Translations under genes and position numbers: made by a program
Notes under the pieces: model-generated
The model's database searches: none
What the model was told of the DNA's origin: nothing
Seen by the model: the letters and a program-made list of their open reading frames with translations, nothing else
DNA from: Gammaproteobacteria bacterium
Lineage (GTDB): Bacteria; Pseudomonadota; Gammaproteobacteria; Xanthomonadales; Wenzhouxiangellaceae
Direction of reading: 5' to 3'
Assembly (NCBI GenBank): GCA_009908385.1
Contig: JAAAPE010000092.1
Location: 1 to 64,000, forward strand
Length of the DNA stretch: 64,000 nucleotides
Part shown: in pieces, positions 1 through 64,000 of the stretch
Numbering within the stretch: position 1 is the first letter of the stretch
Layout: each line of letters opens with the position of its first letter

Positions 1-401
1 CGAGGCGGCGCCGGGCGTAGTGGGGCTACGTCAAGCCGGCTCAACGCCGCAGGCGGGCGCGTCCGAAACTCCCGAAGGGCTCGCCGTGAAGCGCCCGTGG
101 CAGCGCAGGCAGAACGCGAGGGCGGTTTCGCGAAGCGAATGAGCGTTCGCGTGGCGCCGTAGCGCGTGTTCTCGGCGCTTGATGTAGCGATGGCTACACC
201 GGCGCACCGACGCCTTGCCACTAACGCTTCACGGCGAGCTGAGCCGTGGCCCAACCCGGTTCTCGATGGTCCTCGCGCAGGAAAAAAGTTACCCGGCGCA
301 AGAGCCTGCGAAGCAGGCCGGCCGGAACCGCCTTTGACTTGTCGAGGGCGTCCGCGCGCTCGGTGCCGCATTCCGCGCTAGCGACAGACTCTTCGACCGA
401 C
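1..401. repeat. Non-coding hairpin-rich repeat region downstream of the fimX-like gene
   Basis: No credible gene lies here. A perfect 15-bp inverted repeat pairs 79-93 with 225-239 (arm GCTCGCCGTGAAGCG), and similarity continues inward (GTGGCA at 97-102 against its complement on the right). Short hairpins lie at 16-30 (CGTAG/CTACG) and 183-198 (TGTAG/CTACA), with a further CGCGAA/TTCGCG pairing at 129-151. The part from about 270 to 400 is open in several frames but looks like repeat-derived sequence rather than protein. The layout of nested hairpins resembles dispersed intergenic repeats of high-GC gammaproteobacteria. That assignment is inferred, since only this one copy is visible. The window begins inside the region, so its left border is unknown. 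Confidence 0.5.
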
Positions 402-2459
402 CTACGCCGAAGCTTCTTCCCGAACGAACTCCCCCTGCACGAGGATGATGCCGAACTGCCACAGCGTGGCCAGGTCGCCGGTGTTCTCGACCTTGGGCGC
501 GATGACACGGGTGTCGTGCTCCCGGGCGTGGCTGACCAGGGTGGACAGCTTCTGGCGCAGATCGTCGTTGTCGCTGAGGTTCTGGATCATTTCCGGTGCC
601 AGGCGCGCGAAATCGACCTCCATATGGCGCAGCAGGCTGTCGATGGGTGCGTCGGGCCCGACGTCGCAAAGGGCGAAGCGGCAGCCGGCCTTCCTGAACT
701 GTTCGATGAAGGACTGCACAGGCCGCAGCTTTTCCCGGATTTCCGTTTCCCGGAACCCGAGGATCACCCTGGCCGGGTCGAGCGCGCCGTCGCCGAAGCG
801 CTTGTAGAGGTCGAGGGCCGCCTGCTCGTCGCTCACGGTATCGAGACTGATCGGCACCAGCCACTGGGCGCCGTCGCCTTCGCGTTCGTTGATCAGTGCC
901 TGCAAGCGGTCGATCATATCGGTGTCGAGCCGGGTCGCGAGACCGACGCGCGATGCCGGGCCCATGTACACGGAGGGCAGAACGACCTCGTCGCTGTCTT
1001 CCGGGCGCAGCCGGGTTTCGACTTCGCTGATCAGGAACTCATCGTCTTCCATGCTCGTGATCGGCGAGGTCACGAGGCTGAGTTCGTCATGGTCGAGGGC
1101 GTGGCGCAGCCTTTCGGCCCAGGCGCTGTCGTCTTCATCGCCTTCCGCCGACACCTTCGGTCGATAACGGACGTAGCCCTTGCCGCCGGCGCGCAGCGCC
1201 TCGGCCAGCGCCGACTCGGACTGCTCGATCAGTGCTTCGGGGTGAGGCAGTTCGCTGCCGGCCACGGCCAGGCCCACGCTCGCCGACACCGTGAGGCTGT
1301 TGTCGCGGACATCGATGATTCGCCCCGCGCACTGTTCCACGATTTCACTGGCCAGCTGCTCGGCCTCACCACGGTCTCGGCAGTTGGCGATCAGTGCGAA
1401 GGTATGGTCGCGGAGCCGGGCCATGATCCGTTCATCGCCGGCGGTCGCTCGAAACAGCTCGGCGGTTTCGCGGATCAGGTCGTCGGTCGCGCCCACGCCC
1501 ACCTTGTCGAGCAGGTCGTCATGGTTGTCGAGCGACAGGGCGAGTACCGACAGGCCGGAGGTGTCCGCCCGCTCGTCGACGGACTGCTCGAGCCGGTCGA
1601 TGAAGCTCTGGGCATTGAGCATGCCGGTCAGGAAATCGGAGGTGCGCAGCTTGCGCAGTTCTTCCTCGAGCTCCGGATCGGCCTGGGCGACCTTTTCGCG
1701 CACGAGCATCTGCGCGCAGTATTCGCCGCCGTAGCGGGCCGGCGAGAACGCCACCGATGCGGTAAAGGCCGTGCCGTCTTGCCGGTGTGCGTTCAGCTGC
1801 AGCGTCTCGTCGGGCAGCTCGTCGCGTGAAATCGCCTTGAGCACCTGCTTGAGATCGGGCACCTCGTCGCTGCCCGAGAACAGGTCGAGCATCGACAGGC
1901 CCTCGAGATCCTCGAAGCCGTCGTAGCCGAAAAGTTCCAGGTAGGCCCGGTTGGCATAGATGTGCAACCCTTCGTGGATGTAGGCGATGGCTTCGCTGGA
2001 GCTGTCGAGCAGCAGCGTGTAGCGGTCCTCGATATCGGCCAGGCTCCTGAGGGCGAGCCTGGCGTCCTTGCGGGCCCGGAGCGATTCGACCTGGCCCAGC
2101 GCGAGGCGCTTGAGCTGCCGCAGGCCGGCCTGGTTGACGATGCCCTCCACGCCGGCTCCGGCAACCGCGAGCGCGGCCGGGGCGTCTTCTCCGTCGACCA
2201 TCGCCACGACGGGAACGAAGGCGTCCTGTTCGCGCGCTGCGCGAACGCTCGCTTCGAACAGACCGAGATCGGCCGAGTCGACGTTGACCATGACCATGTC
2301 CACGGGCTCCGAAGCGAAGATCCGGCTGACCGCGTTGGCAGTGTCCGCGAAGAGGGTGCGGACACCGGCGTCCTCCCCCAGCATCTGGGCGAGCTGCTTG
2401 GGTGCGGAAGGGTCGTCGGTGACCGTCAGGATGCGGATCTCGGTAGGCTGGTTCGCCAT
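402..2459 (-). CDS. fimX: FimX-like degenerate REC-PAS-GGDEF-EAL c-di-GMP effector
   Basis: The protein has 685 residues, about the length of Pseudomonas FimX. Domain order is receiver-like (about 1-130), PAS (about 145-255), GGDEF (about 270-430) and EAL (about 445-680). The cyclase signature is replaced by RDHTF at 350-354. The EAL signature reads SEVETRLR (478-485), and the metal-binding DDFGTG-type motif is DVGPDAP (599-605). Neither enzymatic site is therefore intact, which fits a c-di-GMP binding effector rather than an enzyme. In Pseudomonas and Xanthomonas, FimX binds c-di-GMP through its EAL domain and acts with PilZ and PilB at the cell pole to promote type IV pilus assembly. A pilZ gene lies at 52164 and pilW at 22043 in this window. 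AAGG precedes the ATG at a usable distance. The exact name is by architecture, not by search. Confidence 0.72.
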   Translation of the reverse strand: MANQPTEIRILTVTDDPSAPKQLAQMLGEDAGVRTLFADTANAVSRIFASEPVDMVMVNVDSADLGLFEASVRAAREQDAFVPVVAMVDGEDAPAALAVAGAGVEGIVNQAGLRQLKRLALGQVESLRARKDARLALRSLADIEDRYTLLLDSSSEAIAYIHEGLHIYANRAYLELFGYDGFEDLEGLSMLDLFSGSDEVPDLKQVLKAISRDELPDETLQLNAHRQDGTAFTASVAFSPARYGGEYCAQMLVREKVAQADPELEEELRKLRTSDFLTGMLNAQSFIDRLEQSVDERADTSGLSVLALSLDNHDDLLDKVGVGATDDLIRETAELFRATAGDERIMARLRDHTFALIANCRDRGEAEQLASEIVEQCAGRIIDVRDNSLTVSASVGLAVAGSELPHPEALIEQSESALAEALRAGGKGYVRYRPKVSAEGDEDDSAWAERLRHALDHDELSLVTSPITSMEDDEFLISEVETRLRPEDSDEVVLPSVYMGPASRVGLATRLDTDMIDRLQALINEREGDGAQWLVPISLDTVSDEQAALDLYKRFGDGALDPARVILGFRETEIREKLRPVQSFIEQFRKAGCRFALCDVGPDAPIDSLLRHMEVDFARLAPEMIQNLSDNDDLRQKLSTLVSHAREHDTRVIAPKVENTGDLATLWQFGIILVQGEFVREEASA

Positions 2460-2511
2460 CGGGGCTACCTTGTCTAAGGACTCGTGAATCTTAGCGCTGC
2501 TGGAGGCTCGA

Positions 2512-3525
2512 TTAAAGTACCGGAAGCTTGTAAGGTTCGCCGGCGACCTCCCGTACGAGCCTGGGAACGAGGTAGCCGGACAGTTCGCGACGTAGTGAAT
2601 CCATCAGGTTCCCGAGGCGCGCGGCGTCGGTTTCGAAGCGCTGGGCGCCACTGACCGGGTCGAGCAGGTGGAGGTAATAGGGCAGGGCGCCCGCTTCGAA
2701 TCCGCGGCGCATGAGCGCGCCCAGGGCGGTCGCCGAGTCATTGATTCCGGCCAGCAGAACGGCCTGGTTGAGCACATGTGCGCCGCGCCGGCGCAGTCTC
2801 AGGATGGCGTCGTCGACATGCTCGTCGAATTCGTTGGCGTGATTGGCGTGGACGACGAAGACGACGGGCCAGGGTATCGAGCCGACCCAGTCGAGGAGGT
2901 TGTTGGTGATGCGATCGGGCAGGATCACCGGCATGCGGGTGTGGATTCGAATGCGACGCAGATGGGCGATCGAGGCCAGCGCGTCGGTCAGCTCGCGCAA
3001 CCGCCGGGTGGGCAGCATCAGCGGATCGCCACCGGAGAGGATCACCTCTTCGATGCTCGGGTCGTCGGCGATGTAGTCGAGCGCCGCCCGCCAGCGGTCG
3101 GCCCCGGCCCGCTGGCTGGTATAGGGAAACGCCTGCCGAAAGCAATAGCGGCAGTGAACCGCGCATGCACCGGTCGTGACCAGCAGGGCGCGTCCTTCGT
3201 ACTTGTGCAGGATGCCGGGCCCCTTCGCGCTCGCGCGGTCGCCGACCGGGTCGTCGCTGTAGCCGGCTGCGGCGATCGACTCGGCGCGATCGGGCAGCAC
3301 CTGGAGCAGCAGCGGGTCGCGGCGCTGCCCTGGCTGCATGCGCGCGATGAACGCCTGTGGCACGAGCGTGGGGAAGTGGCTGTCGGCGGGTTCGCCCAGC
3401 GGGTCCAGGCCGAGCTGTTCGAGCAGCCGGGCCGGTTTCCGGACGGCGGCCGAAAGCTGTTCGCGCCAGCGTGCCTGCTTGGGTGCAAACGCCGTTCGCG
3501 CTAAACTATCGGTTTGCATCAGCAC
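2512..3525 (-). CDS. epmB: EF-P beta-lysylation protein EpmB (lysine 2,3-aminomutase family)
   Basis: This radical SAM, PLP-dependent aminomutase of 337 residues converts (S)-alpha-lysine to (R)-beta-lysine for attachment to elongation factor P. The [4Fe-4S] motif CAVHCRYC gives C121, C125 and C128, followed by the glycine-rich LSGGDPLML segment typical of the KamA/EpmB family. Its length matches short EpmB proteins rather than the longer clostridial KamA. It is divergently transcribed from efp across a 66-bp gap, and efp is its substrate gene. The first in-frame start is GTG at 3525; an ATG two codons later (3519) with GAGAG upstream is equally possible. The partner ligase EpmA is not in this window. 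Confidence 0.93.
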   Translation of the reverse strand: MLMQTDSLARTAFAPKQARWREQLSAAVRKPARLLEQLGLDPLGEPADSHFPTLVPQAFIARMQPGQRRDPLLLQVLPDRAESIAAAGYSDDPVGDRASAKGPGILHKYEGRALLVTTGACAVHCRYCFRQAFPYTSQRAGADRWRAALDYIADDPSIEEVILSGGDPLMLPTRRLRELTDALASIAHLRRIRIHTRMPVILPDRITNNLLDWVGSIPWPVVFVVHANHANEFDEHVDDAILRLRRRGAHVLNQAVLLAGINDSATALGALMRRGFEAGALPYYLHLLDPVSGAQRFETDAARLGNLMDSLRRELSGYLVPRLVREVAGEPYKLPVL

Positions 3526-3591
3526 TCTCGTCTCGAAGAATCTTCGCCTCGACCCCTGGTGGCCGGGGCGTCATTGTAATCCGGAGTCATC

Positions 3592-4161
3592 ATGGCAACT
3601 TACAGTACCAGCGAGTTCAAGTCGGGCCTCAAGATCATTCTCGACGGAGATCCCTACAACATCGTCGAAAACGAGTTCGTCAAGCCCGGCAAGGGTCAGG
3701 CCTTCAGTCGCGTGAAGGTCCGCAACCTGCTCACCGGACGCGTGATCGAGCGGACCTTCAAGTCCGGTGATTCCGTCGAAGCCGCCGACGTGTTCGAAAA
3801 GGAGGTCCAGTATCTCTACAGCGACGGCGAGTTCTGGCACTTCATGGATCCCGACTCCTTCGAGCAGCTGCCCGCCGACGAGAAGGTGGTCGGTGACTCG
3901 GCGCAGTGGCTCAAGGAAGAGGACATGTGCCAGGTGACCCTGTGGAACGGTGCGCCGATCCAGATTCTCCCGCCCAACTTCGTCGAACTCAAGATCGTCG
4001 AAACCGACCCCGGGCTCAAGGGCGACACCTCGGGCAGCGGCGGCAAGCCGGCCCGCCTGGAAACGGGCGCCACCGTGCGCGTCCCCCTGTTCGTGCAGGA
4101 AGGGGAGGTGATCAAGGTCGATACCCGCAAGGGTGAATACCTCTCGCGCGTGAAGGACTGA
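3592..4161 (+). CDS. efp: Elongation factor P
   Basis: This 189-residue, three-domain protein stimulates peptide bond formation at polyproline stretches on the ribosome. The modification loop reads KPGKGQA, placing a lysine at position 34. That is the residue carrying beta-lysine in the EpmA/EpmB pathway, as opposed to the arginine of EarP-type EF-P. The neighbouring divergent epmB gene agrees with a lysine-modified protein. The C-terminal signature region ([23 protein letters not shown]) is conserved. GGAG lies seven bases upstream of the ATG. The gap to epmB (3526-3591) must contain both promoters; no strong hexamers stand out there. Confidence 0.97.
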
Positions 4162-4165
4162 TCCG

Positions 4166-5512
4166 GTGGGCGACACCCGCGAACTGCTGCTTCCCCGCTG
4201 GATCGTTCCCGTCCGGCCCGAAGGGCTCGTGCTCGAAGCGCACGGCCTGTTGATCGAGGACGGCGCCATCGCGGAGCTCGCACCGGCGGCCGAACTGCTC
4301 GAAGCGCACCCGGAAGTGACGACGACAAGGCTGCCGGACCACGCGCTGATGCCGGGCCTCGTGAACATCCACACGCACAGCGCGATGGCCCTGATGCGCG
4401 GTCTCGCCGATGACCTGCCGCTGATGCGCTGGCTCGAGGATCATATCTGGCCGACGGAGCAGCGCTGGGTCGGTGCCGAGTTCGTGCGCGTCGGCACGGA
4501 ACTGGCGCTGGCCGAGATGATCCGGGGCGGCACGACCTGTTTCAACGACAACTACTTCTTTCCCGACGTGACCGCGGTCGCGGCCGACCAGGCCGGCATG
4601 CGCGCGGCGATCGGCATTCCGATCATTTCGGTGCCGACGGCCTGGGCCCAGACCGAGGACGAGTACTTCAGGCGCGGGCTGGACATGCACCAGCAGCTGC
4701 ACGACTTCCCGCTGGTCTCGTCGGCCTTCGCGCCGCACGCGCCTTACACGGTTACCGACAAGGCCTTCGAGCGGATTCGTTCCCTGGCCGAGGAAATGGA
4801 CATCCCGGTCCACCTGCACCTGCTGGAGACGGCCGGCGAGATCCAGCTCAGCCACGATGAATTCGGCATGGCGCCGCTCGATCGCATGGATGCCCTGGGC
4901 CTGCTGACCGATCGCCTGCTCGCGGTCCACATGACGCAGCTCGACGATCCGGATATCGCGCGGCTGGCGCGCCGCGGTGTGCACGTCCTGCACTGTCCGG
5001 CGTCCAATCTCAAGCTCGCCAGCGGTACCTGCCGCGTCGCCGACCTGGACGCCGCCGGCGTCAACGTGGCGATCGGGACCGACGGCGCGGCGAGCAACAA
5101 CACCCTGGACATGTTCGCGGAGACGAGGCTGGCCGCCCTTGTGGCCAAGGGTGCGAGCGGCAATCCCGAAGCCGTACCCGCGGAGCGGGCCCTGTCGATG
5201 GCGACGATCAACGGCGCCCGAGCGCTGGGCCAGCACGACCGTTTCGGTTCGATCGAGCCCGGCAAGCGCGCCGACCTCGCGGCGGTCGACCTGTCGGCGA
5301 TGGAAACCGCACCCGTCCACCACGTCATATCGCATCTCGTCTATGCCGCCTCGCGGCACCAGGTCAGCGACGTCTGGATAGACGGACGACGGGTCCTCGA
5401 GCGAGGCGCCCTGACGACCATCGATGCCGAGCGCACGGCCCGCGAGACCGAGCAATGGGGCCGGCGCCTGCTCGAAAGCGACCGCCGCTCGGCCGGAACG
5501 TCGAATCCATGA
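4166..5512 (+). CDS. TRZ/ATZ-family amidohydrolase (MTA/SAH deaminase-like)
   Basis: A 448-residue metal-dependent hydrolase of the amidohydrolase superfamily. The first metal ligands are in NIHTHSA (H69 and H71). Later conserved histidines occur in HLHLLETAGE and VLHCPASN, and the catalytic aspartate is in IGTDGAASNN. Family members closest in layout deaminate 5'-methylthioadenosine or S-adenosylhomocysteine, recycling by-products of methylation. That fits the overlapping downstream methyltransferase ubiG (ATGA overlap). The start is GTG, four bases after the efp stop, so translation may be coupled. Substrate is inferred; other adenosine, guanine or triazine substrates are possible. Confidence 0.85.
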   Translation: MGDTRELLLPRWIVPVRPEGLVLEAHGLLIEDGAIAELAPAAELLEAHPEVTTTRLPDHALMPGLVNIHTHSAMALMRGLADDLPLMRWLEDHIWPTEQRWVGAEFVRVGTELALAEMIRGGTTCFNDNYFFPDVTAVAADQAGMRAAIGIPIISVPTAWAQTEDEYFRRGLDMHQQLHDFPLVSSAFAPHAPYTVTDKAFERIRSLAEEMDIPVHLHLLETAGEIQLSHDEFGMAPLDRMDALGLLTDRLLAVHMTQLDDPDIARLARRGVHVLHCPASNLKLASGTCRVADLDAAGVNVAIGTDGAASNNTLDMFAETRLAALVAKGASGNPEAVPAERALSMATINGARALGQHDRFGSIEPGKRADLAAVDLSAMETAPVHHVISHLVYAASRHQVSDVWIDGRRVLERGALTTIDAERTARETEQWGRRLLESDRRSAGTSNP

Positions 5513-6225
5513 GTGAACCGATCGAACACGAAAACGTCGACCCGCGCGAGGCGGGCCGCTTCGACGCCCTGGCGGCCCGTTGGTGGGATCCGGAAGGGGA
5601 CTTCCGAACCCTGCACGACATCAACGGCCCGCGCGTGGAGTACCTGGCCGAGCGCGTGGCGCTGGACTCTTCGCGCGTTCTCGACGTCGGCTGCGGCGGC
5701 GGCGTGCTCAGCGAGGCGCTGGCCGAACGCGGCGCGCGCGTGACCGGCATCGACGCGGCCGCGCGCGCGCTCGAGGTCGCGCGCCTGCACATGGCCGAGT
5801 CGGGCCGGGAGATCGACTACCGGCACGTGACCGCCGAGCGTCTCGCGGAGACCGAGGCCGGGACCTTCGACGTGGTCTGCTGCCTCGAGATGCTCGAACA
5901 CGTGCCCGATCCGGAGCGGACCGTAGCGGCCTGCGCGCAACTTTGCCGACCCGGTGGCCGCTTGCTTTTCAGCACGATCAACCGCTCGCCGCTGGCGTGG
6001 GCGACGGCCATCGTCGGCGGCGAGTACGTGCTCGGCCTGCTGCCGAGGGGCACGCATCGTTATGACCGGTTGATTCGCCCGGAGGAACTCGCCGCCGCCT
6101 GTCGGCGGAGCGGGCTGGAAGTTCGCGAGATCACGGGGATGGGCTACAACCCGGTGTCGCGCACCGTCCATATCGGTGGCACGCCGCGGGTCAATTACTT
6201 CCTCTTCGCCGCCAGACCCGAGTGA
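5509..6225 (+). CDS. ubiG: Ubiquinone biosynthesis O-methyltransferase UbiG
   Basis: UbiG performs both O-methylation steps of ubiquinone synthesis using S-adenosylmethionine. The 238-residue protein carries the SAM-binding motif LDVGCGGGVLSEALAERGA (58-76), the acidic GID segment after the second strand, and the UbiG N-terminal pattern ARWWDPEGDFRTLHDINGPR. I chose the ATG that overlaps the upstream stop codon (ATGA); an upstream extension would add an uncharacteristic arginine-rich leader. The downstream neighbour mupP and a YciK-like SDR further on reproduce an order known from Pseudomonas (ubiG-mupP-yciK). Confidence 0.96.
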   Translation: MSEPIEHENVDPREAGRFDALAARWWDPEGDFRTLHDINGPRVEYLAERVALDSSRVLDVGCGGGVLSEALAERGARVTGIDAAARALEVARLHMAESGREIDYRHVTAERLAETEAGTFDVVCCLEMLEHVPDPERTVAACAQLCRPGGRLLFSTINRSPLAWATAIVGGEYVLGLLPRGTHRYDRLIRPEELAAACRRSGLEVREITGMGYNPVSRTVHIGGTPRVNYFLFAARPE

Positions 6226-6241
6226 TTGCGTGGTCCTGGCC

Positions 6242-6916
6242 GTGAAGACCGAGGCCGTTCTCTTCGATCTCGACGGCACACTGATCGACTCCGCCCCGGA
6301 CCTTCTGGCGGCTCTCGATCACGTTCTCGCCGGGCTGGGCCTGCCCCCGGGCGACCCGGCGGGCCTGCGCGAACACGTTTCGCGCGGCGCCAACGGCATT
6401 CTCGCGGCCGGCCTGGCCGACTGGCACGACCGGTCCGAAGCCGAGCGGGACCGTCTGCGCGGCGGCCTCCTGGATCATTACGAGGCCCATTGCTGGGTGC
6501 GTTCGGCGCCGTTCGAGGGGATCGAGCCGTTGCTCGACGAACTGGCGGAGCAGGGCATCCGCCTGGGCATCGTGACCAACAAGATCAGCCGTTTTGCCGA
6601 GCCGGTGCTAGAGGGTGCCGGCTGGAGCAGCCGCTTCGGCTGCCTGGTCACCGGCGACCGGGTGGTCCGGCCCAAGCCCGATCCCGAGCCCGTGCTGGCG
6701 GCCTGCCGGTTGCTCGGCGTGCGACCGGAACGGTCGATCTTCGTCGGCGACGACCGGCGGGACGTCCAGTCCGGGGCGGCTGCCGGCACGCGCACGGTGG
6801 TCGCCGCCTGGGGTTACCTGCCCGCCGGCGAGCAATCCGCGGACTGGCAGGCCGACGCGGTCATCGACGTGCCGTCCGCGCTGGTCGAGCTGCTGGGTAG
6901 GCCGGAGGCCGGCTGA
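6242..6916 (+). CDS. mupP: HAD phosphatase, N-acetylmuramic acid 6-phosphate phosphatase-like
   Basis: A HAD-superfamily hydrolase of about 224 residues. Motif I FDLDGTLIDSAPD sits at the N terminus with nucleophile and acid/base aspartates D9 and D11. Motif II is IVTNK, motif III includes KPDPEP, and motif IV is IFVGDDRRD. Proteins of this type directly after ubiG in Pseudomonas are MupP, which dephosphorylates MurNAc-6-phosphate in cell-wall recycling; phosphoglycolate phosphatase (Gph) is the main alternative. The start is uncertain. GTG at 6242 gives MKTEAVLFDLDG; GTG at 6230 would add four residues. Neither has a clear ribosome site. The gene ends in a TGATG overlap with the next gene. 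Confidence 0.82.
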   Translation: MKTEAVLFDLDGTLIDSAPDLLAALDHVLAGLGLPPGDPAGLREHVSRGANGILAAGLADWHDRSEAERDRLRGGLLDHYEAHCWVRSAPFEGIEPLLDELAEQGIRLGIVTNKISRFAEPVLEGAGWSSRFGCLVTGDRVVRPKPDPEPVLAACRLLGVRPERSIFVGDDRRDVQSGAAAGTRTVVAAWGYLPAGEQSADWQADAVIDVPSALVELLGRPEAG

Positions 6917-7755
6917 TGGAGCGTCCCCTGGACTGGTGCCGGGAACGCATGCTGGGGCGAGGCAGTCCGCTGGCCGCCTCGCTTCACTTCGCCCCGGAAC
7001 CGTGGCAGGACGCCATTGTGGCCCTGCGCGCGGTCGTCTCCGAGATCGCGGCGGTCCCGGATACGGTCAGCGATGCCGATATCGGACGCAAGAAGCTCGC
7101 CTGGTGGCGGAATGCGCTCGAGGAACGCGCCGCGCATCCGGCCATCGAGGCCCTGGTGGCGAGCGGTGCGGCGGACCGCCTCGCCCCGGAGCGTTTCGAG
7201 CCGCTCATCGCGCGCGTGGCCGAGACCCTCGAGAGCCCGCGATTCGAGCAGACGCAGGAAGCCTGGAATCATTGCGTCGCGCTGGGCGGGCCGGTGGCCC
7301 GCCTGGAGGCCGAGCTGATCGAACCCGATGACCTCGCCGCCGTGGACTGGGCCCTGCCGGGCGGCTTTGCCTATCTGGTGCGCCTCGTGCGGGATCTGGG
7401 GGTGGACGCGCGCGCCAACCGCTGGCTGGTGCCGCTCGATCTCCAGGCCGAGTACCAGCTGGCGCGGCAGGAGGTGGTCGATGGATCCGTCGGTCGTGGC
7501 TGGGACGGCATGGTCCGGGCCTGGCTCGAGGATTCGGGCAGGCGGGTGGTACCCGCGCTTGAAGCCCTGCCTGGCCCGGTCCGCTGGCGGCAGCGGCACC
7601 TGCTCATCCTCCACGCCCTGGATCGCCGGCTGGCGCGGGCGCTCGCGCGCCACCCCCGCCGGATTCTCGATCGGCGGGTGCGAACCGGCCAGGTCGGGAA
7701 CGTCTGGCAGGCCTGGCGCGAGGCCAGACGTCTTCGGCGGCTCAGTCGGAACTGA
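6916..7755 (+). CDS. Squalene/phytoene synthase-family protein, divergent
   Basis: The 279-residue sequence follows the trans-isoprenyl diphosphate synthase, head-to-head fold: an early SLHFAPEPWQDAIVALRAV segment, then KKLAWWRNAL (59-68), and later YLVRLVRDLGVDARANRW. The second aspartate motif is retained (D160 and D164). The first, normally DDxxD-like after the ALY/AFC helix, reads SEIAAVPD (42-49) and lacks the paired aspartates. It may therefore be non-catalytic, as for the mitochondrial assembly factor NDUFAF6, a relative of this family. It overlaps mupP by one base (TGATG) and its 3' end overlaps the convergent FmdB gene by 14 bp. No carotenoid or hopanoid gene is nearby to define a product. 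Confidence 0.65.
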   Translation: MERPLDWCRERMLGRGSPLAASLHFAPEPWQDAIVALRAVVSEIAAVPDTVSDADIGRKKLAWWRNALEERAAHPAIEALVASGAADRLAPERFEPLIARVAETLESPRFEQTQEAWNHCVALGGPVARLEAELIEPDDLAAVDWALPGGFAYLVRLVRDLGVDARANRWLVPLDLQAEYQLARQEVVDGSVGRGWDGMVRAWLEDSGRRVVPALEALPGPVRWRQRHLLILHALDRRLARALARHPRRILDRRVRTGQVGNVWQAWREARRLRRLSRN

Positions 7756-8029
7756 TGATGTCGGGCCCCTTTCCGGCCGACTTCTCGTAGACGCCCTTGC
7801 CGATCTTCCGGTACTGCGTGAATCCTGCCTTTTCCACGTCACTCGTCGAGGGCGCTTTCGAGTGCTTTCCCGCGAGGTTGGGCGAAGAGATGACGCGCCG
7901 CACGGCATGGCCGCAGTAGGGACATTGCTCCATGGGGGGATCGTCGATCTTCTGGAGGATCGTCACCGGTTGGCTGCAGTAGTCGCAACCCCTGGAGGGC
8001 TCGGTGCTGACGTATTCGTAGAACGGCAT
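7742..8029 (-). CDS. FmdB-family zinc ribbon protein
   Basis: A 95-residue protein beginning MPFYEYVS, the hallmark start of the FmdB/CxxC_CxxC_SSSS family. Two CxxC pairs, CDYC (C15, C18) and CPYC (C36, C39), should bind one zinc. The tail (KAPSTSDVEKAGFTQYRKIGKGVYEK) is polar and probably disordered. The family was named from a regulator of formamide metabolism but has no established biochemical role in most bacteria. I chose the internal ATG because the conserved MPFYEY motif starts there; the open frame upstream is arginine-rich and not family-like. It converges on and overlaps the squalene synthase-like gene. Confidence 0.88.
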   Translation of the reverse strand: MPFYEYVSTEPSRGCDYCSQPVTILQKIDDPPMEQCPYCGHAVRRVISSPNLAGKHSKAPSTSDVEKAGFTQYRKIGKGVYEKSAGKGPDIISSD

Positions 8030-8139
8030 GCGCCGATTGTACCGTCGCCTGCAGCCCGGCGGCAGCGATACCGCCCGGGTCGGTGGGGAATCTGCGACAA
8101 TGCCGCCCCTGGATCGACCCGCAAGCGGAACGCTGAACG

Positions 8140-8823
8140 ATGAACGACTCTCGCACGCCCGTATGGCTGGTGACGGGTGCCGCCGGCGCACTCGGCAGCG
8201 CGCTGGTCCGGCAGGTGATGGCCGGCGGTGCCGACTGCATCGCCCTCGACCGGCAGGCCGGGGCACTCGACGCGCTGCACGACCAGCTCCAGGAGAGCCT
8301 GGGCCGGGCCCCGGCGCTGATGCCCATGGACCTCGCCGGCGCCGGGCCGGAGGACTACCAGCGCCTGGCCGAGGCGGTGGAAGCCGAGTTCGGCCGGATC
8401 GACGTGCTGGTCCACAACGCCGCGACCTTCCAGGCGCTGCGCCCCTTGCTCCAGCAGGAGCCCGGCGAATGGCAGGAGATCATCCAGACTTCGCTGACCG
8501 CACCCTGGATGCTCTCGGCGGTGCTGTCGCCGCTCATGTCGGCCGGCTCGGCCATCGTGTTCGTCGCCGATCGCCACTGCCTCGAACATCCCGGCGGCTG
8601 GGCCGCGTTCGGGGTCGCCCAGGCCGGTCGCCGGCAGCTCGCCCGGGTACTCGAATGCGACCGTGCCCGGAACGGCCCCCGGGTGATCGAGGTCGATCCC
8701 GGACCTTTCTACAGCCGTTTGCGGGTGGCGGCCTGGCCGTCCGACTCGCCCGAGCATCTGCCGAGCGCGGATTCGGCGGCCGAGGGCGTGCGGGAAGCCG
8801 TCGAGCAATCCCTTCATTCCTGA
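8140..8823 (+). CDS. Short-chain dehydrogenase-like protein (YciK-related) lacking the catalytic tetrad
   Basis: The 227-residue protein has a Rossmann fold with glycine motif TGAAGALG (12-19) and a modified NNAG motif HNAAT (92-96). Where SDR enzymes have Tyr-x-x-x-Lys, the sequence reads WAAFGVAQAG, with Phe at 157 and Gln at 161. The catalytic serine region reads VADRHC instead of an SSS-type run. Cofactor binding may persist, but classical oxidoreductase chemistry is not expected. The position two genes after mupP matches yciK in Pseudomonas, so it is probably a diverged YciK. The ATG has no strong ribosome site, and 8030-8139 between the divergent FmdB gene and this one must hold both promoters. 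Confidence 0.8.
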   Translation: MNDSRTPVWLVTGAAGALGSALVRQVMAGGADCIALDRQAGALDALHDQLQESLGRAPALMPMDLAGAGPEDYQRLAEAVEAEFGRIDVLVHNAATFQALRPLLQQEPGEWQEIIQTSLTAPWMLSAVLSPLMSAGSAIVFVADRHCLEHPGGWAAFGVAQAGRRQLARVLECDRARNGPRVIEVDPGPFYSRLRVAAWPSDSPEHLPSADSAAEGVREAVEQSLHS

Positions 8824-8851
8824 TCCCGAGCATCGCCGAGGAGGTGCAAGC

Positions 8852-9196
8852 ATGTCAGACGACCTGTTCATGAAGATCATCGATCGGGAGATTCCCGCCG
8901 ACATCGTCCACGAGGATGACGAACTGCTTGCGTTTCGCGATATCGATCCGCAGGCGCCGGTACACATCCTGGTCGTCCCGAAACGTCGGATTCCCACCAT
9001 CAACGACGTCGAAGCGCAAGACGCCGAGCTGGTCGGGCGGATGGTTCTGGCCGCGAAGCGGATCGCCGCCGAGGAAGGTCTGTCCGGGGACGGCTACCGA
9101 CTGGTGTTCAACTGCAACGAGCAGGGCGGCCAGTCGGTTTTCCACATTCACCTGCACCTGCTCGGCGGTCGCCGGATGAGCTGGCCGCCAGGGTGA
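8852..9196 (+). CDS. hinT: HIT-family purine nucleoside phosphoramidase (HinT-like)
   Basis: A 114-residue histidine triad protein. The active-site motif FHIHLHLLGGR places H98, H100 and H102 in the H-x-H-x-H arrangement, and the N terminus (DDLFMKIIDREIPADIV) is typical of the HinT branch. Such enzymes hydrolyse AMP-lysine and other nucleoside phosphoramidates as homodimers in the cytoplasm. A strong ribosome site AGGAGGT lies eight bases before the ATG. It follows the SDR gene by 28 bp on the same strand and converges with the MFS gene 15 bp downstream. Confidence 0.95.
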   Translation: MSDDLFMKIIDREIPADIVHEDDELLAFRDIDPQAPVHILVVPKRRIPTINDVEAQDAELVGRMVLAAKRIAAEEGLSGDGYRLVFNCNEQGGQSVFHIHLHLLGGRRMSWPPG

Positions 9197-9211
9197 CGGT
9201 GGGGCGCTGAA

Positions 9212-10540
9212 TCAGCTCGTCTGGGTCTCGGGCAGCCGGCTGCTCATCCATGCGCCGCTCAGGCCCATGACCGCCAGGACCAGGATGACGCCGGAAGTCG
9301 GCATGACCGTGGTCAGGGCGCCCACGCTGCCGGTCAACAGCAGCACGACCCCGATGACCGTATTGCTGACCGACACGTAGTCGGTTCGCTTGTTGCCGCC
9401 GGCCAGGTCGATGATGTAGGTCTTTCGCCCCAGGCGAACCCCGGAGTGGGTCACCGCGAGCAGGAAGAAGAACAGGGGGTAGAGCCAGGCGCTGCCGGCC
9501 AGGATCGGCAGTCCGTGGACCACGCCGACCAGGCCGATACCGACCAGCGCCGAACAGGAACCGGCCATGATCATGACGCGGCGGCTGGAGGCGTCGGCGA
9601 ATCGCCCCCAGAACGGCGCCGAAACCAGGCTGGCCAGGCCGTCGGCAATCACGAACAGGCCGAGCACCAGCAGGGCGCCCTCGGTCCGCTCGTGGGCCAG
9701 CATGATGAAGAACGGCGCGCTCAGCGAGGAACACAGCAGCAGCGAGCGCGCGATGACGAAGCGGCGGAAGTCCGTATCGCTACGCAGCAGACCGAGGCGC
9801 TTGACGGCCTCGCCGAGCGCGTTCCCGCCGCCCTCGGTCGCCCCGGGGAACTCTCGGATCATGCCGTAGGTCGCGGAAGCGAGCAGCCACAGTCCGGCGG
9901 CGATGGCCAGCAGCACCAGGTACACGCCACGCTCGCCGCCGCCGTTGCCGTCGAACAGCAGGACCACGCCGACGCCGATGGTGATCGAGCCGGCCAGGAA
10001 CTCCGACCAGCCGCTGACGCGCCCGCGCCGGGTCTTGGGGACGGTCTTGCCCAGGACGTCCTTGGAGGCGACCGAGCAGAGCCCGCGCGAGAGGCTGAAC
10101 AGCACCAGGGCGGACAGGAGCGCCAGGCCCGCGGCCGTGCCGGTCAGGGTGACGGCGACCACAGCCATGCCCAGGACGGCGGCGGCCTGGAGCACGCTGC
10201 CGGTCACGAAGGTCCACTTGCGCACGGCCTGGCGCCGCACGAAGCTGGCGATGACCAGCTGCGGGATCAGCGACCCCGATTCGCGCACCGGGACCAGGAA
10301 CGCGGTGAAAATGCCCGGCGCGGCCAGCGCGGCGAGCAGCCAGGCGAGGACCGTCTTGGGGTTGGCGATCGAGTCCCCGAGCTTGGTGAAGAACTGGGTG
10401 ACTACCTGCAGGAAGAAATTGCCGGGAACGACGCGGCAGGCCTCTTCATCGATGTCCTTGCAGACGCGCGCGTCTTCCTCGTTGACGAGCTTGCGATAGA
10501 CGCCCTCGAGCCTCGAACTGGCGAACAGGCGATCCCTCAC
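9212..10540 (-). CDS. Major facilitator superfamily transporter
   Basis: The protein has 442 residues with about twelve hydrophobic helices. Recognisable MFS features are the cytoplasmic loop KTVPKTRRGRVSG between helices and the repeat of six-helix halves. It opens with a charged N-terminal extension of about 70 residues (containing LVNEEDARVCKDIDEEACR) before the first helix, longer than in typical drug exporters. The substrate is unknown. It starts with GTG inside the stop codon of the upstream CsiV-like gene (GTGA overlap), so the two are probably co-translated. Confidence 0.85.
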   Translation of the reverse strand: MRDRLFASSRLEGVYRKLVNEEDARVCKDIDEEACRVVPGNFFLQVVTQFFTKLGDSIANPKTVLAWLLAALAAPGIFTAFLVPVRESGSLIPQLVIASFVRRQAVRKWTFVTGSVLQAAAVLGMAVVAVTLTGTAAGLALLSALVLFSLSRGLCSVASKDVLGKTVPKTRRGRVSGWSEFLAGSITIGVGVVLLFDGNGGGERGVYLVLLAIAAGLWLLASATYGMIREFPGATEGGGNALGEAVKRLGLLRSDTDFRRFVIARSLLLCSSLSAPFFIMLAHERTEGALLVLGLFVIADGLASLVSAPFWGRFADASSRRVMIMAGSCSALVGIGLVGVVHGLPILAGSAWLYPLFFFLLAVTHSGVRLGRKTYIIDLAGGNKRTDYVSVSNTVIGVVLLLTGSVGALTTVMPTSGVILVLAVMGLSGAWMSSRLPETQTS

Positions 10541-11445
10541 GCCGGGTCCGTTCCGGGAGACGCGACTTCACTTTCCTCGTCTCCCGGCTCGGGCTGGAAC
10601 GGCGTGATCCGCAGCAGCACACCGAGCCAGTCCGAGTCGAAATACTCGAAGCGCTCCGCCCGGACCGTCCGGCTCTGCTCGAGCCGGTGAACCTCGAAAG
10701 CACCCTCTGCGCCGATCGAGGGCCTGCTGGCGAATCCGATGGTTCCGGGCCGTCGCCAGGCCAGGTCGATGTCGGCGTGCATGAACTGCCGCTGGCGCAG
10801 CCGGATCGTGCCGTCGAGGCGATAGTCGAAAGCGGGCCACAGCTCGTTCGCCTCCTCGACGGGGCGCGAGTCGCGGAGCAGGCGCCCGTAAGGCGTGACC
10901 GAGACCCAGTCCGCCGCCACGACCACCTCGTCGTGGATTCGCACCGCCGCGCCGGTGGCGGAAAGCTCCAGCGGCTGATACCAGGCCAGCCGCGCCCGGA
11001 TGGCGTAGGCGCCCGATCGCTCGAGCCGCTGTACCGCCTCGTCCATCGGCTCGGACAGCGTATCGAGCGCCAGCCAGGGCTCGGGATAGACCAGCGCTTC
11101 GGTGAGGGATTCCTCGCCGCTCTCCAGGCTGGCGATGACATCGACGGCGTCCAGCGCTGCCTGGAGCTCCGACGGTTCGCCCGCTTCCTCGTCCCGGGCC
11201 CGCTCGAGGGCCTGTTCCCGGGCGAAGCCGGCCCAGGCGGGATCCCGGGCCGTCGCGCGCCCGGCCAGATCGTCCACGGGCCATGCATCGCTGTCTCCGC
11301 CGGCCAGGGTGAAAACCACGGCCTCGACCCGGTAGAAAGGCCGTTGCCGATCGGATTCCTCCTCGGCGGGCTGGGCGGACAGCGTCGTGGCAGCCAGCAG
11401 CAGGAAAGCGGCGGCCAGCGGGGTTGTCTTCGAGGGGCGACTCAT
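10537..11445 (-). CDS. csiV: CsiV-family periplasmic protein
   Basis: A 302-residue exported protein with a signal peptide (LAAAFLLLAATTLSAQ). The opening FYRVEAVVFTLAGG and the closing segment HRLEQSRTVRAERFEYFDSDWLGVLLRITPF are characteristic of the CsiV family, peptidoglycan-binding envelope proteins first described in Vibrio cholerae as needed for growth in D-amino acids. The start at 11445 places the signal peptide directly at the N terminus; the upstream extension is not signal-like. It is divergent from the S9 peptidase gene (gap 11446-11536) and overlaps the MFS gene downstream. Family assignment is by pattern and not search-verified. Confidence 0.7.
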   Translation of the reverse strand: MSRPSKTTPLAAAFLLLAATTLSAQPAEEESDRQRPFYRVEAVVFTLAGGDSDAWPVDDLAGRATARDPAWAGFAREQALERARDEEAGEPSELQAALDAVDVIASLESGEESLTEALVYPEPWLALDTLSEPMDEAVQRLERSGAYAIRARLAWYQPLELSATGAAVRIHDEVVVAADWVSVTPYGRLLRDSRPVEEANELWPAFDYRLDGTIRLRQRQFMHADIDLAWRRPGTIGFASRPSIGAEGAFEVHRLEQSRTVRAERFEYFDSDWLGVLLRITPFQPEPGDEESEVASPGTDPA

Positions 11446-11536
11446 GGGCGAAAAGTGTAACCGAGTCCCGCGCAAGCCGGGTCGTCGCTCGTCTGGTATC
11501 TTTTCGGGCTGTCACTCACCACGCCGAGGAAGACCC

Positions 11537-13543
11537 ATGCTGCAATCCAGATCGATCCTCGGGGCCGTGCTGCTCCTGCTGGCCCCGCCATTGCTCGCCG
11601 AAGGCATGAGCCTGGAGCAGATTGCCCGCCTGCAGTCCGTGGGCGAGATCAGCCCGAGTCCGGACGGCCAGTCGATCGCCTTCACCCGTTCCGTGCCGCG
11701 CGATCCGGCCGAGGAGGCCGATGGCCCGGCCTGGCAGGAGCTCCACCTGATCGACCACGAGGGCCGAGTCCGCGGCTTCGTGACCGGGGACGTTTCCGTG
11801 GGTCGCATCGGCTGGACGCCGAACGGCGGCATGATCACCTTCATCGCGAAGCGAGGCGAGGACGAGCACGATGCGCTCTACGGCATCCCGGTCGATGGGG
11901 GTGAAGCCCGGAAACTGGCTGGTGCCGGAGCTGGCGTGATCGACTACAGCTTCTCGCCCGACGGCAGCCGCGTCGCGCTGGTCGCCGGCGAGGCGCTGCC
12001 GACGGTTGACGAAGAGCAGCGCGAAAAGGGTTTCGACGCCGTCGTGTTCGAAGAGCAGTGGCGGCCGCGCGATCTCTGGCTGCACGATCTCGGGGGCGAC
12101 AGCGAGCCCGACAGGATCGAAATCGAGGGGTCGGTGCAGGCGGTCGACTGGTCGCCCGCCGGCGATCGCCTGGCCCTGCGCGTCACACCGCGGCAGCTGG
12201 TCGACGACACACTGATGTATCAGCGGGTGCTGATCGTGGCGCCCGACGGCGAAGTGCTCGGACGGGTCGACAACCCGGGCAAGCTGGCCGGACTCGCCTG
12301 GAGTGACGACGGCAGCCGGCTCGCGCTGATCGCCACGGAGACGATCGAGGACACCCGGGCAGGGCGGCTGATGGTCACCGGCCGCGACGGCGGAGACTGG
12401 ACCCATCTGATGCCCGGTCTGCGCGGTCACGTCATCGACATCGACTGGGACGGTGAAACGCTGCTCTTCCTCAGTCACGAGGGCGTCGAGTCGCGCATCG
12501 GCCGCATCGCCCCCGACGGCAGTGGCGAAGCGACCCTGCTTTCGCGTGCCGGCCTGATCGTCACGGCCTTCGAAGCTCGCGGCGGGCGTCTGGTGTTCGG
12601 CGCCTCGACGCCGGACTATCCGTCCGAGGTTCACGCGCTCAACGGCGAGAGCGCCGAGCGGCTGACCGACAGTAACCCCTGGCTGGCCGATGTCGAGCTG
12701 GCGCGCCAGGAGGTCGTCGAATACCCGGCCAGGGACGGGCTGACCATCCAGGGCCTGCTGGTCCGTCCGCTCGACTACGAAGAAGGGGAACGCTACCCGC
12801 TGATCCTGGCCGTCCACGGCGGACCCGAGAGCCATTATTCCAACGGCTGGCTGACCAGCTACAACCTGCCCGCCCAACATGCAGCGGCCGAAGGCTACTT
12901 CATGTTCTATCCCAACTACCGGGGGAGCACGGGCCGCGGGGTCGAATTCGCGCTGAGTTCGCAGGGTCGCCCGGCGAAGGAAGAATTCGACGACCTGGTC
13001 GACGGCGTCGACCATCTCATCGAGCAGGGCTGGGTCGACGGCGACCGGGTCGGCATCACCGGCGGCTCCTACGGCGGTTATGCGACGGCCTGGGGAGCCA
13101 CCTACTACTCCGAGCGTTTTGCCGCGGCCGTCATGAACGTCGGCCTGTCGGACAAGATCGCCATGCTCGGCACGTCCGATATCCCGATGGAACTCTACGA
13201 GGTCCACTACAGGACATGGCCGTGGGAAGACTGGGATCTTTACCGCGAAGCCAGCCCGATCTACTACGTCGAGCGCGCGCAGACGCCGATACTGATCCTG
13301 CACGGCGACGCCGATCCGCGTGTCGATCCCACGCAGTCGCGCATCCTCTACCGCTACCTGACACTTCAGGAAGATCCGCCGCCGGCGCGGCTTGTGTTTT
13401 ATCCGGGCGAGGGCCACGGCAATCGCCGCGCGGCCAGCCGCTGGGACTACAGCCTGCGGCTGATGCGCTGGATGAATCACTATCTGAAGGGTGAAGGGGG
13501 CGAACCGCCGCCGCACGAACTCGACTACGGGCCGTTCGAATAG
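11537..13543 (+). CDS. S9 family (prolyl oligopeptidase-type) serine peptidase, exported
   Basis: The protein has 668 residues with a signal peptide (SILGAVLLLLAPPLLAEG). It then has a beta-propeller of WD-like repeats (about 25-400) carrying several SPDG turns, and a C-terminal alpha/beta hydrolase domain. The nucleophile is Ser511 in GGSYGG. The acid is expected at the HGDADPRVD segment (about 591-593) and the histidine at H627 in GEGHGNR. This layout matches S9C acylaminoacyl- or dipeptidyl-peptidases, which trim short peptides in the periplasm or outside the cell. The start at 11537 was chosen for the signal peptide. A strong hairpin follows the stop. Confidence 0.92.
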   Translation: MLQSRSILGAVLLLLAPPLLAEGMSLEQIARLQSVGEISPSPDGQSIAFTRSVPRDPAEEADGPAWQELHLIDHEGRVRGFVTGDVSVGRIGWTPNGGMITFIAKRGEDEHDALYGIPVDGGEARKLAGAGAGVIDYSFSPDGSRVALVAGEALPTVDEEQREKGFDAVVFEEQWRPRDLWLHDLGGDSEPDRIEIEGSVQAVDWSPAGDRLALRVTPRQLVDDTLMYQRVLIVAPDGEVLGRVDNPGKLAGLAWSDDGSRLALIATETIEDTRAGRLMVTGRDGGDWTHLMPGLRGHVIDIDWDGETLLFLSHEGVESRIGRIAPDGSGEATLLSRAGLIVTAFEARGGRLVFGASTPDYPSEVHALNGESAERLTDSNPWLADVELARQEVVEYPARDGLTIQGLLVRPLDYEEGERYPLILAVHGGPESHYSNGWLTSYNLPAQHAAAEGYFMFYPNYRGSTGRGVEFALSSQGRPAKEEFDDLVDGVDHLIEQGWVDGDRVGITGGSYGGYATAWGATYYSERFAAAVMNVGLSDKIAMLGTSDIPMELYEVHYRTWPWEDWDLYREASPIYYVERAQTPILILHGDADPRVDPTQSRILYRYLTLQEDPPPARLVFYPGEGHGNRRAASRWDYSLRLMRWMNHYLKGEGGEPPPHELDYGPFE

Positions 13544-13555
13544 CGCAGGGGACAT

Positions 13556-13588
13556 GGAAAGAGGCGGGCGCCCGGCCCGCCTCTTTCC
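13556..13588. terminator. Bidirectional hairpin terminator between the S9 peptidase and glycine-zipper genes
   Basis: A perfect 14-bp stem pairs 13556-13569 (GGAAAGAGGCGGGC) with 13575-13588 across a 5-base loop. It lies between two convergent genes, 12 bp after the peptidase stop and 15 bp from the other stop. The A-rich outer part of one arm and the T-rich outer part of the other give a short U-run in either direction. Confidence 0.8.
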
Positions 13589-13603
13589 GGACCTGGCCGG
13601 GGC

Positions 13604-14110
13604 TCAGCCCAGCGGGTCGACGGAAACTCGGACCCGGATCGTATCGCCCGGAGGGTGTTTCATTGTGGTGCGATGCAGTCGTCCGCCGTATTCGTAGGTG
13701 ACGCGATAGCCACCGTGGACGGTGCGTTCGCGCCAGTCGCGGCGAATTTCGCAGCGCTCGCGCGCAACCGGATAGACACGGTCTTCGCGGTAGCCGGAGG
13801 CATCGTGTCCGATCGCGCCGCCGAGCAGGGCACCGGCGGCCGTGGCTGCGTCGCGACCGCTGCCGCTGCCGAACTGGTTGCCGATGACACCGCCGATGAT
13901 GGCGCCGACCACCGTCGGCGCGTGCGATCGACGCCGCTCGCGAACGTGGACGATCTCCTCGCGGCAGACCTCGTGGTCGACCGGTGTGCGATGAACCTCG
14001 CGAATCGGCTCGACGTCGACGACGCGGGCCAGTTCGTAGTCCACGCCACCCGCCAGGGAAAGGCTGCTGGCCGCCAGCGCGGCCGTCATGATCAATGATT
14101 TCGTTCTCAT
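13604..14110 (-). CDS. Glycine-zipper 2TM domain envelope protein
   Basis: The product has 168 residues with a signal sequence (LIMTAALAASSLSLAGG). A glycine zipper follows (VGAIIGGVIGNQFGSGSG then AAGALLGGAIGHD, about 79-114), the pattern of the 17-kDa surface-antigen/SlyB-like family. No lipobox cysteine is visible after the signal sequence. The C-terminal part, with a CEIRRDWRERTV segment and Tyr/Arg-rich strands, is periplasmic. Such proteins are linked to outer-membrane integrity, though most are uncharacterised. The start at 14110 is supported by GGAG eight bases upstream. Confidence 0.82.
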   Translation of the reverse strand: MRTKSLIMTAALAASSLSLAGGVDYELARVVDVEPIREVHRTPVDHEVCREEIVHVRERRRSHAPTVVGAIIGGVIGNQFGSGSGRDAATAAGALLGGAIGHDASGYREDRVYPVARERCEIRRDWRERTVHGGYRVTYEYGGRLHRTTMKHPPGDTIRVRVSVDPLG

Positions 14111-14223
14111 CGTTCGTTCTCCATCGCTTGGAAAGCAGCTGTCGATCAGCTTGGCAGGCAGCATATGCCGCGGCTGCTGAATCGCTTCTGAACCCCGCGC
14201 CGGGGACGAGGAGCCACGGGTAT

Positions 14224-14253
14224 TTGCCGAATCCTTCACGGCTGGATTACGAT
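14224..14253 (+). promoter_or_regulatory. Candidate sigma-70 promoter for the EF-G-like gene
   Basis: A TTGCCG hexamer at 14224-14229 and TACGAT at 14248-14253 are separated by 18 bp, in front of the gene that starts at 14285. The hexamers match four of six consensus positions each. No experimental support. Confidence 0.35.
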
Positions 14254-14284
14254 GCAGTCATGGCTGCCGCTTGAGGAGGCAAGT

Positions 14285-16330
14285 ATGGCGGAGCACGACA
14301 CCGGCGCAATACGCAACGTGGCCCTGCTGGGTCACGCGGGTTCGGGCAAGACTTCGCTCGTGGACATGTTGCTGGTCAAGGCGGGCGTGCTCGGCGAGCC
14401 CGGATCGCTGGAGCGGGGGACGACGGTCAGCGATTTCGATCCGCTCGAGAAGGCCTACCAGCATTCGCTCAATTCTTCCATCGCTTCGCTGGCGTTCGAA
14501 GGCGTCCACGTCAACCTGCTCGACACCCCGGGTGATCCCGACTTCCGCGGCCAGGCCCTGGCGGCCATGGGGGCCGCCGAAACGGCCGCGATCGTCGTCA
14601 ATGCCGCAAGCGGTATCGAGATGTCGACGCGACGCCTGATGCGCCGGGCCCGTCAGCGAAAGCTGTGCCGGATCATCGTCATCAACCGGATCGATGCCGA
14701 AGGCGCGGATCTCGAGCAGCTCGTGCGCGACATCCGTGAGGAATTCGGCTCCGAATGCCTGCCGATCAACCTGCCGAGCGGTAACGGCAGCACGGTTCGC
14801 GACTGCTTCTTCAAGACCGATGGCGAAACCGACATCCTGTCCGTCGCCGACGCCCATACCGAGATCATCGACCAGGTGGTGGAAGTCGACGAGGATCTGA
14901 TGGCCCGCTATCTCGAGGGCGAGGACTTCGATGATCAGGTGCTCCACGATGCCTTCGAGAAGGCGCTCAGACAGGGTCACCTGGTGCCGATCTGCTTCAC
15001 GTCGGCGCAGACCGGCGCCGGCTGCGGCGAGCTCCTGCGCTTCTGCCGCACGCTCCTGCCCAGTCCGCTGGAGGGCAATCCACCGCCTTTCCGAAAGGGA
15101 CCCGACGGCGAGCGCGTGACGGTCACGCTCGGCGCCGACGACCATGTGCTGGCGCACGTGTTCAAGATCACCAACGATCCCTACGCGGGCAAGCTGAGCA
15201 TCTTCCGCGTCTACCAGGGCACGCTCAGGCCGGATACGCAACTCTACGTCGGTGATGCGCGCAAGCCGATCAAGGCCTCGCATCTCTATCGCATCCAGGG
15301 CAAGGAACACATCGAGATTGACGAGGCAAGGCCGGGGGATATCTGTGCCCTGGCCAAGGTCGACGAGGTTCACTACGACGCCATTCTCCACGACAGCCAC
15401 GACGAGGATCACTACTTCCTCAAGCCGCTGGATTTTCCGGAGCCGATGTTCGGCCTGGCGGTGGAGGCAAAGAGCCGCGGCAACGAGCAGAAGCTGGCCG
15501 CCTCCCTGTCCCGTCTGGCCGAGGAAGACCCGTGTTTCGTGGTCGAGCACCACCAGGAACTCAACGAGACGGTCATCCGCGGCCTGGGCGAAATGCACTT
15601 GCGCGTCATGCTCGAGCGGATGGCGCAGCGCTACAACGTCGATGTGGAGACCCACGATCCCCGCATCGCCTACCGCGAGACCATCACGCGGCCGGCCGAA
15701 GGACATTACCGGCACAAGAAGCAGACCGGCGGGGCCGGGCAGTTCGGGGAAGTCTTCATGCGGGTCCGGCCCCTCGGCCGCGGCGAGGGTTTCGTCTTTC
15801 GTTCCGAGGTCGTGGGCGGCGCGATTCCGACCAACCTGATTCCGGCGGTGGAGAAGGGCGTGCGCCAGCTGCTCGACGACGGTGCGATCGCCGGCTTCCC
15901 GCTGCAGGACGTGGAGGCGGTGGTCTACGACGGGAAACACCACCCGGTCGACTCCAAGGAAGTGGCCTTCGTGATCGCCGGGCGAAAGGCCTTCCTCGAA
16001 GCCGTGCAGAATGCCGGCCCGCAGGTGCTCGAGCCGATCGTCGAGATGGAAGTGACGCTGCCCGACGCGGCCATGGGCGACGTCACCGGATCCCTGGCGT
16101 CGAAGCGCGCGAGGATCCAGGGTACCGACAGCGTGCGCGGCGGCCTGACCGTCATATCCGCAGCGGTTCCGCTTTCGGTGCTGAGCGACTTCCCGACCGA
16201 GCTCAAGAGCCTCACCGGTGGAGAAGGGCGCTACACGGTGTCCCTTTCACACTACGAAGCCGTCCCCGCGAGCGTCCAGCAGGACCTGGTCAGCCGTTTC
16301 CAGACCGCCGGTTCCGGCGCCGACGACTGA
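14285..16330 (+). CDS. Elongation factor G-like GTPase (EF-G paralogue)
   Basis: The protein has 681 residues with the full five-domain EF-G layout, including domain IV/V sequences such as QTGGAGQFGEV and the ALxxAG-type segment VLEPIVEMEVTLPDAAMGDV. The G1 loop is GHAGSGKT (16-23) instead of AHIDAGKT. G3 is DTPGDPDF, so the catalytic histidine of DTPGH is Asp84. G4 is NRID (134-137). These changes place it with EF-G-like paralogues, mycobacterial FusA2 being one example, rather than the housekeeping factor next to rpsG/tufA. I chose 14285 because AGGAGG lies six bases upstream. It ends inside the convergent coaE gene (41-bp overlap). Confidence 0.85.
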   Translation: MAEHDTGAIRNVALLGHAGSGKTSLVDMLLVKAGVLGEPGSLERGTTVSDFDPLEKAYQHSLNSSIASLAFEGVHVNLLDTPGDPDFRGQALAAMGAAETAAIVVNAASGIEMSTRRLMRRARQRKLCRIIVINRIDAEGADLEQLVRDIREEFGSECLPINLPSGNGSTVRDCFFKTDGETDILSVADAHTEIIDQVVEVDEDLMARYLEGEDFDDQVLHDAFEKALRQGHLVPICFTSAQTGAGCGELLRFCRTLLPSPLEGNPPPFRKGPDGERVTVTLGADDHVLAHVFKITNDPYAGKLSIFRVYQGTLRPDTQLYVGDARKPIKASHLYRIQGKEHIEIDEARPGDICALAKVDEVHYDAILHDSHDEDHYFLKPLDFPEPMFGLAVEAKSRGNEQKLAASLSRLAEEDPCFVVEHHQELNETVIRGLGEMHLRVMLERMAQRYNVDVETHDPRIAYRETITRPAEGHYRHKKQTGGAGQFGEVFMRVRPLGRGEGFVFRSEVVGGAIPTNLIPAVEKGVRQLLDDGAIAGFPLQDVEAVVYDGKHHPVDSKEVAFVIAGRKAFLEAVQNAGPQVLEPIVEMEVTLPDAAMGDVTGSLASKRARIQGTDSVRGGLTVISAAVPLSVLSDFPTELKSLTGGEGRYTVSLSHYEAVPASVQQDLVSRFQTAGSGADD

Positions 16331-16943
16331 GCGCGCGATAGCGGGCGTGCAACTGCTCGACCTGCTGGTCGAGTCGTTCGAGTGGGCCGCTGTTGTCGAT
16401 CACGTCGCTGGCCGCCGCGAGGCGCTCCTCCCGGCTCGCCTGGGCCGACAGCATGCGCGCGGCCCGGCCGGCGTCGATGCCTTCCCGTGCCATGAGGCGC
16501 TCGATCTGGACCGATTCGGGGACGTCGACCACGAGCACGCGATCCGCATCCTCGAACAGCCCGGTTTCGACCAGCAGGGGGACGACCAGGATCACGTAGT
16601 CCGCGTCGCGGTGTTGCCGGACCTGCCTTCGGGCCTCGCGGGCGATGAGCGGATGGAGCAGCGCCTCGAGGCGACGCCGGGCCGCTTCGTCCGCGAACAC
16701 CAGCTCGCGCAACCGGCCGCGGTCGAGCCGGCCCTGCTCGTCGAGCATCTCGCGGCCGAAGGCGCGCGCGATCTCGTCGAGCCCGGTCGAGCCGGGCTCG
16801 ACCACCTGGCGGGCGATCAGGTCGGTGTCCACGATCGGCACGCCGAGCTGCGCGAAGCGGTCCGAAACCGCGCTCTTGCCGCTGGCGATTCCCCCGGTGA
16901 GGGCCACCAGCAGGATCGCGTTCTGGTCTTCGTCGGTATTCAT
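16290..16943 (-). CDS. coaE: Dephospho-CoA kinase
   Basis: CoaE catalyses the last step of coenzyme A synthesis, phosphorylation of the 3'-hydroxyl of dephospho-CoA. The 217-residue protein carries the P-loop LTGGIASGKS (15-24), the DTDLIARQVVEPG substrate motif, and the VPLLVETGLFEDADRVLVVDV segment of the family. The start at 16943 gives a short MNTDEDQNA leader before the first strand; the open frame upstream is arginine-rich and unlikely to be translated. Its 3' end overlaps the 3' end of the EF-G-like gene by 41 bp. In many gammaproteobacteria coaE follows pilD in the type IV pilus pilBCD cluster; that context is absent here. Confidence 0.96.
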   Translation of the reverse strand: MNTDEDQNAILLVALTGGIASGKSAVSDRFAQLGVPIVDTDLIARQVVEPGSTGLDEIARAFGREMLDEQGRLDRGRLRELVFADEAARRRLEALLHPLIAREARRQVRQHRDADYVILVVPLLVETGLFEDADRVLVVDVPESVQIERLMAREGIDAGRAARMLSAQASREERLAAASDVIDNSGPLERLDQQVEQLHARYRALSRRRRNRRSGNG

Positions 16944-17027
16944 GCGCCGGCGTCGGGATCGTCGTGTTTCGAGGGATTGTGCCCGTTTCGAGGCGGCGGG
17001 GCCAGCCGAACATCCGCGGGGCAAGAA

Positions 17028-17059
17028 AAAGCCCTGCAGGGCGCACCGTGCAGGGCTTT
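17028..17059 (-). terminator. Rho-independent terminator of tRNA-Asn
   Basis: On the minus strand, a perfect 11-bp stem (AAAGCCCTGCA, 17059-17049, pairing with 17038-17028) encloses a 10-base loop and runs into five T residues. It begins nine bases after the tRNA CCA end. Confidence 0.85.
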
Positions 17060-17067
17060 GCTCGATC

Positions 17068-17144
17068 TGGCTCCCCGGGTCGGATTCGAACCAACGACCT
17101 AGTGATTAACAGTCACCCGCTCTAACCAGCTGAGCTACCGGGGA
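17068..17144 (-). tRNA. tRNA-Asn(GTT)
   Basis: A 77-nt cloverleaf including the encoded CCA. The acceptor stem TCCCCGG (17144-17138) pairs with CCGGGGA, followed by discriminator G and CCA at 17070-17068. The D-loop has AGCTCAGCTGGTTAGAGC, the anticodon loop is CTGTTAA with anticodon GTT, and the T-loop is GGTTCGAATCC. It stands alone between coaE and the diguanylate cyclase gene with its own promoter and terminator. Confidence 0.98.
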
Positions 17145-17159
17145 ATTGCTAAGCCGCGT

Positions 17160-17188
17160 ATTGTGCGCACTTCGCGCTTGCGCGTCAA
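17160..17188 (-). promoter_or_regulatory. Sigma-70 promoter of tRNA-Asn
   Basis: On the minus strand, TTGACG (17188-17183) and CACAAT (17165-17160) are spaced by exactly 17 bp. They are followed by a G+C-rich discriminator (ACGCGGC) of the kind seen at stringently controlled stable RNA promoters. The tRNA 5' end lies 15 bp downstream of the -10 hexamer. Confidence 0.75.
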
Positions 17189-17281
17189 GGCATGCGGGCC
17201 GGATTCGGGTCGAAAATACGGCCGGTGCACTGCCGCGCCCGGCGGCTGCCAATCGGGCCGCTGCCGAGCGGTGTGGACGCG

Positions 17282-20197
17282 TCATTCCCCGCGACCGGGC
17301 TCGTGTCGGACAACCCGGTTCCGGCCCTCTGCCTTGGCCCGGTAGAGCGCCTGGTCGGCCTGGCGAAGCAGCGATTCGTAGCTCTCGGCGCTGCTGCTGT
17401 CGCTGACGCCGAAACTGGCCGTGATCTTCAGTTCGGGCGCGAGCTTTCCGAAATCGGCGGCGGCGATCGATTCGCGGATGCGCTCGCTGATCGCCGCGGC
17501 GTGTCGCCGGTCGGTGGCCCGGAAGGTAAGCGTGAATTCCTCGCCGCCCCAGCGCGCGGCCTGATCGCCGGCTCGGATATGCTGCCTCAGCAGCCCGGCG
17601 ACCCGTCGCATGACATCGTCGCCGATCAAGTGCGAGTAGTCGTCGTTGACCTGCTTGAAGTGGTCGAGATCCATCACTACCAGGGCAAGCGTTTCGCCGG
17701 CCCGGTCGCTGCGCCTGAACTCCTCGGCGAGCCATTCGTCGAATGCCCGGCGATTGGCCAGGCCGGTCAGTTGGTCGATGCGGGCCTGTCGCTCGAAATC
17801 CTCGGCCTGGCGCTTGAGCTCCGCGGTCTTGTCATCCACCTGGCGGCGCAACTCTTCGGCGCGCCCGGCCAGCCGGCGCATGCGCCATTGGATGAACAGC
17901 AGGATCAGTCCGATGGCCGCGAGCGTAATGGCGATCCAGAACCAGCTGCGCTGCCAGGGCAGTGGAGCGATGTCGAAGCGGACGCTCGCCTGCGAGCCAT
18001 TCCAGCTGCCGTAAGGATAGGCGGCGGAGACATGGAACACGTACTCGCCGGGCCCCAGGTTGGTAAATTCGGCGACGGTCTGGTTGCCGCGTTCGACCCA
18101 GTCCTCGTCGAATCCCTCCAGCCGGGTGCGATAGCGGATGCGCTGGGGCATGATGAAACCGAGGCCGGCGTACTGGATCGCCACCCGGCTGGTGCCGGCG
18201 GGCAGGTCGATCCGCTCCTCGATGGGCGCGCGCTCGCCGTCGGCCTCGAATTGTTCGATGCTGACCGGCAGCACCGTGTCCTCGTAGCGTGTGAGGTAGT
18301 CCGGGTCGACCGAGGCGACACCGGCGGCCGTGGCGACCCAGACCCGCTCGTCGTGCCAGGCCGCCGCGGGCCCGGCGCCGCCGTTGGCCTGGGCGCTGAT
18401 CAGGCCGTCGCCCTCGGTGTAGAGTTCGAAATCGATCCGATCGAGTCGGCCTTCCGCCACTGCGATCGCCTGTTCACGGCGCACCCGGACCACGCCGCGA
18501 TTACTGGTCAGCCAGAGTCCCCCCTGCCGGTCGTCGACGACCTGGAAGATCTTGTCGACGGGTAGTCCGGCCGCCCGGCCGATCAGCTCGTTGTCGCCGC
18601 TGCCGATGTGATGGCGCACGACGCCGCGATCGGTCGCCAGCCAGAGAAAGGGCGCCTCGAGATCCTGGTGCACGCCGTAGACGTACATCGCCTCGTCCAG
18701 GTGGTAGAGGGAGATCGGTTCGAAACGATCGCTGCCTTCGGTCAGCCGCGCCAGGCCGAAGCCCGTGCCCACCCAGAGGTTGCCCTGGCGATCCTCTTCC
18801 AGGGCGATGACGAAGTCGCCGGGCAGACCCTGCTCGGGCAGGAAGGTGCTGAGCTTGCCGTCGTCCAGTCGGGCCAGGCCGCTTGCCGTCGCGATCCAGA
18901 TTCGGCCCGCCCCATCGACTTCGAGAAAGCGGATGTCGTTGGAGGGCAGTCCGCTGCGGCGATCGTGACGGGCCACGACGTCGCCTTCTCGCCAGTGGAG
19001 CATGCCATCGGAATGCGTGCCGATGAGTACGTCGCCGCCCGGCAGCTCTTCCAGGCTCAGGGTGGACAGACGCAGCGGGCGACCGTCGTCGGTGACCGGG
19101 CTCGCGCGGCCGTCCTCGAGGCGGCTTACGCCCTCGCTGGTGCCGACCCAGAGGCTGCCGTCGCTGTGGGGCAGGAGGGCGCGCACGAAGTTGCCGGCCA
19201 GCCCGCGCTCGCGGGTGATCGTGACGAAAGGCGCCGAACGCAGCCGGAACAGGCCGCCGTTCGTGCCGACCCAGAGGCTGTGCTCCGGATCCTGGTAGAT
19301 CGATAGCACGCGGTTGTTGGGCAGGCCGGCGTCGGTGCCGAGGTGGGCGATTCGGCCCTGGATGAAGCGAAACAGTCCGGAGTTGATGGTGCCGATCCAG
19401 ATGGCGCCGCTGTCGTCCTGGTGCAGCGCGCTCACGGCGAGATCGGCGAAGCGCTCGTGCAGCAGGTCGAACTGTCGCGGTCGCCCGTTCGCAACGTACA
19501 GGCCGCGCTCGGTGCCCACCAGCAAGCGTCCGTCGGCATCCTCCAGCAGGCTCAGTGCCGGCGCTTCGGGCAGTCCCTCGACCGGACCGAGCAGCCGGCC
19601 CTCCCCGTCGACGACGGCAAGCAGGCCCTCGTCCGTGGCGGCCAGCAGGCCGTCATCGACTTCGAGGAGCTGCGTGGCGGACGCGTCGGGCAGGTAGGTG
19701 CGGGCGCCGGCCTGGCGATCGCCGGGCTTCCGGCGGCGAATCACCCCGGCGCCCTGCGTCGCCGCCCACAGCGTTCCGTCCCGATCGATGAGGGCGTGCG
19801 AGATCATGGTCGGTGCCGATGGCAGCGGCTGCCAGTTCTGCCCGTCGGTCAGCGACAGGCCGCCTCGCGCCCCGGCGGCGAGCAAGCGGCCGTCGTGACC
19901 GACACTGAGCGAAAGCGTGCCGGCATCGGGCAGCCCGGTTTCCTCGCCGCGCTCGAACAGTCGGAAGCGGTGGCCGTTGAAGCGGGCGATCCCTTCCCAG
20001 GTGGCGAACCAGAGGTAGCCGTCGGGGGTCTGGCTGATGGCGTTGATCGTGTTGTGGGGAATGCCTTCGCGCGTGGTCCAGGTTTGCCGGTGAAGCTCTT
20101 CGATCGGGAGCTGCCCGACGTCGGCACGGCCCCCGACGGGCAGCAGCAAAAGTGGCAGCAGAACGGCCGCCAGGACACTGGATATCGATGTGCGCAT
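17282..20197 (-). CDS. Beta-propeller sensor diguanylate cyclase
   Basis: The 971-residue protein has a signal peptide or N-terminal anchor (residues 1-25), then a periplasmic seven-bladed type propeller built of two-component-regulator repeats (about 35-680, with many DGTLWxGT/GNLWVGT-like blades). A Y_Y_Y domain (about 690-745) follows, then a transmembrane helix (about 752-774), a short coiled coil and a GGDEF domain. The active site is GGEEF at 884-888, and an inhibitory RAGD site lies five residues before it, so an active, product-inhibited c-di-GMP synthase is predicted. The design matches hybrid sensors that read carbohydrates or other outside signals; the ligand is unknown. The gene is monocistronic. 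Confidence 0.9.
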
Positions 20198-20487
20198 TTC
20201 CCTTCCCGAAGAATGCGGCCGGACGGGGTCGGGGAGCCGGCACCCGTTCGGATGCGCACTGCCCGGGTCCCGATCCGCTTGTCTTCATTATGTGCGGGCC
20301 AGGCGGGGCGTGGCAAGCAAGCGTGGACCGCTCGTCGGCCGGAAGCGACCGTCCAGTCGTGATTCCGGACGGATTCGGGTATACAATGCGCGGCTTGGCC
20401 CGGACGCGCCTGAAAACCGCTGCGTCTGGCGGGCCGGCCATCTCCCCACAATACGTATCGCCTCTGAATAGTCGCCAAGGAGTTCGC
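20198..20487. other. 290-bp intergenic region holding the ndk promoter
   Basis: This spacer separates the divergent diguanylate cyclase and ndk genes. Apart from the promoter candidate at 20357-20385, I see no gene, long repeat or strong hairpin in it. Confidence 0.6.
20357..20385 (+). promoter_or_regulatory. Candidate promoter of the ndk-rlmN-pilW-rodZ cluster
   Basis: TCGTGA at 20357-20362 and TATACA at 20380-20385 are separated by 17 bp, about 100 bp upstream of ndk. The -10 match is good and the -35 weak. Confidence 0.35.
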
Positions 20488-20907
20488 ATGGAGCGCACAC
20501 TGTCCATCATCAAGCCCGATGCCGTCGCCAAGAACGTCATCGGCGAGATCTACACCCGTTTCGAGCGCGCCGGTCTCAAGGTCGTGGCCGCCAGGATGAA
20601 GCACCTCAGCCGGGAAGAAGCAGAGGGTTTCTATGCCGTCCACCGTGAGCGCCCGTTCTTCGCCGACCTCGTGGAATTCATGACTTCGGGCCCGGTCATG
20701 GTCCAGGTGCTCGAGGGCGAAGACGCCGTTTCCCGCAATCGTGAACTGATGGGCGCCACCGATCCCCGTCAGGCGGCGCCCGGAACGATTCGCGCCGACT
20801 TTGCCAGCAGCATCGACGCCAATGCCGTTCACGGATCCGACGGCGAAGATACCGCGAAAGAGGAAATCGCCTTCTTCTTCGGCGCCGATGAGATATACTC
20901 ACGGTAA
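20488..20907 (+). CDS. ndk: Nucleoside diphosphate kinase
   Basis: Ndk transfers the gamma phosphate of ATP to nucleoside diphosphates through a phosphohistidine. The 139-residue protein starts [13 protein letters not shown] and carries the catalytic signature NAVHGSD with His115, plus the substrate-binding [13 protein letters not shown] segment. AAGGAG lies seven bases upstream of the ATG, which decides this start over the longer upstream frame. It heads the conserved ndk-rlmN-pilW-rodZ run. Confidence 0.98.
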
Positions 20908-20927
20908 TCATTAACGATCGAACGCAA

Positions 20928-22046
20928 ATGCCCGCAGGGCTTCAGGAAAAAACCAATTTGCTCGGTCTCGACCGGGCAGGTCTCGAGCGATTTTTCGCCG
21001 ACCTCGGCGAAAAGCCGTTTCGTGCCCGTCAGTTGCTCCAGTGGATCCATCAGCGCGGCGTGACCGACTTCGACGCGATGACGGATCTCTCGCTGGCCCT
21101 GCGTCAGCGTCTCGAGGCGGTCGCGCAGGTCGAAGCGCCCCGCGTGATGGGGGAACAGCTTTCCGACGACGGCACCATCAAGTGGCTGATGTCGGTGCCC
21201 GGCGGCAACGCGGTCGAGGCCGTGTTCATTCCCGAAGCGAGCCGCGGCACGCTCTGCATTTCCTCGCAGATCGGCTGCATGCTCAATTGCACCTTCTGCT
21301 CGACCGCGACGCAGGGCTTCAACCGCAATCTCGCGGCCGGCGAAATCATCGGCCAGGTCTGGCGCGCCGTCGCGCGGATCCGGGAGCTGCACGGCGAGAA
21401 CCGGCGCGTGACCAACGTGGTGTTCATGGGCATGGGCGAGCCGATGCTCAATCTCGGTGCCGTGCGGCCGGCGCTCTCGCTGCTGCGCGACGACCTGGCC
21501 TACGGGCTGGCGGCCCGGCGGGTCACGATTTCTACGGCCGGGGTCATTCCCGGCATCGACGACATGGCCGACGGCGAGGAGTTCGCGCTGGCGGTGTCGC
21601 TGCACGCGGCGGAAAACGAGCTGCGCAGCCGCCTGGTGCCCCTCAATCGGAAGTACCCGGTCGAGACCCTGATCGAGGCCTGCAAGCGGTTCGTTCGCGC
21701 CCGTTCCCGCCGCTCGGTGACCTTCGAGTACACCATGATTGCCGGCGTCAACGACCAGCCGGAACACGCCCGGGCCCTGGTGCGGCGCCTGAGCTGCCTG
21801 CCCTGCAAGATCAACCTGATTCCGTTCAATGCCTTTCCCGGAACGCCTTTCCGCTGTTCTTCGGATGAGGCCATCTACGAGTTCCAGAAGATCACCCGGG
21901 CGGCCGGCCTGATTACCACCGTGCGCAAGACCCGCGGTGAGGACATCGACGCGGCCTGCGGGCAGCTGGTCGGCAAGTTGCTCACGCCCAGCCAGCGACG
22001 GCAGCTGGTCCAGCAGCAGCTGGCGAGCCAGGCGATCGCGTCATGA
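20928..22046 (+). CDS. rlmN: Dual-specificity RNA methyltransferase RlmN
   Basis: RlmN makes 2-methyladenosine at 23S rRNA A2503 and in certain tRNAs by a radical SAM mechanism. The 372-residue protein has the cluster motif CMLNCTFC (C117, C121, C124), followed by TATQGFNRNL. The family segments MGMGEPMLN and RVTISTAGV are present. It lies 20 bp after ndk, and its stop overlaps the next start (ATGA). Confidence 0.97.
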   Translation: MPAGLQEKTNLLGLDRAGLERFFADLGEKPFRARQLLQWIHQRGVTDFDAMTDLSLALRQRLEAVAQVEAPRVMGEQLSDDGTIKWLMSVPGGNAVEAVFIPEASRGTLCISSQIGCMLNCTFCSTATQGFNRNLAAGEIIGQVWRAVARIRELHGENRRVTNVVFMGMGEPMLNLGAVRPALSLLRDDLAYGLAARRVTISTAGVIPGIDDMADGEEFALAVSLHAAENELRSRLVPLNRKYPVETLIEACKRFVRARSRRSVTFEYTMIAGVNDQPEHARALVRRLSCLPCKINLIPFNAFPGTPFRCSSDEAIYEFQKITRAAGLITTVRKTRGEDIDAACGQLVGKLLTPSQRRQLVQQQLASQAIAS

Positions 22047-22837
22047 AGCGGTGCGGTCTCTCCATCGCGACCCTGATCGTGTTTGCCCTCGCGCTGGCAG
22101 GTTGCGCCACCCAGCCGGTCGAGTCCGACAGTTCCGGCCGCACGGGCCTGGATCGCGTCAGTCCCGTTCGTGCAGCGGACGTGAACACCCGGCTGGGCGT
22201 CGGGTATCTCGAGCGCGGCGACCTGCAATTGGCCATGGAGAAGCTGCAGCGCGCGATCGAGTTCGACGCCGCTCACGTGCCGGCTCACGTTACGCTCGCT
22301 CTCGTGCAGGAACGACTCGGGCGCGAGGTCCGGGCCCGCCAATCCTATCGGGAGGCGGTCAGGCTGGCGCCCGAAGACGGCGGCACGCTCAACAGCTATG
22401 CGGCCTTTCTGTGCCGTCAGGGCGAACACCGGCAGGCCGAGGAGTATTTCAGCCGGGCCGTCGCCGATCCGTTCTACGAAACCAAGGAAGTCGCGCACAC
22501 CAATGCCGGTGCCTGCGCCATCCAGAGCCGAAACCATGACCGCGCGGAAGAACATCTCCGTGCCGCGCTGGCGATCAATGCAGAGTATCCCGATGCGCTG
22601 TACCATCTCGCCAATCTGTACTATCAACGGGACGACGCTTTCCGGGCACGAGCGTTCCTGCAGCGATTCGAAGCGGTCTCGGGCGACGATCCGGCCGCGC
22701 TCTCGCTCGGGTATCGCATCGAGCGTCGGCTCGACAACGAGCGGGAAGCCGCCCGTTATCTCGAGCGCCTGGAGTCCCGCTTTCCGGACTCCGCGCAGGC
22801 GCGTGACATCAGACGATTGACCAGCCAAGATGATTGA
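22043..22837 (+). CDS. pilW: Type IV pilus biogenesis lipoprotein PilW (PilF)
   Basis: The 264-residue lipoprotein has a signal peptide ending in lipobox LAGC (C20). An array of TPR units (about 45-240) follows, starting RLGVGYLERGDLQLAMEKLQ. PilW/PilF is the outer-membrane pilotin that lets the PilQ secretin assemble. Its place between rlmN and rodZ is the usual one in gammaproteobacteria. It overlaps rlmN by four bases and rodZ by eight. Confidence 0.93.
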   Translation: MKRCGLSIATLIVFALALAGCATQPVESDSSGRTGLDRVSPVRAADVNTRLGVGYLERGDLQLAMEKLQRAIEFDAAHVPAHVTLALVQERLGREVRARQSYREAVRLAPEDGGTLNSYAAFLCRQGEHRQAEEYFSRAVADPFYETKEVAHTNAGACAIQSRNHDRAEEHLRAALAINAEYPDALYHLANLYYQRDDAFRARAFLQRFEAVSGDDPAALSLGYRIERRLDNEREAARYLERLESRFPDSAQARDIRRLTSQDD

Positions 22838-23780
22838 ATCCCACAGCGAAGACAGCGCTTCTCGACAATCCGACGAAGCAGAGGTCTACTGCCGGATAGG
22901 ACGCAAGCTCAGAAAGCGACGAGAAGCGCTCGGCTTGCGTCAGGACGAGGTGGCGCAGCGCCTGCACATGCCGGGCATGGTGATCAACGATCTCGAGACC
23001 GGACGTGTGGCGCACTTCTCCGGGCTCTATCGCAGGGGTTACCTGCGCAACTACGCGCGGCTGCTGGAACTCGACCCGGACGCCATCCTGGCCGAGGCCG
23101 GCGAGGACGTGCCGCCTGCGCTGCAGCAAGTCATGCCGGCTTCCGGCCGCGAGTGGCGCCTCGAGCGATACCTCAAGATTGCTACGTATGTGCTTGTTAC
23201 AACTGTAATCGTTCCGCCACTCGCCTATTTCTTTATCGCGGGCGGCTCGCGCATTCTCGAGCGCGATTCGAGCGTCGTCGATTCGGCGCCGGTCGAGCGG
23301 GCCGCTGGCGCTTCTTCGACCGCCGACGCCGATGACGGTGCGGACAGCGGCCCCGAAGCCTTCGCCGAAAACGCCCCCGAGAAGCCGGCGCGGCACGTGT
23401 CCGCGTCGGTGCTGCCGGTCACGCCGATGCGCCCGGCCCAGTCCGCCGTGCCGGCCCAGTCCGATCCCGCGGGTGCCTCCGACGAGGTCGACTCGATCGC
23501 CCTGGAACTCGCGGCTGATCCGCGCAGCACGCTCAGCCTCGAACTGGTCGAGGACAGCTGGGTGGAGATTCACGACGCCGAGGGCAGCCGGCTGGAATAC
23601 GATCTTCTTCGCTCGGGCCAGGTGCGCCAGTACGAAGGCCTGGCCCCGTTCAGCCTTCTCATCGGGCGAGCGAGCGCCGTCTCTCTCGAGGTAGACGGGC
23701 AGGCGGTGGTCTGGGAAGGACACGACTCCGGTGACGTGGCCCGAATCGAGATTCAGGCCGACGGCGCCGTGCAGCGATAG
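22830..23780 (+). CDS. rodZ: Cytoskeletal membrane protein RodZ
   Basis: RodZ links MreB filaments to the elongation machinery and sets rod shape. The 316-residue protein has an N-terminal Cro/C1-type helix-turn-helix (about 22-85, GRKLRKRREALGLRQDEVAQRL). A transmembrane helix follows (about 115-138, IATYVLVTTVIVPPLAYFF), then a Pro/Ala-rich linker and a C-terminal beta domain (about 230-310, VEDSWVEIHDAEG) of the DUF4115 type. The start overlaps pilW, suggesting coupled translation. Confidence 0.93.
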   Translation: MIESHSEDSASRQSDEAEVYCRIGRKLRKRREALGLRQDEVAQRLHMPGMVINDLETGRVAHFSGLYRRGYLRNYARLLELDPDAILAEAGEDVPPALQQVMPASGREWRLERYLKIATYVLVTTVIVPPLAYFFIAGGSRILERDSSVVDSAPVERAAGASSTADADDGADSGPEAFAENAPEKPARHVSASVLPVTPMRPAQSAVPAQSDPAGASDEVDSIALELAADPRSTLSLELVEDSWVEIHDAEGSRLEYDLLRSGQVRQYEGLAPFSLLIGRASAVSLEVDGQAVVWEGHDSGDVARIEIQADGAVQR

Positions 23781-23813
23781 GGAAGCGCGCCCTCGCGGCG
23801 ACGGAAACCGATC

Positions 23814-23836
23814 CGAGCCCGCCGTCGGCGGGCTCG
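23814..23836. terminator. Hairpin between rodZ and hisS
   Basis: A perfect 10-bp stem (CGAGCCCGCC, 23814-23823, with 23827-23836) encloses a 3-base loop. It has no downstream T-run, so it may be an attenuating or mRNA-stabilising structure rather than a full terminator. It lies where ispG normally sits. Confidence 0.4.
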
Positions 23837-23859
23837 TTCGTTGATACGGAAGCGGATAG

Positions 23860-25140
23860 ATGAATACCATCCAGAGCATTCGCGGGATGCACGACATCCT
23901 GCCGGATCAGACGCCGATGTGGCAGTGGCTGGAAAGTCGCCTGCGCGAGACCTTCGGCGCCTACGATTTTCGCGAGATCCGCGTACCTGTGCTCGAGAAG
24001 GCCGAGGTCTTCAAGCGGTCGATCGGGGAAGCCACCGACGTCGTCGAGAAGGAAATGTACGCGTTCGAGGACCGCAACGGTGATCTGCTCAGCCTTCGGC
24101 CCGAGGGAACGGCGGGCGTCGTGCGGGCGGCCATCCAGCACGGTCTGTTGCAGACGCCGGGCACCAAGGTCTGGTACCAGGGACCGATGTTCCGTCACGA
24201 GCGGCCGCAGAAGGGGCGCCAGCGACAGTTCCACCAGTTCGGGGCGGAAGTCTTCGGCCTGGACGTGCCTGCCGCCGACGCCGAATTGATCGCGCTGGGA
24301 GAAAGGCTCTGGCGCGAGCTGGGCTTGAGCGGTCGGATCCGGCTGGAAATCAACACCCTCGGCGATCGCGAGGATCGGCAGCGCTATCGGCGCAAGCTGA
24401 TCGAATATCTCGAGCCCAGGCGCGAGCAGCTCGACGCCGACAGTCAGCGCCGTCTCGAGACGAACCCGCTGAGAATCTTCGACAGCAAGAGTGAGACCAC
24501 CCGCGAGATCATGGCCGATGCGCCGCGCCTGGCCGACGAGCTCGGCGATTCGGCCCGGGCGCATTTCTCGGAGCTGCGGACGCTGCTCGATGCCCTCGGC
24601 ATCGAATACCGGCTCAACACGGGCCTGGTTCGCGGCCTGGACTACTACTGCCGCACCGTTTTCGAGTGGGTCACCGACGATCTCGGTGCGCAGGGGACGG
24701 TCTGCGCGGGCGGCCGCTACAACGATCTCGTGGCGATGCAGGGTGGACGCGACACGCCCGGAATCGGATTCGCGCTCGGCGTCGAGCGCCTGCTTTCCCT
24801 GCTCGAATCCGTCGGGGCGAGCCGGCGTCAGCAACCCCACGTGTTCATCGTCAGCCGGGTGGAGCCGGCCGACATGCTGCGGCTCGCCGAGACCCTGCGC
24901 GACGCCGCGCCCGGCCTGCGACTGGCCTGCGCCCTGGGAGGCGGCAGCATGCGCGCCCAGTTCAAGCGCGCCGATCGCAGCGGGGCGCGCTGGTGCGTGA
25001 TCCTGGGCGAAGCCGAGTTCGAGCGCGGCGAGGCCGCGATCAAGGACCTCCGCGCCGAGCAGGGCGACCAGGAATCCGTGGCCATCGACGAGCTGCCGGG
25101 GCGCCTGGCCACTTTTCTTGCCGACGATCTCGGCGACTGA
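23860..25140 (+). CDS. hisS: Histidyl-tRNA synthetase
   Basis: A class II aminoacyl-tRNA synthetase of 426 residues. Motif 1 lies around REIRVPVLEKAEVFKRSIGE, motif 2 around GPMFRHERPQKGRQRQFHQ (111-129), and the histidine-A loop reads LVRGLDYYCRTVFE. Motif 3 is GIGFALGVERL. The C-terminal anticodon-binding domain begins near residue 325. It is the fifth gene of the ndk-der cluster, starting 79 bp after rodZ. Confidence 0.98.
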   Translation: MNTIQSIRGMHDILPDQTPMWQWLESRLRETFGAYDFREIRVPVLEKAEVFKRSIGEATDVVEKEMYAFEDRNGDLLSLRPEGTAGVVRAAIQHGLLQTPGTKVWYQGPMFRHERPQKGRQRQFHQFGAEVFGLDVPAADAELIALGERLWRELGLSGRIRLEINTLGDREDRQRYRRKLIEYLEPRREQLDADSQRRLETNPLRIFDSKSETTREIMADAPRLADELGDSARAHFSELRTLLDALGIEYRLNTGLVRGLDYYCRTVFEWVTDDLGAQGTVCAGGRYNDLVAMQGGRDTPGIGFALGVERLLSLLESVGASRRQQPHVFIVSRVEPADMLRLAETLRDAAPGLRLACALGGGSMRAQFKRADRSGARWCVILGEAEFERGEAAIKDLRAEQGDQESVAIDELPGRLATFLADDLGD

Positions 25141-25195
25141 TTTATCATAGACGGTCGATTTTCCCAAAAACGCCTACCGCAAGGACCCACTCAAC

Positions 25196-25840
25196 ATGGC
25201 TGTAGAGCTCTACGACGAACACGAACAGGGCGAACGTGTACGAGGCTGGATCAAGGAATACAGTCCGGCCATCATCATCGGACTGATCCTGGCCTTCGGC
25301 GGCATCTTCGGCTTCCGGTACTGGCAGGATCACCGCGCCAACCAGCAGTTCCTGGCGGCCGACTATTACCGTGCGGTAACGCAGCGGCTGGCCGGCCAGG
25401 ACGCCGAGACGGCAGCCACCGAGTACCAGGCGATGGTGGATGCGGTCGGCCAGACGGCCTACACCGGACTGGCCGGCATGCAGCTGGCGGCCGGCTGGGT
25501 CGAGGCGGGCCGGCTGGCACCGGCCGAGCAGATCTACCGCGACATTCTCGACAACGGGCGTCTGGAGTCCCTTTGGCCGGTGGCCAGGCTGCGCCTGGTG
25601 CGCGTGCTCGAGGCCCAGGGCGAATACGAGGAAGCGCTGAGCATGCTCGATGAACAGGCGCCGACCGGCTACGAGGCGGCCTGGGCCGAAGCGCGTGGGG
25701 ACGCGCTGTTCGAACGGGGACGCTTCGACGAAGCCCGTTCGGCCTGGCAGGAAGCGCTCGATCGCCGACTCGCCAACGGGGAGAACCCGCGCCTGCTCCA
25801 GGTCAAGCTCGATGCCGCCAGCAGCGGAGATCCTTCGTGA
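25196..25840 (+). CDS. yfgM: YfgM family ancillary SecYEG translocon subunit
   Basis: The 214-residue protein has a short cytoplasmic tail, one transmembrane helix (about 24-41, AIIIGLILAFGGIFGFRYW) and a periplasmic TPR-like domain. YfgM associates with PpiD at the Sec translocon and passes substrates to periplasmic chaperones. The order hisS-yfgM-bamB-der is the standard one. The stop overlaps the bamB start. Confidence 0.92.
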   Translation: MAVELYDEHEQGERVRGWIKEYSPAIIIGLILAFGGIFGFRYWQDHRANQQFLAADYYRAVTQRLAGQDAETAATEYQAMVDAVGQTAYTGLAGMQLAAGWVEAGRLAPAEQIYRDILDNGRLESLWPVARLRLVRVLEAQGEYEEALSMLDEQAPTGYEAAWAEARGDALFERGRFDEARSAWQEALDRRLANGENPRLLQVKLDAASSGDPS

Positions 25841-27009
25841 TCCGGATGGGGCGCCTGCTTCTCGCATCAAGCTTCTTCGTTTTCCTGGCCGGCTGCCAGA
25901 CCCTCGGGGGATGGTTCGGCGGTGAGGGGGACGAACCCGAACCCGCCGAGCTCAGAGAAATCCGCGACGGCATCCCGGTTACCCGCCTTTGGTCCACCGA
26001 AACCGGCGAGGGCATCAATCGCAGCCGGCCGGCTCTCAAGCCGGTCCGTTCCGGAGGGCTGATCTGGACGGCCGGGCATGAAGGCCGTATCACTGCCGTC
26101 GACGCGGCTTCGGGCCGGGTGGTGCGCCGTATCGACATCGAGCTCCCGATTTCCGCCGGACCGGCCGTCGCCGACGGCATGGTCATGGTCGGCACCTTCG
26201 ATGGCGAGCTCGTCGTCCTCGACGAGGATTCGGGCTCGATTCGCTGGCGTGCCCAGCTGTCATCGGAGGTGCTGGCGCGCCCGGTGCTGCACGACGGCGT
26301 GATCATCGCCCGCTGCATCGACGGCCGCGTGTTCGGTATCGATCCTCGGAACGGCTCGCGCAACTGGGTCTATGACCGAAGCATTCCGCTCCTGACCCTG
26401 CGCGGCAACAGTCCGCCGCTGACCCGGGCCGGGCAGGCCTTCGTCGGTTATGACGACGGCAGCGTCGTTGCCCTGCGTGTGGGTGACGGTTCCGTGATCT
26501 GGGAGCAGCAGGTCAGCGCGCCGGAAGGCCGCACCGAGCTGTCCCGGCTGGCCGATATCGACGGCCCCATGATCGCCGTCGGCACCGAACTCTATGTGGT
26601 GACCTACCACGGTCGCCTCGCCGGCCTGGCCATCGAGTCGGGCCGCATCCTGTGGGTGAAGGAGCTGGCGTCGTCGACCGGGCTGAGCCTGAGCCGCACG
26701 CAGCTGGCCAGCGTCGACCGGGATGACAACGTCTGGCTCGTCGACAGGCGCAACGGCGCCACGCTCTGGCGCGACAACCAGTTGCTGCGTCGTGAGCTGA
26801 CCCGCCCGGTTTTCGTGGGCAACCTGCTGGCCCTGGCCGATTTCGAGGGTTATCTGCACCTCTACGACACCGACAGCGGGCAGATCGTCGGCCGGGCGCA
26901 GGCGGGCTCGGACCCCGTTGCCGCCGCGCCGCTGGTCGACGGCAACGTCGTGTACCTGTTCAGCGAGGACGGAACGCTCAGCGCCTGGCGCGTCGGCGCC
27001 GCCAACTAG
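25837..27009 (+). CDS. bamB: Outer membrane protein assembly factor BamB
   Basis: A 390-residue lipoprotein with lipobox FLAGC near residue 20 and an eight-bladed PQQ-type beta-propeller, seen as repeated GxVxALDxxxGxxxW units (for example VDAASGRVVRRIDIE and LAIESGRILWVKEL). BamB scaffolds BamA in the complex that inserts outer-membrane proteins. The GTG start overlaps the yfgM stop; ATG at 25846 is an alternative that keeps the same signal peptide. Confidence 0.95.
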   Translation: MIRMGRLLLASSFFVFLAGCQTLGGWFGGEGDEPEPAELREIRDGIPVTRLWSTETGEGINRSRPALKPVRSGGLIWTAGHEGRITAVDAASGRVVRRIDIELPISAGPAVADGMVMVGTFDGELVVLDEDSGSIRWRAQLSSEVLARPVLHDGVIIARCIDGRVFGIDPRNGSRNWVYDRSIPLLTLRGNSPPLTRAGQAFVGYDDGSVVALRVGDGSVIWEQQVSAPEGRTELSRLADIDGPMIAVGTELYVVTYHGRLAGLAIESGRILWVKELASSTGLSLSRTQLASVDRDDNVWLVDRRNGATLWRDNQLLRRELTRPVFVGNLLALADFEGYLHLYDTDSGQIVGRAQAGSDPVAAAPLVDGNVVYLFSEDGTLSAWRVGAAN

Positions 27010-27019
27010 GATCCGGTCG

Positions 27020-28426
27020 ATGTCCGCCGCGCCGGTCGTAGCCATCGTCGGCCGCCCCAACGTCGGCAAGTCGACGCTGTTCAATGCGCTGACCAACAGC
27101 CGCGACGCCCTGGTGGCCGATACGCCCGGCGTGACCCGCGACCGCATCTACGGTCGCGCCGAGATCGAATCCAGGACCGTCATCCTGGTCGACACGGGCG
27201 GGCTCGATGAGGCCGGTGACGAGGTCGAGCAGGGCGCGCAGGCGCAGACCCGGCTGGCGATTGACGAGGCGGACGTGGTTGTCATGCTTACCGATGCCCG
27301 CTCCGGCATCCTGCCGGTCGAGCACGACATCGCGCGGGACCTGCGGCAGCGCGGCAAGTGCGTCGTTCACGCCGTCAACAAGACCGACGGCCTCGACGCC
27401 TCGATCGCCCTGGCCGACGCCGCCGAACTGGGGCTGGGCGAAATCGTCGCCATCGCCGCCAGTCATCGGCGCGGCCTCGAGGGACTCCGGCAGGCGATCG
27501 CCGAGTTGCTCCCGGTCGCCGGGGATGACGCGCTGCCCGACGACGACGGCCTGCGCCTGGCCCTGATCGGCCGTCCCAACGCCGGAAAGTCGACGCTGCT
27601 CAACCGCCTTCTCGGAGAAGAGCGCGCCCTGGCGACACCGGTGGCCGGAACCACGCGCGATCCGATTCACGCCACGATCGAGCGCGACGGCGTGCGTTAT
27701 CACCTCATCGATACGGCCGGCATCCGGCGGCGCCGCGGCAGTCACGAGGGCGTGGAACGGTTCAGCACGATCAAGGCCCTCCAGTCGGTCGAGCAGGCCC
27801 GCATCGTCTGCCTCGTCTGCGATGCGGTGGAGGGCATCACGGAGCAGGACGCGCGCCTGGCCGGCCACGTCATCGACGCCGGGCGCGGGCTGGTCATCGC
27901 GCTCAACAAGTGGGACGCCCTCGATAACGACCAGCGCCGCGCGCTCCTGGTCGAAGTGGCCGAGCGCCTGGATTTCGCCCGCTTTGCGCCGGTGGTGACG
28001 ATTTCGGCGCTGCACGGCAGCGGCCTGGGCGAGCTGACCGATGCCATCGAACACATTCAGGCGGCCGGCGAACAGGAACTCGCCACCGGGGCCCTGACGC
28101 GGGTGCTGCGCGACGCGGTTTCCGCGCATCCGCCCCCGTCGGTGGATCGCAAGACGCCCAAGCTGCGCTACGCGCACAGCGGCGGGCATTTTCCCACCCG
28201 CGTCGTCATCCACGGCACGCGCACGCGGGGCATACCCGACCAGTACCAGCGCTATCTGGTCAATGCGCTGCGCAAGCATTTCCGGCTTACCGGGATTCCG
28301 GTCCGGCTCGTCTTTCGCGAGGGCGAGAATCCCTACGCCGGCCGGCGCAACGTGCTCACCCCGAGACAGCTGGAAAAACGCAAGCGGCTCAAGAAGTTCG
28401 TTCGCCGCAAGAACCGCAAGCGCTGA
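27020..28426 (+). CDS. der: Ribosome biogenesis GTPase Der (EngA)
   Basis: Der is the tandem GTPase required for 50S ribosome assembly. The 468-residue protein has two G domains with P-loops GRPNVGKST (10-18) and GRPNAGKST (about 184-192). Its DTGG and DTAG switch motifs and NKTD and NKWD specificity motifs are present, followed by a KH-like domain and a very basic tail (KRKRLKKFVRRKNRKR). I chose 27020 because the first G domain begins at once; the longer frame adds bamB-overlapping sequence. Confidence 0.98.
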   Translation: MSAAPVVAIVGRPNVGKSTLFNALTNSRDALVADTPGVTRDRIYGRAEIESRTVILVDTGGLDEAGDEVEQGAQAQTRLAIDEADVVVMLTDARSGILPVEHDIARDLRQRGKCVVHAVNKTDGLDASIALADAAELGLGEIVAIAASHRRGLEGLRQAIAELLPVAGDDALPDDDGLRLALIGRPNAGKSTLLNRLLGEERALATPVAGTTRDPIHATIERDGVRYHLIDTAGIRRRRGSHEGVERFSTIKALQSVEQARIVCLVCDAVEGITEQDARLAGHVIDAGRGLVIALNKWDALDNDQRRALLVEVAERLDFARFAPVVTISALHGSGLGELTDAIEHIQAAGEQELATGALTRVLRDAVSAHPPPSVDRKTPKLRYAHSGGHFPTRVVIHGTRTRGIPDQYQRYLVNALRKHFRLTGIPVRLVFREGENPYAGRRNVLTPRQLEKRKRLKKFVRRKNRKR

Positions 28427-28453
28427 TCCCGTCCCGCATCGTCCGCGCGGCCG

Positions 28454-28474
28454 ATCTGAAGCCGGCCTTCAGAT
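28454..28474. terminator. Short hairpin between der and the GPx-like gene
   Basis: An 8-bp perfect stem (ATCTGAAG, 28454-28461, with 28467-28474) encloses a 5-base loop between two convergent genes. It covers the stop codon of the minus-strand gene and has no T-run, so its role as a terminator is tentative. Confidence 0.3.
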
Positions 28475-28948
28475 GCCGCCCAGCTGCTGGTTGATCTGCC
28501 GGATGAACATCGGGTCGTCAGGCAACACCTCGGGTTTCCAGTGTTCGGCGAGTTCGCCGCGGCGATCGAACAGGTACTTGTGGAAGCTGCCCCGAGGGAG
28601 AATTGCCGCTCCCTTCTCCTGCAGCATTTCCTTGAACAGCGGGTGAGCGCCGGGGCCGGTCACCTCGTAGCGCTGGGTCACCAGGTAGCTGTAGGGATAG
28701 TTTTCGCGCAGGAAGGACTCGATCGCCGCTTCGTCACGGGGCTCCTCGTCGAAATCGGTACAGGGCATGGCCACGATGACCAGGCCATGGCGCCCGAGCT
28801 GCGTGTGCAACTGCTGCAGCTGCCGAAGCTGAGGCACGAAGCGGCTCTCGGTGGCCACGTTGACGATCAGGAAGGGCTGGTTCCGGTAGCGTTCGGTATA
28901 GATGCGGACGCCGGAGAGGTCGATGAAATGATGATTGAAGAGATTCAC
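28469..28948 (-). CDS. Glutathione peroxidase-family protein lacking the catalytic residues
   Basis: The 159-residue thioredoxin-fold protein aligns with glutathione peroxidases through FLIVNVATESRFVPQ (26-40), LVIVAMPCTDF and FHKYLFDRRGELAEHW. In active enzymes the first segment holds the peroxidatic Cys or Sec (SKCGF); here the position is Ser35 (TESRF). The catalytic Gln of PCNQF is Asp, the WNF motif is absent (PRGSF), and no resolving Cys is seen. Peroxidase activity is therefore not expected. The start is GTG at 28948, giving MNLFNHHFIDLSG with GGAG about 12 bases upstream. It is divergent from folD. Confidence 0.75.
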   Translation of the reverse strand: MNLFNHHFIDLSGVRIYTERYRNQPFLIVNVATESRFVPQLRQLQQLHTQLGRHGLVIVAMPCTDFDEEPRDEAAIESFLRENYPYSYLVTQRYEVTGPGAHPLFKEMLQEKGAAILPRGSFHKYLFDRRGELAEHWKPEVLPDDPMFIRQINQQLGGI

Positions 28949-28996
28949 CGCGGGTCGAACTCCATGCTCGGATTTTCTTTTTGATCCTACCTTACA

Positions 28997-29875
28997 ATGT
29001 CGGCCATGACGAATCCCAGCGCGAGCATTCTCGACGGCCGCAAGGTGGCCGATCGGCTCATCGCCCATGTGGCCGAGGCGGTTTCCGCCCGGACGGACGC
29101 GGGCGGGCGGGCGCCCGGCCTGGCCGTCATCCTGGTGGGCGACGATCCCGCCTCCGAGGTCTACGTCAACAACAAGATTCGCGCCTGCGAGCGGGCCGGG
29201 ATCGTTTCGAAGACCCACCGGCTCTCGCACGGGGTCGGCCGCGGCGAGCTGCTGGCGCTGATCGATCAACTCAACGACGACGAGGCGATCGACGGCATCC
29301 TGGTTCAGCTGCCCCTGCCGGCGCACCTCGACGAACGCGCGGTGACCCGCCGCATCCGCCCCGAGAAGGACGTCGACGGCTTCCATCCGGTCAACATGGG
29401 GCGGCTGGCGGTCCGCGATCCAGGCCTCCGGCCGTGCACGCCCCGCGGCGTCATGACGCTGCTCCATGCGCACGGCATCGATCCCAAGGGCCGGCATGCC
29501 GTGGTCGTGGGAGCCTCGAACATCGTCGGCCGGCCGCTGTCGCTCGAACTACTGCTGGCCGGATCGACGGTGACCGTGACGCATCGATTCACCCGCGATC
29601 TGGGCGTTCACGTGGCGCGCGCCGAGCTCCTCTGCGTCGCCGTGGGCAAGCCCGACATCGTTGATCCGGACTGGATCCCCGAGGGCTGCGTGCTGGTCGA
29701 CATCGGCATCACGCGCGACAAGTCGGGCCGGCTGCGCGGCGACGTCGACTACGAATCGGCCGCGCGCCGGGCGGGCTGGATCACGCCCGTGCCCGGCGGC
29801 GTCGGCCCGATGACCGTCGCCACCCTGATGCAGAACACGGCCGAGGCCGCCGGGCTCGTCGTGCGCGCGCCGTGA
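28997..29875 (+). CDS. folD: Methylenetetrahydrofolate dehydrogenase/cyclohydrolase FolD
   Basis: FolD is the bifunctional enzyme of one-carbon metabolism that interconverts methylene-, methenyl- and formyl-tetrahydrofolate. The 292-residue protein has [13 protein letters not shown] with the catalytic lysine, the QLPLPAHLD segment, the [11 protein letters not shown] nucleotide-binding loop and the C-terminal [15 protein letters not shown] signature. ATG at 28997 and ATG at 29006 are both possible, and neither has a Shine-Dalgarno sequence. Its stop overlaps the TatT gene start. Confidence 0.96.
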
Positions 29876-30726
29876 ACCGGCGACTCCTCGTTCTGGCGGC
29901 GATCCTGCTCCTGACCGGTTGCGCCGGGATGATGGAACGCGCGACCGAGCGCCTCGCCGGCGACCTCGAGTCGGCCATTCGCGAGTACGACGACCCGGCC
30001 ACCGTCGCCGACGCCTTGCCGGCCTACCTGCTGCTGCTCGAGGCGCGCCTTCAATCGTCGCCCGATTCGGCCTCGCTCCGGCTCACCACGGCGCGCCTGA
30101 CCGCTTCTCATGCGGCATTGTTCGGATCGAGCACGGAGGCGTCGGCCCGTCGCCTGACCCGCCGTGCGCTCGAGCATGCGCGCAGCGGCGCCTGCCTGGA
30201 ATACGAGCCGCTCTGCGACGTCGATACGCTGACGTTTCCCGATTTCGAGGCCCGCCTGAAACGCCTCAGCGACGAGGCGCTTGTGCCGGCCTATGTTCTG
30301 GCCACCACCTGGGTGGGCTGGATCGATGCCCATTCCGGGGATTACTCGGCGCTTGCCGACCTGCCGCGCGTCGAGGCGCTGCTCGACTGGATCGCCGCAC
30401 GCTCGCCGGAGCACGACGACGGGGCGGTCTGGCTCTATCTGGCCGTGCTTCATTCGCAGCGGCCGCCGGCCGCCGGCGGCCGGCCCGAGCTGGCGAGGCG
30501 ATACTTCGAGCGCTCGCGCGAGGTGTCCGATGGCCGCAACCTGCTGATCGACGTCATGCTGGCCGATCACTACGCCCGACTGCTGTTCGACCGCGACCTG
30601 TTCGTCCGCGCGCTCGAGCGGGTTGTCGCCAGCGAGGTGGAGGCGGCCGAGTACCGCCTGGTCAATGCCGTCGCCCGTCAGCGCGCCAGAGAACTGCTCG
30701 ACCAGACCGAAAGGATCTTCGACTGA
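29872..30726 (+). CDS. tatT: TatT-family TRAP transporter-associated lipoprotein
   Basis: The 284-residue protein has a lipoprotein signal (LLTGCAG) and an alpha-helical, TPR-like body. The [23 protein letters not shown] and [13 protein letters not shown] segments fit the TRAP transporter TatT component family. In Treponema, TatT forms a trimer that binds the solute receptor TatP. The gene directly precedes dctP, dctQ and dctM and overlaps folD (GTGA) and dctP, so all five may be co-translated. Confidence 0.82.
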
Positions 30727-31733
30727 TGAAACGAATCACTGCCGCCTGCCTGGCCCTGCTGTTCGTCCTGCAGTTCGAGTCGTCGCCGGCCCGGGAACTG
30801 AAGCTCGCCACGATCGCCCCCGACGGTTCCAGCTGGATGGAGCGGATGCGGGAGGCCGCCGACGCCGTCGAGTCCCGCACCGATGGCTCGGTCTCGATCC
30901 GGTTCTTTCCCGGCGGCGTCATGGGTGACGCATCGGCCGTGTTGCGCCGCATGCGCATGGGCCAGCTGCACGGCGGGGCCTTCACGCTGGGTGAACTGGC
31001 GACCGTTGCGCCGGAGGCCAATCTCTACTCCATGCCGTTCGTGTTCCGCGATCTCGAAGAAGTGCAGGCCGTGCGCGAGACCTTCGACCCGATCGTCACC
31101 GAGGCGCTGGCCGAGGGCGGCCTGGTGGTGCCGGGGATCAGCCTGGGCGGTTTCGCCTACCTGTTCAGCGATCGCGAGCTGCCGACCAGCGATCCGGACG
31201 GCATCGACAGCGCATTGCGCATCTGGGTGCCGGCCGGTGACCGTCTGTCGCAGAGAACGCTCGAATCGGCCGGCGCCACGCCGGTGCCGCTTCCCCTGGC
31301 GGAGGTCTACACCGCGCTGCAGACCGGGGCGGTGAACACCTTCGCCAGCACGCCGTCGGCCGCCATCATCCTGCAGTGGCACACGCGGGCCAGGACGATG
31401 CTCGACATGCCGCTGCTGATGACCGCCGGCACCATCGGTCTGGATCGGCGCGCCCTCGAGCGGATCGAGCCGGCACATCGCGACATCCTGATCGAAGAGC
31501 TGGCCGGAGCGATCGAGCGCATCGAGGCGGGCAACCATGCCGACAATGCCGAGGCCCTGGCCGCCCTGAAGGACGAGGGCGTGACGATGCTCGAGCCGGC
31601 CCCCGAACTGGTTCGGCACTGGCACGAGCTGGCTCGCGATACCCGGCGGCGGGCGATGGCGGCCGGGGACGTGGTCCTGCCGCACCTCGAGCGGCTGGAA
31701 TCGCGACTGGAGGCGCTGCGTGGCGGACCCTGA
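30726..31733 (+). CDS. dctP: TRAP transporter solute-binding protein (DctP family)
   Basis: The 335-residue periplasmic protein has a signal peptide cleaved near SSPA-RELK. Family landmarks are ELKLATIAPDGSSWMERM at the mature N terminus, FFPGGVMGD, and the ligand-cleft segment LRIWVPAGDRLSQRTLESAG followed by PVPLPLAEVYTALQTG. The segment includes an arginine at the usual carboxylate-binding region, so an organic acid substrate is likely but unspecified. It overlaps TatT by one base and the membrane subunit by 14. Confidence 0.92.
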   Translation: MKRITAACLALLFVLQFESSPARELKLATIAPDGSSWMERMREAADAVESRTDGSVSIRFFPGGVMGDASAVLRRMRMGQLHGGAFTLGELATVAPEANLYSMPFVFRDLEEVQAVRETFDPIVTEALAEGGLVVPGISLGGFAYLFSDRELPTSDPDGIDSALRIWVPAGDRLSQRTLESAGATPVPLPLAEVYTALQTGAVNTFASTPSAAIILQWHTRARTMLDMPLLMTAGTIGLDRRALERIEPAHRDILIEELAGAIERIEAGNHADNAEALAALKDEGVTMLEPAPELVRHWHELARDTRRRAMAAGDVVLPHLERLESRLEALRGGP

Positions 31734-32244
31734 TTCCGCCTTCCTGGCGGGGCTTGCACGCGCCATCCGCGACCTCGAACACTTCGTTCTGACGGTCCTG
31801 TTCCTGTCCCTCGTCGGCCTGGGTCTCGCCCAGATCGGCATGCGCAATTTCGGCGGCAGCGCCTTGCCCTGGGCCGATGGCGCGATGCGGGCGATCGTTC
31901 TCTGGCTGGCCATGGTCGGTGCGGTCGTTGCCACGGGGCGCCTGCGGCATATCCGGATCGACCTGATCGAGCGCCTGTTGCCCGGCCCTTGGCTGGTCTG
32001 GCTCAGGCGTCCGGTGTTCGCCGCCACGGCCCTGGTCTGCCTGGCGCTGACCTGGACCAGTCTCGACATCGTCGCGCTCGAGTACGAGTTTCGTGCCGTG
32101 GCGTTCCTGAACGTGCCGACCTGGGCGGTTCAGTCGATCGTGCCGATCGGATTCGGCATCATGGCCGCGCGCTTCCTGGCCTGGGCGCTTCACCCGCCGA
32201 AGGGCCCGCTCCATCCGGCCGAGGGCGGAGAGGGCAAGTGGTGA
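31720..32244 (+). CDS. dctQ: TRAP transporter small permease (DctQ family)
   Basis: The 174-residue protein has four predicted transmembrane helices (for example VLTVLFLSLVGLGLAQIGMR and AIVLWLAMVGAVVATG) and the conserved RHIRIDLIERLLPG loop of DctQ proteins. It forms the membrane unit with DctM. The GTG start lies within the end of dctP, and the stop overlaps the dctM start. Confidence 0.9.
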   Translation: MADPDSAFLAGLARAIRDLEHFVLTVLFLSLVGLGLAQIGMRNFGGSALPWADGAMRAIVLWLAMVGAVVATGRLRHIRIDLIERLLPGPWLVWLRRPVFAATALVCLALTWTSLDIVALEYEFRAVAFLNVPTWAVQSIVPIGFGIMAARFLAWALHPPKGPLHPAEGGEGKW

Positions 32245-33521
32245 TTCTCCTGCTGGTGACCGTGCTCGCCCTGCTGGGCATGCCGCTGTTCGCGGTGATC
32301 GCCGTCGCCGCGCTGAGCGGATACTGGCGGAACGGCCTGGATCCAGCCCTGGCGGCCATGGAGTTCGTCCGGATCGGCGAGCTGCCCATTCTGGTCGCGC
32401 TGCCGCTGTTCACCTTCGCCGGGGTCGTCCTGGCGCACAGCGAGGCGCCGCGGCGGCTGGTCGACCTCACCCGTTCGGCACTGGGCTGGATGCCCGGCGG
32501 GCTGGCTCTGCTCGCCCTGGTGCTGTGTTCCCTGATGACGGCATTCACCGGCGCTTCGGGCATCACCGTCGTGGCGCTGGGCAGCCTGCTCCTGCCCGCC
32601 CTCGTGCAGGGCGGTTATCCGCAGCGCTTCAGCCTCGGCATGGTGACCGCCGGCTCCAGCCTCGGGGTGCTGTTCGCCCCGTCGCTGCCGCTGATCCTCT
32701 ATGCCGTGGTCGCCCAGCAGGTCGCGCCGCGCGCGGCCATCGGCGTCGACCAGTTGTTCCTGGCCGGACTGTTGCCGGGGCTGCTGATGCTGGTGCTGCT
32801 CGCCGGCTGGGCGGTGTGGGTGCGTCGCGGCCAGCCGCCCGATTCCGCTCCCCGCCCGAGCCTCGCCGGGACCCTGCGCGACAACCTGTGGGAGCTGCCG
32901 CTGCCCATCGTGGTGCTCGGCGGGATCTACTCGGGCTGGCTCCTGGTCGTGGAGGCCGCCGTGGTGACGGCCGCCTGGGTGCTGGTGACGCTGGTTCTGG
33001 TCCGGCGCGAGATTCCGCTTTCGCGCCTGCCGGGCATCATCACCGAGGCGATGGTCCTGGTCGCGGCGATCCTGGTCGTGCTGGGCATGTCGATGGCTTC
33101 GACCAACGTCATGATCGACGCCGGCGTGCCGCAGCGTCTGTTCGAGTGGATCGAGCCGAGGATCGACAGCCGACTGCTCTTCCTGCTGCTGATCAACGTC
33201 ATGCTGCTGGTCGCCGGCATGATTCTCGACATCTTCGCCGCCCTGGTCATACTTGCGCCGCTGATCATTCCTGTCGCGCTCGCCTTCGGCGTGGACCCGG
33301 TGCACCTGGGCGTGATCTTTCTCGCCAACCTGCAGATCGGCTATTGCACGCCGCCGGTGGGTATCAACCTGTTTCTCGCCAGCCACCGGTTCGACAAGGA
33401 CATCCTGACGGTCTACCGGGCGACCCTGCCGTTTCTCGGCCTGTTGCTGATCGCGCTGGTGGTGATCACCTGGTGGCCCGCGCTCAGCCTGGCCCTGCCC
33501 GGCCTGCTGGGCGATCGCTGA
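32241..33521 (+). CDS. dctM: TRAP transporter large permease (DctM family)
   Basis: The 426-residue protein has about twelve transmembrane segments. DctM landmarks include LPLFTFAGVVLAHS, the TGASGITVVALGSLLLPAL segment, LGVLFAPSLPLILYA and the late IGYCTPPVGINLFLAS motif. It uses a Na+ gradient to drive uptake of the DctP-bound substrate. The start is GTG (GTGA overlap with dctQ); a second GTG one codon earlier is equally possible. Confidence 0.94.
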   Translation: MILLLVTVLALLGMPLFAVIAVAALSGYWRNGLDPALAAMEFVRIGELPILVALPLFTFAGVVLAHSEAPRRLVDLTRSALGWMPGGLALLALVLCSLMTAFTGASGITVVALGSLLLPALVQGGYPQRFSLGMVTAGSSLGVLFAPSLPLILYAVVAQQVAPRAAIGVDQLFLAGLLPGLLMLVLLAGWAVWVRRGQPPDSAPRPSLAGTLRDNLWELPLPIVVLGGIYSGWLLVVEAAVVTAAWVLVTLVLVRREIPLSRLPGIITEAMVLVAAILVVLGMSMASTNVMIDAGVPQRLFEWIEPRIDSRLLFLLLINVMLLVAGMILDIFAALVILAPLIIPVALAFGVDPVHLGVIFLANLQIGYCTPPVGINLFLASHRFDKDILTVYRATLPFLGLLLIALVVITWWPALSLALPGLLGDR

Positions 33522-33606
33522 ACGAACGCATGCTCCCGGCAGGGGGCGGCACGTCGGGATCGCCGCGACTGCTGTAGACTGGCGCCTGTCTTCCGGAAAG
33601 GGTGCC

Positions 33607-34737
33607 GTGAGCCGAATGTTCCAACTGGCCCGGACGGGTAGTCTCCTTGCTGTCCTCCTGATTCTGGGCGGCTGCCAACTGCTGCCGTTCTACGAGCGGC
33701 AGCCCGACGATCGTACGGAGACGCAGCCGCCGACGGAGCACCGGACGGAAGCCCGGGATCCGGCGCCCCCACTGGAAGGGGCCATGCGCCTGTTGCAGGA
33801 CGGCCGGGAGGACGAGGCGGAGTCCCTGCTTGAACAAGCGCTCCAGGCCCGCCCCGACGACGCCGTTGCGCGGCTGCTGCTGTCCCAGATCCGCCAGCCC
33901 CCGGAAGTGATCCTGGGCGACGAATACACCGAGATCGAGATCGAGCCGGGCGACAGCCTGTCGGCGATCGCCGCCCGGTACACCGACAACGAGCTGCTGT
34001 TCTACGCTCTGGCCCGGCTCAACGGCATCGAAAGGCCGAGGCTGCTGCGACCCGGGCAAACGATCCGCGTGCCGGTGATTCCGGACGTCGAGCCACAACG
34101 GCCGGCTGTTGCCGAGACGCCGGCGCCGAACGTCGAGGACGAGCCGGGCGACTCCGTGGTGACGACCACGGTGGGCGAGCTCGTCGCGAAGGGGCGCCTC
34201 GCCCAGGCACACGCACTGCTGCTGAGCAAGGCGCGCGCCAATCGCCTCGAGGACGCCAATCGCGATCAGCTGGTCGAGATCGGGGCCCGGCTGGCGCGCG
34301 TGGCCTGCCGCAACGGTGAGCCCGAGCGCGCGAGCGCGATCCTGGACCAGACCCGGCCCTGGATCGGTTCACGCGCCGAGACGGGGGAGTTCGCGACGGC
34401 CCGGGCGCACGTGAATGCGCGACTGGCGCTGATCGAGGCGCGGCAGCAGTTCGACGCGGGCGACCACGATGGTGCGTTCGAGAGCCTGGCGCGGGCGCGC
34501 AGCGAAGACGAGGCCATCGGGCGTGACCATCCGGAGGAGATGGTCAGCCTCGAAGCGGGCCTGGTCGATCACTATCACGACCGGGCGCTCTCGGCCTGGC
34601 GCGACCAGGAGGTCGATGCCGCCGTGGCGCTGTGGCAGAAGGTCGTGCAGGTCAGCCCGGACTTCGAGCCGGCCCGCGTCTATCTCGATCGTGCCCTGAG
34701 GGTGCAGCAGGAGCTCGAACGCCTCGAGGAGGGCTGA
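33607..34737 (+). CDS. LysM and TPR domain lipoprotein
   Basis: The 376-residue protein has a lipoprotein signal (LLILGGCQ). A first TPR unit (AMRLLQDGREDEAESLLEQAL) follows, then a LysM module (about 113-160, IEIEPGDSLSAIAARYTDNEL to LRPGQTIRVPV) that should bind peptidoglycan, and helical TPR-like repeats to the end (LWQKVVQVSPDFEPARVYLDRAL). It is likely anchored in the outer membrane and reaching the wall. The exact role is unknown. The GTG start has AAGGG upstream; an ATG follows three codons later. It converges with the kinase gene. Confidence 0.82.
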   Translation: MSRMFQLARTGSLLAVLLILGGCQLLPFYERQPDDRTETQPPTEHRTEARDPAPPLEGAMRLLQDGREDEAESLLEQALQARPDDAVARLLLSQIRQPPEVILGDEYTEIEIEPGDSLSAIAARYTDNELLFYALARLNGIERPRLLRPGQTIRVPVIPDVEPQRPAVAETPAPNVEDEPGDSVVTTTVGELVAKGRLAQAHALLLSKARANRLEDANRDQLVEIGARLARVACRNGEPERASAILDQTRPWIGSRAETGEFATARAHVNARLALIEARQQFDAGDHDGAFESLARARSEDEAIGRDHPEEMVSLEAGLVDHYHDRALSAWRDQEVDAAVALWQKVVQVSPDFEPARVYLDRALRVQQELERLEEG

Positions 34738-34770
34738 GGGTCCCTGACCGCTCTATCGCCGGGGCGCCGC

Positions 34771-36468
34771 TCAGTCGCCGGGCCGGTTCTTCTTGCGCTC
34801 GGAGATTTCGAGCACGTTGGACTCCTCGGACCCGTTGTCCATCTCCACGGTTTCGTCGAGATCCTCCTCGTCGAAGTCGGGGGGCGGTCGAACCACAGGT
34901 GGTTGCTGCATGTGGCCGTAGCGCTCCTCGAGGCGATTGGCCATGTCGTTGAAGCGCTCGTAGAGCGTCGCCAGCAGGTCCTGCTTTCCGGGTTCGAGCC
35001 GCGCGTCGTACTGGCCGCGGGCGATGCGCTGAAGGCCGCGGCTGATTCGCTGCACGGAACGTCTCTGCTGGCGCATGAGCAGGCTGAATCCCACCCCGAC
35101 CACGATCAGTGTGACGCTGAAGACCAGCGCCAGCATGGTCATCGTTGTGCGCCCCGCGGCTTCCAGTCCGGCGCTGTCGATGCCCAGCTGCACTTCCCCG
35201 ATCCGCCGTGCCTGGAAGCGAATCGGGGTCTGGAACTCCAGCGTTCCGTCCTCGCGCGAGAGCAGCCTGACGCCGCCCTGTTCACGTTCGATGACCGCCC
35301 GGACCGGTCGGGGCCTGGGTTCGCCCTGCAGGAACGGGTCGGTGCTGGCCTGGACGCGGCCGTCGCGGTCGCTGATGTGGAGGAAGGTGATGCGCGGATT
35401 GATCGAGAAGTCGGAGACCAGGTTCGACAGCGCCGTCGTATCGTCGAGCATCAGCGCCTCGGCGGTTTCCCGGGCGATCACCGAGGCCAGCGCATCGCCG
35501 TAGCCGTAAGTCGATTCGGTCATGGCCTCTGTCTGGCTGTGGAAGATCCAGGCCAGCCCGCCGCCGAGCACGACGACGAGCGCCAGCGCCAGGGAAGCCA
35601 GCCAGCGCCAGTGACCGGGCTGTCCGCGCACCGTCTTGATCAGGCCGCGCTCCATGTCGGCGCGAATCTCGTGCAGCTCCTCGAGGACCAGCGAACCGGT
35701 GGCGGGTCGCAGTTCCGGATCCTTGGCGAGCAGGCGGTGGACGAGTTCGATGAGGTCGATGGGGGTGCGATCGTCGCTCGGCCGCAGCGGCGCCGGCACG
35801 CGATGGCTGATCTGGTGGATCAGCGCGCCGATCGAATCGGCGGCAAACGGGGTCTCGCCACCGACCAGGCGGTAGAGGACCACCCCGAGCGCGTAGAGGT
35901 CGGAGCGGCCGTCGAGCTCGCTCCCCTGCAGCTGTTCGGGGGCCATGTACTTGGGCGTGCCCGCGATGGTGCCGGCGGCCTCCTCGTCGCCCCTGCGGTC
36001 GACGATCGCGGCGATGCCGAAGTCGACCAGTTTCACGAGGCCGGACTGGGGGTCGAAATAGATGTTGGACGGCTTGACGTCGCGGTGGATGATGCCGCGT
36101 TCGTGGGCGTAGTGCAGGGCGCCGGCCAGCTGGGTGCCGATGTCGATGATTTCGGACGTCGACAGTTTGCCCCCGTCTTCGAGATATTCCTCCAGGCTGT
36201 GGCCCTTGAGGCGTTCCATGACAAGGAAGGGCAGGCCTTCGTGCTGCCCGACGTCGAACACCGTGACGATGTTGGGGTGGCTCAGCCCCCCGGCGGAGCG
36301 GGCCTCGCGCAGGAATCGCTGGCGGCTCTTGATGTCTCGCGCGTAGCGCTCGCGCAGCACCTTGACCGCGAGATGGCGATTGATGTGCGGATCGAAGGCC
36401 TCGTAGACGATGGACATCGACCCACGTCCCAGTTCCCTTTCGATCTTGTAGCGGCCGATTCGCTCCAT
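34771..36468 (-). CDS. Transmembrane Ser/Thr protein kinase with periplasmic sensor and C-terminal HAMP
   Basis: The kinase domain occupies residues 1-270. The glycine loop is GRGSMSIVYEA (14-24), the ATP lysine K36, the catalytic HRDVKPSN loop (128-135) and DFG 149-151, with GTPKYMAPEQ (170-179) in the activation segment. All key residues are present, so it should be active. A transmembrane helix (about 290-309) is followed by an extracytoplasmic sensor-like region (310-443), a second helix (444-464) and a HAMP-like linker (about 466-518). An acidic tail with DFDEEDLDETVEMDNGSEESN follows. The kinase therefore lies N-terminal and the HAMP has no domain after it except the tail. Targets are unknown. 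Confidence 0.93.
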   Translation of the reverse strand: MERIGRYKIERELGRGSMSIVYEAFDPHINRHLAVKVLRERYARDIKSRQRFLREARSAGGLSHPNIVTVFDVGQHEGLPFLVMERLKGHSLEEYLEDGGKLSTSEIIDIGTQLAGALHYAHERGIIHRDVKPSNIYFDPQSGLVKLVDFGIAAIVDRRGDEEAAGTIAGTPKYMAPEQLQGSELDGRSDLYALGVVLYRLVGGETPFAADSIGALIHQISHRVPAPLRPSDDRTPIDLIELVHRLLAKDPELRPATGSLVLEELHEIRADMERGLIKTVRGQPGHWRWLASLALALVVVLGGGLAWIFHSQTEAMTESTYGYGDALASVIARETAEALMLDDTTALSNLVSDFSINPRITFLHISDRDGRVQASTDPFLQGEPRPRPVRAVIEREQGGVRLLSREDGTLEFQTPIRFQARRIGEVQLGIDSAGLEAAGRTTMTMLALVFSVTLIVVGVGFSLLMRQQRRSVQRISRGLQRIARGQYDARLEPGKQDLLATLYERFNDMANRLEERYGHMQQPPVVRPPPDFDEEDLDETVEMDNGSEESNVLEISERKKNRPGD

Positions 36469-36546
36469 GACGTCCCTTCGTCGCGAGCCTTCGAAGGCCC
36501 ATGGTACTCCATCGCGGTCGTCAGCCCCGGCACTCGCCCTGGACGG

Positions 36547-37056
36547 TCAGGCGTGCCCGGCGCGACGTCCGAGATAGAAGTGGATGGCGATCCAGTCGTA
36601 GAGCGCGTGGACGAGTATCGGCACCAGCAGGTTGCCGGTCCAGTGGTAGAGGAGGCCGAGATACAGGCCCATCAGGGTGGCGAGCGCCCAGTAGGCCATG
36701 GAGACGGCGTGCGCCGCGCCGAACAGGATCGAGGCGACCACCAGGCCGATCGCGGGAGACGACAGCTCGATCAGGCCGGCCTGGACGACGCCGCGAAACA
36801 ACAGCTCCTCGCCGATGCCCGCCAGCGCCGCAACGGCGACGACCGCGCCGGGCCAGGCGTTGCGAAACAGCAGTTGGAGAAAGCGGCGCACGAGTCCGGT
36901 CAGCTCGTCCGCCCACCGCCAGCGACCCGAGGGCAGGGCGAGCAGGCTCGCGGCGATCGGCATCGTGGCCGCCACGCCGATGGCCAGGGCCGTCCAGGAG
37001 AACTCAAAATCCTGCCAGGGTCGCAGGCCGAACAGCCAGGCCAGTCCGACGGCCAC
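36547..37056 (-). CDS. CPBP-family intramembrane metalloprotease (possibly 5'-extended)
   Basis: The 169-residue multi-pass protein has all CPBP (Rce1-like) motifs: EELLFRG, FGAAHAV and HALYDW. These residues coordinate zinc in the membrane. The family processes prenylated proteins in eukaryotes and is linked to bacteriocin immunity or maturation in bacteria. The only standard start in the frame is GTG at 37056, but it falls inside the first hydrophobic helix. In-frame sequence upstream (TRRARPLTTALAFQGGLIVV) reads as the missing first part of that helix. A CTG at 37116, overlapping the thiolase stop codon, could be the true start. Confidence 0.8.
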   Translation of the reverse strand: MAVGLAWLFGLRPWQDFEFSWTALAIGVAATMPIAASLLALPSGRWRWADELTGLVRRFLQLLFRNAWPGAVVAVAALAGIGEELLFRGVVQAGLIELSSPAIGLVVASILFGAAHAVSMAYWALATLMGLYLGLLYHWTGNLLVPILVHALYDWIAIHFYLGRRAGHA

Positions 37057-37112
37057 TACGATCAGGCCGCCCTGGAAGGCCAGGGCGGTCGTCAGCGGGC
37101 GCGCGCGACGGG

Positions 37113-38558
37113 TCAGTTCGACTCGTTCCCGGACGCCTCGCCGACTTGTTCGTCGCCGGACGGGGGCGCGGCCGTCTTGCGAGCCGCCTTCTTCTTGCCG
37201 GTCTTCTTCGACGCCTTCTTGCGGCTGCTCTTCTTGCGGGCGGTCTTCTTCGAGCCGCCACCGGAGCCGTTGTTGTCACGCTCGACAATCGCGGCAAGGC
37301 CCATGCCCCCGGCCGTGCACACGGAGATCAGCCCGCGGCCCGAGCCCGCTTTCTCGAGGACGTGCGCCAGCGTGCCGACGATCCGCGCGCCGGTGGCGGC
37401 GAACGGATGGCCGATCGCCACCGAACCGCCGTGGACGTTCATCTTGCTGCGGTCGATCGCGCCGAGCGCGCCGTCGAGTCCGAGCCGCTCGCGGCAGTAG
37501 GTCTCGTTCTCCCAGGCCTTGAGCGTGCACAGGACCTGCGCGGCGAAGGCCTCGTGGATCTCGTAGAAATCAAAATCCTGCAGGGCCAGCCCGGCACGCT
37601 GGAGCATTTCGGCCACGGCGACCGTCGGCGCCATCAGCAGGCCCTCGTCACCATCGACGTAGTCGACCGCGGCGGTGCGCGAATGGGTCAGCCAGGCCAG
37701 CACGGGCAGGTCGTGTTCGCGCACCCATTCCTCGGAGGCGAGCAGCACCGCGGCGGCGCCGTCCGACAGGGCGGTCGAGTTGCCGGCCGTCAGGGTGCCG
37801 TTCCTCGATCGGTCGAAAGCGGGCTTCAGGCTGGCCAGCTTCTCCATCGTCGTGTCCGGGCGCACGATGTTGTCGCGCACGACCCCGTTGAAGGGCTTGA
37901 CCAGGTCGTCGAAGAAACCCGAGTCCCAGGCTTCCGCGGCCTTCTGGTGGCTCTCCAGGGTGAGCTCGTCCTGTTCCTTGCGGCCGATGTTCCATTCGCG
38001 CGCCATGCGTTCGCAATGCTGTCCCATCGACAGCCCGGTTCGCGGCTCGGAATTGCGCGGCGGCTGCGGCGCCAGCTCGGAGAAGCTGAACCCCTTGAAG
38101 GCCTTCAGCTTCTGGCCGAAGGTCTTGGCCTTGTTGAGTTGCATCAGGCGCTGGGCGAATCGGCGCTTGAAAACGATCGGCACATCGGAGGTCGTGTCGG
38201 TGCCCCCGACGAGCGCGCACTCGATTTCCCCGGCCGCGATCTGGCTGCCGGCGAGCATGGCCGCCTGCAGACTCGTGCCGCAGGCCTGCTGCATGGTGAC
38301 CGCCGGCGTCAGCGGAGACAGCCCGGTCGACAGGACCGCTTCGCGCGCCAGGTTCCAGTCCTTCGAATGCGTCGTGACGGCACCGGCAATCACCTGGTCG
38401 AGCTTCTTGCCGGCCAGGCCGTAGCGATCGACCACGCCCCGGAAGGCCGCCGTCAGCATGTCGAGATTGGTCTGATCGGCATAAAGGCTGCCGGAGCGGC
38501 AGAACGGGATGCGGCTGCCGCCGACAATGGCGATTCGGCGCAGGTTCTTGTCGGGCAT
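37113..38558 (-). CDS. fadI: Acetyl-CoA acyltransferase (thiolase) with lysine-rich C-terminal tail
   Basis: The enzyme cleaves 3-ketoacyl-CoA in fatty acid beta-oxidation. Catalytic residues are visible: nucleophile Cys in QQACGTSLQ, His in GHPFAATG and second Cys in CTAGGMG, with the EIHEAFA motif. The core ends near residue 430. A 51-residue extension follows; it begins GSGGGS, then runs of KK/RKK/KKK separated by Ala, Ser and Thr (437-462, 15 basic residues in 26), then an acidic end. This resembles histone H1-like or AlgP-type tails and is not usual for thiolases. The start overlaps the stop of the upstream fadJ-like gene (TGATG). FadI-like is preferred because of length and partner. Confidence 0.9.
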   Translation of the reverse strand: MPDKNLRRIAIVGGSRIPFCRSGSLYADQTNLDMLTAAFRGVVDRYGLAGKKLDQVIAGAVTTHSKDWNLAREAVLSTGLSPLTPAVTMQQACGTSLQAAMLAGSQIAAGEIECALVGGTDTTSDVPIVFKRRFAQRLMQLNKAKTFGQKLKAFKGFSFSELAPQPPRNSEPRTGLSMGQHCERMAREWNIGRKEQDELTLESHQKAAEAWDSGFFDDLVKPFNGVVRDNIVRPDTTMEKLASLKPAFDRSRNGTLTAGNSTALSDGAAAVLLASEEWVREHDLPVLAWLTHSRTAAVDYVDGDEGLLMAPTVAVAEMLQRAGLALQDFDFYEIHEAFAAQVLCTLKAWENETYCRERLGLDGALGAIDRSKMNVHGGSVAIGHPFAATGARIVGTLAHVLEKAGSGRGLISVCTAGGMGLAAIVERDNNGSGGGSKKTARKKSSRKKASKKTGKKKAARKTAAPPSGDEQVGEASGNESN

Positions 38559-40543
38559 CAGGACGCCTCCTTGTCGGCTTGGGCGTTTTCGAGATAATGC
38601 ATCGGGCCACCGCGGAACGGCGCGAAGCCGGTGCCGAAGATCATGCCGGCATCGAGCAGGTCCTTGTCTTCAACGACCCCGTCGTCCAGGCAGGACCGGC
38701 ATTCGTCGAAATAGGGCTGCATGAGCTGTTCGGCCAGCTTGTCGAGATCGTGGCCCTGGTGCGCGTCCTTGTCGCGCTCGGGTTTGCCGTCCTTCCAGCG
38801 ATAGAAGCCCTCACCCGACTTCTTGCCCAGCTTGCCGGCCTCGACCATCTCCTCGAGCACCTTGCGGTCTTCGCCGGCGTCGTCGCCCATGAGCGTCTTG
38901 ATCACGCCCAGCCCGACGTCGAGGCCGACGGTGTCGGCCAGCTCGACCGGACCCATCGGCATGCCGAATCGTTCGGCCGCCTTGTCGAGCGCTTCCTTGG
39001 GCACGCCTTCGCGATGCATCTTCATGGCGTTGCGCATGTACGGGGCCAGGACGCGGTTGACCAGGAAGCCGGGCGTGGACGTGACCGGCAGGGCGTACTT
39101 GCCGATCTGCGTGGCAAAGCTCGATCCGTCATCGACCCGGCCGGAATCGGACAGTTTGGCGTCGTAGACGACTTCGACCAGCGGCATCTTCGCCACCGGG
39201 TTGAAGAAGTGCAGCCCGATCAGCCGGGAGGGGTTGTCGAACACGTCGGCCAGTTCGGACAGGGGGATCGCCGAGGTGTTGGTCGCCACCAGCGCACGCC
39301 GCGGTGCTTCCTTGTTGATGCGCTTGAACAGCTCGCGCTTGGCGTCGCGGTCCTCGAAGATGGCCTCGATGATGACGTCGGCCCGGCGAATGCCGGCGCC
39401 CTCGACATCGGCCAGCAGCCGGCTGCGACCGGCGGCTACGGCGGTCGGCGTCTTTAGCTTGCGCTTGAACAGCTTCGCGGCGCGCTTGAGTGCCGGCTCG
39501 ATATACTTCAGTTCGCGGTCCTGGAGCGTGACCTCCATGCCGCGCGATGCGCACCATGCGGCGATGTCGCCGCCCATCACGCCAGCGCCGATGACGTGCA
39601 CGCGACGCGCCTTGAAATCGCTGCGCTTGCCCTGCGCCTTGAGCGATTCCATCAGCCGGAACACGCGCCGCAGGTTGCGCGAGGTGTCGCCGGCCAGCAG
39701 GCGGGGCACCTCCTCGGCTTCGATGCGGATCATGCCCGCGGCGGAGTCGCCCGCCGCCTCGAAGGCGTCGATCAGGGCATAGGGCGCGGGATAGTGTTCC
39801 TTGCGCGCCTTCGCGGCGGTCTGCTTTCGCATCTGGCCGGCGAGGAACTTGCGCACGGCGCCCCAGGTGGTCGCGCGTGCGATCAGGCCGGGGCGTCGCG
39901 ACTTGCGCTTCTTGAGCACGGCGTTGCGCGCCGCCCAGCGCAGCGAACCGTGCTGGTCCACCGTCTGGTCGACGAGGCCCTGGGCCTTGGCGGCCCGGGC
40001 TCGGAGCATCTTGCCCGTGAGCATGATCTGCATGGCCTGGAGGCCACCCATTTCCCGGATGCTGCGACCGGAGCCGCCGAAGCCGGGGTAGATGCCGAGG
40101 TTGACCTCCGGAAACCCGATGCGCGTGTGATCGGCGTCGAGGGCGATCCGGTAGTCGAAGCACAGCGACAGTTCCAGCCCGCCGCCGAGACAATAGCCTT
40201 CGAAGGCGACGACCGTCGGGAAGGGCAGGTCCTCGATCCGCTGGAACAGCTTGTGAACGTTGCGGACGTTGCTGCGCAGCTCCTCGACGTCGTCGGTGGC
40301 GTCGAACTCGCGCACGTCGGCGCCGACGATGAAGGACTTCGGCTTGCCCGACATCAGCACCAGGCCGGTCGGATGATCGGCTTCGAGCCGGCCGATGATG
40401 GACTCGAGTTCCTCGAGCACGACCGAGCCCAGGCTGTTGACCTTTTCGTCGTCGCGGTCGAGGTAGAGCCAGGCGATGCCGTCGAGATCGGATTCCAGCC
40501 GCCAGTGCCTGCCGGCGCTGCTTTGCGAGGCGGTTGATGCCAT
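38558..40543 (-). CDS. fadJ: Fatty acid oxidation complex alpha subunit (enoyl-CoA hydratase/3-hydroxyacyl-CoA dehydrogenase)
   Basis: The 661-residue bifunctional protein has an N-terminal crotonase domain (about 10-260) with GYCLGGGLELSL and GFPEVNLGIYPGFGG, which contain the two catalytic glutamates. A linker and a 3-hydroxyacyl-CoA dehydrogenase follow, with NAD loop GAGVMGG, catalytic-region HFFNPV and the C-terminal helical domains. It hydrates enoyl-CoA and oxidises the product for the adjacent thiolase. ATG at 40543 has GGAG nine bases upstream and is preferred; ATG at 40558 adds five residues. The order alpha-beta on one strand matches fadJI. Confidence 0.92.
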   Translation of the reverse strand: MASTASQSSAGRHWRLESDLDGIAWLYLDRDDEKVNSLGSVVLEELESIIGRLEADHPTGLVLMSGKPKSFIVGADVREFDATDDVEELRSNVRNVHKLFQRIEDLPFPTVVAFEGYCLGGGLELSLCFDYRIALDADHTRIGFPEVNLGIYPGFGGSGRSIREMGGLQAMQIMLTGKMLRARAAKAQGLVDQTVDQHGSLRWAARNAVLKKRKSRRPGLIARATTWGAVRKFLAGQMRKQTAAKARKEHYPAPYALIDAFEAAGDSAAGMIRIEAEEVPRLLAGDTSRNLRRVFRLMESLKAQGKRSDFKARRVHVIGAGVMGGDIAAWCASRGMEVTLQDRELKYIEPALKRAAKLFKRKLKTPTAVAAGRSRLLADVEGAGIRRADVIIEAIFEDRDAKRELFKRINKEAPRRALVATNTSAIPLSELADVFDNPSRLIGLHFFNPVAKMPLVEVVYDAKLSDSGRVDDGSSFATQIGKYALPVTSTPGFLVNRVLAPYMRNAMKMHREGVPKEALDKAAERFGMPMGPVELADTVGLDVGLGVIKTLMGDDAGEDRKVLEEMVEAGKLGKKSGEGFYRWKDGKPERDKDAHQGHDLDKLAEQLMQPYFDECRSCLDDGVVEDKDLLDAGMIFGTGFAPFRGGPMHYLENAQADKEAS

Positions 40544-40617
40544 CCGGAAGTACTCCATTCTGGTGCGTATGGTTAGCTTATCACCATGCTTGCCGCCTTG
40601 TGTCGGCGCCCGTCGAT

Positions 40618-41208
40618 TCAGGGCACCTCGACGCCGAAGTGCTGGAGCAGGCTCACCACCCGGGTCAGGGGCAGGCCGACGAGCGCGGTCGGGTCGTCGC
40701 TGCTGATTCGCTCGGCGAGGCTGATGCCCAGCGCTTCGCTTTTCATGGCGCCGGCACAGTCGAAGGGACGGTCGGCATCGACGTAGCGCTCGATGCGCTC
40801 CCGCTCGAGCGCGCGCATCGCGACCGAGGTCGGGACCAGGTCGACGTGCTCGTCGGGCCCGGACCGGACGCACACGGCGGTATGGAAAACGATTTCCTCG
40901 CCGCTGCAAAAAGCGAGCTGCTCGACCGCCCGCTTGCGATCACCCGGCTTGCCGAGGAGGCGGCCGCGGCATTCGGCAACCTGGTCGGAGCCGATCACGA
41001 TGGCGTCGGGCCGTGCCTGCGCCACGGCCGCGGCCTTGGCCCGGGCCAGACGCATCGCGAGTTCGCGGCCCGATTCGCCGTCCAGCGGCGATTCGTCGAC
41101 GTCCGGGGAGGACCGCTCGAATTCGAGCCCCAGCCGCGCGAGGAGTTCGGCTCGGTAGGGGGAGCTGGAAGCGAGGATCAGGCGGGGCTGTGAGCGCTTT
41201 TCGTTCAT
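40618..41208 (-). CDS. yceF: Maf-family nucleotide pyrophosphatase (YceF type)
   Basis: The 196-residue protein begins with LILASSSPYRAELLARLGL, the Maf signature, and has GSDQVAECRGRLLGKPGD and the DDPTALVGLPL end motif. Maf proteins hydrolyse modified or non-canonical nucleoside triphosphates; the YceF branch acts on 7-methyl-GTP. The position divergent from yceD-rpmF supports the YceF assignment. The start at 41208 was chosen because the ASSSPYR strand follows a short leader. Confidence 0.93.
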   Translation of the reverse strand: MNEKRSQPRLILASSSPYRAELLARLGLEFERSSPDVDESPLDGESGRELAMRLARAKAAAVAQARPDAIVIGSDQVAECRGRLLGKPGDRKRAVEQLAFCSGEEIVFHTAVCVRSGPDEHVDLVPTSVAMRALERERIERYVDADRPFDCAGAMKSEALGISLAERISSDDPTALVGLPLTRVVSLLQHFGVEVP

Positions 41209-41221
41209 GCGTTGGAAGCTG

Positions 41222-41248
41222 TTGCAGAGGCAATTGCAGTGGTACAAT
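41222..41248 (+). promoter_or_regulatory. Candidate promoter of the yceD-rpmF-plsX-fab cluster
   Basis: TTGCAG at 41222-41227 and TACAAT at 41243-41248 are separated by 15 bp, just upstream of yceD (ATG 41258). The -10 is close to consensus but the spacer is short, so the -35 assignment is weak. A transcript from here would have a very short leader. Confidence 0.3.
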
Positions 41249-41257
41249 GCTCGGCTT

Positions 41258-41779
41258 ATGTCGCGAGACTTTCCAGACTGGATCGATCCGGACAAGGCGG
41301 CTGCGGCCGGCCGGGAGTTCAGCGGAACGGTTCCGTTGTCCCGACTCCGGCGCCTGGACGGCATGATAGCCGATCCGGGGTCGGCCGAAATCGCCTTCGA
41401 AGTGATGTTCGGTCTGGACGATCAGCGCGAGGTGCGGGTCGACGTGCACGTCAGTGGCCGCGTGCCGTTGCGCTGCCAGCGTTCGCTGCGCCTGTTCTGG
41501 CACGCGATCGACAGTCGTTCGACGGTCGGCATCGTGCCGGACGATCGGGCGGCCGATCGACTGCCGGAAGACTACGAGCCGCTGCTGTGCCCGGACCGGA
41601 AGGTCGAGTTGGTCAGGCTGATCGGCGAGGAAGTGCTGCTCGGGCTGCCGTTGGTGCCCATCGATCCGGATTCGAGCCGGGTGGGTGGCGACGAACGGCC
41701 GCCGGACACGCATCGGCCGTTCGCCGAGCTGGCGGAAATGCGCAAGCGTCGCGACACGGACAACGATCAAGGAGATTGA
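41258..41779 (+). CDS. yceD: YceD family protein (DUF177)
   Basis: The 173-residue protein sits immediately before rpmF, as in most bacteria. Family features are the PLSRLRRL opening after a short N terminus, the VHVSGRVPLRCQRSLRLF segment (usually with cysteines; here one remains) and LVRLIGEEVLLGLPLVPID. YceD is linked to 23S rRNA folding or stability in some organisms. The start at 41258 (MSRDFPDWID) was preferred over the longer frame, whose first codons overlap maf. Confidence 0.92.
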   Translation: MSRDFPDWIDPDKAAAAGREFSGTVPLSRLRRLDGMIADPGSAEIAFEVMFGLDDQREVRVDVHVSGRVPLRCQRSLRLFWHAIDSRSTVGIVPDDRAADRLPEDYEPLLCPDRKVELVRLIGEEVLLGLPLVPIDPDSSRVGGDERPPDTHRPFAELAEMRKRRDTDNDQGD

Positions 41780-41782
41780 GAA

Positions 41783-41995
41783 ATGGCTGTTCAAAAGAGT
41801 CGCAAGACCCCGTCGAAGCGCGGCATGCGCCGTTCGCACGACCGCCTGACCGGCCCCGCGCTGTCGGAAGAGCGGAGCACCGGCGAAGTCCACCGTCGCC
41901 ACCACGTTTCCGCCGAGGGTTTCTACCGCGGCCGGCAGGTCGTGGAAGTCGCGCCGGAAATCGACGAAGAGGATCTCGAGGAAGCCCAGGGCTGA
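41783..41995 (+). CDS. rpmF: 50S ribosomal protein L32
   Basis: A 70-residue ribosomal protein beginning [20 protein letters not shown], diagnostic of L32. It lacks the zinc-binding cysteine pairs seen in some L32 proteins, so it is a C-minus form. The gene lies three bases after yceD and has a good ribosome site (AAGGAG). Its co-location with plsX and fabH is widely conserved. Confidence 0.98.
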
Positions 41996-42014
41996 AGCCC
42001 GGGGCGGATCCGTT

Positions 42015-43010
42015 TTGGGTCAGCAGCGCACGACGATCGCCGTTGACGCGGTGAGTGGCGACGGCGGGCCCGAAACGGTCCTCGCCGCCGCCCGCCTGGC
42101 GCTCGCCAACGATCCGGACGTCCTGCTGCGGCTGGTCGTCGATCCCGCGGGTGCCGGACGGCTTTCGGCCTTCGGCCTCGACCGGGACGAGCGTGTCGAA
42201 ATCGTCGAGGCCGGGCACGTGCTGCCGATGGACGTCGGCACGTCCCAGGCCATTCGGCGCGGACCGGGCAGCAGCATGCAGCTGGCGCTCGAGGAGGTCG
42301 AGAGCGGTCGCGCCGGGGCGATGGTCAGCGGCGGCAACACCGGTGCCCTCATGGCGCTTGGCCGGCAGTGCCTCGGCATGCTGCCCGGCGTGGAACGGCC
42401 CGCGCTGATGGCGGCCCTGCCTTCTGTCGACGCATCGGTCTGGGTGCTCGACCTGGGGGCGAACGTCGGCGTCAACGCCCATCGATTGTGCGAGTTCGCC
42501 CAGCTCGGCAGCACGGCCGTTCGGGTGTTGACCGGCCGCCGGCCGCGAATCGGCGTGCTCAACATCGCGCGCGAGCCGGGCAAGGGCCCGGATGTCGTGC
42601 GCGAGGCCGCCCGGCTGATCGAGGCCCAGCCCGGACTCGAGCTGTCCGGTTTCGTGGAAGCCGACCAGCTCTTCGCCGGAGCGGTCGACCTGGTGGTCTG
42701 CGACGGGTTCGCCGGCAATGTCCTGCTCAAGGGAGCCGAAGGCATGGCCCGGTTGATGTTCGGTCAGCTGAGCAAGGGGCTCACCGGATTGCCGGGGCTG
42801 ATCTGTCGCCGTGCGGTCGCCAGGCTGTATGACAGACTCGAGCCATCCCGGCATAATGGGGCGCCGCTGCTGGGCGTCCGCGGCATCGTCATCAAGAGTC
42901 ACGGAGGCGCCTGCGAACGCGGATTCGCCTCGGCCATCGAGCTGGCAGCCCTGGAGGCGCGGCGAAACCTGATTCCGGAGCTCGAAGACGCGCTCTGGGG
43001 CAGCGACTGA
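42015..43010 (+). CDS. plsX: Phosphate acyltransferase PlsX
   Basis: PlsX converts acyl-ACP to acyl-phosphate, the first step of phospholipid synthesis in the PlsX/PlsY route. The 331-residue protein has [24 protein letters not shown] and [11 protein letters not shown] family segments. The usual DAMGGDxGP opening reads DAVSGDGGP here. The only reasonable start is TTG at 42015, giving [12 protein letters not shown], with a GGGGCGGA stretch upstream. Confidence 0.95.
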
Positions 43011-43029
43011 TCGAAATACGGGAAGCAGC

Positions 43030-43995
43030 ATGTACGCGCGCATCATCGGAACCGGCCGTTATCTGCCCGAGAAGATCCTCACCAACAAGGATCTCGAGCG
43101 CATGGTCGACACGAGTGACCAGTGGATCCAGGAGCGCACCGGGATCCGCCAACGCCATGTCGCCGCCGAAGGCCAGACGACCTGTGACCTGGCCGAACAG
43201 GCGGCGCTCCAGGCGATGGAAGACGCCGGGCTCAAGCCCGCCGACATCGACCTGTTGCTGGTCGGAACGACCACGCCGGACCTCATCTTCCCGTCGACCG
43301 CCTGCCTGTTGCAGCATCGGCTGGGCATGGCCGAGTGCGGCGCCTTCGACGTCAACGCCGCCTGCTCGGGCTTCATCTACGCCCTGTCGGTCGCCGATCA
43401 GTACATCCGCAACGGCACGGCGCGCAACGTCCTCGTCATCGGTGCCGAAACGCTCACGCGCATGCTCGACTGGAACGATCGTTCCACCTGCGTGCTGTTC
43501 GGTGACGGTGCGGGGGCGGCCGTGCTGACGGCGGACGAAAACCCCGGCATCATGTCGACCCACATTCACGCCAATGGCGGCTACAGCGACCTGCTCAAGG
43601 TCGACGTGGGCGTGTCGCGAGGCTTCCGGGCCGAGGAGCGCGGCGGCGTGTCGGTCTCGATGAAGGGCAACGAGGTCTTCAAGGTGGCGGTCAACACGCT
43701 CGGCCGCATCGTCGACGAAACGCTCGCGGCCAACGAGCTCGACAAGGAAGACCTCGACTGGCTGATTCCGCACCAGGCCAACCTGCGCATCATCAAGGCC
43801 ACCGCGAAGAAGCTCAAGATGTCGATGGACCAGGTCGTGGTGACGGTCGACCGTCACGGCAACACCTCGGCGGCGTCCGTACCCATGGCGCTCGACGAGG
43901 CATTGCGCAGCGGGCGCATCCAGCGGGGAGACAAGCTGCTGCTGGAAGCCTTCGGCGGCGGCTTCACCTGGGGCGCGGCCCTGATCGCCTACTGA
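43030..43995 (+). CDS. fabH: 3-oxoacyl-ACP synthase III (FabH)
   Basis: FabH starts each fatty acid chain by condensing acetyl-CoA with malonyl-ACP. The 321-residue enzyme shows the catalytic Cys112 in NAACSGF, His in PHQANLRI and Asn in HGNTSAASV. It follows plsX by 19 bp. Confidence 0.98.
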
Positions 43996-44056
43996 TCGCC
44001 GTTCCGGCGCTCGATTTCATTCTTCTAACATGCATGCCATCGCCAGGGGAGGACGC

Positions 44057-45001
44057 ATGACGGATTTTGCATTGCTGTTTCCGGGCCAGGGCTCTCAATC
44101 GGTCGGGATGCTGGCCGGCCTGGCCGAGAGGCACGATCGCATTCGAAGTACTTTCGAGGAAGCATCCGAGGTGCTCGGAACCGACCTTTGGCAGCGGGTC
44201 ACCGAGGGTCCGGACACCGAACTCAATCGCACCGAAGTCACGCAACCGGCCGTGCTGGCCGGATCGGTCGCGGTCTGGCGGGTCTGGAAAGACCTGGGTG
44301 GGCCCGCTCCGGCGCGGCTGGCCGGTCACAGCCTGGGCGAATACTCGGCCCTGGTCGTCGCCGGCGCCCTGGACTTCTCCACGGCGGTCGCCCTGGTGGC
44401 CGAGCGGGGACGCCAGATGCAGGCGGCCGTGCCCGAAGGCGTGGGGGCCATGGCCGCCATTCTCGGGCTCGAGGACGAAGTGGTGGCCGCGATCTGTCGA
44501 GAAGTGGCGGAGGATCAGGTGGTGGTGCCGGCCAACCACAACTCGCCCGGACAGATCGTCATCGCCGGTCACGCCGCGGCGGTCGAGCGCGCACTGCACA
44601 AATGCAGCGAGGCCGGCGCGCGCCGCGCGGTGAAGCTGCCCGTCAGCGTGCCCTCGCACAGCCCGCTCATGCAGCCGGCGGCCGAAGCGATGCGCGAGAT
44701 TCTCGCCGGCACCGAGATCCGCGAGCCTTCGGTCCCGGTCGTCCACAACTGCGACGTCGCCGTTCACGACGACGCGCAAGGCATCCGCGAGGCCCTGGTC
44801 GCCCAGCTGACCGCGCCGGTTCGCTGGACCGAGTCGGTGCGGGCCATATGCGAGACGGGTATCATGGACCTCGCCGAATGCGGTCCGGGCAAGGTGCTGT
44901 GCGGCCTCGGTCGCCGCATCGAACGGCAGGCGCGCTGGGTGGCGCTGGAAAGCCCGGAAACGCTCGAGGAAACGATCAGGAGTTTCGAGGAGTCGGAATG
45001 A
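44057..45001 (+). CDS. fabD: Malonyl-CoA:ACP transacylase (FabD)
   Basis: FabD loads malonate onto acyl carrier protein. The 314-residue sequence has LLFPGQGSQSVGML at the N terminus, the nucleophile in GHSLGEYSALVV and the catalytic His in VPSHSPLM. ATG at 44057 has GGGGAGGA upstream, favouring it over the frame start at 44030. Its stop overlaps the fabG start. Confidence 0.98.
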   Translation: MTDFALLFPGQGSQSVGMLAGLAERHDRIRSTFEEASEVLGTDLWQRVTEGPDTELNRTEVTQPAVLAGSVAVWRVWKDLGGPAPARLAGHSLGEYSALVVAGALDFSTAVALVAERGRQMQAAVPEGVGAMAAILGLEDEVVAAICREVAEDQVVVPANHNSPGQIVIAGHAAAVERALHKCSEAGARRAVKLPVSVPSHSPLMQPAAEAMREILAGTEIREPSVPVVHNCDVAVHDDAQGIREALVAQLTAPVRWTESVRAICETGIMDLAECGPGKVLCGLGRRIERQARWVALESPETLEETIRSFEESE

Positions 45002-45750
45002 TGACGCCCGATACGGCGAACCGAATCGAAGGCCGCGTGGTTCTGGTGACCGGCGCGAGCCGTGGGATCGGCCAGGCCACGGCCGACTGGCTCAAGGCGA
45101 TGGGCGGCGAGGTATTCGGCACCGCGACATCCGACGCCGGCGCCGAGCGAATCTCGGCGCGGCTGGGTGAAGGCCGGGGCCTTGTTCTGGACGTCACCGA
45201 TCCCGACGCCATCACCGACGCGGTGGCGACCGTGAACGATCGCGCCGGAGCGGTCACGGTGCTGGTCAACAATGCCGCGATCACGCGCGATCAGCTTCTC
45301 ATGCGCCTCAAGGACGACGACTGGGATGCGGTGCTCGACACCAATCTTCGCGGCGTCATGCGCATGACCCGGGCGTGCCTGCGCGGCATGCTCAAGGCGA
45401 AGTTCGGTCGCATCATCAGCATCTCCTCGGTGGTCGGCTACAGCGGCAATCCGGGGCAGAGCAACTACGCCGCGGCGAAGGCCGGCCTGGCAGGGTTCTC
45501 GCGCTCGGTCGCCCACGAACTGGGCAGCCGGGGCATCACGTCCAACGTCGTGGCGCCGGGATTCATCGAAACCGACATGACGGCCGAGCTCGACGACAAG
45601 CAGCGACAGCGGCTGACCGACTCGATTCCGCTGGCGCGACTGGGCGGCGTCGAGGACGTCGCCGCGGCCGTCGGCTTCCTGGCCTCCGGGGCCAGCGCGT
45701 ACGTGACCGGCCAGACGCTGCACGTCAACGGCGGCATGTACATGACGTAA
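44998..45750 (+). CDS. fabG: 3-oxoacyl-ACP reductase (FabG)
   Basis: FabG is the NADPH-dependent reductase of the elongation cycle. The 250-residue SDR has TGASRGIG, NNAAITRD and the Ser-Tyr-Lys triad in SISSVVGYSGNPGQSNYAAAKAG positions. Two ATG codons are adjacent (44998 and 45001), with GAGGAG upstream. The gene overlaps fabD. Confidence 0.97.
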   Translation: MMTPDTANRIEGRVVLVTGASRGIGQATADWLKAMGGEVFGTATSDAGAERISARLGEGRGLVLDVTDPDAITDAVATVNDRAGAVTVLVNNAAITRDQLLMRLKDDDWDAVLDTNLRGVMRMTRACLRGMLKAKFGRIISISSVVGYSGNPGQSNYAAAKAGLAGFSRSVAHELGSRGITSNVVAPGFIETDMTAELDDKQRQRLTDSIPLARLGGVEDVAAAVGFLASGASAYVTGQTLHVNGGMYMT

Positions 45751-45912
45751 AGATTTAGAATAATTCCTTAAATTATTGTTTTATAATGAAACGTTTGCGC
45801 CAGGGCCGAGGCGGTTCGACCGAAGATTCGGTGCCTGGAAACTGGCAGTGAGCGAAATTGTTCACTACAATGTGCCCGCTTTGGGCAACCCTTATCAACG
45901 AGGAAATCACCA
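45751..45912 (+). promoter_or_regulatory. AT-rich fabG-acpP intergenic region with acpP promoter candidate
   Basis: This 162-bp spacer is much richer in A+T than its surroundings. It has a perfect dyad AATAATT/AATTATT (45759-45765 and 45771-45777) followed by TATAAT at 45782-45787, for which no good -35 is seen. A better promoter candidate is CTGGCA (45842-45847), an 18-bp spacer and TACAAT (45866-45871), about 40 bp upstream of acpP. Separate strong transcription of acpP is expected since ACP is very abundant. Confidence 0.45.
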
Positions 45913-46152
45913 ATGAGCAGCATTGAAGAACGCGTCAAGAAGATCGTGATCGAACAGCTGGGCGTCAAGGAAGAAGAAGTCACCCCCAGCGCCTCCTTTG
46001 TCGATGACCTGGGTGCCGACTCGCTGGATACGGTCGAGCTGGTGATGGCGCTCGAAGAAGAGTTCGAGTGCGAGATTCCCGACGAGGAAGCCGAGAAGAT
46101 CACGAGCGTTCAGCAGGCGATCGACTACATCAAGGCCAACGTCGACAAGTAG
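45913..46152 (+). CDS. acpP: Acyl carrier protein
   Basis: The 79-residue acidic protein carries the phosphopantetheine attachment serine in [10 protein letters not shown] (Ser37). It is the carrier for fatty acid synthesis. GAGGAAA precedes the ATG. Position between fabG and fabF is standard. Confidence 0.99.
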
Positions 46153-46207
46153 TCGACGCCGGCAGGATCTGTTCGTACCGTCTCGCCAATGAACTACGGA
46201 GTCGCAC

Positions 46208-47451
<1,244 letters not shown>

Positions 47452-47455
<4 letters not shown>

Positions 47456-48789
47456 CGGGCGCGGCGCGTGAGCTGGCGTCGCCTCCGACCCTGCTCGCTG
47501 TCCACCGTCACGCTCCCGAGCGCTGGCCCTTCATGCTGGCCAGTTCGGCCTCGGCCGGCAAGCTGGGACGCTGGTCCCTGCTGCTGCGGGCGAGCGACGA
47601 GCCCCCGCTGACCCTCGATCGGGCGGCCGCGGGTGAGGCCCCGGGCTTCCTGGCGCAACTCGAGCGACGCGTCCACGAGAGCGCCGTCGACGGGCTCGAC
47701 ACGCGTTTCCCGTTCCGCGGTGGGTGGTTTCTCTACCTGGGCTACGAGCTGGCCGCCGAGATCGAACCCGGCCTGCGCCTGCCCCCGGCCGACGACGGCC
47801 TGCCGGTCGCGCTGGCCCGGCGCTGCCGGTCGGCCTTCCTGCACGATCACTTCGAGAAACGCTTCTGGCTGGTGGCCGAGGACGACGCGGAGCTGGCGGC
47901 CGCGCTGCATGACATCGAAACGGCCGCGCAGCAGACCGATCCCTTGCCGGAACTGCCGAAGCGACTGACGCTCTCGGCTGATCCGGGCGAGCGGTTCAAG
48001 GACGGGGTGGGGCGGATTCGCGACTACATTCGCGACGGCGACGTCTTCCAGGTCAACCTGTCGCGCGGCTGGGAAGCGCGCAGCGATCAGGCCGTGGATC
48101 CGGTAGCCCTCTACGCTTCCCTGGCCGGGACCAATCCCGCGCCGTTCGCGGCGCTGGCCCGCCTGCCGGGGGGCACGGTCGTTTCCTCCTCGCCCGAGCG
48201 CCTGGTCAGCGTCGACGGCCGGCGGGTCCAGACCCGGCCGATCGCCGGAACGCGTCCGCGCGGGACGTCCAGCCGGGCGGACAGCGAACTCAGCAGCGAG
48301 CTGGTCTCGCATCCCAAGGAGCGCGCCGAACACATCATGCTCATCGATCTCGAGCGCAACGACCTCGGCCGCGTCTGCGAGACCGGTTCCGTCGAGGTCG
48401 ACGAACTGATGGTGGTCGAGTCCTACGCCCACGTGCACCACATCGTGTCCAATGTCCGCGGCATGCTGCGCAGCGACGCCGGCGCGGCCGACGTCATTCG
48501 GGCCGTGTTTCCCGGCGGGACCATCACGGGTTGTCCCAAGGTCCGATGCATGGAAATCATCGCCGAACTGGAAGGGCGCGGGCGCGGCTGCTACACCGGC
48601 GCGCTCGGCTACCTGGGGCTCGACGGTCGCATGGATCTCAACATCCTGATCCGGTCGATGGTGGTCGGCGACCGGCGCATCGCCTTCCGCACCGGCGCGG
48701 GCATCGTGGCCGATTCCGATCCTGACGCCGAACTGGCGGAAACCGAAGACAAGGCCCGCGGCCTGCTCGCCGCCATCGGTCATGGTTGA
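47452..48789 (+). CDS. pabB: Aminodeoxychorismate synthase component I (PabB-like)
   Basis: The 445-residue chorismate-utilising enzyme supplies 4-amino-4-deoxychorismate for folate. Motifs include GDVFQVNLSRGW, SSSPERLV, TRPIAGTRPRG, IDLERNDLGRV and FPGGTITGCPK. The position where E. coli PabB has PIKGT reads PIAGT (263-267), as in anthranilate synthase. Context favours PabB: the next, overlapping gene is pabC. The glutaminase partner PabA is not in the window, so it would be supplied from elsewhere or ammonia would be used. Confidence 0.87.
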
Positions 48790-49600
48790 CGCGCTCGTCA
48801 ACGGCGAACCGGCAACCGCCGTCGCGCTCGACGATCGCGGTCTGCTCTACGGCGATCACCTGTTCGAGACGATCGCCTTCATCGGCGGCCGGGCGCCGCT
48901 CTGGCGGCTGCACATGGCGCGGCTGACGGCCGACGCGTCGCGGCTTCTGATTCCCCCGCCGGACTCGGAGCTTCTGGCCGCCGAATGCGATCGGCTGCTC
49001 GACGGGCGCGACCGGGCCGTCATCCGCATCACGCTCACCCGCGGCAGCGGCGGCCGGGCCTACGAGCCGCCCGCCGAACCGCGCCCGCGTCGCATCCTGC
49101 TGCGAAGGCCGTACCCGTCCGACCTGGACACCGCGCGCGAGCAGGGGCTGTGGCTCGTGACCAGCCCGGTGCGGCTCGCCAGCCGTTCGGTCTTGGCCGG
49201 AATCAAGCACGGCAACCGGCTCGAGCAGGTGCTGGCCGCCGAAGCGGCGCGGCGCGCGGGCGCGGACGAGGCGGTCCTTTTCGATGCCGAAGGCCGGCTC
49301 GTGGAAGCGATCGCCGGCAACCTCGTGCTGTTCATCGGCGAGCGGGCCGTGACGCCCGCGGCGTCCGGGGCGGGAGTGGCCGGCGTCGGCCTGCGCGCCC
49401 TGAAGGAACTGCTCGGTGACCGGCTGGTCGAGGCCGAGCTCGACGCTCGAAGCCTGGAGCAGGCGGCGGGCATCTTGGTGATAAACTCGGTCGCCGGTAT
49501 CCGGCCGGTACGCCGGCTCGACGATCGGGCGCTGGCGATCGGCGAGCCCTGCCGAAGCTGGCAGCGACTGTGGAGCGAGCGGTTCGAATGCGAAAACTGA
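48782..49600 (+). CDS. pabC: Aminodeoxychorismate lyase (PabC)
   Basis: The 272-residue PLP enzyme of fold type IV cleaves aminodeoxychorismate to p-aminobenzoate and pyruvate. The PLP lysine lies in VLAGIKHGNRLEQVLA, and RGLLYGDHLFETI opens the domain. It overlaps pabB by eight bases and mltG by 13. Position before mltG and tmk is the common gammaproteobacterial arrangement. Confidence 0.93.
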   Translation: MVDALVNGEPATAVALDDRGLLYGDHLFETIAFIGGRAPLWRLHMARLTADASRLLIPPPDSELLAAECDRLLDGRDRAVIRITLTRGSGGRAYEPPAEPRPRRILLRRPYPSDLDTAREQGLWLVTSPVRLASRSVLAGIKHGNRLEQVLAAEAARRAGADEAVLFDAEGRLVEAIAGNLVLFIGERAVTPAASGAGVAGVGLRALKELLGDRLVEAELDARSLEQAAGILVINSVAGIRPVRRLDDRALAIGEPCRSWQRLWSERFECEN

Positions 49601-50586
49601 TCACCGTGATCCTGCTGACCGCCTTGCTGGCCGGCGCGGCGGCCGCCTGGCTGCTGATCGACTGGCAGCGCTTCCAGCAACGCCCCCTGAGCACGGCGGG
49701 GCCGGTGAACCTCTGGCTCGACGAGGGCAGCAGCTTTCACGGCATGGTCCGGCAGTTCGAGCGCCTCGGCCTGACGCGGCTGGACTGGCGCTGGCGCCTG
49801 CTCGGCCGCCTGCACTCTCCCGTCCTCCAGGCCGGTGAGTACCGGATCGCGCCGGGAACGAGCGTCGCCGAACTGGTCGAGCAGATCGTTGCCGGGCGCG
49901 TGCGCAAGCACCGCTTCACGATCGTGGAAGGCTGGACGCTTCGGGAGCTTCGCGCCGCCCTGACCGCCGATCCCCGCCTGCGCAAGGTCGCGGCCGACTT
50001 CAGCGAGGACCGGCTCATGGACCAGCTCGACTGCGCTGGCTGCCAGGCCGAGGGGCGCTTCCTGCCCGAGACCTATTTCTTCGTGCGCGGCTCGAGCGAT
50101 CTGGCACTGCTCGAGCGGGCCCATGCGGCGATGTCCGAAGCCCTCGAGGCCGCCTGGGCCGGTCGTGATCCGGACTTGCCCCTCGACGATGCCTACGAAC
50201 TGCTGGTCCTCGCCTCGCTCATCGAGCGCGAAACCGGTCAGGCGACCGAGCGTGCAAGGATCGCCGGCGTTTTCGTGCGGCGTCTCCAGAGCGGGATGCG
50301 CCTGCAGACCGACCCGACCGTGATGTACGGCCTGGGGGAGGACTTCGACGGTCGTCTGCGGCGGGTTCACCTGCGCACCGATCACCCCTGGAACACCTAC
50401 ACGCGCCACGGCCTGCCGCCGACGCCCATCGCCTTGCCCGGTCGCGCGTCGCTGGAGGCGGCGGCCCGGCCCGCCGCCGGCACGGCGCTCTACTTCGTCT
50501 CCCGCGGAGACGGCAGCCACGCGTTTTCGGACACCCTGGCCGAGCACAACGACGCCGTCGACCGCTACATCCGGGGGCGGCCGTGA
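49588..50586 (+). CDS. mltG: Endolytic peptidoglycan transglycosylase MltG
   Basis: The 332-residue membrane-anchored YceG-like enzyme cuts nascent glycan strands. A single N-terminal helix (LITVILLTALLAGAAAAWLL) is followed by the LysM-like subdomain and the catalytic domain. The catalytic glutamate is in LASLIERETG, with LQTDPTVMYGLG and HPWNTYTRHGLPPTPI typical. ATG at 49588 overlaps the end of pabC. The stop overlaps tmk. Confidence 0.95.
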   Translation: MRKLITVILLTALLAGAAAAWLLIDWQRFQQRPLSTAGPVNLWLDEGSSFHGMVRQFERLGLTRLDWRWRLLGRLHSPVLQAGEYRIAPGTSVAELVEQIVAGRVRKHRFTIVEGWTLRELRAALTADPRLRKVAADFSEDRLMDQLDCAGCQAEGRFLPETYFFVRGSSDLALLERAHAAMSEALEAAWAGRDPDLPLDDAYELLVLASLIERETGQATERARIAGVFVRRLQSGMRLQTDPTVMYGLGEDFDGRLRRVHLRTDHPWNTYTRHGLPPTPIALPGRASLEAAARPAAGTALYFVSRGDGSHAFSDTLAEHNDAVDRYIRGRP

Positions 50587-51209
50587 GCCGGGGGCGGTTC
50601 ATCACGCTCGAGGGCGGGGAGGGGGCCGGCAAGAGTACCGCCATCGACACCGTGCGCGACTGGCTCGAGGATCGCGGCCGTGGAGTGATCATCACCCGCG
50701 AGCCCGGCGGCACGGCGACGGCCGAGCGAATCCGCGAACTCCTGCTCGACCCGGGCACCGGGCCGCTCACCCCGATGAGCGAGCTGCTGCTGATGTTCGC
50801 CGCCCGCCAGGAAAATCTCGCGGGCGTGATCCGGCCGGCGCTGTCGCGCGGCAGCGACGTGATCTGCGACCGGTTCACCGACGCCAGCCGCGCCTACCAG
50901 GGCGCCGGCCGAGAGCTCGGCGAGGCCGCCGTGGAGACGCTGGCCGACCTGGTCCATCCCGACCTGCGCCCGGACCTGACCCTGTTGCTCGACGTGCCCG
51001 TCGACATCGGCCTGGGTCGTATCGGCGGCCGCGACGGCGGTCCCGACCGGATGGAACAGAGCCGGCCGGAGTTTCTCGAGCGGGTCAGGGCGGCCTACCT
51101 GGCCCAGGCCCGCCGCGAGCCCGAGCGATTCGTGGTCATCGACGCTGCCGACGGCCTCGACGCGGTGAGGACGGCGATCCGGCTTGCCCTGGAGGAGCGG
51201 CTCGGCTGA
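50583..51209 (+). CDS. tmk: Thymidylate kinase
   Basis: The 208-residue enzyme phosphorylates dTMP. The P-loop is FITLEGGEGAGKST near the N terminus, the DR motif is ICDRFTDASRAYQG, and the lid region contains GRIGGRDGGPDRMEQ. The GTG start overlaps mltG (GTGA) and the stop overlaps holB (TGATG). Confidence 0.97.
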   Translation: MSRGRFITLEGGEGAGKSTAIDTVRDWLEDRGRGVIITREPGGTATAERIRELLLDPGTGPLTPMSELLLMFAARQENLAGVIRPALSRGSDVICDRFTDASRAYQGAGRELGEAAVETLADLVHPDLRPDLTLLLDVPVDIGLGRIGGRDGGPDRMEQSRPEFLERVRAAYLAQARREPERFVVIDAADGLDAVRTAIRLALEERLG

Positions 51210-52159
51210 TGCTTCCCTGGCTCGAACAGGCACGACGATCGCTACGTACCCGTTTCGATGAGGGGCGCCTGGGGCACGCACCGCTGATCCACGGCCCGGC
51301 CGGGATCGGCAAGCAGGAACTCGGCGACTGGCTGGCCCGTCTGCTGCTGTGCCGCGAGCCTGTCGAGGCGGGTGCCTGCGGCGATTGCCAGAGCTGCCAG
51401 CTGGTGGCCAGCGGCGCCCATCCGGACCTGTTCGTGATCGACGTGCTCGAGGACAAGCAGGGCATCGCGGTCGACCAGGTCCGCGGTCTCATCGAGGGAC
51501 TGCAGCTGACCGCCAGCATGGGCAAGAATCGCGTCGGGCTGATGCCGCGGGCCGACGCGATGAACCGCAATGCCGCCAACGCCCTGCTCAAGACGCTCGA
51601 GGAGCCGCCGCCGGGCGCCTGGCTCATCCTCCTCAGCGAGCAGCCGGCGCGCCTGCCCGCCACCATTCGCTCTCGCTGCCAGCAACTGGCGCTCAGGGTC
51701 CCGGAGCGGGAGCCGGCCGAATCCTGGCTGGCCGGGCAATGTCCGGAGTCGAGCCGGGGCGACCGGGACGCGGCGCTCGAGCTCGGCGGCGGGGCGCCGC
51801 TGGCGGCCCTCCAGATGCTGGAATCCGGCGGTCTGGACGCGGGGCTCTCGCTGCTCGAGGATCTCGCGACCGGGACGGCGCACGGCGAACTGATCGAACG
51901 CTGGCAGGCCGAGCCCGCGGCGTGCTGGCAATGGCTGGCGCGCTGGATGGCGGTTCTCATGGCCCAGGCGAGCCGGGCCGGCGGCTGGCGTCCGGAGGGA
52001 CAGCGGCTGCCCCCCGTCCCGCCCGGGCGCGATGTCGCCAGGCTCTGGCAGATGGCCCTCGACGGTCACCGCGAGGCGGAGCGGGGCGTGGTTCGCCAGG
52101 ACCTGCTGCTCGGTCGCTGGCTGCTAGAATGGGAGGCGTGTCAACCGGCGCGGAAATGA
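51209..52159 (+). CDS. holB: DNA polymerase III subunit delta prime
   Basis: The 316-residue clamp-loader subunit has a P-loop-like HGPAGIGKQELG, four zinc cysteines in CREPVEAGACGDCQSC, the RADAMNRNAANALLKTLEEPP segment and the SRC-type motif TIRSRCQQL. Together these give a non-hydrolysing AAA+ subunit. It sits between tmk and pilZ, as is usual. Confidence 0.96.
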   Translation: MLPWLEQARRSLRTRFDEGRLGHAPLIHGPAGIGKQELGDWLARLLLCREPVEAGACGDCQSCQLVASGAHPDLFVIDVLEDKQGIAVDQVRGLIEGLQLTASMGKNRVGLMPRADAMNRNAANALLKTLEEPPPGAWLILLSEQPARLPATIRSRCQQLALRVPEREPAESWLAGQCPESSRGDRDAALELGGGAPLAALQMLESGGLDAGLSLLEDLATGTAHGELIERWQAEPAACWQWLARWMAVLMAQASRAGGWRPEGQRLPPVPPGRDVARLWQMALDGHREAERGVVRQDLLLGRWLLEWEACQPARK

Positions 52160-52163
52160 GTTC

Positions 52164-52502
52164 ATGGCCCAGAAAGGCATTCTGTCCTACAACATCGAAA
52201 GCAAGCAGGAGCTCTACGGCGCCTATATGCCGTTCCTGATCAACGGCGGCTTGTTCGTCCCGACGCGCAAGCAGTTCAAGCTCGGCGACGAAGTGCTGAT
52301 CCTGCTCGGCCTGATGGGCGAGGAACGCATTGCCATTCCCGGCAAGGTGGCCTGGCTGACGCCTTCGGGCGGGCGCCACACCGCCAACAGCGGCGTCGGC
52401 GTGCAGTTCGCCGACAGCGCCGAGGGGCAGCAGGCGAAAAGCACGATCGTGTCGCTGCTGGCCGGCATGCTCGACAGCGACAAGCCGACAAGAACGATTT
52501 AG
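52164..52502 (+). CDS. pilZ: Type IV pilus assembly protein PilZ
   Basis: The 112-residue PilZ-fold protein follows holB by four bases. Like other PilZ orthologues of this locus it lacks the RxxxR c-di-GMP binding arm at the N terminus. It retains NGGLFVPT, LGDEVLILL and GVGVQF strands. In xanthomonads such PilZ proteins bridge FimX and the PilB ATPase; a FimX-like protein is encoded at 402-2459. Confidence 0.93.
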   Translation: MAQKGILSYNIESKQELYGAYMPFLINGGLFVPTRKQFKLGDEVLILLGLMGEERIAIPGKVAWLTPSGGRHTANSGVGVQFADSAEGQQAKSTIVSLLAGMLDSDKPTRTI

Positions 52503-52505
52503 TCT

Positions 52506-52665
52506 TCAATTTCCAAATGGCAATTTTCAAGCAAGGACCAATGAGTCAATGACCGAATGATCGAAACGAAGTCTTGGCGTGCAGGCTGTCTCAATTCGTT
52601 TCGATCATCGAATGTTCTGTCATTGGGATTTGTTTGGCAATTGGTGCTTGGTCATTGAGAATTGA
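52506..52665. repeat. AT-rich imperfect inverted-repeat (MITE-like) element upstream of dinB
   Basis: Two arms of about 65-71 bp (52506-52570 and 52595-52665) are imperfect reverse complements around a 24-base centre. Both outer ends read TCAATT in the arm direction, and the innermost 13 bp (TGATCGAAACGAA, 52558-52570, with 52595-52607) pair perfectly. The outer parts are rich in CAATGACC/ATTGG-type words. Base composition is far more AT-rich than the neighbouring genes. No open frame of note lies inside. The right end contains the TTG that serves as dinB start. Such words occur in non-autonomous intergenic repeats of several phyla; mobility is inferred only. Confidence 0.65.
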
Positions 52666-53738
52666 GTAACCGCTCGATCATCCACGTCGACATGGATGCG
52701 TTCTACGCGAGCGTGGAGCAGCGCGACCGCCCCGAGCTTCGCGGTCGACCGGTCATGGTCGGCGGGGGCAGCAGCCGCGGCGTGGTCGCGGCCGCCAGCT
52801 ACGAGGCCCGTCAGTACGGCGTGAGATCGGCCATGCCCGGTGCGCGAGCGCGGCGGCTGTGTCCATCGGGTGTATTCGTGTCCGCGCGCTTCGATCGTTA
52901 CCGCGAAGTGTCTCGCGAAGTGTTCGAGATCTTCGCGCGGTTCAGCGACCGGGTCGAGGGGCTCAGCCTCGACGAGGCCTTCATCGACGTGAGCGAAGCG
53001 GTCATCGAGCAGGGCGGGTCCCCGAGCGAGATCGGCGCTCGCCTCAAGCGGCTCGTCGCCGAGCAGACCGGGCTGACCGCCTCGGTCGGCATCGCGCACA
53101 ACAAGCTGCTGGCCAAGATCGCTTCGGACTACGACAAGCCCGATGGCCTGATCCATATCCCGCCCGACCGGGTCAAGCAGTTCCTCGATCCGCTTCCCGT
53201 CCGCCGCCTGTGGGGTATCGGGCCCCGAACCGAGCAGCGCCTGCACGACATCGGCGCGTTCACGATCGGCCAGTTACGTCGCACGCCCCCGGATCTGCTC
53301 CGCCAGTTGTTCGGCGACCACGCCATGGCGTTGATCGAGCGCGCCACCGGCATCGACGAGCGCGAGGTGGGAAGCCGCCGGCCGCGGCGTTCGGTCAGCC
53401 AGGAGACGACGTTCCGGGACGACCGTCACGACATCGCCGAACTGGTCGACGTCATGACCGGCCAGGCCGCCCAAGTCGCCGGACGCCTGGCGAGCCGCGG
53501 CTGGTACGCCCGGACCGTCACCATCAAGCTGCGCTCGAGCGGATTCTCGACGATCACCCGCAGCCGTTCACTCGGAGGATACACGCGCAGTCCGGATCGC
53601 ATTCTCTCGGTCGCCAGAGAGCTCCTCGAGGACTGGGCCGGCTGGCGTCGACAGTTCGCGGTGCGCCTGATCGGCGTGGGCGTTTCGGGCCTGTCGGAGC
53701 ACCCCGACGAATCGGAGCTGCTCGACTCCGGACGCTGA
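52662..53738 (+). CDS. dinB: DNA polymerase IV
   Basis: The 358-residue Y-family translesion polymerase has the palm motifs IIHVDMDAFYASVEQRD and LSLDEAFIDVSE, the YDKPDGLIHIPPD little-finger approach, and helix-hairpin-helix LWGIGPRTEQRL. The only start before the catalytic HVDMD motif is TTG at 52662, inside the terminal repeat of the preceding element, with no clear ribosome site. No consensus beta-clamp binding motif is visible at the C terminus. Translation efficiency may be low. Confidence 0.93.
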   Translation: MSNRSIIHVDMDAFYASVEQRDRPELRGRPVMVGGGSSRGVVAAASYEARQYGVRSAMPGARARRLCPSGVFVSARFDRYREVSREVFEIFARFSDRVEGLSLDEAFIDVSEAVIEQGGSPSEIGARLKRLVAEQTGLTASVGIAHNKLLAKIASDYDKPDGLIHIPPDRVKQFLDPLPVRRLWGIGPRTEQRLHDIGAFTIGQLRRTPPDLLRQLFGDHAMALIERATGIDEREVGSRRPRRSVSQETTFRDDRHDIAELVDVMTGQAAQVAGRLASRGWYARTVTIKLRSSGFSTITRSRSLGGYTRSPDRILSVARELLEDWAGWRRQFAVRLIGVGVSGLSEHPDESELLDSGR

Positions 53739-53753
53739 AGGCGTGCGCGGCCG

Positions 53754-55442
53754 TCAGTCCTCGGAGCTGCGCGCCTCGCCGTACATGTCGCGAAGCTCCC
53801 GCCGGAGGATCTTGCCCACGTTGGTCTTGGGCAGTTCAGCGACGAACTCGACGTACTTGGGCACCTTGTAGCCGGTCAGTTCCTCGCGGCAGAACTCCCG
53901 AAGCTCCTTGACCGTCAGCGAGTCGTCCTTTCGCACGACGATGACCTTGACCACCTCGCCGGACTTCTCGTCGGGTGCGCCGATGGCGCCGACCTCGAGC
54001 ACCTTGGGATGGTTGGCCACGATGTCCTCGACCTCGTTGGGATAGACGTTGAACCCCGACACCAGGATCATGTCTTTCTTGCGGTCGACGATGTAGAAGT
54101 AACCGTTCTCGTCCATCTTCGCCATGTCGCCGGTGCGCAGCCAGCCGTCGTCGTCGAGTACCTTCGCGGTCTCCTCGGGGCGATTCCAATAGCCCTTCAT
54201 GACCTGCGGCCCGCGCACGCACAGCTCGCCGGTTTCTCCGCCCGGCAAGGGGTTGCCGTCCGCATCGATCACCCGACACGCCGTCGACGAAATCGGCAGC
54301 CCGATCGCGCCGTTGTACTCCTGGAGATCCATCGGATTGATGCAGGCCGCCGGCGAGGTTTCGGTCAGGCCGTAGGCCTCGACCAGCGTGACGCCGGTGG
54401 CCTTCTTCCAGCGTTCGGCGACGGCCCGCTGCACGGCCATGCCGCCGCCGAGCGTCATCTTCAGGCTGGAGAAGTCCAGCTGGTCGAAGCCGGGAGTGTT
54501 GAGCAGGCCGTTGAACAACGTGTTCACGCCGGTGATCGCCGTGAAACGGACCTTGCCGAGCTCCTTGACGAAGCCGTGCATGTCCCTCGGATTGGTGATC
54601 AGCACGTTGCGGCCGCCGAGCTTGACGAAAACCAGACAGTTCGCCGTCAGGGCGAAGATGTGATAGAGGGGCAGGGCAGTGATGATCGTCTCCTCGCCGA
54701 TGTCGAGGCGACGGCCCAGCCAGGCCGAGGCCTGCTGCATGTTGGCGACCATGTTGCCGTGGGTCAGCACGGCGCCCTTGGACACCCCCGTCGTGCCCCC
54801 GGTGTACTGCAGGAAGGCGATGTCTTCGTGCTCGAGTTCGACCGGTTGGAAGCGCTCGTTGCCGCCCTCCCGCAGGACCGTGTTGAACGGCCTGGCGTTG
54901 GGCAGGGTGAAGGAAGGCACCATCTTCTTGACGTGGCGCACGACCAGGTTGGTCATCATGCCCTTGAGCGTGCCGAGCATGTCTCCCATGCTCGTGAGAA
55001 TCACGTGCTCGATCTCGGTATCGTCGATGACCGCCTCGAGAACGCTCGCGAAGTTCTCCATGATGACGATCGCCTTCGCGCCCGAGTCGATCAGCTGGTG
55101 CTTGAGTTCGCGCGCGGTGTAGAGCGGGTTGGTGTTGACCACCACGAGGCCGGCGCGCAGCGCTCCGAATACGGCGATCGGATACTGCAGCACGTTGGGC
55201 ATCATGATCGCGATGCGATCCCCCTTCTCCAGACCCATTGCCTGCAGGTGCGCGGCGAAGGCGGCGCTGTGCCGGTCCACCTGACCGAACGTCAGCTCGG
55301 CGCCGAAATTGACGTAGGCCACCTTGTCGCGGAATTCGTTGCAGCTCTTGTCGATCACATCGACGACCGAGTCGAACTCGTCCATGTCGATCTCGGCGGG
55401 CACGCCCTCCGGATAGTGCTCCAACCAGGGCTTTTCGCTCAT
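53754..55442 (-). CDS. fadD: Long-chain-fatty-acid--CoA ligase
   Basis: The 562-residue adenylate-forming enzyme activates imported fatty acids for beta-oxidation. Motifs: [18 protein letters not shown] (P-loop-like), [32 protein letters not shown] and the A10-type lysine in [15 protein letters not shown]. An AGGGAGA ribosome site precedes the ATG. It is transcribed away from the GCS2-CBS gene. The beta-oxidation pair at 37-40 kb would process its product. Confidence 0.96.
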
Positions 55443-55539
55443 CGGGTCTCCCTTTTATTGTCGGTCCGATTGTCCTCCGGCAAGCTTGGCACAGGAAGTC
55501 AACCGAGACAAGCTTGCGCGGGGCGCGCGGGCGTTCGAT

Positions 55540-55568
55540 TTGCCCGTTTCACGGGGGACGTTTATTAT
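55540..55568 (+). promoter_or_regulatory. Candidate promoter of the GCS2-CBS gene
   Basis: TTGCCC (55540-55545) and TATTAT (55563-55568) are spaced by 17 bp, 32 bp upstream of the ATG at 55601. Upstream, the 8-bp palindrome CAAGCTTG occurs at 55481-55488 and 55509-55516 and could form an operator between this gene and fadD. Confidence 0.4.
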
Positions 55569-55600
55569 CCCCGGAAAGACAGGCCGGGGTCGTCGTCGCG

Positions 55601-57526
55601 ATGGGCGAACAGAATGTAGAGCAGACCGCAGACGAGCAGACGCGCAGGGCATTCATGAAAGCGCTGCTCGACGAGGTCCGGGCGCTCGAGGACATGCTCG
55701 ACGCCGGCATGATCGAGTCCGGCATCCGCCGGATCGGGGCCGAGCAGGAAATGTTCCTGGTCGACCGGGCTTCCCGCCCGGCGATGACGGCCATGCAGGT
55801 TCTCGAGACGATCGAGGATCCCCGCTTCACGCACGAGCTCGGCCTGTTCAACCTCGAGGCCAACCTCTCGCCGCTGGAGCTCGGCGGCGACTGCCTGCGC
55901 CAGCTCGAGCGCGAAGCCGATGAAGTCCTCGCCATCGCCCGCGAACACGCCGCGCGCGCGGCCGACAGCCGGGTCGCACTGGTCGGGATCCTGCCGACGC
56001 TGACGCGCGAGCATCTCACGCTCGACTCGATCGTCCCGACGGCCCGCTATTTCGCCCTCAACGAAGCGCTGCTGCGCCTGCGCGGAAGCAAGTTCCAGTT
56101 CACGATCAAGGGCATCGACCAGCTCAACGTCACGCACGACAACCTCATGCTCGAGGCGTGCAACACCAGTTTCCAGGTGCATTTCCAGGTCGGCGCCGAG
56201 GAGTTCGCCCACCTCTACAACATCGCGCAGGCTGTCACCGGCCCGCTGCTGGCAAGCTGCGTCAACTCGCCGGTCCTGCTCGGCAAACGCCTGTGGCACG
56301 AAACGCGCATCGCGGTGTTCGAGCACTCGATCGACGCCCGATCCGAGGCGCACGCCGCGCGCGGCCACAAACCGCGCGTTCACTTCGGTGATCACTGGAT
56401 CGAGGAATCGGTCATCGAGATCTTCAAGGAGGACATTGCGCGCTTCCGGGTCATTCTGACTACCGCCTTCGAGGACGATCCCATCGGCATGGTGGCTCGT
56501 GGCGAGGTGCCCCGGCTCAAGGCCCTGTGCCTCCACAACGGCACCGTCTACCGCTGGAACCGTGCCTGCTACGGCATCTCAGACAACGGCAAGCCGCACC
56601 TGCGGATCGAGAACCGGGTGATTCCGTCGGGCCCGACCGTGCTCGACGAGGTTGCCAATGCCGCGTTTTTCTTCGGCATGATGTCCCAACTTTCCCACAA
56701 CCTCGACGACATCCGCGACCACCTCAGTTTCAGCGACGCCAAGAGCAACTTCCTGGCCGCCGCCCGCGAGGGGCTCCGTGCCCAGCAGGTCTGGTTCGGC
56801 GGACGCCAGGTCACGGCGCAGGAACTGATCATCGACGAGCTTCTCCCGCTGGCCCGGGACGGGCTGAACGAAGCGGGAATCGACGAGCGCGATATCGATC
56901 GTTATCTCGGCGTGATTCGTGCGCGCGTCGAAAACCGCCGAACCGGCGCCCGCTGGCTGCTCGAGTCGCTGGAGAACATGCGCGGCGAGGGGACCGAGCA
57001 CGAGCGGCTGCGCGCAGTGACGTCGAGCATGATCGAGCAGTCCGAAAGCGGGCAGCCGGTGGCCGATTGGGAACTCGCCGGGTTCTGCAACAAGCAGGAC
57101 TGGCGCGACAGCTACCGGACGGTCGGACAGTTCATGGCGACCGACCTGTTTACCGTCCGACCCGACGACATCGTCGACTTCGCCGCCAGCCTGATGGAAT
57201 GGCGCTACGTGCGGCACGTGCCGGTCGAGGACGACTCCGGCCAGCTCCTGGGCCTGATCTCGCATCGCCAGCTGCTGCGGCTGATCGCCCGCGGCAACCG
57301 GAACGACGGCATCATCACGGTGCGCGACATCATGCGACCCGATCCGGTCACGGTCGGCCCGGAGACCACCACCGTGGAGGCGATTCGCCTGATGCGGGAA
57401 CATCGGCTCAGTTGCCTGCCGGTGGTCGAGGACGGCAAGTTGCTGGGCCTCGTGACCGAGTACGATCTCGTCGTGGTCGCCGGGAGACTGCTGGAATCCT
57501 ACCTGGCCGAGGACCCGATCGGATGA
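55601..57526 (+). CDS. GCS2-like glutamate-cysteine ligase-family protein fused to tandem CBS domains
   Basis: The 641-residue protein has an N-terminal glutamine-synthetase-fold domain of the GCS2 carboxylate-amine ligase family: GAEQEMFLVDR, HELGLFNLEANLSPLELGGD, KFQFTIKGIDQLN and later RIENRVIPSGPTVLDEVAN. From about residue 508 two CBS domains follow (TVGQFMATDLFTVRPDDIV and TVRDIMRPDPVTVGPETT). CBS pairs usually bind adenine nucleotides and regulate the attached enzyme. The reaction is unknown; glutathione precursor synthesis or another glutamate or amine ligation is possible. Its stop overlaps the next gene (ATGA), making a two-gene unit. Confidence 0.83.
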   Translation: MGEQNVEQTADEQTRRAFMKALLDEVRALEDMLDAGMIESGIRRIGAEQEMFLVDRASRPAMTAMQVLETIEDPRFTHELGLFNLEANLSPLELGGDCLRQLEREADEVLAIAREHAARAADSRVALVGILPTLTREHLTLDSIVPTARYFALNEALLRLRGSKFQFTIKGIDQLNVTHDNLMLEACNTSFQVHFQVGAEEFAHLYNIAQAVTGPLLASCVNSPVLLGKRLWHETRIAVFEHSIDARSEAHAARGHKPRVHFGDHWIEESVIEIFKEDIARFRVILTTAFEDDPIGMVARGEVPRLKALCLHNGTVYRWNRACYGISDNGKPHLRIENRVIPSGPTVLDEVANAAFFFGMMSQLSHNLDDIRDHLSFSDAKSNFLAAAREGLRAQQVWFGGRQVTAQELIIDELLPLARDGLNEAGIDERDIDRYLGVIRARVENRRTGARWLLESLENMRGEGTEHERLRAVTSSMIEQSESGQPVADWELAGFCNKQDWRDSYRTVGQFMATDLFTVRPDDIVDFAASLMEWRYVRHVPVEDDSGQLLGLISHRQLLRLIARGNRNDGIITVRDIMRPDPVTVGPETTTVEAIRLMREHRLSCLPVVEDGKLLGLVTEYDLVVVAGRLLESYLAEDPIG

Positions 57527-57972
57527 GTCGTCGCGCGCGCCTGCTCGCAGCCGCCCTGAGCGCGCTCATGCTGGCTGCCTGCGGCCCCGGGGCGCCCGAC
57601 GAGGAGCAGATCCGGCAGCGCATCTCGGACATGCAGGCCGCCTTGTCCGAAGGGCAGGTGGGAGACTTCATGGAACCCGTCGCCGAGGACTTCACCGCCG
57701 CCACCCGAAGTCTCGATCGGCGGGCGGCCCGGTTCCTGCTGCGTCGCGAGATGCTGGCCCACGAGCAGCTCAGCGCCCGGCTGTTCGACATCGAGGTCGA
57801 GCTCAGCGGTGAAGACCGCGCCACCGCAACCCTTCACGCCGTCGTCTCCGGCGGCAGCGGCCTGATTCCCGACACCGGGGGCTGGTACCGTCTGACCACC
57901 GGCTGGCGCCGCGACGACGGCGACTGGATGCTGATCTCGGCGCGCTGGGAGACCGTTGCCGGTCGGGGATGA
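57523..57972 (+). CDS. NTF2-fold lipoprotein of unknown function
   Basis: The 149-residue protein has a lipoprotein signal with MLAACGPG. A compact alpha+beta domain follows (EEQIRQRISDMQAALSEGQVGDFMEPVAEDF to the C-terminal strand WYRLTTGWRRDDGDWMLISARWE), the pattern of SnoaL/NTF2-like folds. No catalytic residues can be named. It overlaps the GCS2-CBS gene by four bases and is likely co-expressed. A hairpin terminator follows. Confidence 0.75.
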   Translation: MSRRARLLAAALSALMLAACGPGAPDEEQIRQRISDMQAALSEGQVGDFMEPVAEDFTAATRSLDRRAARFLLRREMLAHEQLSARLFDIEVELSGEDRATATLHAVVSGGSGLIPDTGGWYRLTTGWRRDDGDWMLISARWETVAGRG

Positions 57973-57984
57973 CGGGGCAAAGAA

Positions 57985-58007
57985 AATGCCGGCGCGGGGC
58001 CGGCATT
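57985..58007. terminator. Hairpin terminator between the lipoprotein and cox3 genes
   Basis: A perfect 9-bp stem (AATGCCGGC, 57985-57993, with 57999-58007) encloses a 5-base loop between two convergent genes. Flanking A- and T-containing tails (GAAA and TCTC) allow some termination in both directions. Confidence 0.65.
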
Positions 58008-58033
58008 CTCGTTGCTGAATTGTCGTCCCTTCG

Positions 58034-58894
58034 TCAGAGGACGTAGACGAAGACGAACAGCCCCAGCCAGACCACGTCGACGAAGTGCCAGTACCAGGCC
58101 ACGGCTTCCCAGCCGAAGTGTTGCTTCTTGGAGAAATGCCCGGCCATACAGCGCAGGGTGATCACGATGAGCATGATCGTTCCGAGCGTCACGTGCAGTC
58201 CATGGAAGCCGGTCAGCATGAAGAAGGTCGAACCGTAGATGCCCGAGCCCAGCGTCAGCCCCAGGTCCTGGTAGGCGTGCACGTATTCGGTCGCCTGCAG
58301 GTAGAGGAAGACGATACCGAGCACGACCGTCGCGATCATCCAGCCGATGAGCGCGCCGCGCTGGGCTTTCTTCAGCGCCCAGTGGGCCAGGGTGATGGTC
58401 AACCCGGAAGTCAGCAGGATGAGGGTGTTGAGCAGCGGCAGGCCGAAGGCCGGTATGGTTTCGAAGCCGCCACCCAGGTTGGCCGGGCCGGCGGTCGGCC
58501 AGGTGGCGTCGAACTGCGGGTAGAGCAGTTCATTGGTCATCGCGCCGGTGCCTTCACCGCCCACCCAGGGCACCGAGAGCACGCGGGCGTAGAACAGGGC
58601 GCCGAAGAACGCCGCGAAGAACATCACTTCCGAGAAGATGAACCAGATCATGCCCTGGCGGAAAGAGATGTCCACGGCCTGGTTGTAGAGTCCCTGCTGC
58701 GATTCCCGGATGACGTCGGCGAACCAGCCGAAGATCATGACCAGCACGATCACCGAGCCGGCCAGCGTCAGCCAAGGGCCGAAAGCGGCTCCGTTGAGCC
58801 AGCTGGCCGCGCCCAGCATCATGATAAATAGCCCGATCGAGCCGACGATCGGCCACTTGGCCGTGTGCGGTACGTAATACTGTCCTTGTGCCAT
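58034..58894 (-). CDS. ctaE: Cytochrome c oxidase subunit III
   Basis: The 286-residue seven-helix subunit has family segments GMIWFIFSEVMFFAAFFGALFYAR, STFFMLTGFHGLHVTLGTIML and the C-terminal WHFVDVVWLGLFVFVYV. It stabilises the aa3 oxidase core. It is the last gene of the cox operon read on the minus strand. Confidence 0.97.
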   Translation of the reverse strand: MAQGQYYVPHTAKWPIVGSIGLFIMMLGAASWLNGAAFGPWLTLAGSVIVLVMIFGWFADVIRESQQGLYNQAVDISFRQGMIWFIFSEVMFFAAFFGALFYARVLSVPWVGGEGTGAMTNELLYPQFDATWPTAGPANLGGGFETIPAFGLPLLNTLILLTSGLTITLAHWALKKAQRGALIGWMIATVVLGIVFLYLQATEYVHAYQDLGLTLGSGIYGSTFFMLTGFHGLHVTLGTIMLIVITLRCMAGHFSKKQHFGWEAVAWYWHFVDVVWLGLFVFVYVL

Positions 58895-58996
58895 GGTTGT
58901 TCCCTGCTTCAGTTTCTTTTTCGGGGGCGGCCCGCCGGCCGGTCCGTTGCTTTCATCGTTGCTGGCGACGCGCCGCCGCTTCGCTGCCCGTATCCC

Positions 58997-59125
58997 TTAT
59001 CCGCCGCCAAAGAATCCGCGGCCGATAAAGCCCAGGTAGATCAGCAGCACGACACCCGCGAGGACGAGCGCCGTGCGAATCGCACGGCGACGCTTCTCTT
59101 CGTTCGTTTGCTGGTCATCTCGCAA
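58997..59125 (-). CDS. Small single-helix protein in the cox operon (cytochrome oxidase small assembly protein-like)
   Basis: This 42-residue open frame is too short for usual gene finding. It starts with TTG at 59125, with GGGAG seven bases upstream, 16 bp after the cox1 stop. The sequence has a charged head (RDDQQTNEEKRRRAIRT) followed by one hydrophobic helix (ALVLAGVVLLIYLGFIG) and a glycine/phenylalanine tail. Short proteins of this pattern lie between ctaD and ctaG in many proteobacterial cox operons and are annotated as small assembly proteins; biochemical evidence is lacking. Confidence 0.7.
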   Translation of the reverse strand: MRDDQQTNEEKRRRAIRTALVLAGVVLLIYLGFIGRGFFGGG

Positions 59126-59141
59126 GTCTCGACTCCCGGGA

Positions 59142-60755
59142 TCAGACCAGGCGGTCGGCGTGTGCCGTCACGCTGTCGTCGACCTTCGGGGGCGTGTCAA
59201 AGGTATGCAGCGGAGCCGGGGAGGGGACGGTCCACTCCAGTCCGCGTGCGCCGTCCCAGACCTGGTCGGTGGCGCGCTCGCCGCCGCGCGCGGCCTGCCA
59301 GATGATGTAGATGAACAGCAGCTGCGCGAGCCCGAAAGCGAAGCCGCCGATCGACGAGATCATGTTGAACTCGGCAAACTGCACGGCATAGTCGGGAATA
59401 CGTCGGGGCATTCCGGCCAGGCCCAGGTAGTGCTGCGGGAAGAACAGCACGTTCACCGAGATGGTGGACCACCAGAAATGGATCTTGCCGAGGCGTTCGT
59501 TGTACATGTGGCCGGTCCACTTGGGCAGCCAGTAGTAGACGCCGGCCATGATGGCGAATACCGAGCCCGTCACCAGCACGTAGTGGAAATGCGCCACCAC
59601 GAAGTAGGTGTCGTGGTACTGGAAGTCCGCCGGCACGATCGCCAGCATGAGGCCCGAGAAGCCGCCGATGGTGAACAGTACGATGAAGCCGAGCGCGAAC
59701 AGCATCGGCGTCTCGAAGGTCATCGATCCACGCCACATGGTCGACACCCAGTTGAAGACCTTCACCCCCGTCGGAACGGCGATGACCATGGTCGCGTACA
59801 TGAAGAACAGGTTGGCGCCAAGCGGCATGCCGACCGTGAACATGTGGTGGGCCCAGACGATGAACGACAGGAAGGCGATGGAGGCCGTGGCGTAGACCAT
59901 CGAGGTGTAGCCGAACAGCGGCTTGCGCGAGAAGGTCGGCAGGATTTCGGAGATCACGCCGAAGGCCGGCAGGATCATGATGTAGACCTCGGGGTGACCG
60001 AAGAACCAGAAGATGTGCTGGTACATCACCGGGTCACCGCCGCCCGCGGCGTTGAAGAAGCTCGTGCCGAAGAAGCGGTCGGTCAGCAGCATCGTCACCG
60101 CCCCGGCCAGCACCGGCATCACGGCGATCAGCAGGAAGCCGGTGATCAGCCAGGTCCACACGAACAGCGGCATCCGCAGGAGCGTCATGCCCGGGGCGCG
60201 CATGTTGAGGATGGTCACGATGATGTTGATCGCGCCCATGATCGACGAAATGCCCATCAGGTGGATGGCGAAGATCACGAAGGCGATGTTGGTGCCACCC
60301 TGCAGCGACAGCGGCGGGTAGAGGGTCCAGCCGGAAGCCGGCCCGCCGGACGGCAGGAACAGCGTCATCAGCAGCAGGAAGAAGGCGAAGGGCAGGATCC
60401 AGAAGGACCAGTTGTTCATTCGCGGCAGCGCCATGTCCGGCGCGCCGATCATCAGCGGCACCATCCAGTTGGCCAGGCCGACGAACGCCGGCATGACCGC
60501 GCCGAAGATCATCACCAGCGCGTGCATCGTGGTCATCTGGTTGAAGAACTCGGGATTGACCAGCTGCAGGCCCGGCACGAACAGTTCGGCGCGGATGACC
60601 ATCGCCATCGCGCCGCCGATCATGAAGGCGGCCAGCGAGAAGATCAGGTAGAGCGTCCCGATCTCCTTGTGGTTGGTGGTGAACAGCCACCGCTTCAGAC
60701 CCGTCGGATGGTCGTCGTGGTGGTCGTCGTGGCTCATGGTTGTGGCATGACTCAT
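59142..60755 (-). CDS. ctaD: Cytochrome c oxidase subunit I
   Basis: The 537-residue catalytic subunit has twelve transmembrane helices. Heme and CuB ligands are in [10 protein letters not shown] (heme a His), [15 protein letters not shown] (CuB His and the cross-linked Tyr), WAHHMFTVG and [12 protein letters not shown]. It reduces oxygen and pumps protons. The layout is a classical aa3-type enzyme, not a cbb3 or quinol oxidase, since subunit II has the CuA site. Confidence 0.98.
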
Positions 60756-60791
60756 GATTCTGTTTCCTCTCTAGGAAGCTTGGTCTGCTTG

Positions 60792-61667
60792 TCAGCCCTG
60801 ATCGCCGGACGCGGCGGCCCGGTCATCGACTGAGGTCAACTGCTCGGAATCGGACGGCGGGTCTCCGGCCATTTCGGCTCGCCGCTGTTCGACCCAGCGG
60901 CGATAGTCTTCGGGCGAGACGGCCTCGACCACGATGGGCATGAACCCGTGGTCCTTCCCGCAGAGTTCCGCACACTGGCCGCGGTAGACGCCTTCTTCCT
61001 CGATCAGCGTCCACGCCTCGTTGACCATGCCCGGAATGGCGTCCCGCTTCCAGCCCAGCTCGGGCACCCACCAGGAGTGGATGACGTCGCCGGAGGTGAG
61101 CAGAAACCGGATCTTGGTGTCGGTGGGCACGATCAGACGATTATCGACCTCGAGCAGGTAATTCTCGACGGTGCGCACGTCCACGCCGGAGTTGATCTGG
61201 CGAGCGCGGTTGCTCTCGCGATCGAGCGTCGAATACAGGTTGATCCCGTCTTCGAGGTACTCGTACTGCCAGAGCCACTGGTAGCCGGTGACCTTGATGT
61301 TGATTTCGGCGCCGCCGGTTTCTTCCATGTCGATCAGTACGCTGGTGGCCGGAATCGCCATGACCACCAGGATCAGCACCGGAATCGCCGTCCAGGTGAT
61401 TTCGGCAACCGTCGAGTGGCTGAACTTGGCCGCCTCGTAATTCTTCGACTTGCGGTGAACGACGATCGACGTGAACATCGCGGTAAACACCAGAACGCCG
61501 ATGACCGTCACGACGGCCAGGATGACGTTGTGCAGCTGATAGACATCCTTGCTGAAGGGCGTCACGCCGCTCGGCATGTTGTCACCGACGGCATAGATGC
61601 CCCACGTGACCACGATGATGACTGCCATCACCGCCAGCGCCACGATCAGTTCATTGGTTCTCTTCAT
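60792..61667 (-). CDS. ctaC: Cytochrome c oxidase subunit II
   Basis: The 291-residue subunit has two N-terminal membrane helices and a periplasmic cupredoxin domain. The CuA ligands are in YRGQCAELCGKDHGFM, and the electron entry segment GYQWLWQYEY is present. No fused cytochrome c domain follows; the C-terminal tail is short and acidic. The start at 61667 has GAGG directly upstream; the longer open frame overlaps the DUF2244 gene. Confidence 0.97.
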   Translation of the reverse strand: MKRTNELIVALAVMAVIIVVTWGIYAVGDNMPSGVTPFSKDVYQLHNVILAVVTVIGVLVFTAMFTSIVVHRKSKNYEAAKFSHSTVAEITWTAIPVLILVVMAIPATSVLIDMEETGGAEINIKVTGYQWLWQYEYLEDGINLYSTLDRESNRARQINSGVDVRTVENYLLEVDNRLIVPTDTKIRFLLTSGDVIHSWWVPELGWKRDAIPGMVNEAWTLIEEEGVYRGQCAELCGKDHGFMPIVVEAVSPEDYRRWVEQRRAEMAGDPPSDSEQLTSVDDRAAASGDQG

Positions 61668-61674
61668 CCTCGAC

Positions 61675-62181
61675 TCACCTGTGATTGCCAGCACGACCCC
61701 CAAGCCCAGCGGCTCCGAGGCTCTCCTTGAGGGCATCGGCCAGCGCCAGCTTCTCGTGGGTCGGCAGGAACTGCCCGACCGCCTGGCGCCGTCCATGGCA
61801 GGTCACGATCACCTGCCTTTCACCCATTCGCCGTTCCTCGACCAAAACCCGGACCCAGGCGACCGGCCACTCGCTGCGAGTCCGTTGCCTGGCGTCGAAA
61901 TGATCGATTGCAAGCGTGTCGCGGTCGATGATCATGCACTCGCGCGCCCAGTTGCCGCGCCAACCCAGCCGCAGGCACCATCCCACGACGATCAGGTGAA
62001 CGACGGCGGCCAGCATGATCGGCCAGTAGCCGAGCAGCAGGGGACCGAGTGCAACGAGCAGGGTGACCGCACTCAAACCCAGAAACACCAGCGCCAGCCG
62101 ATCGAGCGTCATGGACAGGTTCGAGCGTGCCTCGATGATTCGAGCCGGGCACGCCTCCGAACTGTGTCGGACATCGATCAC
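61675..62181 (-). CDS. DUF2244 integral membrane protein
   Basis: The 168-residue protein has two transmembrane helices (LALVFLGLSAVTLLVALGPLLL and WPIMLAAVVHLIVVGWCLRL) followed by a cytoplasmic beta-rich domain. DUF2244 proteins recur next to cytochrome oxidase genes in proteobacteria, but the function is unknown. It precedes ctaC by seven bases and so leads the cox operon. A promoter candidate lies just upstream. Confidence 0.82.
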   Translation of the reverse strand: MIDVRHSSEACPARIIEARSNLSMTLDRLALVFLGLSAVTLLVALGPLLLGYWPIMLAAVVHLIVVGWCLRLGWRGNWARECMIIDRDTLAIDHFDARQRTRSEWPVAWVRVLVEERRMGERQVIVTCHGRRQAVGQFLPTHEKLALADALKESLGAAGLGGRAGNHR

Positions 62182-62217
62182 GGACTCTGCACCGCGTTTC
62201 TTGATTTTCGGCCGCCT

Positions 62218-62247
62218 ATTCTAGCCCAAAGGGGGCTCACGTGGCAG
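62218..62247 (-). promoter_or_regulatory. Candidate promoter of the DUF2244-cox operon
   Basis: On the minus strand, CTGCCA (62247-62242) and TAGAAT (62223-62218) are separated by 18 bp, and the DUF2244 start is 37 bp downstream. TAGAAT matches five of six consensus bases and CTGCCA four. Confidence 0.45.
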
Positions 62248-62350
62248 TGAAAATTGCCTTTCCGGACGCGAACGAGCGCTCGATTCACGTCACCTGGCTG
62301 CATTCGGTTACACTTGCGTATTGCCTTCATTCCTAGTCTCCGAGGCCCCA

Positions 62351-64000
62351 ATGAGCCAAGCTTTCAGCCGATTCGTCATGGATGAACCCGCCGCGTCGAA
62401 CACGCTGCGTGACGCCCTCGACGAGGCCTGGCAGAAGGACGAGCCAGGGCACGTCCGTTTCCTGCTCGAGCAGGTCTCGCTGGACACCGATCAACGCGGC
62501 CGTATCCGTGAGCATGCGCTCGATCTGGTGCGCGAGGTGCGCGAGAAGAGTCGCGACGCCGGCGTGATGGAAGCCTTCATGCGAGAGTACGACCTCTCCT
62601 CCGAAGAAGGCGTGATCCTGATGTGCCTGGCCGAGGCCCTGCTGCGCATCCCCGACAACGACACCGCCGAAGCGCTGATCTCCGACAAGCTCTCCGACGC
62701 GGACTGGGAGTCGCACCTGGGCAAGAGCTCGTCGGTGTTCGTCAATGCCGGCACCTGGGGCCTGATGCTCACCGGCCGCCTGGTCAGCGTGCGGGGCTCC
62801 GAGAAGCGCAGCATCGGCACTGTCCTGTCGAAGATCGCCAACAAGTCCGGCGAGCCGGTCGTGCGGACCGCCATCCGCCAGGCGATGCGCATCATGGGCC
62901 ACCAGTACGTCATGGGGCGCACCATCGAGGAGGCCATGGAGCGTTCCAAGAAAAAGACCAACCGGCGCTTCCGCTACTCCTTCGACATGCTCGGCGAGGC
63001 GGCCCTGACCGCGGCCGACGCCCGCCGCTACTACGATTCCTACGCCAACGCCATCGACGCGATCGGTCGGGTGACCGAGGGCGACAACGTCTTCGCGCTG
63101 CCCAGCATTTCGGTCAAGCTTTCCGCGCTGCACCCGCGCTACGAGCACGCCCAGCATCATCGCGTGATGGAAGAGCTGGTGCCGCGCCTGCTCGAGCTGG
63201 CTCGGCGCGCCCGGCGCGCGGGCATCGCGCTCACCGTCGATGCCGAGGAGGCCGACCGCCTGATGCCGTCCTTCGACGCGTTCGCCGCCGTGCTGGCCGA
63301 TCCCGAGCTCGAGGGCTGGGACGGTTTCGGGCTGGCCCTGCAGGCCTACCAGAAGCGGGCCTGGGCGGCCATAGACTGGCTGGCCGAGGAGGCCCGCCGG
63401 ACCGGGCATCGCATTCCGATTCGCCTGGTCAAGGGCGCCTACTGGGACACCGAGATCAAGATCGCGCAGATCGAGGGCGTCGACGGCTACCCGGTATTCA
63501 CGCGCAAGGCCAACACCGACCTGAGCTTCATCGCCTGCGCGCGGAAGCTGCTGTCGATGCCCGATCGCTTCTACCCGCAGTTCGCCACACACAACGCCCA
63601 CACCATCGCGACCATCGCGGAGCTGGCGGGCGACAGCACCGAGTTCGAATACCAGCGCCTGCACGGCATGGGGCAGCAGCTGTACGAGGAAGTCCTCGAA
63701 AGCGACCGCTACAACGGCCAGTGCCGCGTCTATGCGCCGGTGGGCAATCACAAGGACCTGCTGCCCTACCTGGTGAGGCGACTGCTCGAAAACGGCGCCA
63801 ACACCTCTTTCGTCAACCGCATCGTCGACGAGAAACTGCCGGTCGAGAAAGTGGTCGACGATCCGATCGCCGAGGTACAGTCCCACTCGAGCATCGCCCA
63901 TCCACGCATCCCCCAGCCTGCCGACCTGTACGGCCGTGAGCGCCGCAACAGCCGCGGCATCAACATGGCGCGCGATTCCGAACTCGACGCGCTCAAGCAG
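62351..64000 (+). CDS. putA: Proline dehydrogenase/1-pyrroline-5-carboxylate dehydrogenase PutA (5' part, truncated by window end)
   Basis: The first 550 residues are present and the frame stays open to the last base. It starts MSQAFSRFVMDEPA without a ribbon-helix-helix DNA-binding domain, unlike E. coli PutA. The alpha-helical arm and dimerisation region is followed by the FAD-binding proline dehydrogenase barrel, with ISVKLSALHPRYE, VDAEEADRL, GLALQAYQKRAWAAIDWL and the diagnostic RLVKGAYWDTEIK. ATHNAH and FEYQRLHGMGQQLYEEV lie near residues 415-450. The aldehyde dehydrogenase half should lie beyond the window. It is divergent from the cox operon. Confidence 0.95.
   Translation, partial: MSQAFSRFVMDEPAASNTLRDALDEAWQKDEPGHVRFLLEQVSLDTDQRGRIREHALDLVREVREKSRDAGVMEAFMREYDLSSEEGVILMCLAEALLRIPDNDTAEALISDKLSDADWESHLGKSSSVFVNAGTWGLMLTGRLVSVRGSEKRSIGTVLSKIANKSGEPVVRTAIRQAMRIMGHQYVMGRTIEEAMERSKKKTNRRFRYSFDMLGEAALTAADARRYYDSYANAIDAIGRVTEGDNVFALPSISVKLSALHPRYEHAQHHRVMEELVPRLLELARRARRAGIALTVDAEEADRLMPSFDAFAAVLADPELEGWDGFGLALQAYQKRAWAAIDWLAEEARRTGHRIPIRLVKGAYWDTEIKIAQIEGVDGYPVFTRKANTDLSFIACARKLLSMPDRFYPQFATHNAHTIATIAELAGDSTEFEYQRLHGMGQQLYEEVLESDRYNGQCRVYAPVGNHKDLLPYLVRRLLENGANTSFVNRIVDEKLPVEKVVDDPIAEVQSHSSIAHPRIPQPADLYGRERRNSRGINMARDSELDALKQ

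Follow-up and report, generated by a model that had tools for sequence, protein, structure and literature searches.

A lysine-rich tail found on either subunit of a beta-oxidation alpha-beta pair in relatives of Wenzhouxiangella: a putative polyanion-binding element

Introduction

The locus described here raises the question of why a beta-oxidation thiolase with a complete core should end in a lysine-rich tail, and what such a tail might bind. It lies in a 64,000-nucleotide stretch of DNA (the window) from a 2.94-Mb draft genome, 85% complete, of a Wenzhouxiangella relative. According to passages of PMC6821194, lysine-rich low-complexity regions are found in many DNA-binding proteins of both prokaryotes and eukaryotes, and earlier studies of eukaryotes found metabolic proteins to be depleted of low-complexity regions. 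The place of the fatty-acid degradation enzymes within the cell is itself named as an open question in part of PMC9329746.

Results

The thiolase is encoded on the minus strand by a single intact open reading frame (38558..37113) of 481 codons, giving a protein of 481 aa. Based on the reading frame, profiles, Pfam and a structure match, the core (residues 1–427; 37278..38558, minus strand) is a thiolase beta subunit of the PRK09268 type and FadA2-like. The Pfam domains Thiolase_N and Thiolase_C span residues 9–427, and C93, H335, H384 and C414, which we take to be the catalytic residues, are invariant across 38 sequences; the two domains together with these invariant Cys and His residues place the protein among the thiolases. 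Pfam matched thiolase and ketoacyl-synthase models only, and the phasin domain PF05597 was absent. Against NF006740 (PRK09268, acetyl-CoA C-acetyltransferase) the protein scored 681.7 bits with a cut-off of 539, while it remained under the cut-offs of the equivalogs for FadI (NF006516, 423.3 vs 560; TIGR02446, 356.2 vs 711.55) and FadA (NF006510, 211.9 vs 519; TIGR02445, 195.9 vs 591). The first-pass annotation had set the enzyme beside FadA and FadI; its reading as a beta-oxidation thiolase stands, but an identity as FadA or FadI does not, since the curated cut-offs place the enzyme in NF006740. The nearest solved structure by sequence was FadA2 of M. tuberculosis (7xly, 495.6 bits), which was also the first fold match of the AlphaFold model, and thiolases alone were present among the 50 structure matches listed. 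FadA2 differs in having no tail, as residue 426 of the window protein aligns to residue 439 of its 440. The model, built with 38 sequences, has a mean pLDDT of 76, and most of the core is confident.

Beyond the core, the reading frame continues through a Gly/Asn/Ser-rich linker, DNNGSGGGS (residues 428–436; 37251..37277, minus strand), a lysine-rich segment, KKTARKKSSRKKASKKTGKKKAARKT, with 15 Lys or Arg among its 26 residues (437–462; 37173..37250, minus strand), and an acidic end of 19 residues (463–481; 37116..37172, minus strand), which is followed by the stop codon (37113–37115, minus strand). The 481-aa frame and its composition thus agree with the earlier description of a basic, acidic-ended tail on a complete thiolase core. 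The tail is predicted to be disordered, with AlphaFold pLDDT values below 50 from residue 431 on and of about 31–38 over residues 431–481. Apart from a single Val it contains no aromatic or large aliphatic residue, and it consists of KK and KKK blocks with Ala, Ser and Thr, with Pro making up about 3% of the lysine-rich windows. When compared with the histone H1-like tails of the AlgP/PhaF kind, it is likewise Lys/Ala-rich and disordered, but it has no KPAA repeats. The tail DNA contains a decayed tandem repeat at 37171–37257 (period 42, 2.1 copies, 78% match) that overlaps the lysine-rich segment, so repeat expansion contributed to the origin of the tail.

A thiolase orthologue was identified in 41 of the 43 genomes of the family (E below 1e-110). 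The alignment of related thiolases, proposed earlier as a check on conservation, revealed the tail, scored as present at a length of at least 40 aa, in 17 of the 41 family loci including the window; 23 others stop no more than 9 residues past the core. The remaining locus, in G064, has a broken core and was excluded from the tail counts, as its thiolase match ends at residue 391 and the sequence beyond looks out of frame. The 17 beta tails are 49–89 aa long and contain 8–21 lysines, the weakest being those of G005 and G013 with 8 lysines in their best 30 residues, below our mark of 9 in 30. In 13 of the 17, the final 18 residues carry a net negative charge, and degenerate tandem repeats scoring at least 50 were detected in 9 of the 17. 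A frameshift or assembly error was rejected because in-frame tails occur in 16 other genomes. Four close orthologues from other genomes (90–92% core identity) cross the core-tail junction in frame, with tails of 52–67 aa; neither a frameshift nor the lack of the tail in all close orthologues, which the first-pass annotation had named as refuting the tail, was therefore found.

Outside the family, the thiolases that were read stop at or near the core, as had been stated earlier for ordinary thiolases. Among the best 80 of 545 named loci, a lysine-rich tail was present in three (L031, L032 and L035), which by their tails are the family genomes G009, G002 and G013, and in none from outside the family; the thiolase of L099 bears an extension of 35 residues that includes 5 lysines and is not lysine-rich. 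A search of 369 genomes of the class, which reveals tails through match length only, gave 36 genomes with a close match, and of these only the source genome itself matched past residue 427 without an internal stop. In the sister family f8 (36 loci), none of the 31 loci with a readable thiolase end had the tail. On a tree of the thiolase only, from which G064 and G020 were left out, the beta tail requires at least 2 changes (bootstrap range 2–4), and whole clades are without it. In tail-less relatives, inspection by eye of all three forward reading frames over 240 bases beyond the stop revealed no lysine-rich remnant, and a decayed tail at that position was rejected.

In the window, the thiolase is followed by a gene for a CPBP-family intramembrane protease (36547–37056) and one for a PknB-like Ser/Thr kinase (34771–36468), both scoring under the curated cut-offs. 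Of the 17 beta-tailed loci, 11 have the CPBP gene 3' of the thiolase, vs 0 of the 24 other loci, some of which are cut by contig ends. Capture of the tail from this downstream gene was rejected, as the beta-tailed genomes G002, G005, G013, G017, G030 and G035 have no CPBP gene there. The kinase gene adjoins the thiolase in 6 of the 17 beta-tailed loci; given that the tail is rich in Ser and Thr, a link between the two is conceivable.

The gene preceding the thiolase encodes a FadJ-like alpha subunit, assigned by profiles and Pfam (38558..40543, minus strand; 661 aa from MASTASQ, a start picked by eye), and its stop overlaps the thiolase start by one base. It carries hydratase and dehydrogenase Pfam domains and stays below the cut-offs of the FadJ and FadB equivalogs (best 466.2 vs 869, NF008363). 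In relatives whose contig shows both genes, alpha lies directly before beta, which is the gene pairing of a trifunctional-type complex. FadIJ of E. coli and the human mitochondrial trifunctional protein are alpha-beta pairs. The beta fold is common to them (8bnr, 6dv2) and to the window thiolase; however, their matched chains end at the core or within a few residues of it, whereas the window thiolase is tailed, and the window pair differs from the E. coli type in not reaching the curated FadI, FadJ and FadB cut-offs.

Lysine-rich ends were also found on the alpha subunit. Eight genomes have a lysine-rich alpha C-terminus, namely all six analysed of genus g6 (G034, G061–G065) and both of genus g5 (G033, G066), and both genomes of genus g4 have a lysine-rich alpha N-terminus, that of G032 starting MTASTSKKTSNKKAAKKTARK and that of G036 starting MNKKTTKKKTAKKTARK, with the former under the mark of 9 lysines in 30. 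The mark is also reached in G006, G022 and G028, where it falls inside the alpha fold and not at an end. None of the 17 beta-tailed genomes has a lysine-rich alpha end, and no genome was seen with a lysine-rich tail on both subunits, the beta end of G064 being unreadable. Thus 27 of the 38 decidable family genomes, a tally that leaves out G001, G007, G012, G020 and G031, carry the tail at one of three termini. The other 11 are tail-less on both subunits (G004, G006, G014, G015, G016, G019, G022, G023, G025, G026 and G028), which indicates that the tail is dispensable; in G015, alpha is on another contig and the thiolase is extended by 9 residues, 2 of them lysines. In the sister family f8, the alpha C-terminus is lysine-rich in 2 of 35 readable cases (G486 and G578) and the N-terminus in 0 of 36 read. 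The tail therefore seems to be a property of the alpha-beta pair, an aspect missing from the first-pass annotation, and its presence on alpha instead of beta in relatives suggests that the complex, rather than the thiolase, is what needs it.

Other alpha extensions were of a different composition. In five other families of the order (f2, f4, f5, f6 and f12), the 21 alpha homologues that were read out of many more found (46–49% identity) bear an extension that is not lysine-rich, and no thiolase was detected within the stretch read around these 21. In one sister-family genome (L232, G438), alpha ends in an acidic Pro/Glu/Asp-rich tail of 56 residues, not a lysine-rich one. A compensation of charge between the alpha and beta cores was rejected, as core charge did not differ clearly (Mann-Whitney p 0.48 for alpha and 0.12 for the thiolase core; 17 vs 20 genomes with full alpha).

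To follow presence and placement together, the alpha and beta cores were joined in one tree of 72 rows, representing 36 of the 43 family genomes and 36 sister-family genomes. This was a quick tree with SH-aLRT only, no mixture model and a midpoint root, from which G031 and G064 were left out, as were G007, G015 and G020, whose contig contains no alpha; G482, unreadable at both its alpha and its beta ends, and G518, G569 and G575, unreadable at the beta end, were labelled as having no tail, and G486 was labelled from alpha alone. On this tree, 4 changes account for tail presence and 6 for a label with four states (beta C, alpha C, alpha N, none); shuffled labels averaged 25.5. Read simply, the tail would have been acquired at the family's base, moved from alpha C to beta C in the Wenzhouxiangella lineage, changed between the alpha C- and N-termini in g4/g5, been lost from two clades and arisen separately in f8. 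The family itself contains only about two such moves, and with so few, separate gains in a lineage prone to lysine-rich ends could give the same picture.

The tail changes quickly in sequence and keeps its lysines. Lysine makes up 236 of the 278 Lys and Arg residues in the 17 tails vs 244 of 763 in their cores, in tail DNA of 57–72% GC. Tail dN/dS was 0.19–0.62 in 10 of 11 pairs (one saturated), with 31–43 synonymous sites per pair and low-complexity alignments, and about 0.02–0.10 in the core. In a neutral simulation starting from the window tail (point mutations, no indels or duplications, equilibrium GC assumed 0.66), with 3,000 runs at each distance, the share that ended with at least 12 lysines was 0.33% at 0.24 substitutions per site and zero at 0.6, 0.75 and 1.0; relatives at a core dS of 0.59–0.74 keep 13–15 tail lysines. 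The preference for Lys over Arg, the dN/dS values and the simulation together indicate a composition beyond what chance would give and a sequence that drifts with its lysine content held, though duplication of lysine units could itself help to keep lysine.

These data bear on the explanation that the tail has no selected function, and that this lineage tends to acquire low-complexity ends rich in lysine, lengthened by tandem duplication and altered by drift. The range of tail lengths from 49 to 89 aa, the entire clades without a tail, the lysine-rich ends on other proteins of the same genomes, and the decayed 42-base repeat together with the repeats in 9 of the 17 tails are all consistent with it. 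We nevertheless consider it unlikely, because lysines are shed fast under the point-mutation simulation (which has no duplications), 10 of 11 pairs have a tail dN/dS under 1 and no single genome was seen with a tail on both subunits.

We searched for other proteins with a codon pattern of three KK blocks. In the source genome, 8 loci matched, of which 6 are coding: RNase E, topoisomerase I, ribosomal protein S2, a phasin, a (KKKAS)n protein and the thiolase. The other two, C46 and C128, have no convincing lysine-rich gene at the match, which in C128 falls within a repeat of the AAAACG type where three overlapping frames are open. The single-contig genomes G018 and G026 share coding matches in topoisomerase I, S2, the phasin, the (KKKAS)n protein and a NYN-domain protein; RNase E and a DUF4389 protein matched only in G026, and the thiolase only in G018. 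The thiolase is the sole metabolic enzyme among the matches of the three genomes. Tail-less G026 retains its other lysine-rich proteins, so the lack is specific to the beta-oxidation complex, and within the limits of the pattern no other beta-oxidation protein was among its matches.

Two of the matched families deserve a separate remark. The small (KKKAS)n-type protein (L201:1249-1869, L206:1199-1975, G000 C85:3115-3312) differs greatly in length between relatives, has no Pfam match and is encoded by near-pure DNA repeats in G000 and G018. The NYN-domain protein has its lysine-rich stretch behind NYN in two Wenzhouxiangella genomes (L203:951-1811, L207:164-1507).

Discussion

Based on its composition, it is plausible that the tail binds some polyanion. 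Our leading interpretation, to which we give slightly less than an even chance, is that it is a disordered lysine-rich polyanion-binding element of a beta-oxidation (trifunctional-type) alpha-beta complex whose likeliest ligand is nucleic acid. If alpha and beta assemble as in the known trifunctional enzymes, each complex would carry two or more tails, and the KK and KKK blocks would provide non-specific, avid binding of a polyanion. Nucleoid DNA or RNA would be the most probable partner, by analogy with the tails of topoisomerase I, RNase E and S2, a likeness of composition only and on windows chosen for Lys and Arg. Beta-oxidation would thereby be positioned at the nucleoid or at regions rich in RNA. 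The acidic end, present in most tails, may temper binding; it would weaken the binding of DNA and so counts against a nucleic-acid tether.

Comparable extensions have been described in other bacteria. PhaF and AlgP of Pseudomonas also combine a disordered Lys/Ala-rich extension with a protein of carbon or phosphate storage, and pieces of the AlgP tail bind DNA, as that of PhaF is thought to do, according to sections of PMC9239181. AlgP, however, has a 154-aa stretch of KPAA repeats, in contrast to the KK/KKK blocks with Ala, Ser and Thr and about 3% Pro of the thiolase tail, and the host of the tail here is an enzyme without a phasin domain. The tails of Streptomyces TopA and HupS, as presented in parts of PMC11229371 and PMC7398561, are similar in their terminal KK doublets with small residues between; these proteins act on DNA, whereas here the host is a beta-oxidation pair whose tailed subunit differs between genera. 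A weak hint toward RNA is that FadI and FadJ of E. coli are included in a table of Hfq-associated proteins in PMC6773851. Lysine tails and trifunctional enzymes are thus each already known; in the open-access literature we did not find a lysine tail on a beta-oxidation pair at different termini in related genera, and the main text of the Wenzhouxiangella AB-CW3 genome paper (PMC7691419) contains none of the thiolase, fatty-acid or storage terms sought.

In passages of PMC11229371, KK doublets parted by Ser or Thr are suggested to be good targets of non-enzymatic acetylation by acetyl phosphate, and acetylated HupS is reported to bind DNA about twofold more weakly. A very unlikely extension of the nucleic-acid interpretation would be that acetyl-CoA made by a nucleoid-parked complex acetylates its own KK-Ser/Thr blocks, strips their charge and frees the complex, the tail acting as a gauge of acetyl-CoA. 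Evolution would then have kept the element while moving it among three termini of two subunits.

Other ligands were considered. Binding of polyphosphate, as for AlgP on polyphosphate granules (PMC9239181, in part), was among the ligands proposed earlier and has lost ground. PPK1 was detected in 39 of the 43 family genomes, but a search for it gave no match in 3 of the 17 beta-tailed ones, G011 (99% complete), G024 (97%) and G035 (91%), and we regard this ligand as highly improbable. Nucleic acid and the anionic membrane remain, because both are present in every cell. The lysine tail could bind anionic phospholipid and hold the enzyme near fatty-acid import and the respiratory chain; the membrane is available in all these cells, and FadIJ of E. 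coli has been proposed as possibly membrane-bound, with its localisation left open (PMC9329746, in the part consulted). Such a membrane tether is rather unlikely, as a tail with no aromatic residue and no large aliphatic one but a single Val has nothing to insert, and the look-alikes of the tail in the genome are mostly nucleic-acid proteins.

The close relatives, with the tail on beta, on alpha C, on alpha N or on neither, form a natural set in which the cellular location of a central metabolic complex can be put directly to the test. They would also offer a clear example of a disordered module that a complex retains as the site of its attachment shifts.

We also examined storage granules (PHA, or wax-ester or TAG bodies), to which the tail might hold the enzyme together with the lysine-rich phasin. 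A WS/DGAT gene is located some 1 kb away from the gene for the phasin, and both kinds of gene lean toward tailed genomes (phasin in 26/27 tailed vs 8/11 tail-less, WS/DGAT in 26/27 vs 9/11), a slight lean with incomplete drafts among the misses; these counts neither prove nor exclude a link to storage bodies. PhaC matches, on the other hand, were present in 6 of the 17 beta-tailed vs 7 of the 11 tail-less genomes. Since PhaC is absent from 11 of the 17, five of which are 95–99% complete, PHA granules are not needed, and the tail of the phasin, being positively charged too, would not attract that of the thiolase. A storage-granule tether is therefore scarcely credible.

The phasin deserves attention of its own. 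In G000 it is a PF05597 protein with a lysine-rich N-terminal tail, encoded on contig C72 in the vicinity of the gene for WS/DGAT, a wax-ester/TAG synthase, the two genes together occupying L209:1383-1982 and 2978-4447. The source draft genome has no PhaC match despite this phasin. Phasin and WS/DGAT genes lie close together on one contig in many relatives, and this phasin may belong to lipid bodies and tether wax-ester or TAG bodies to DNA.
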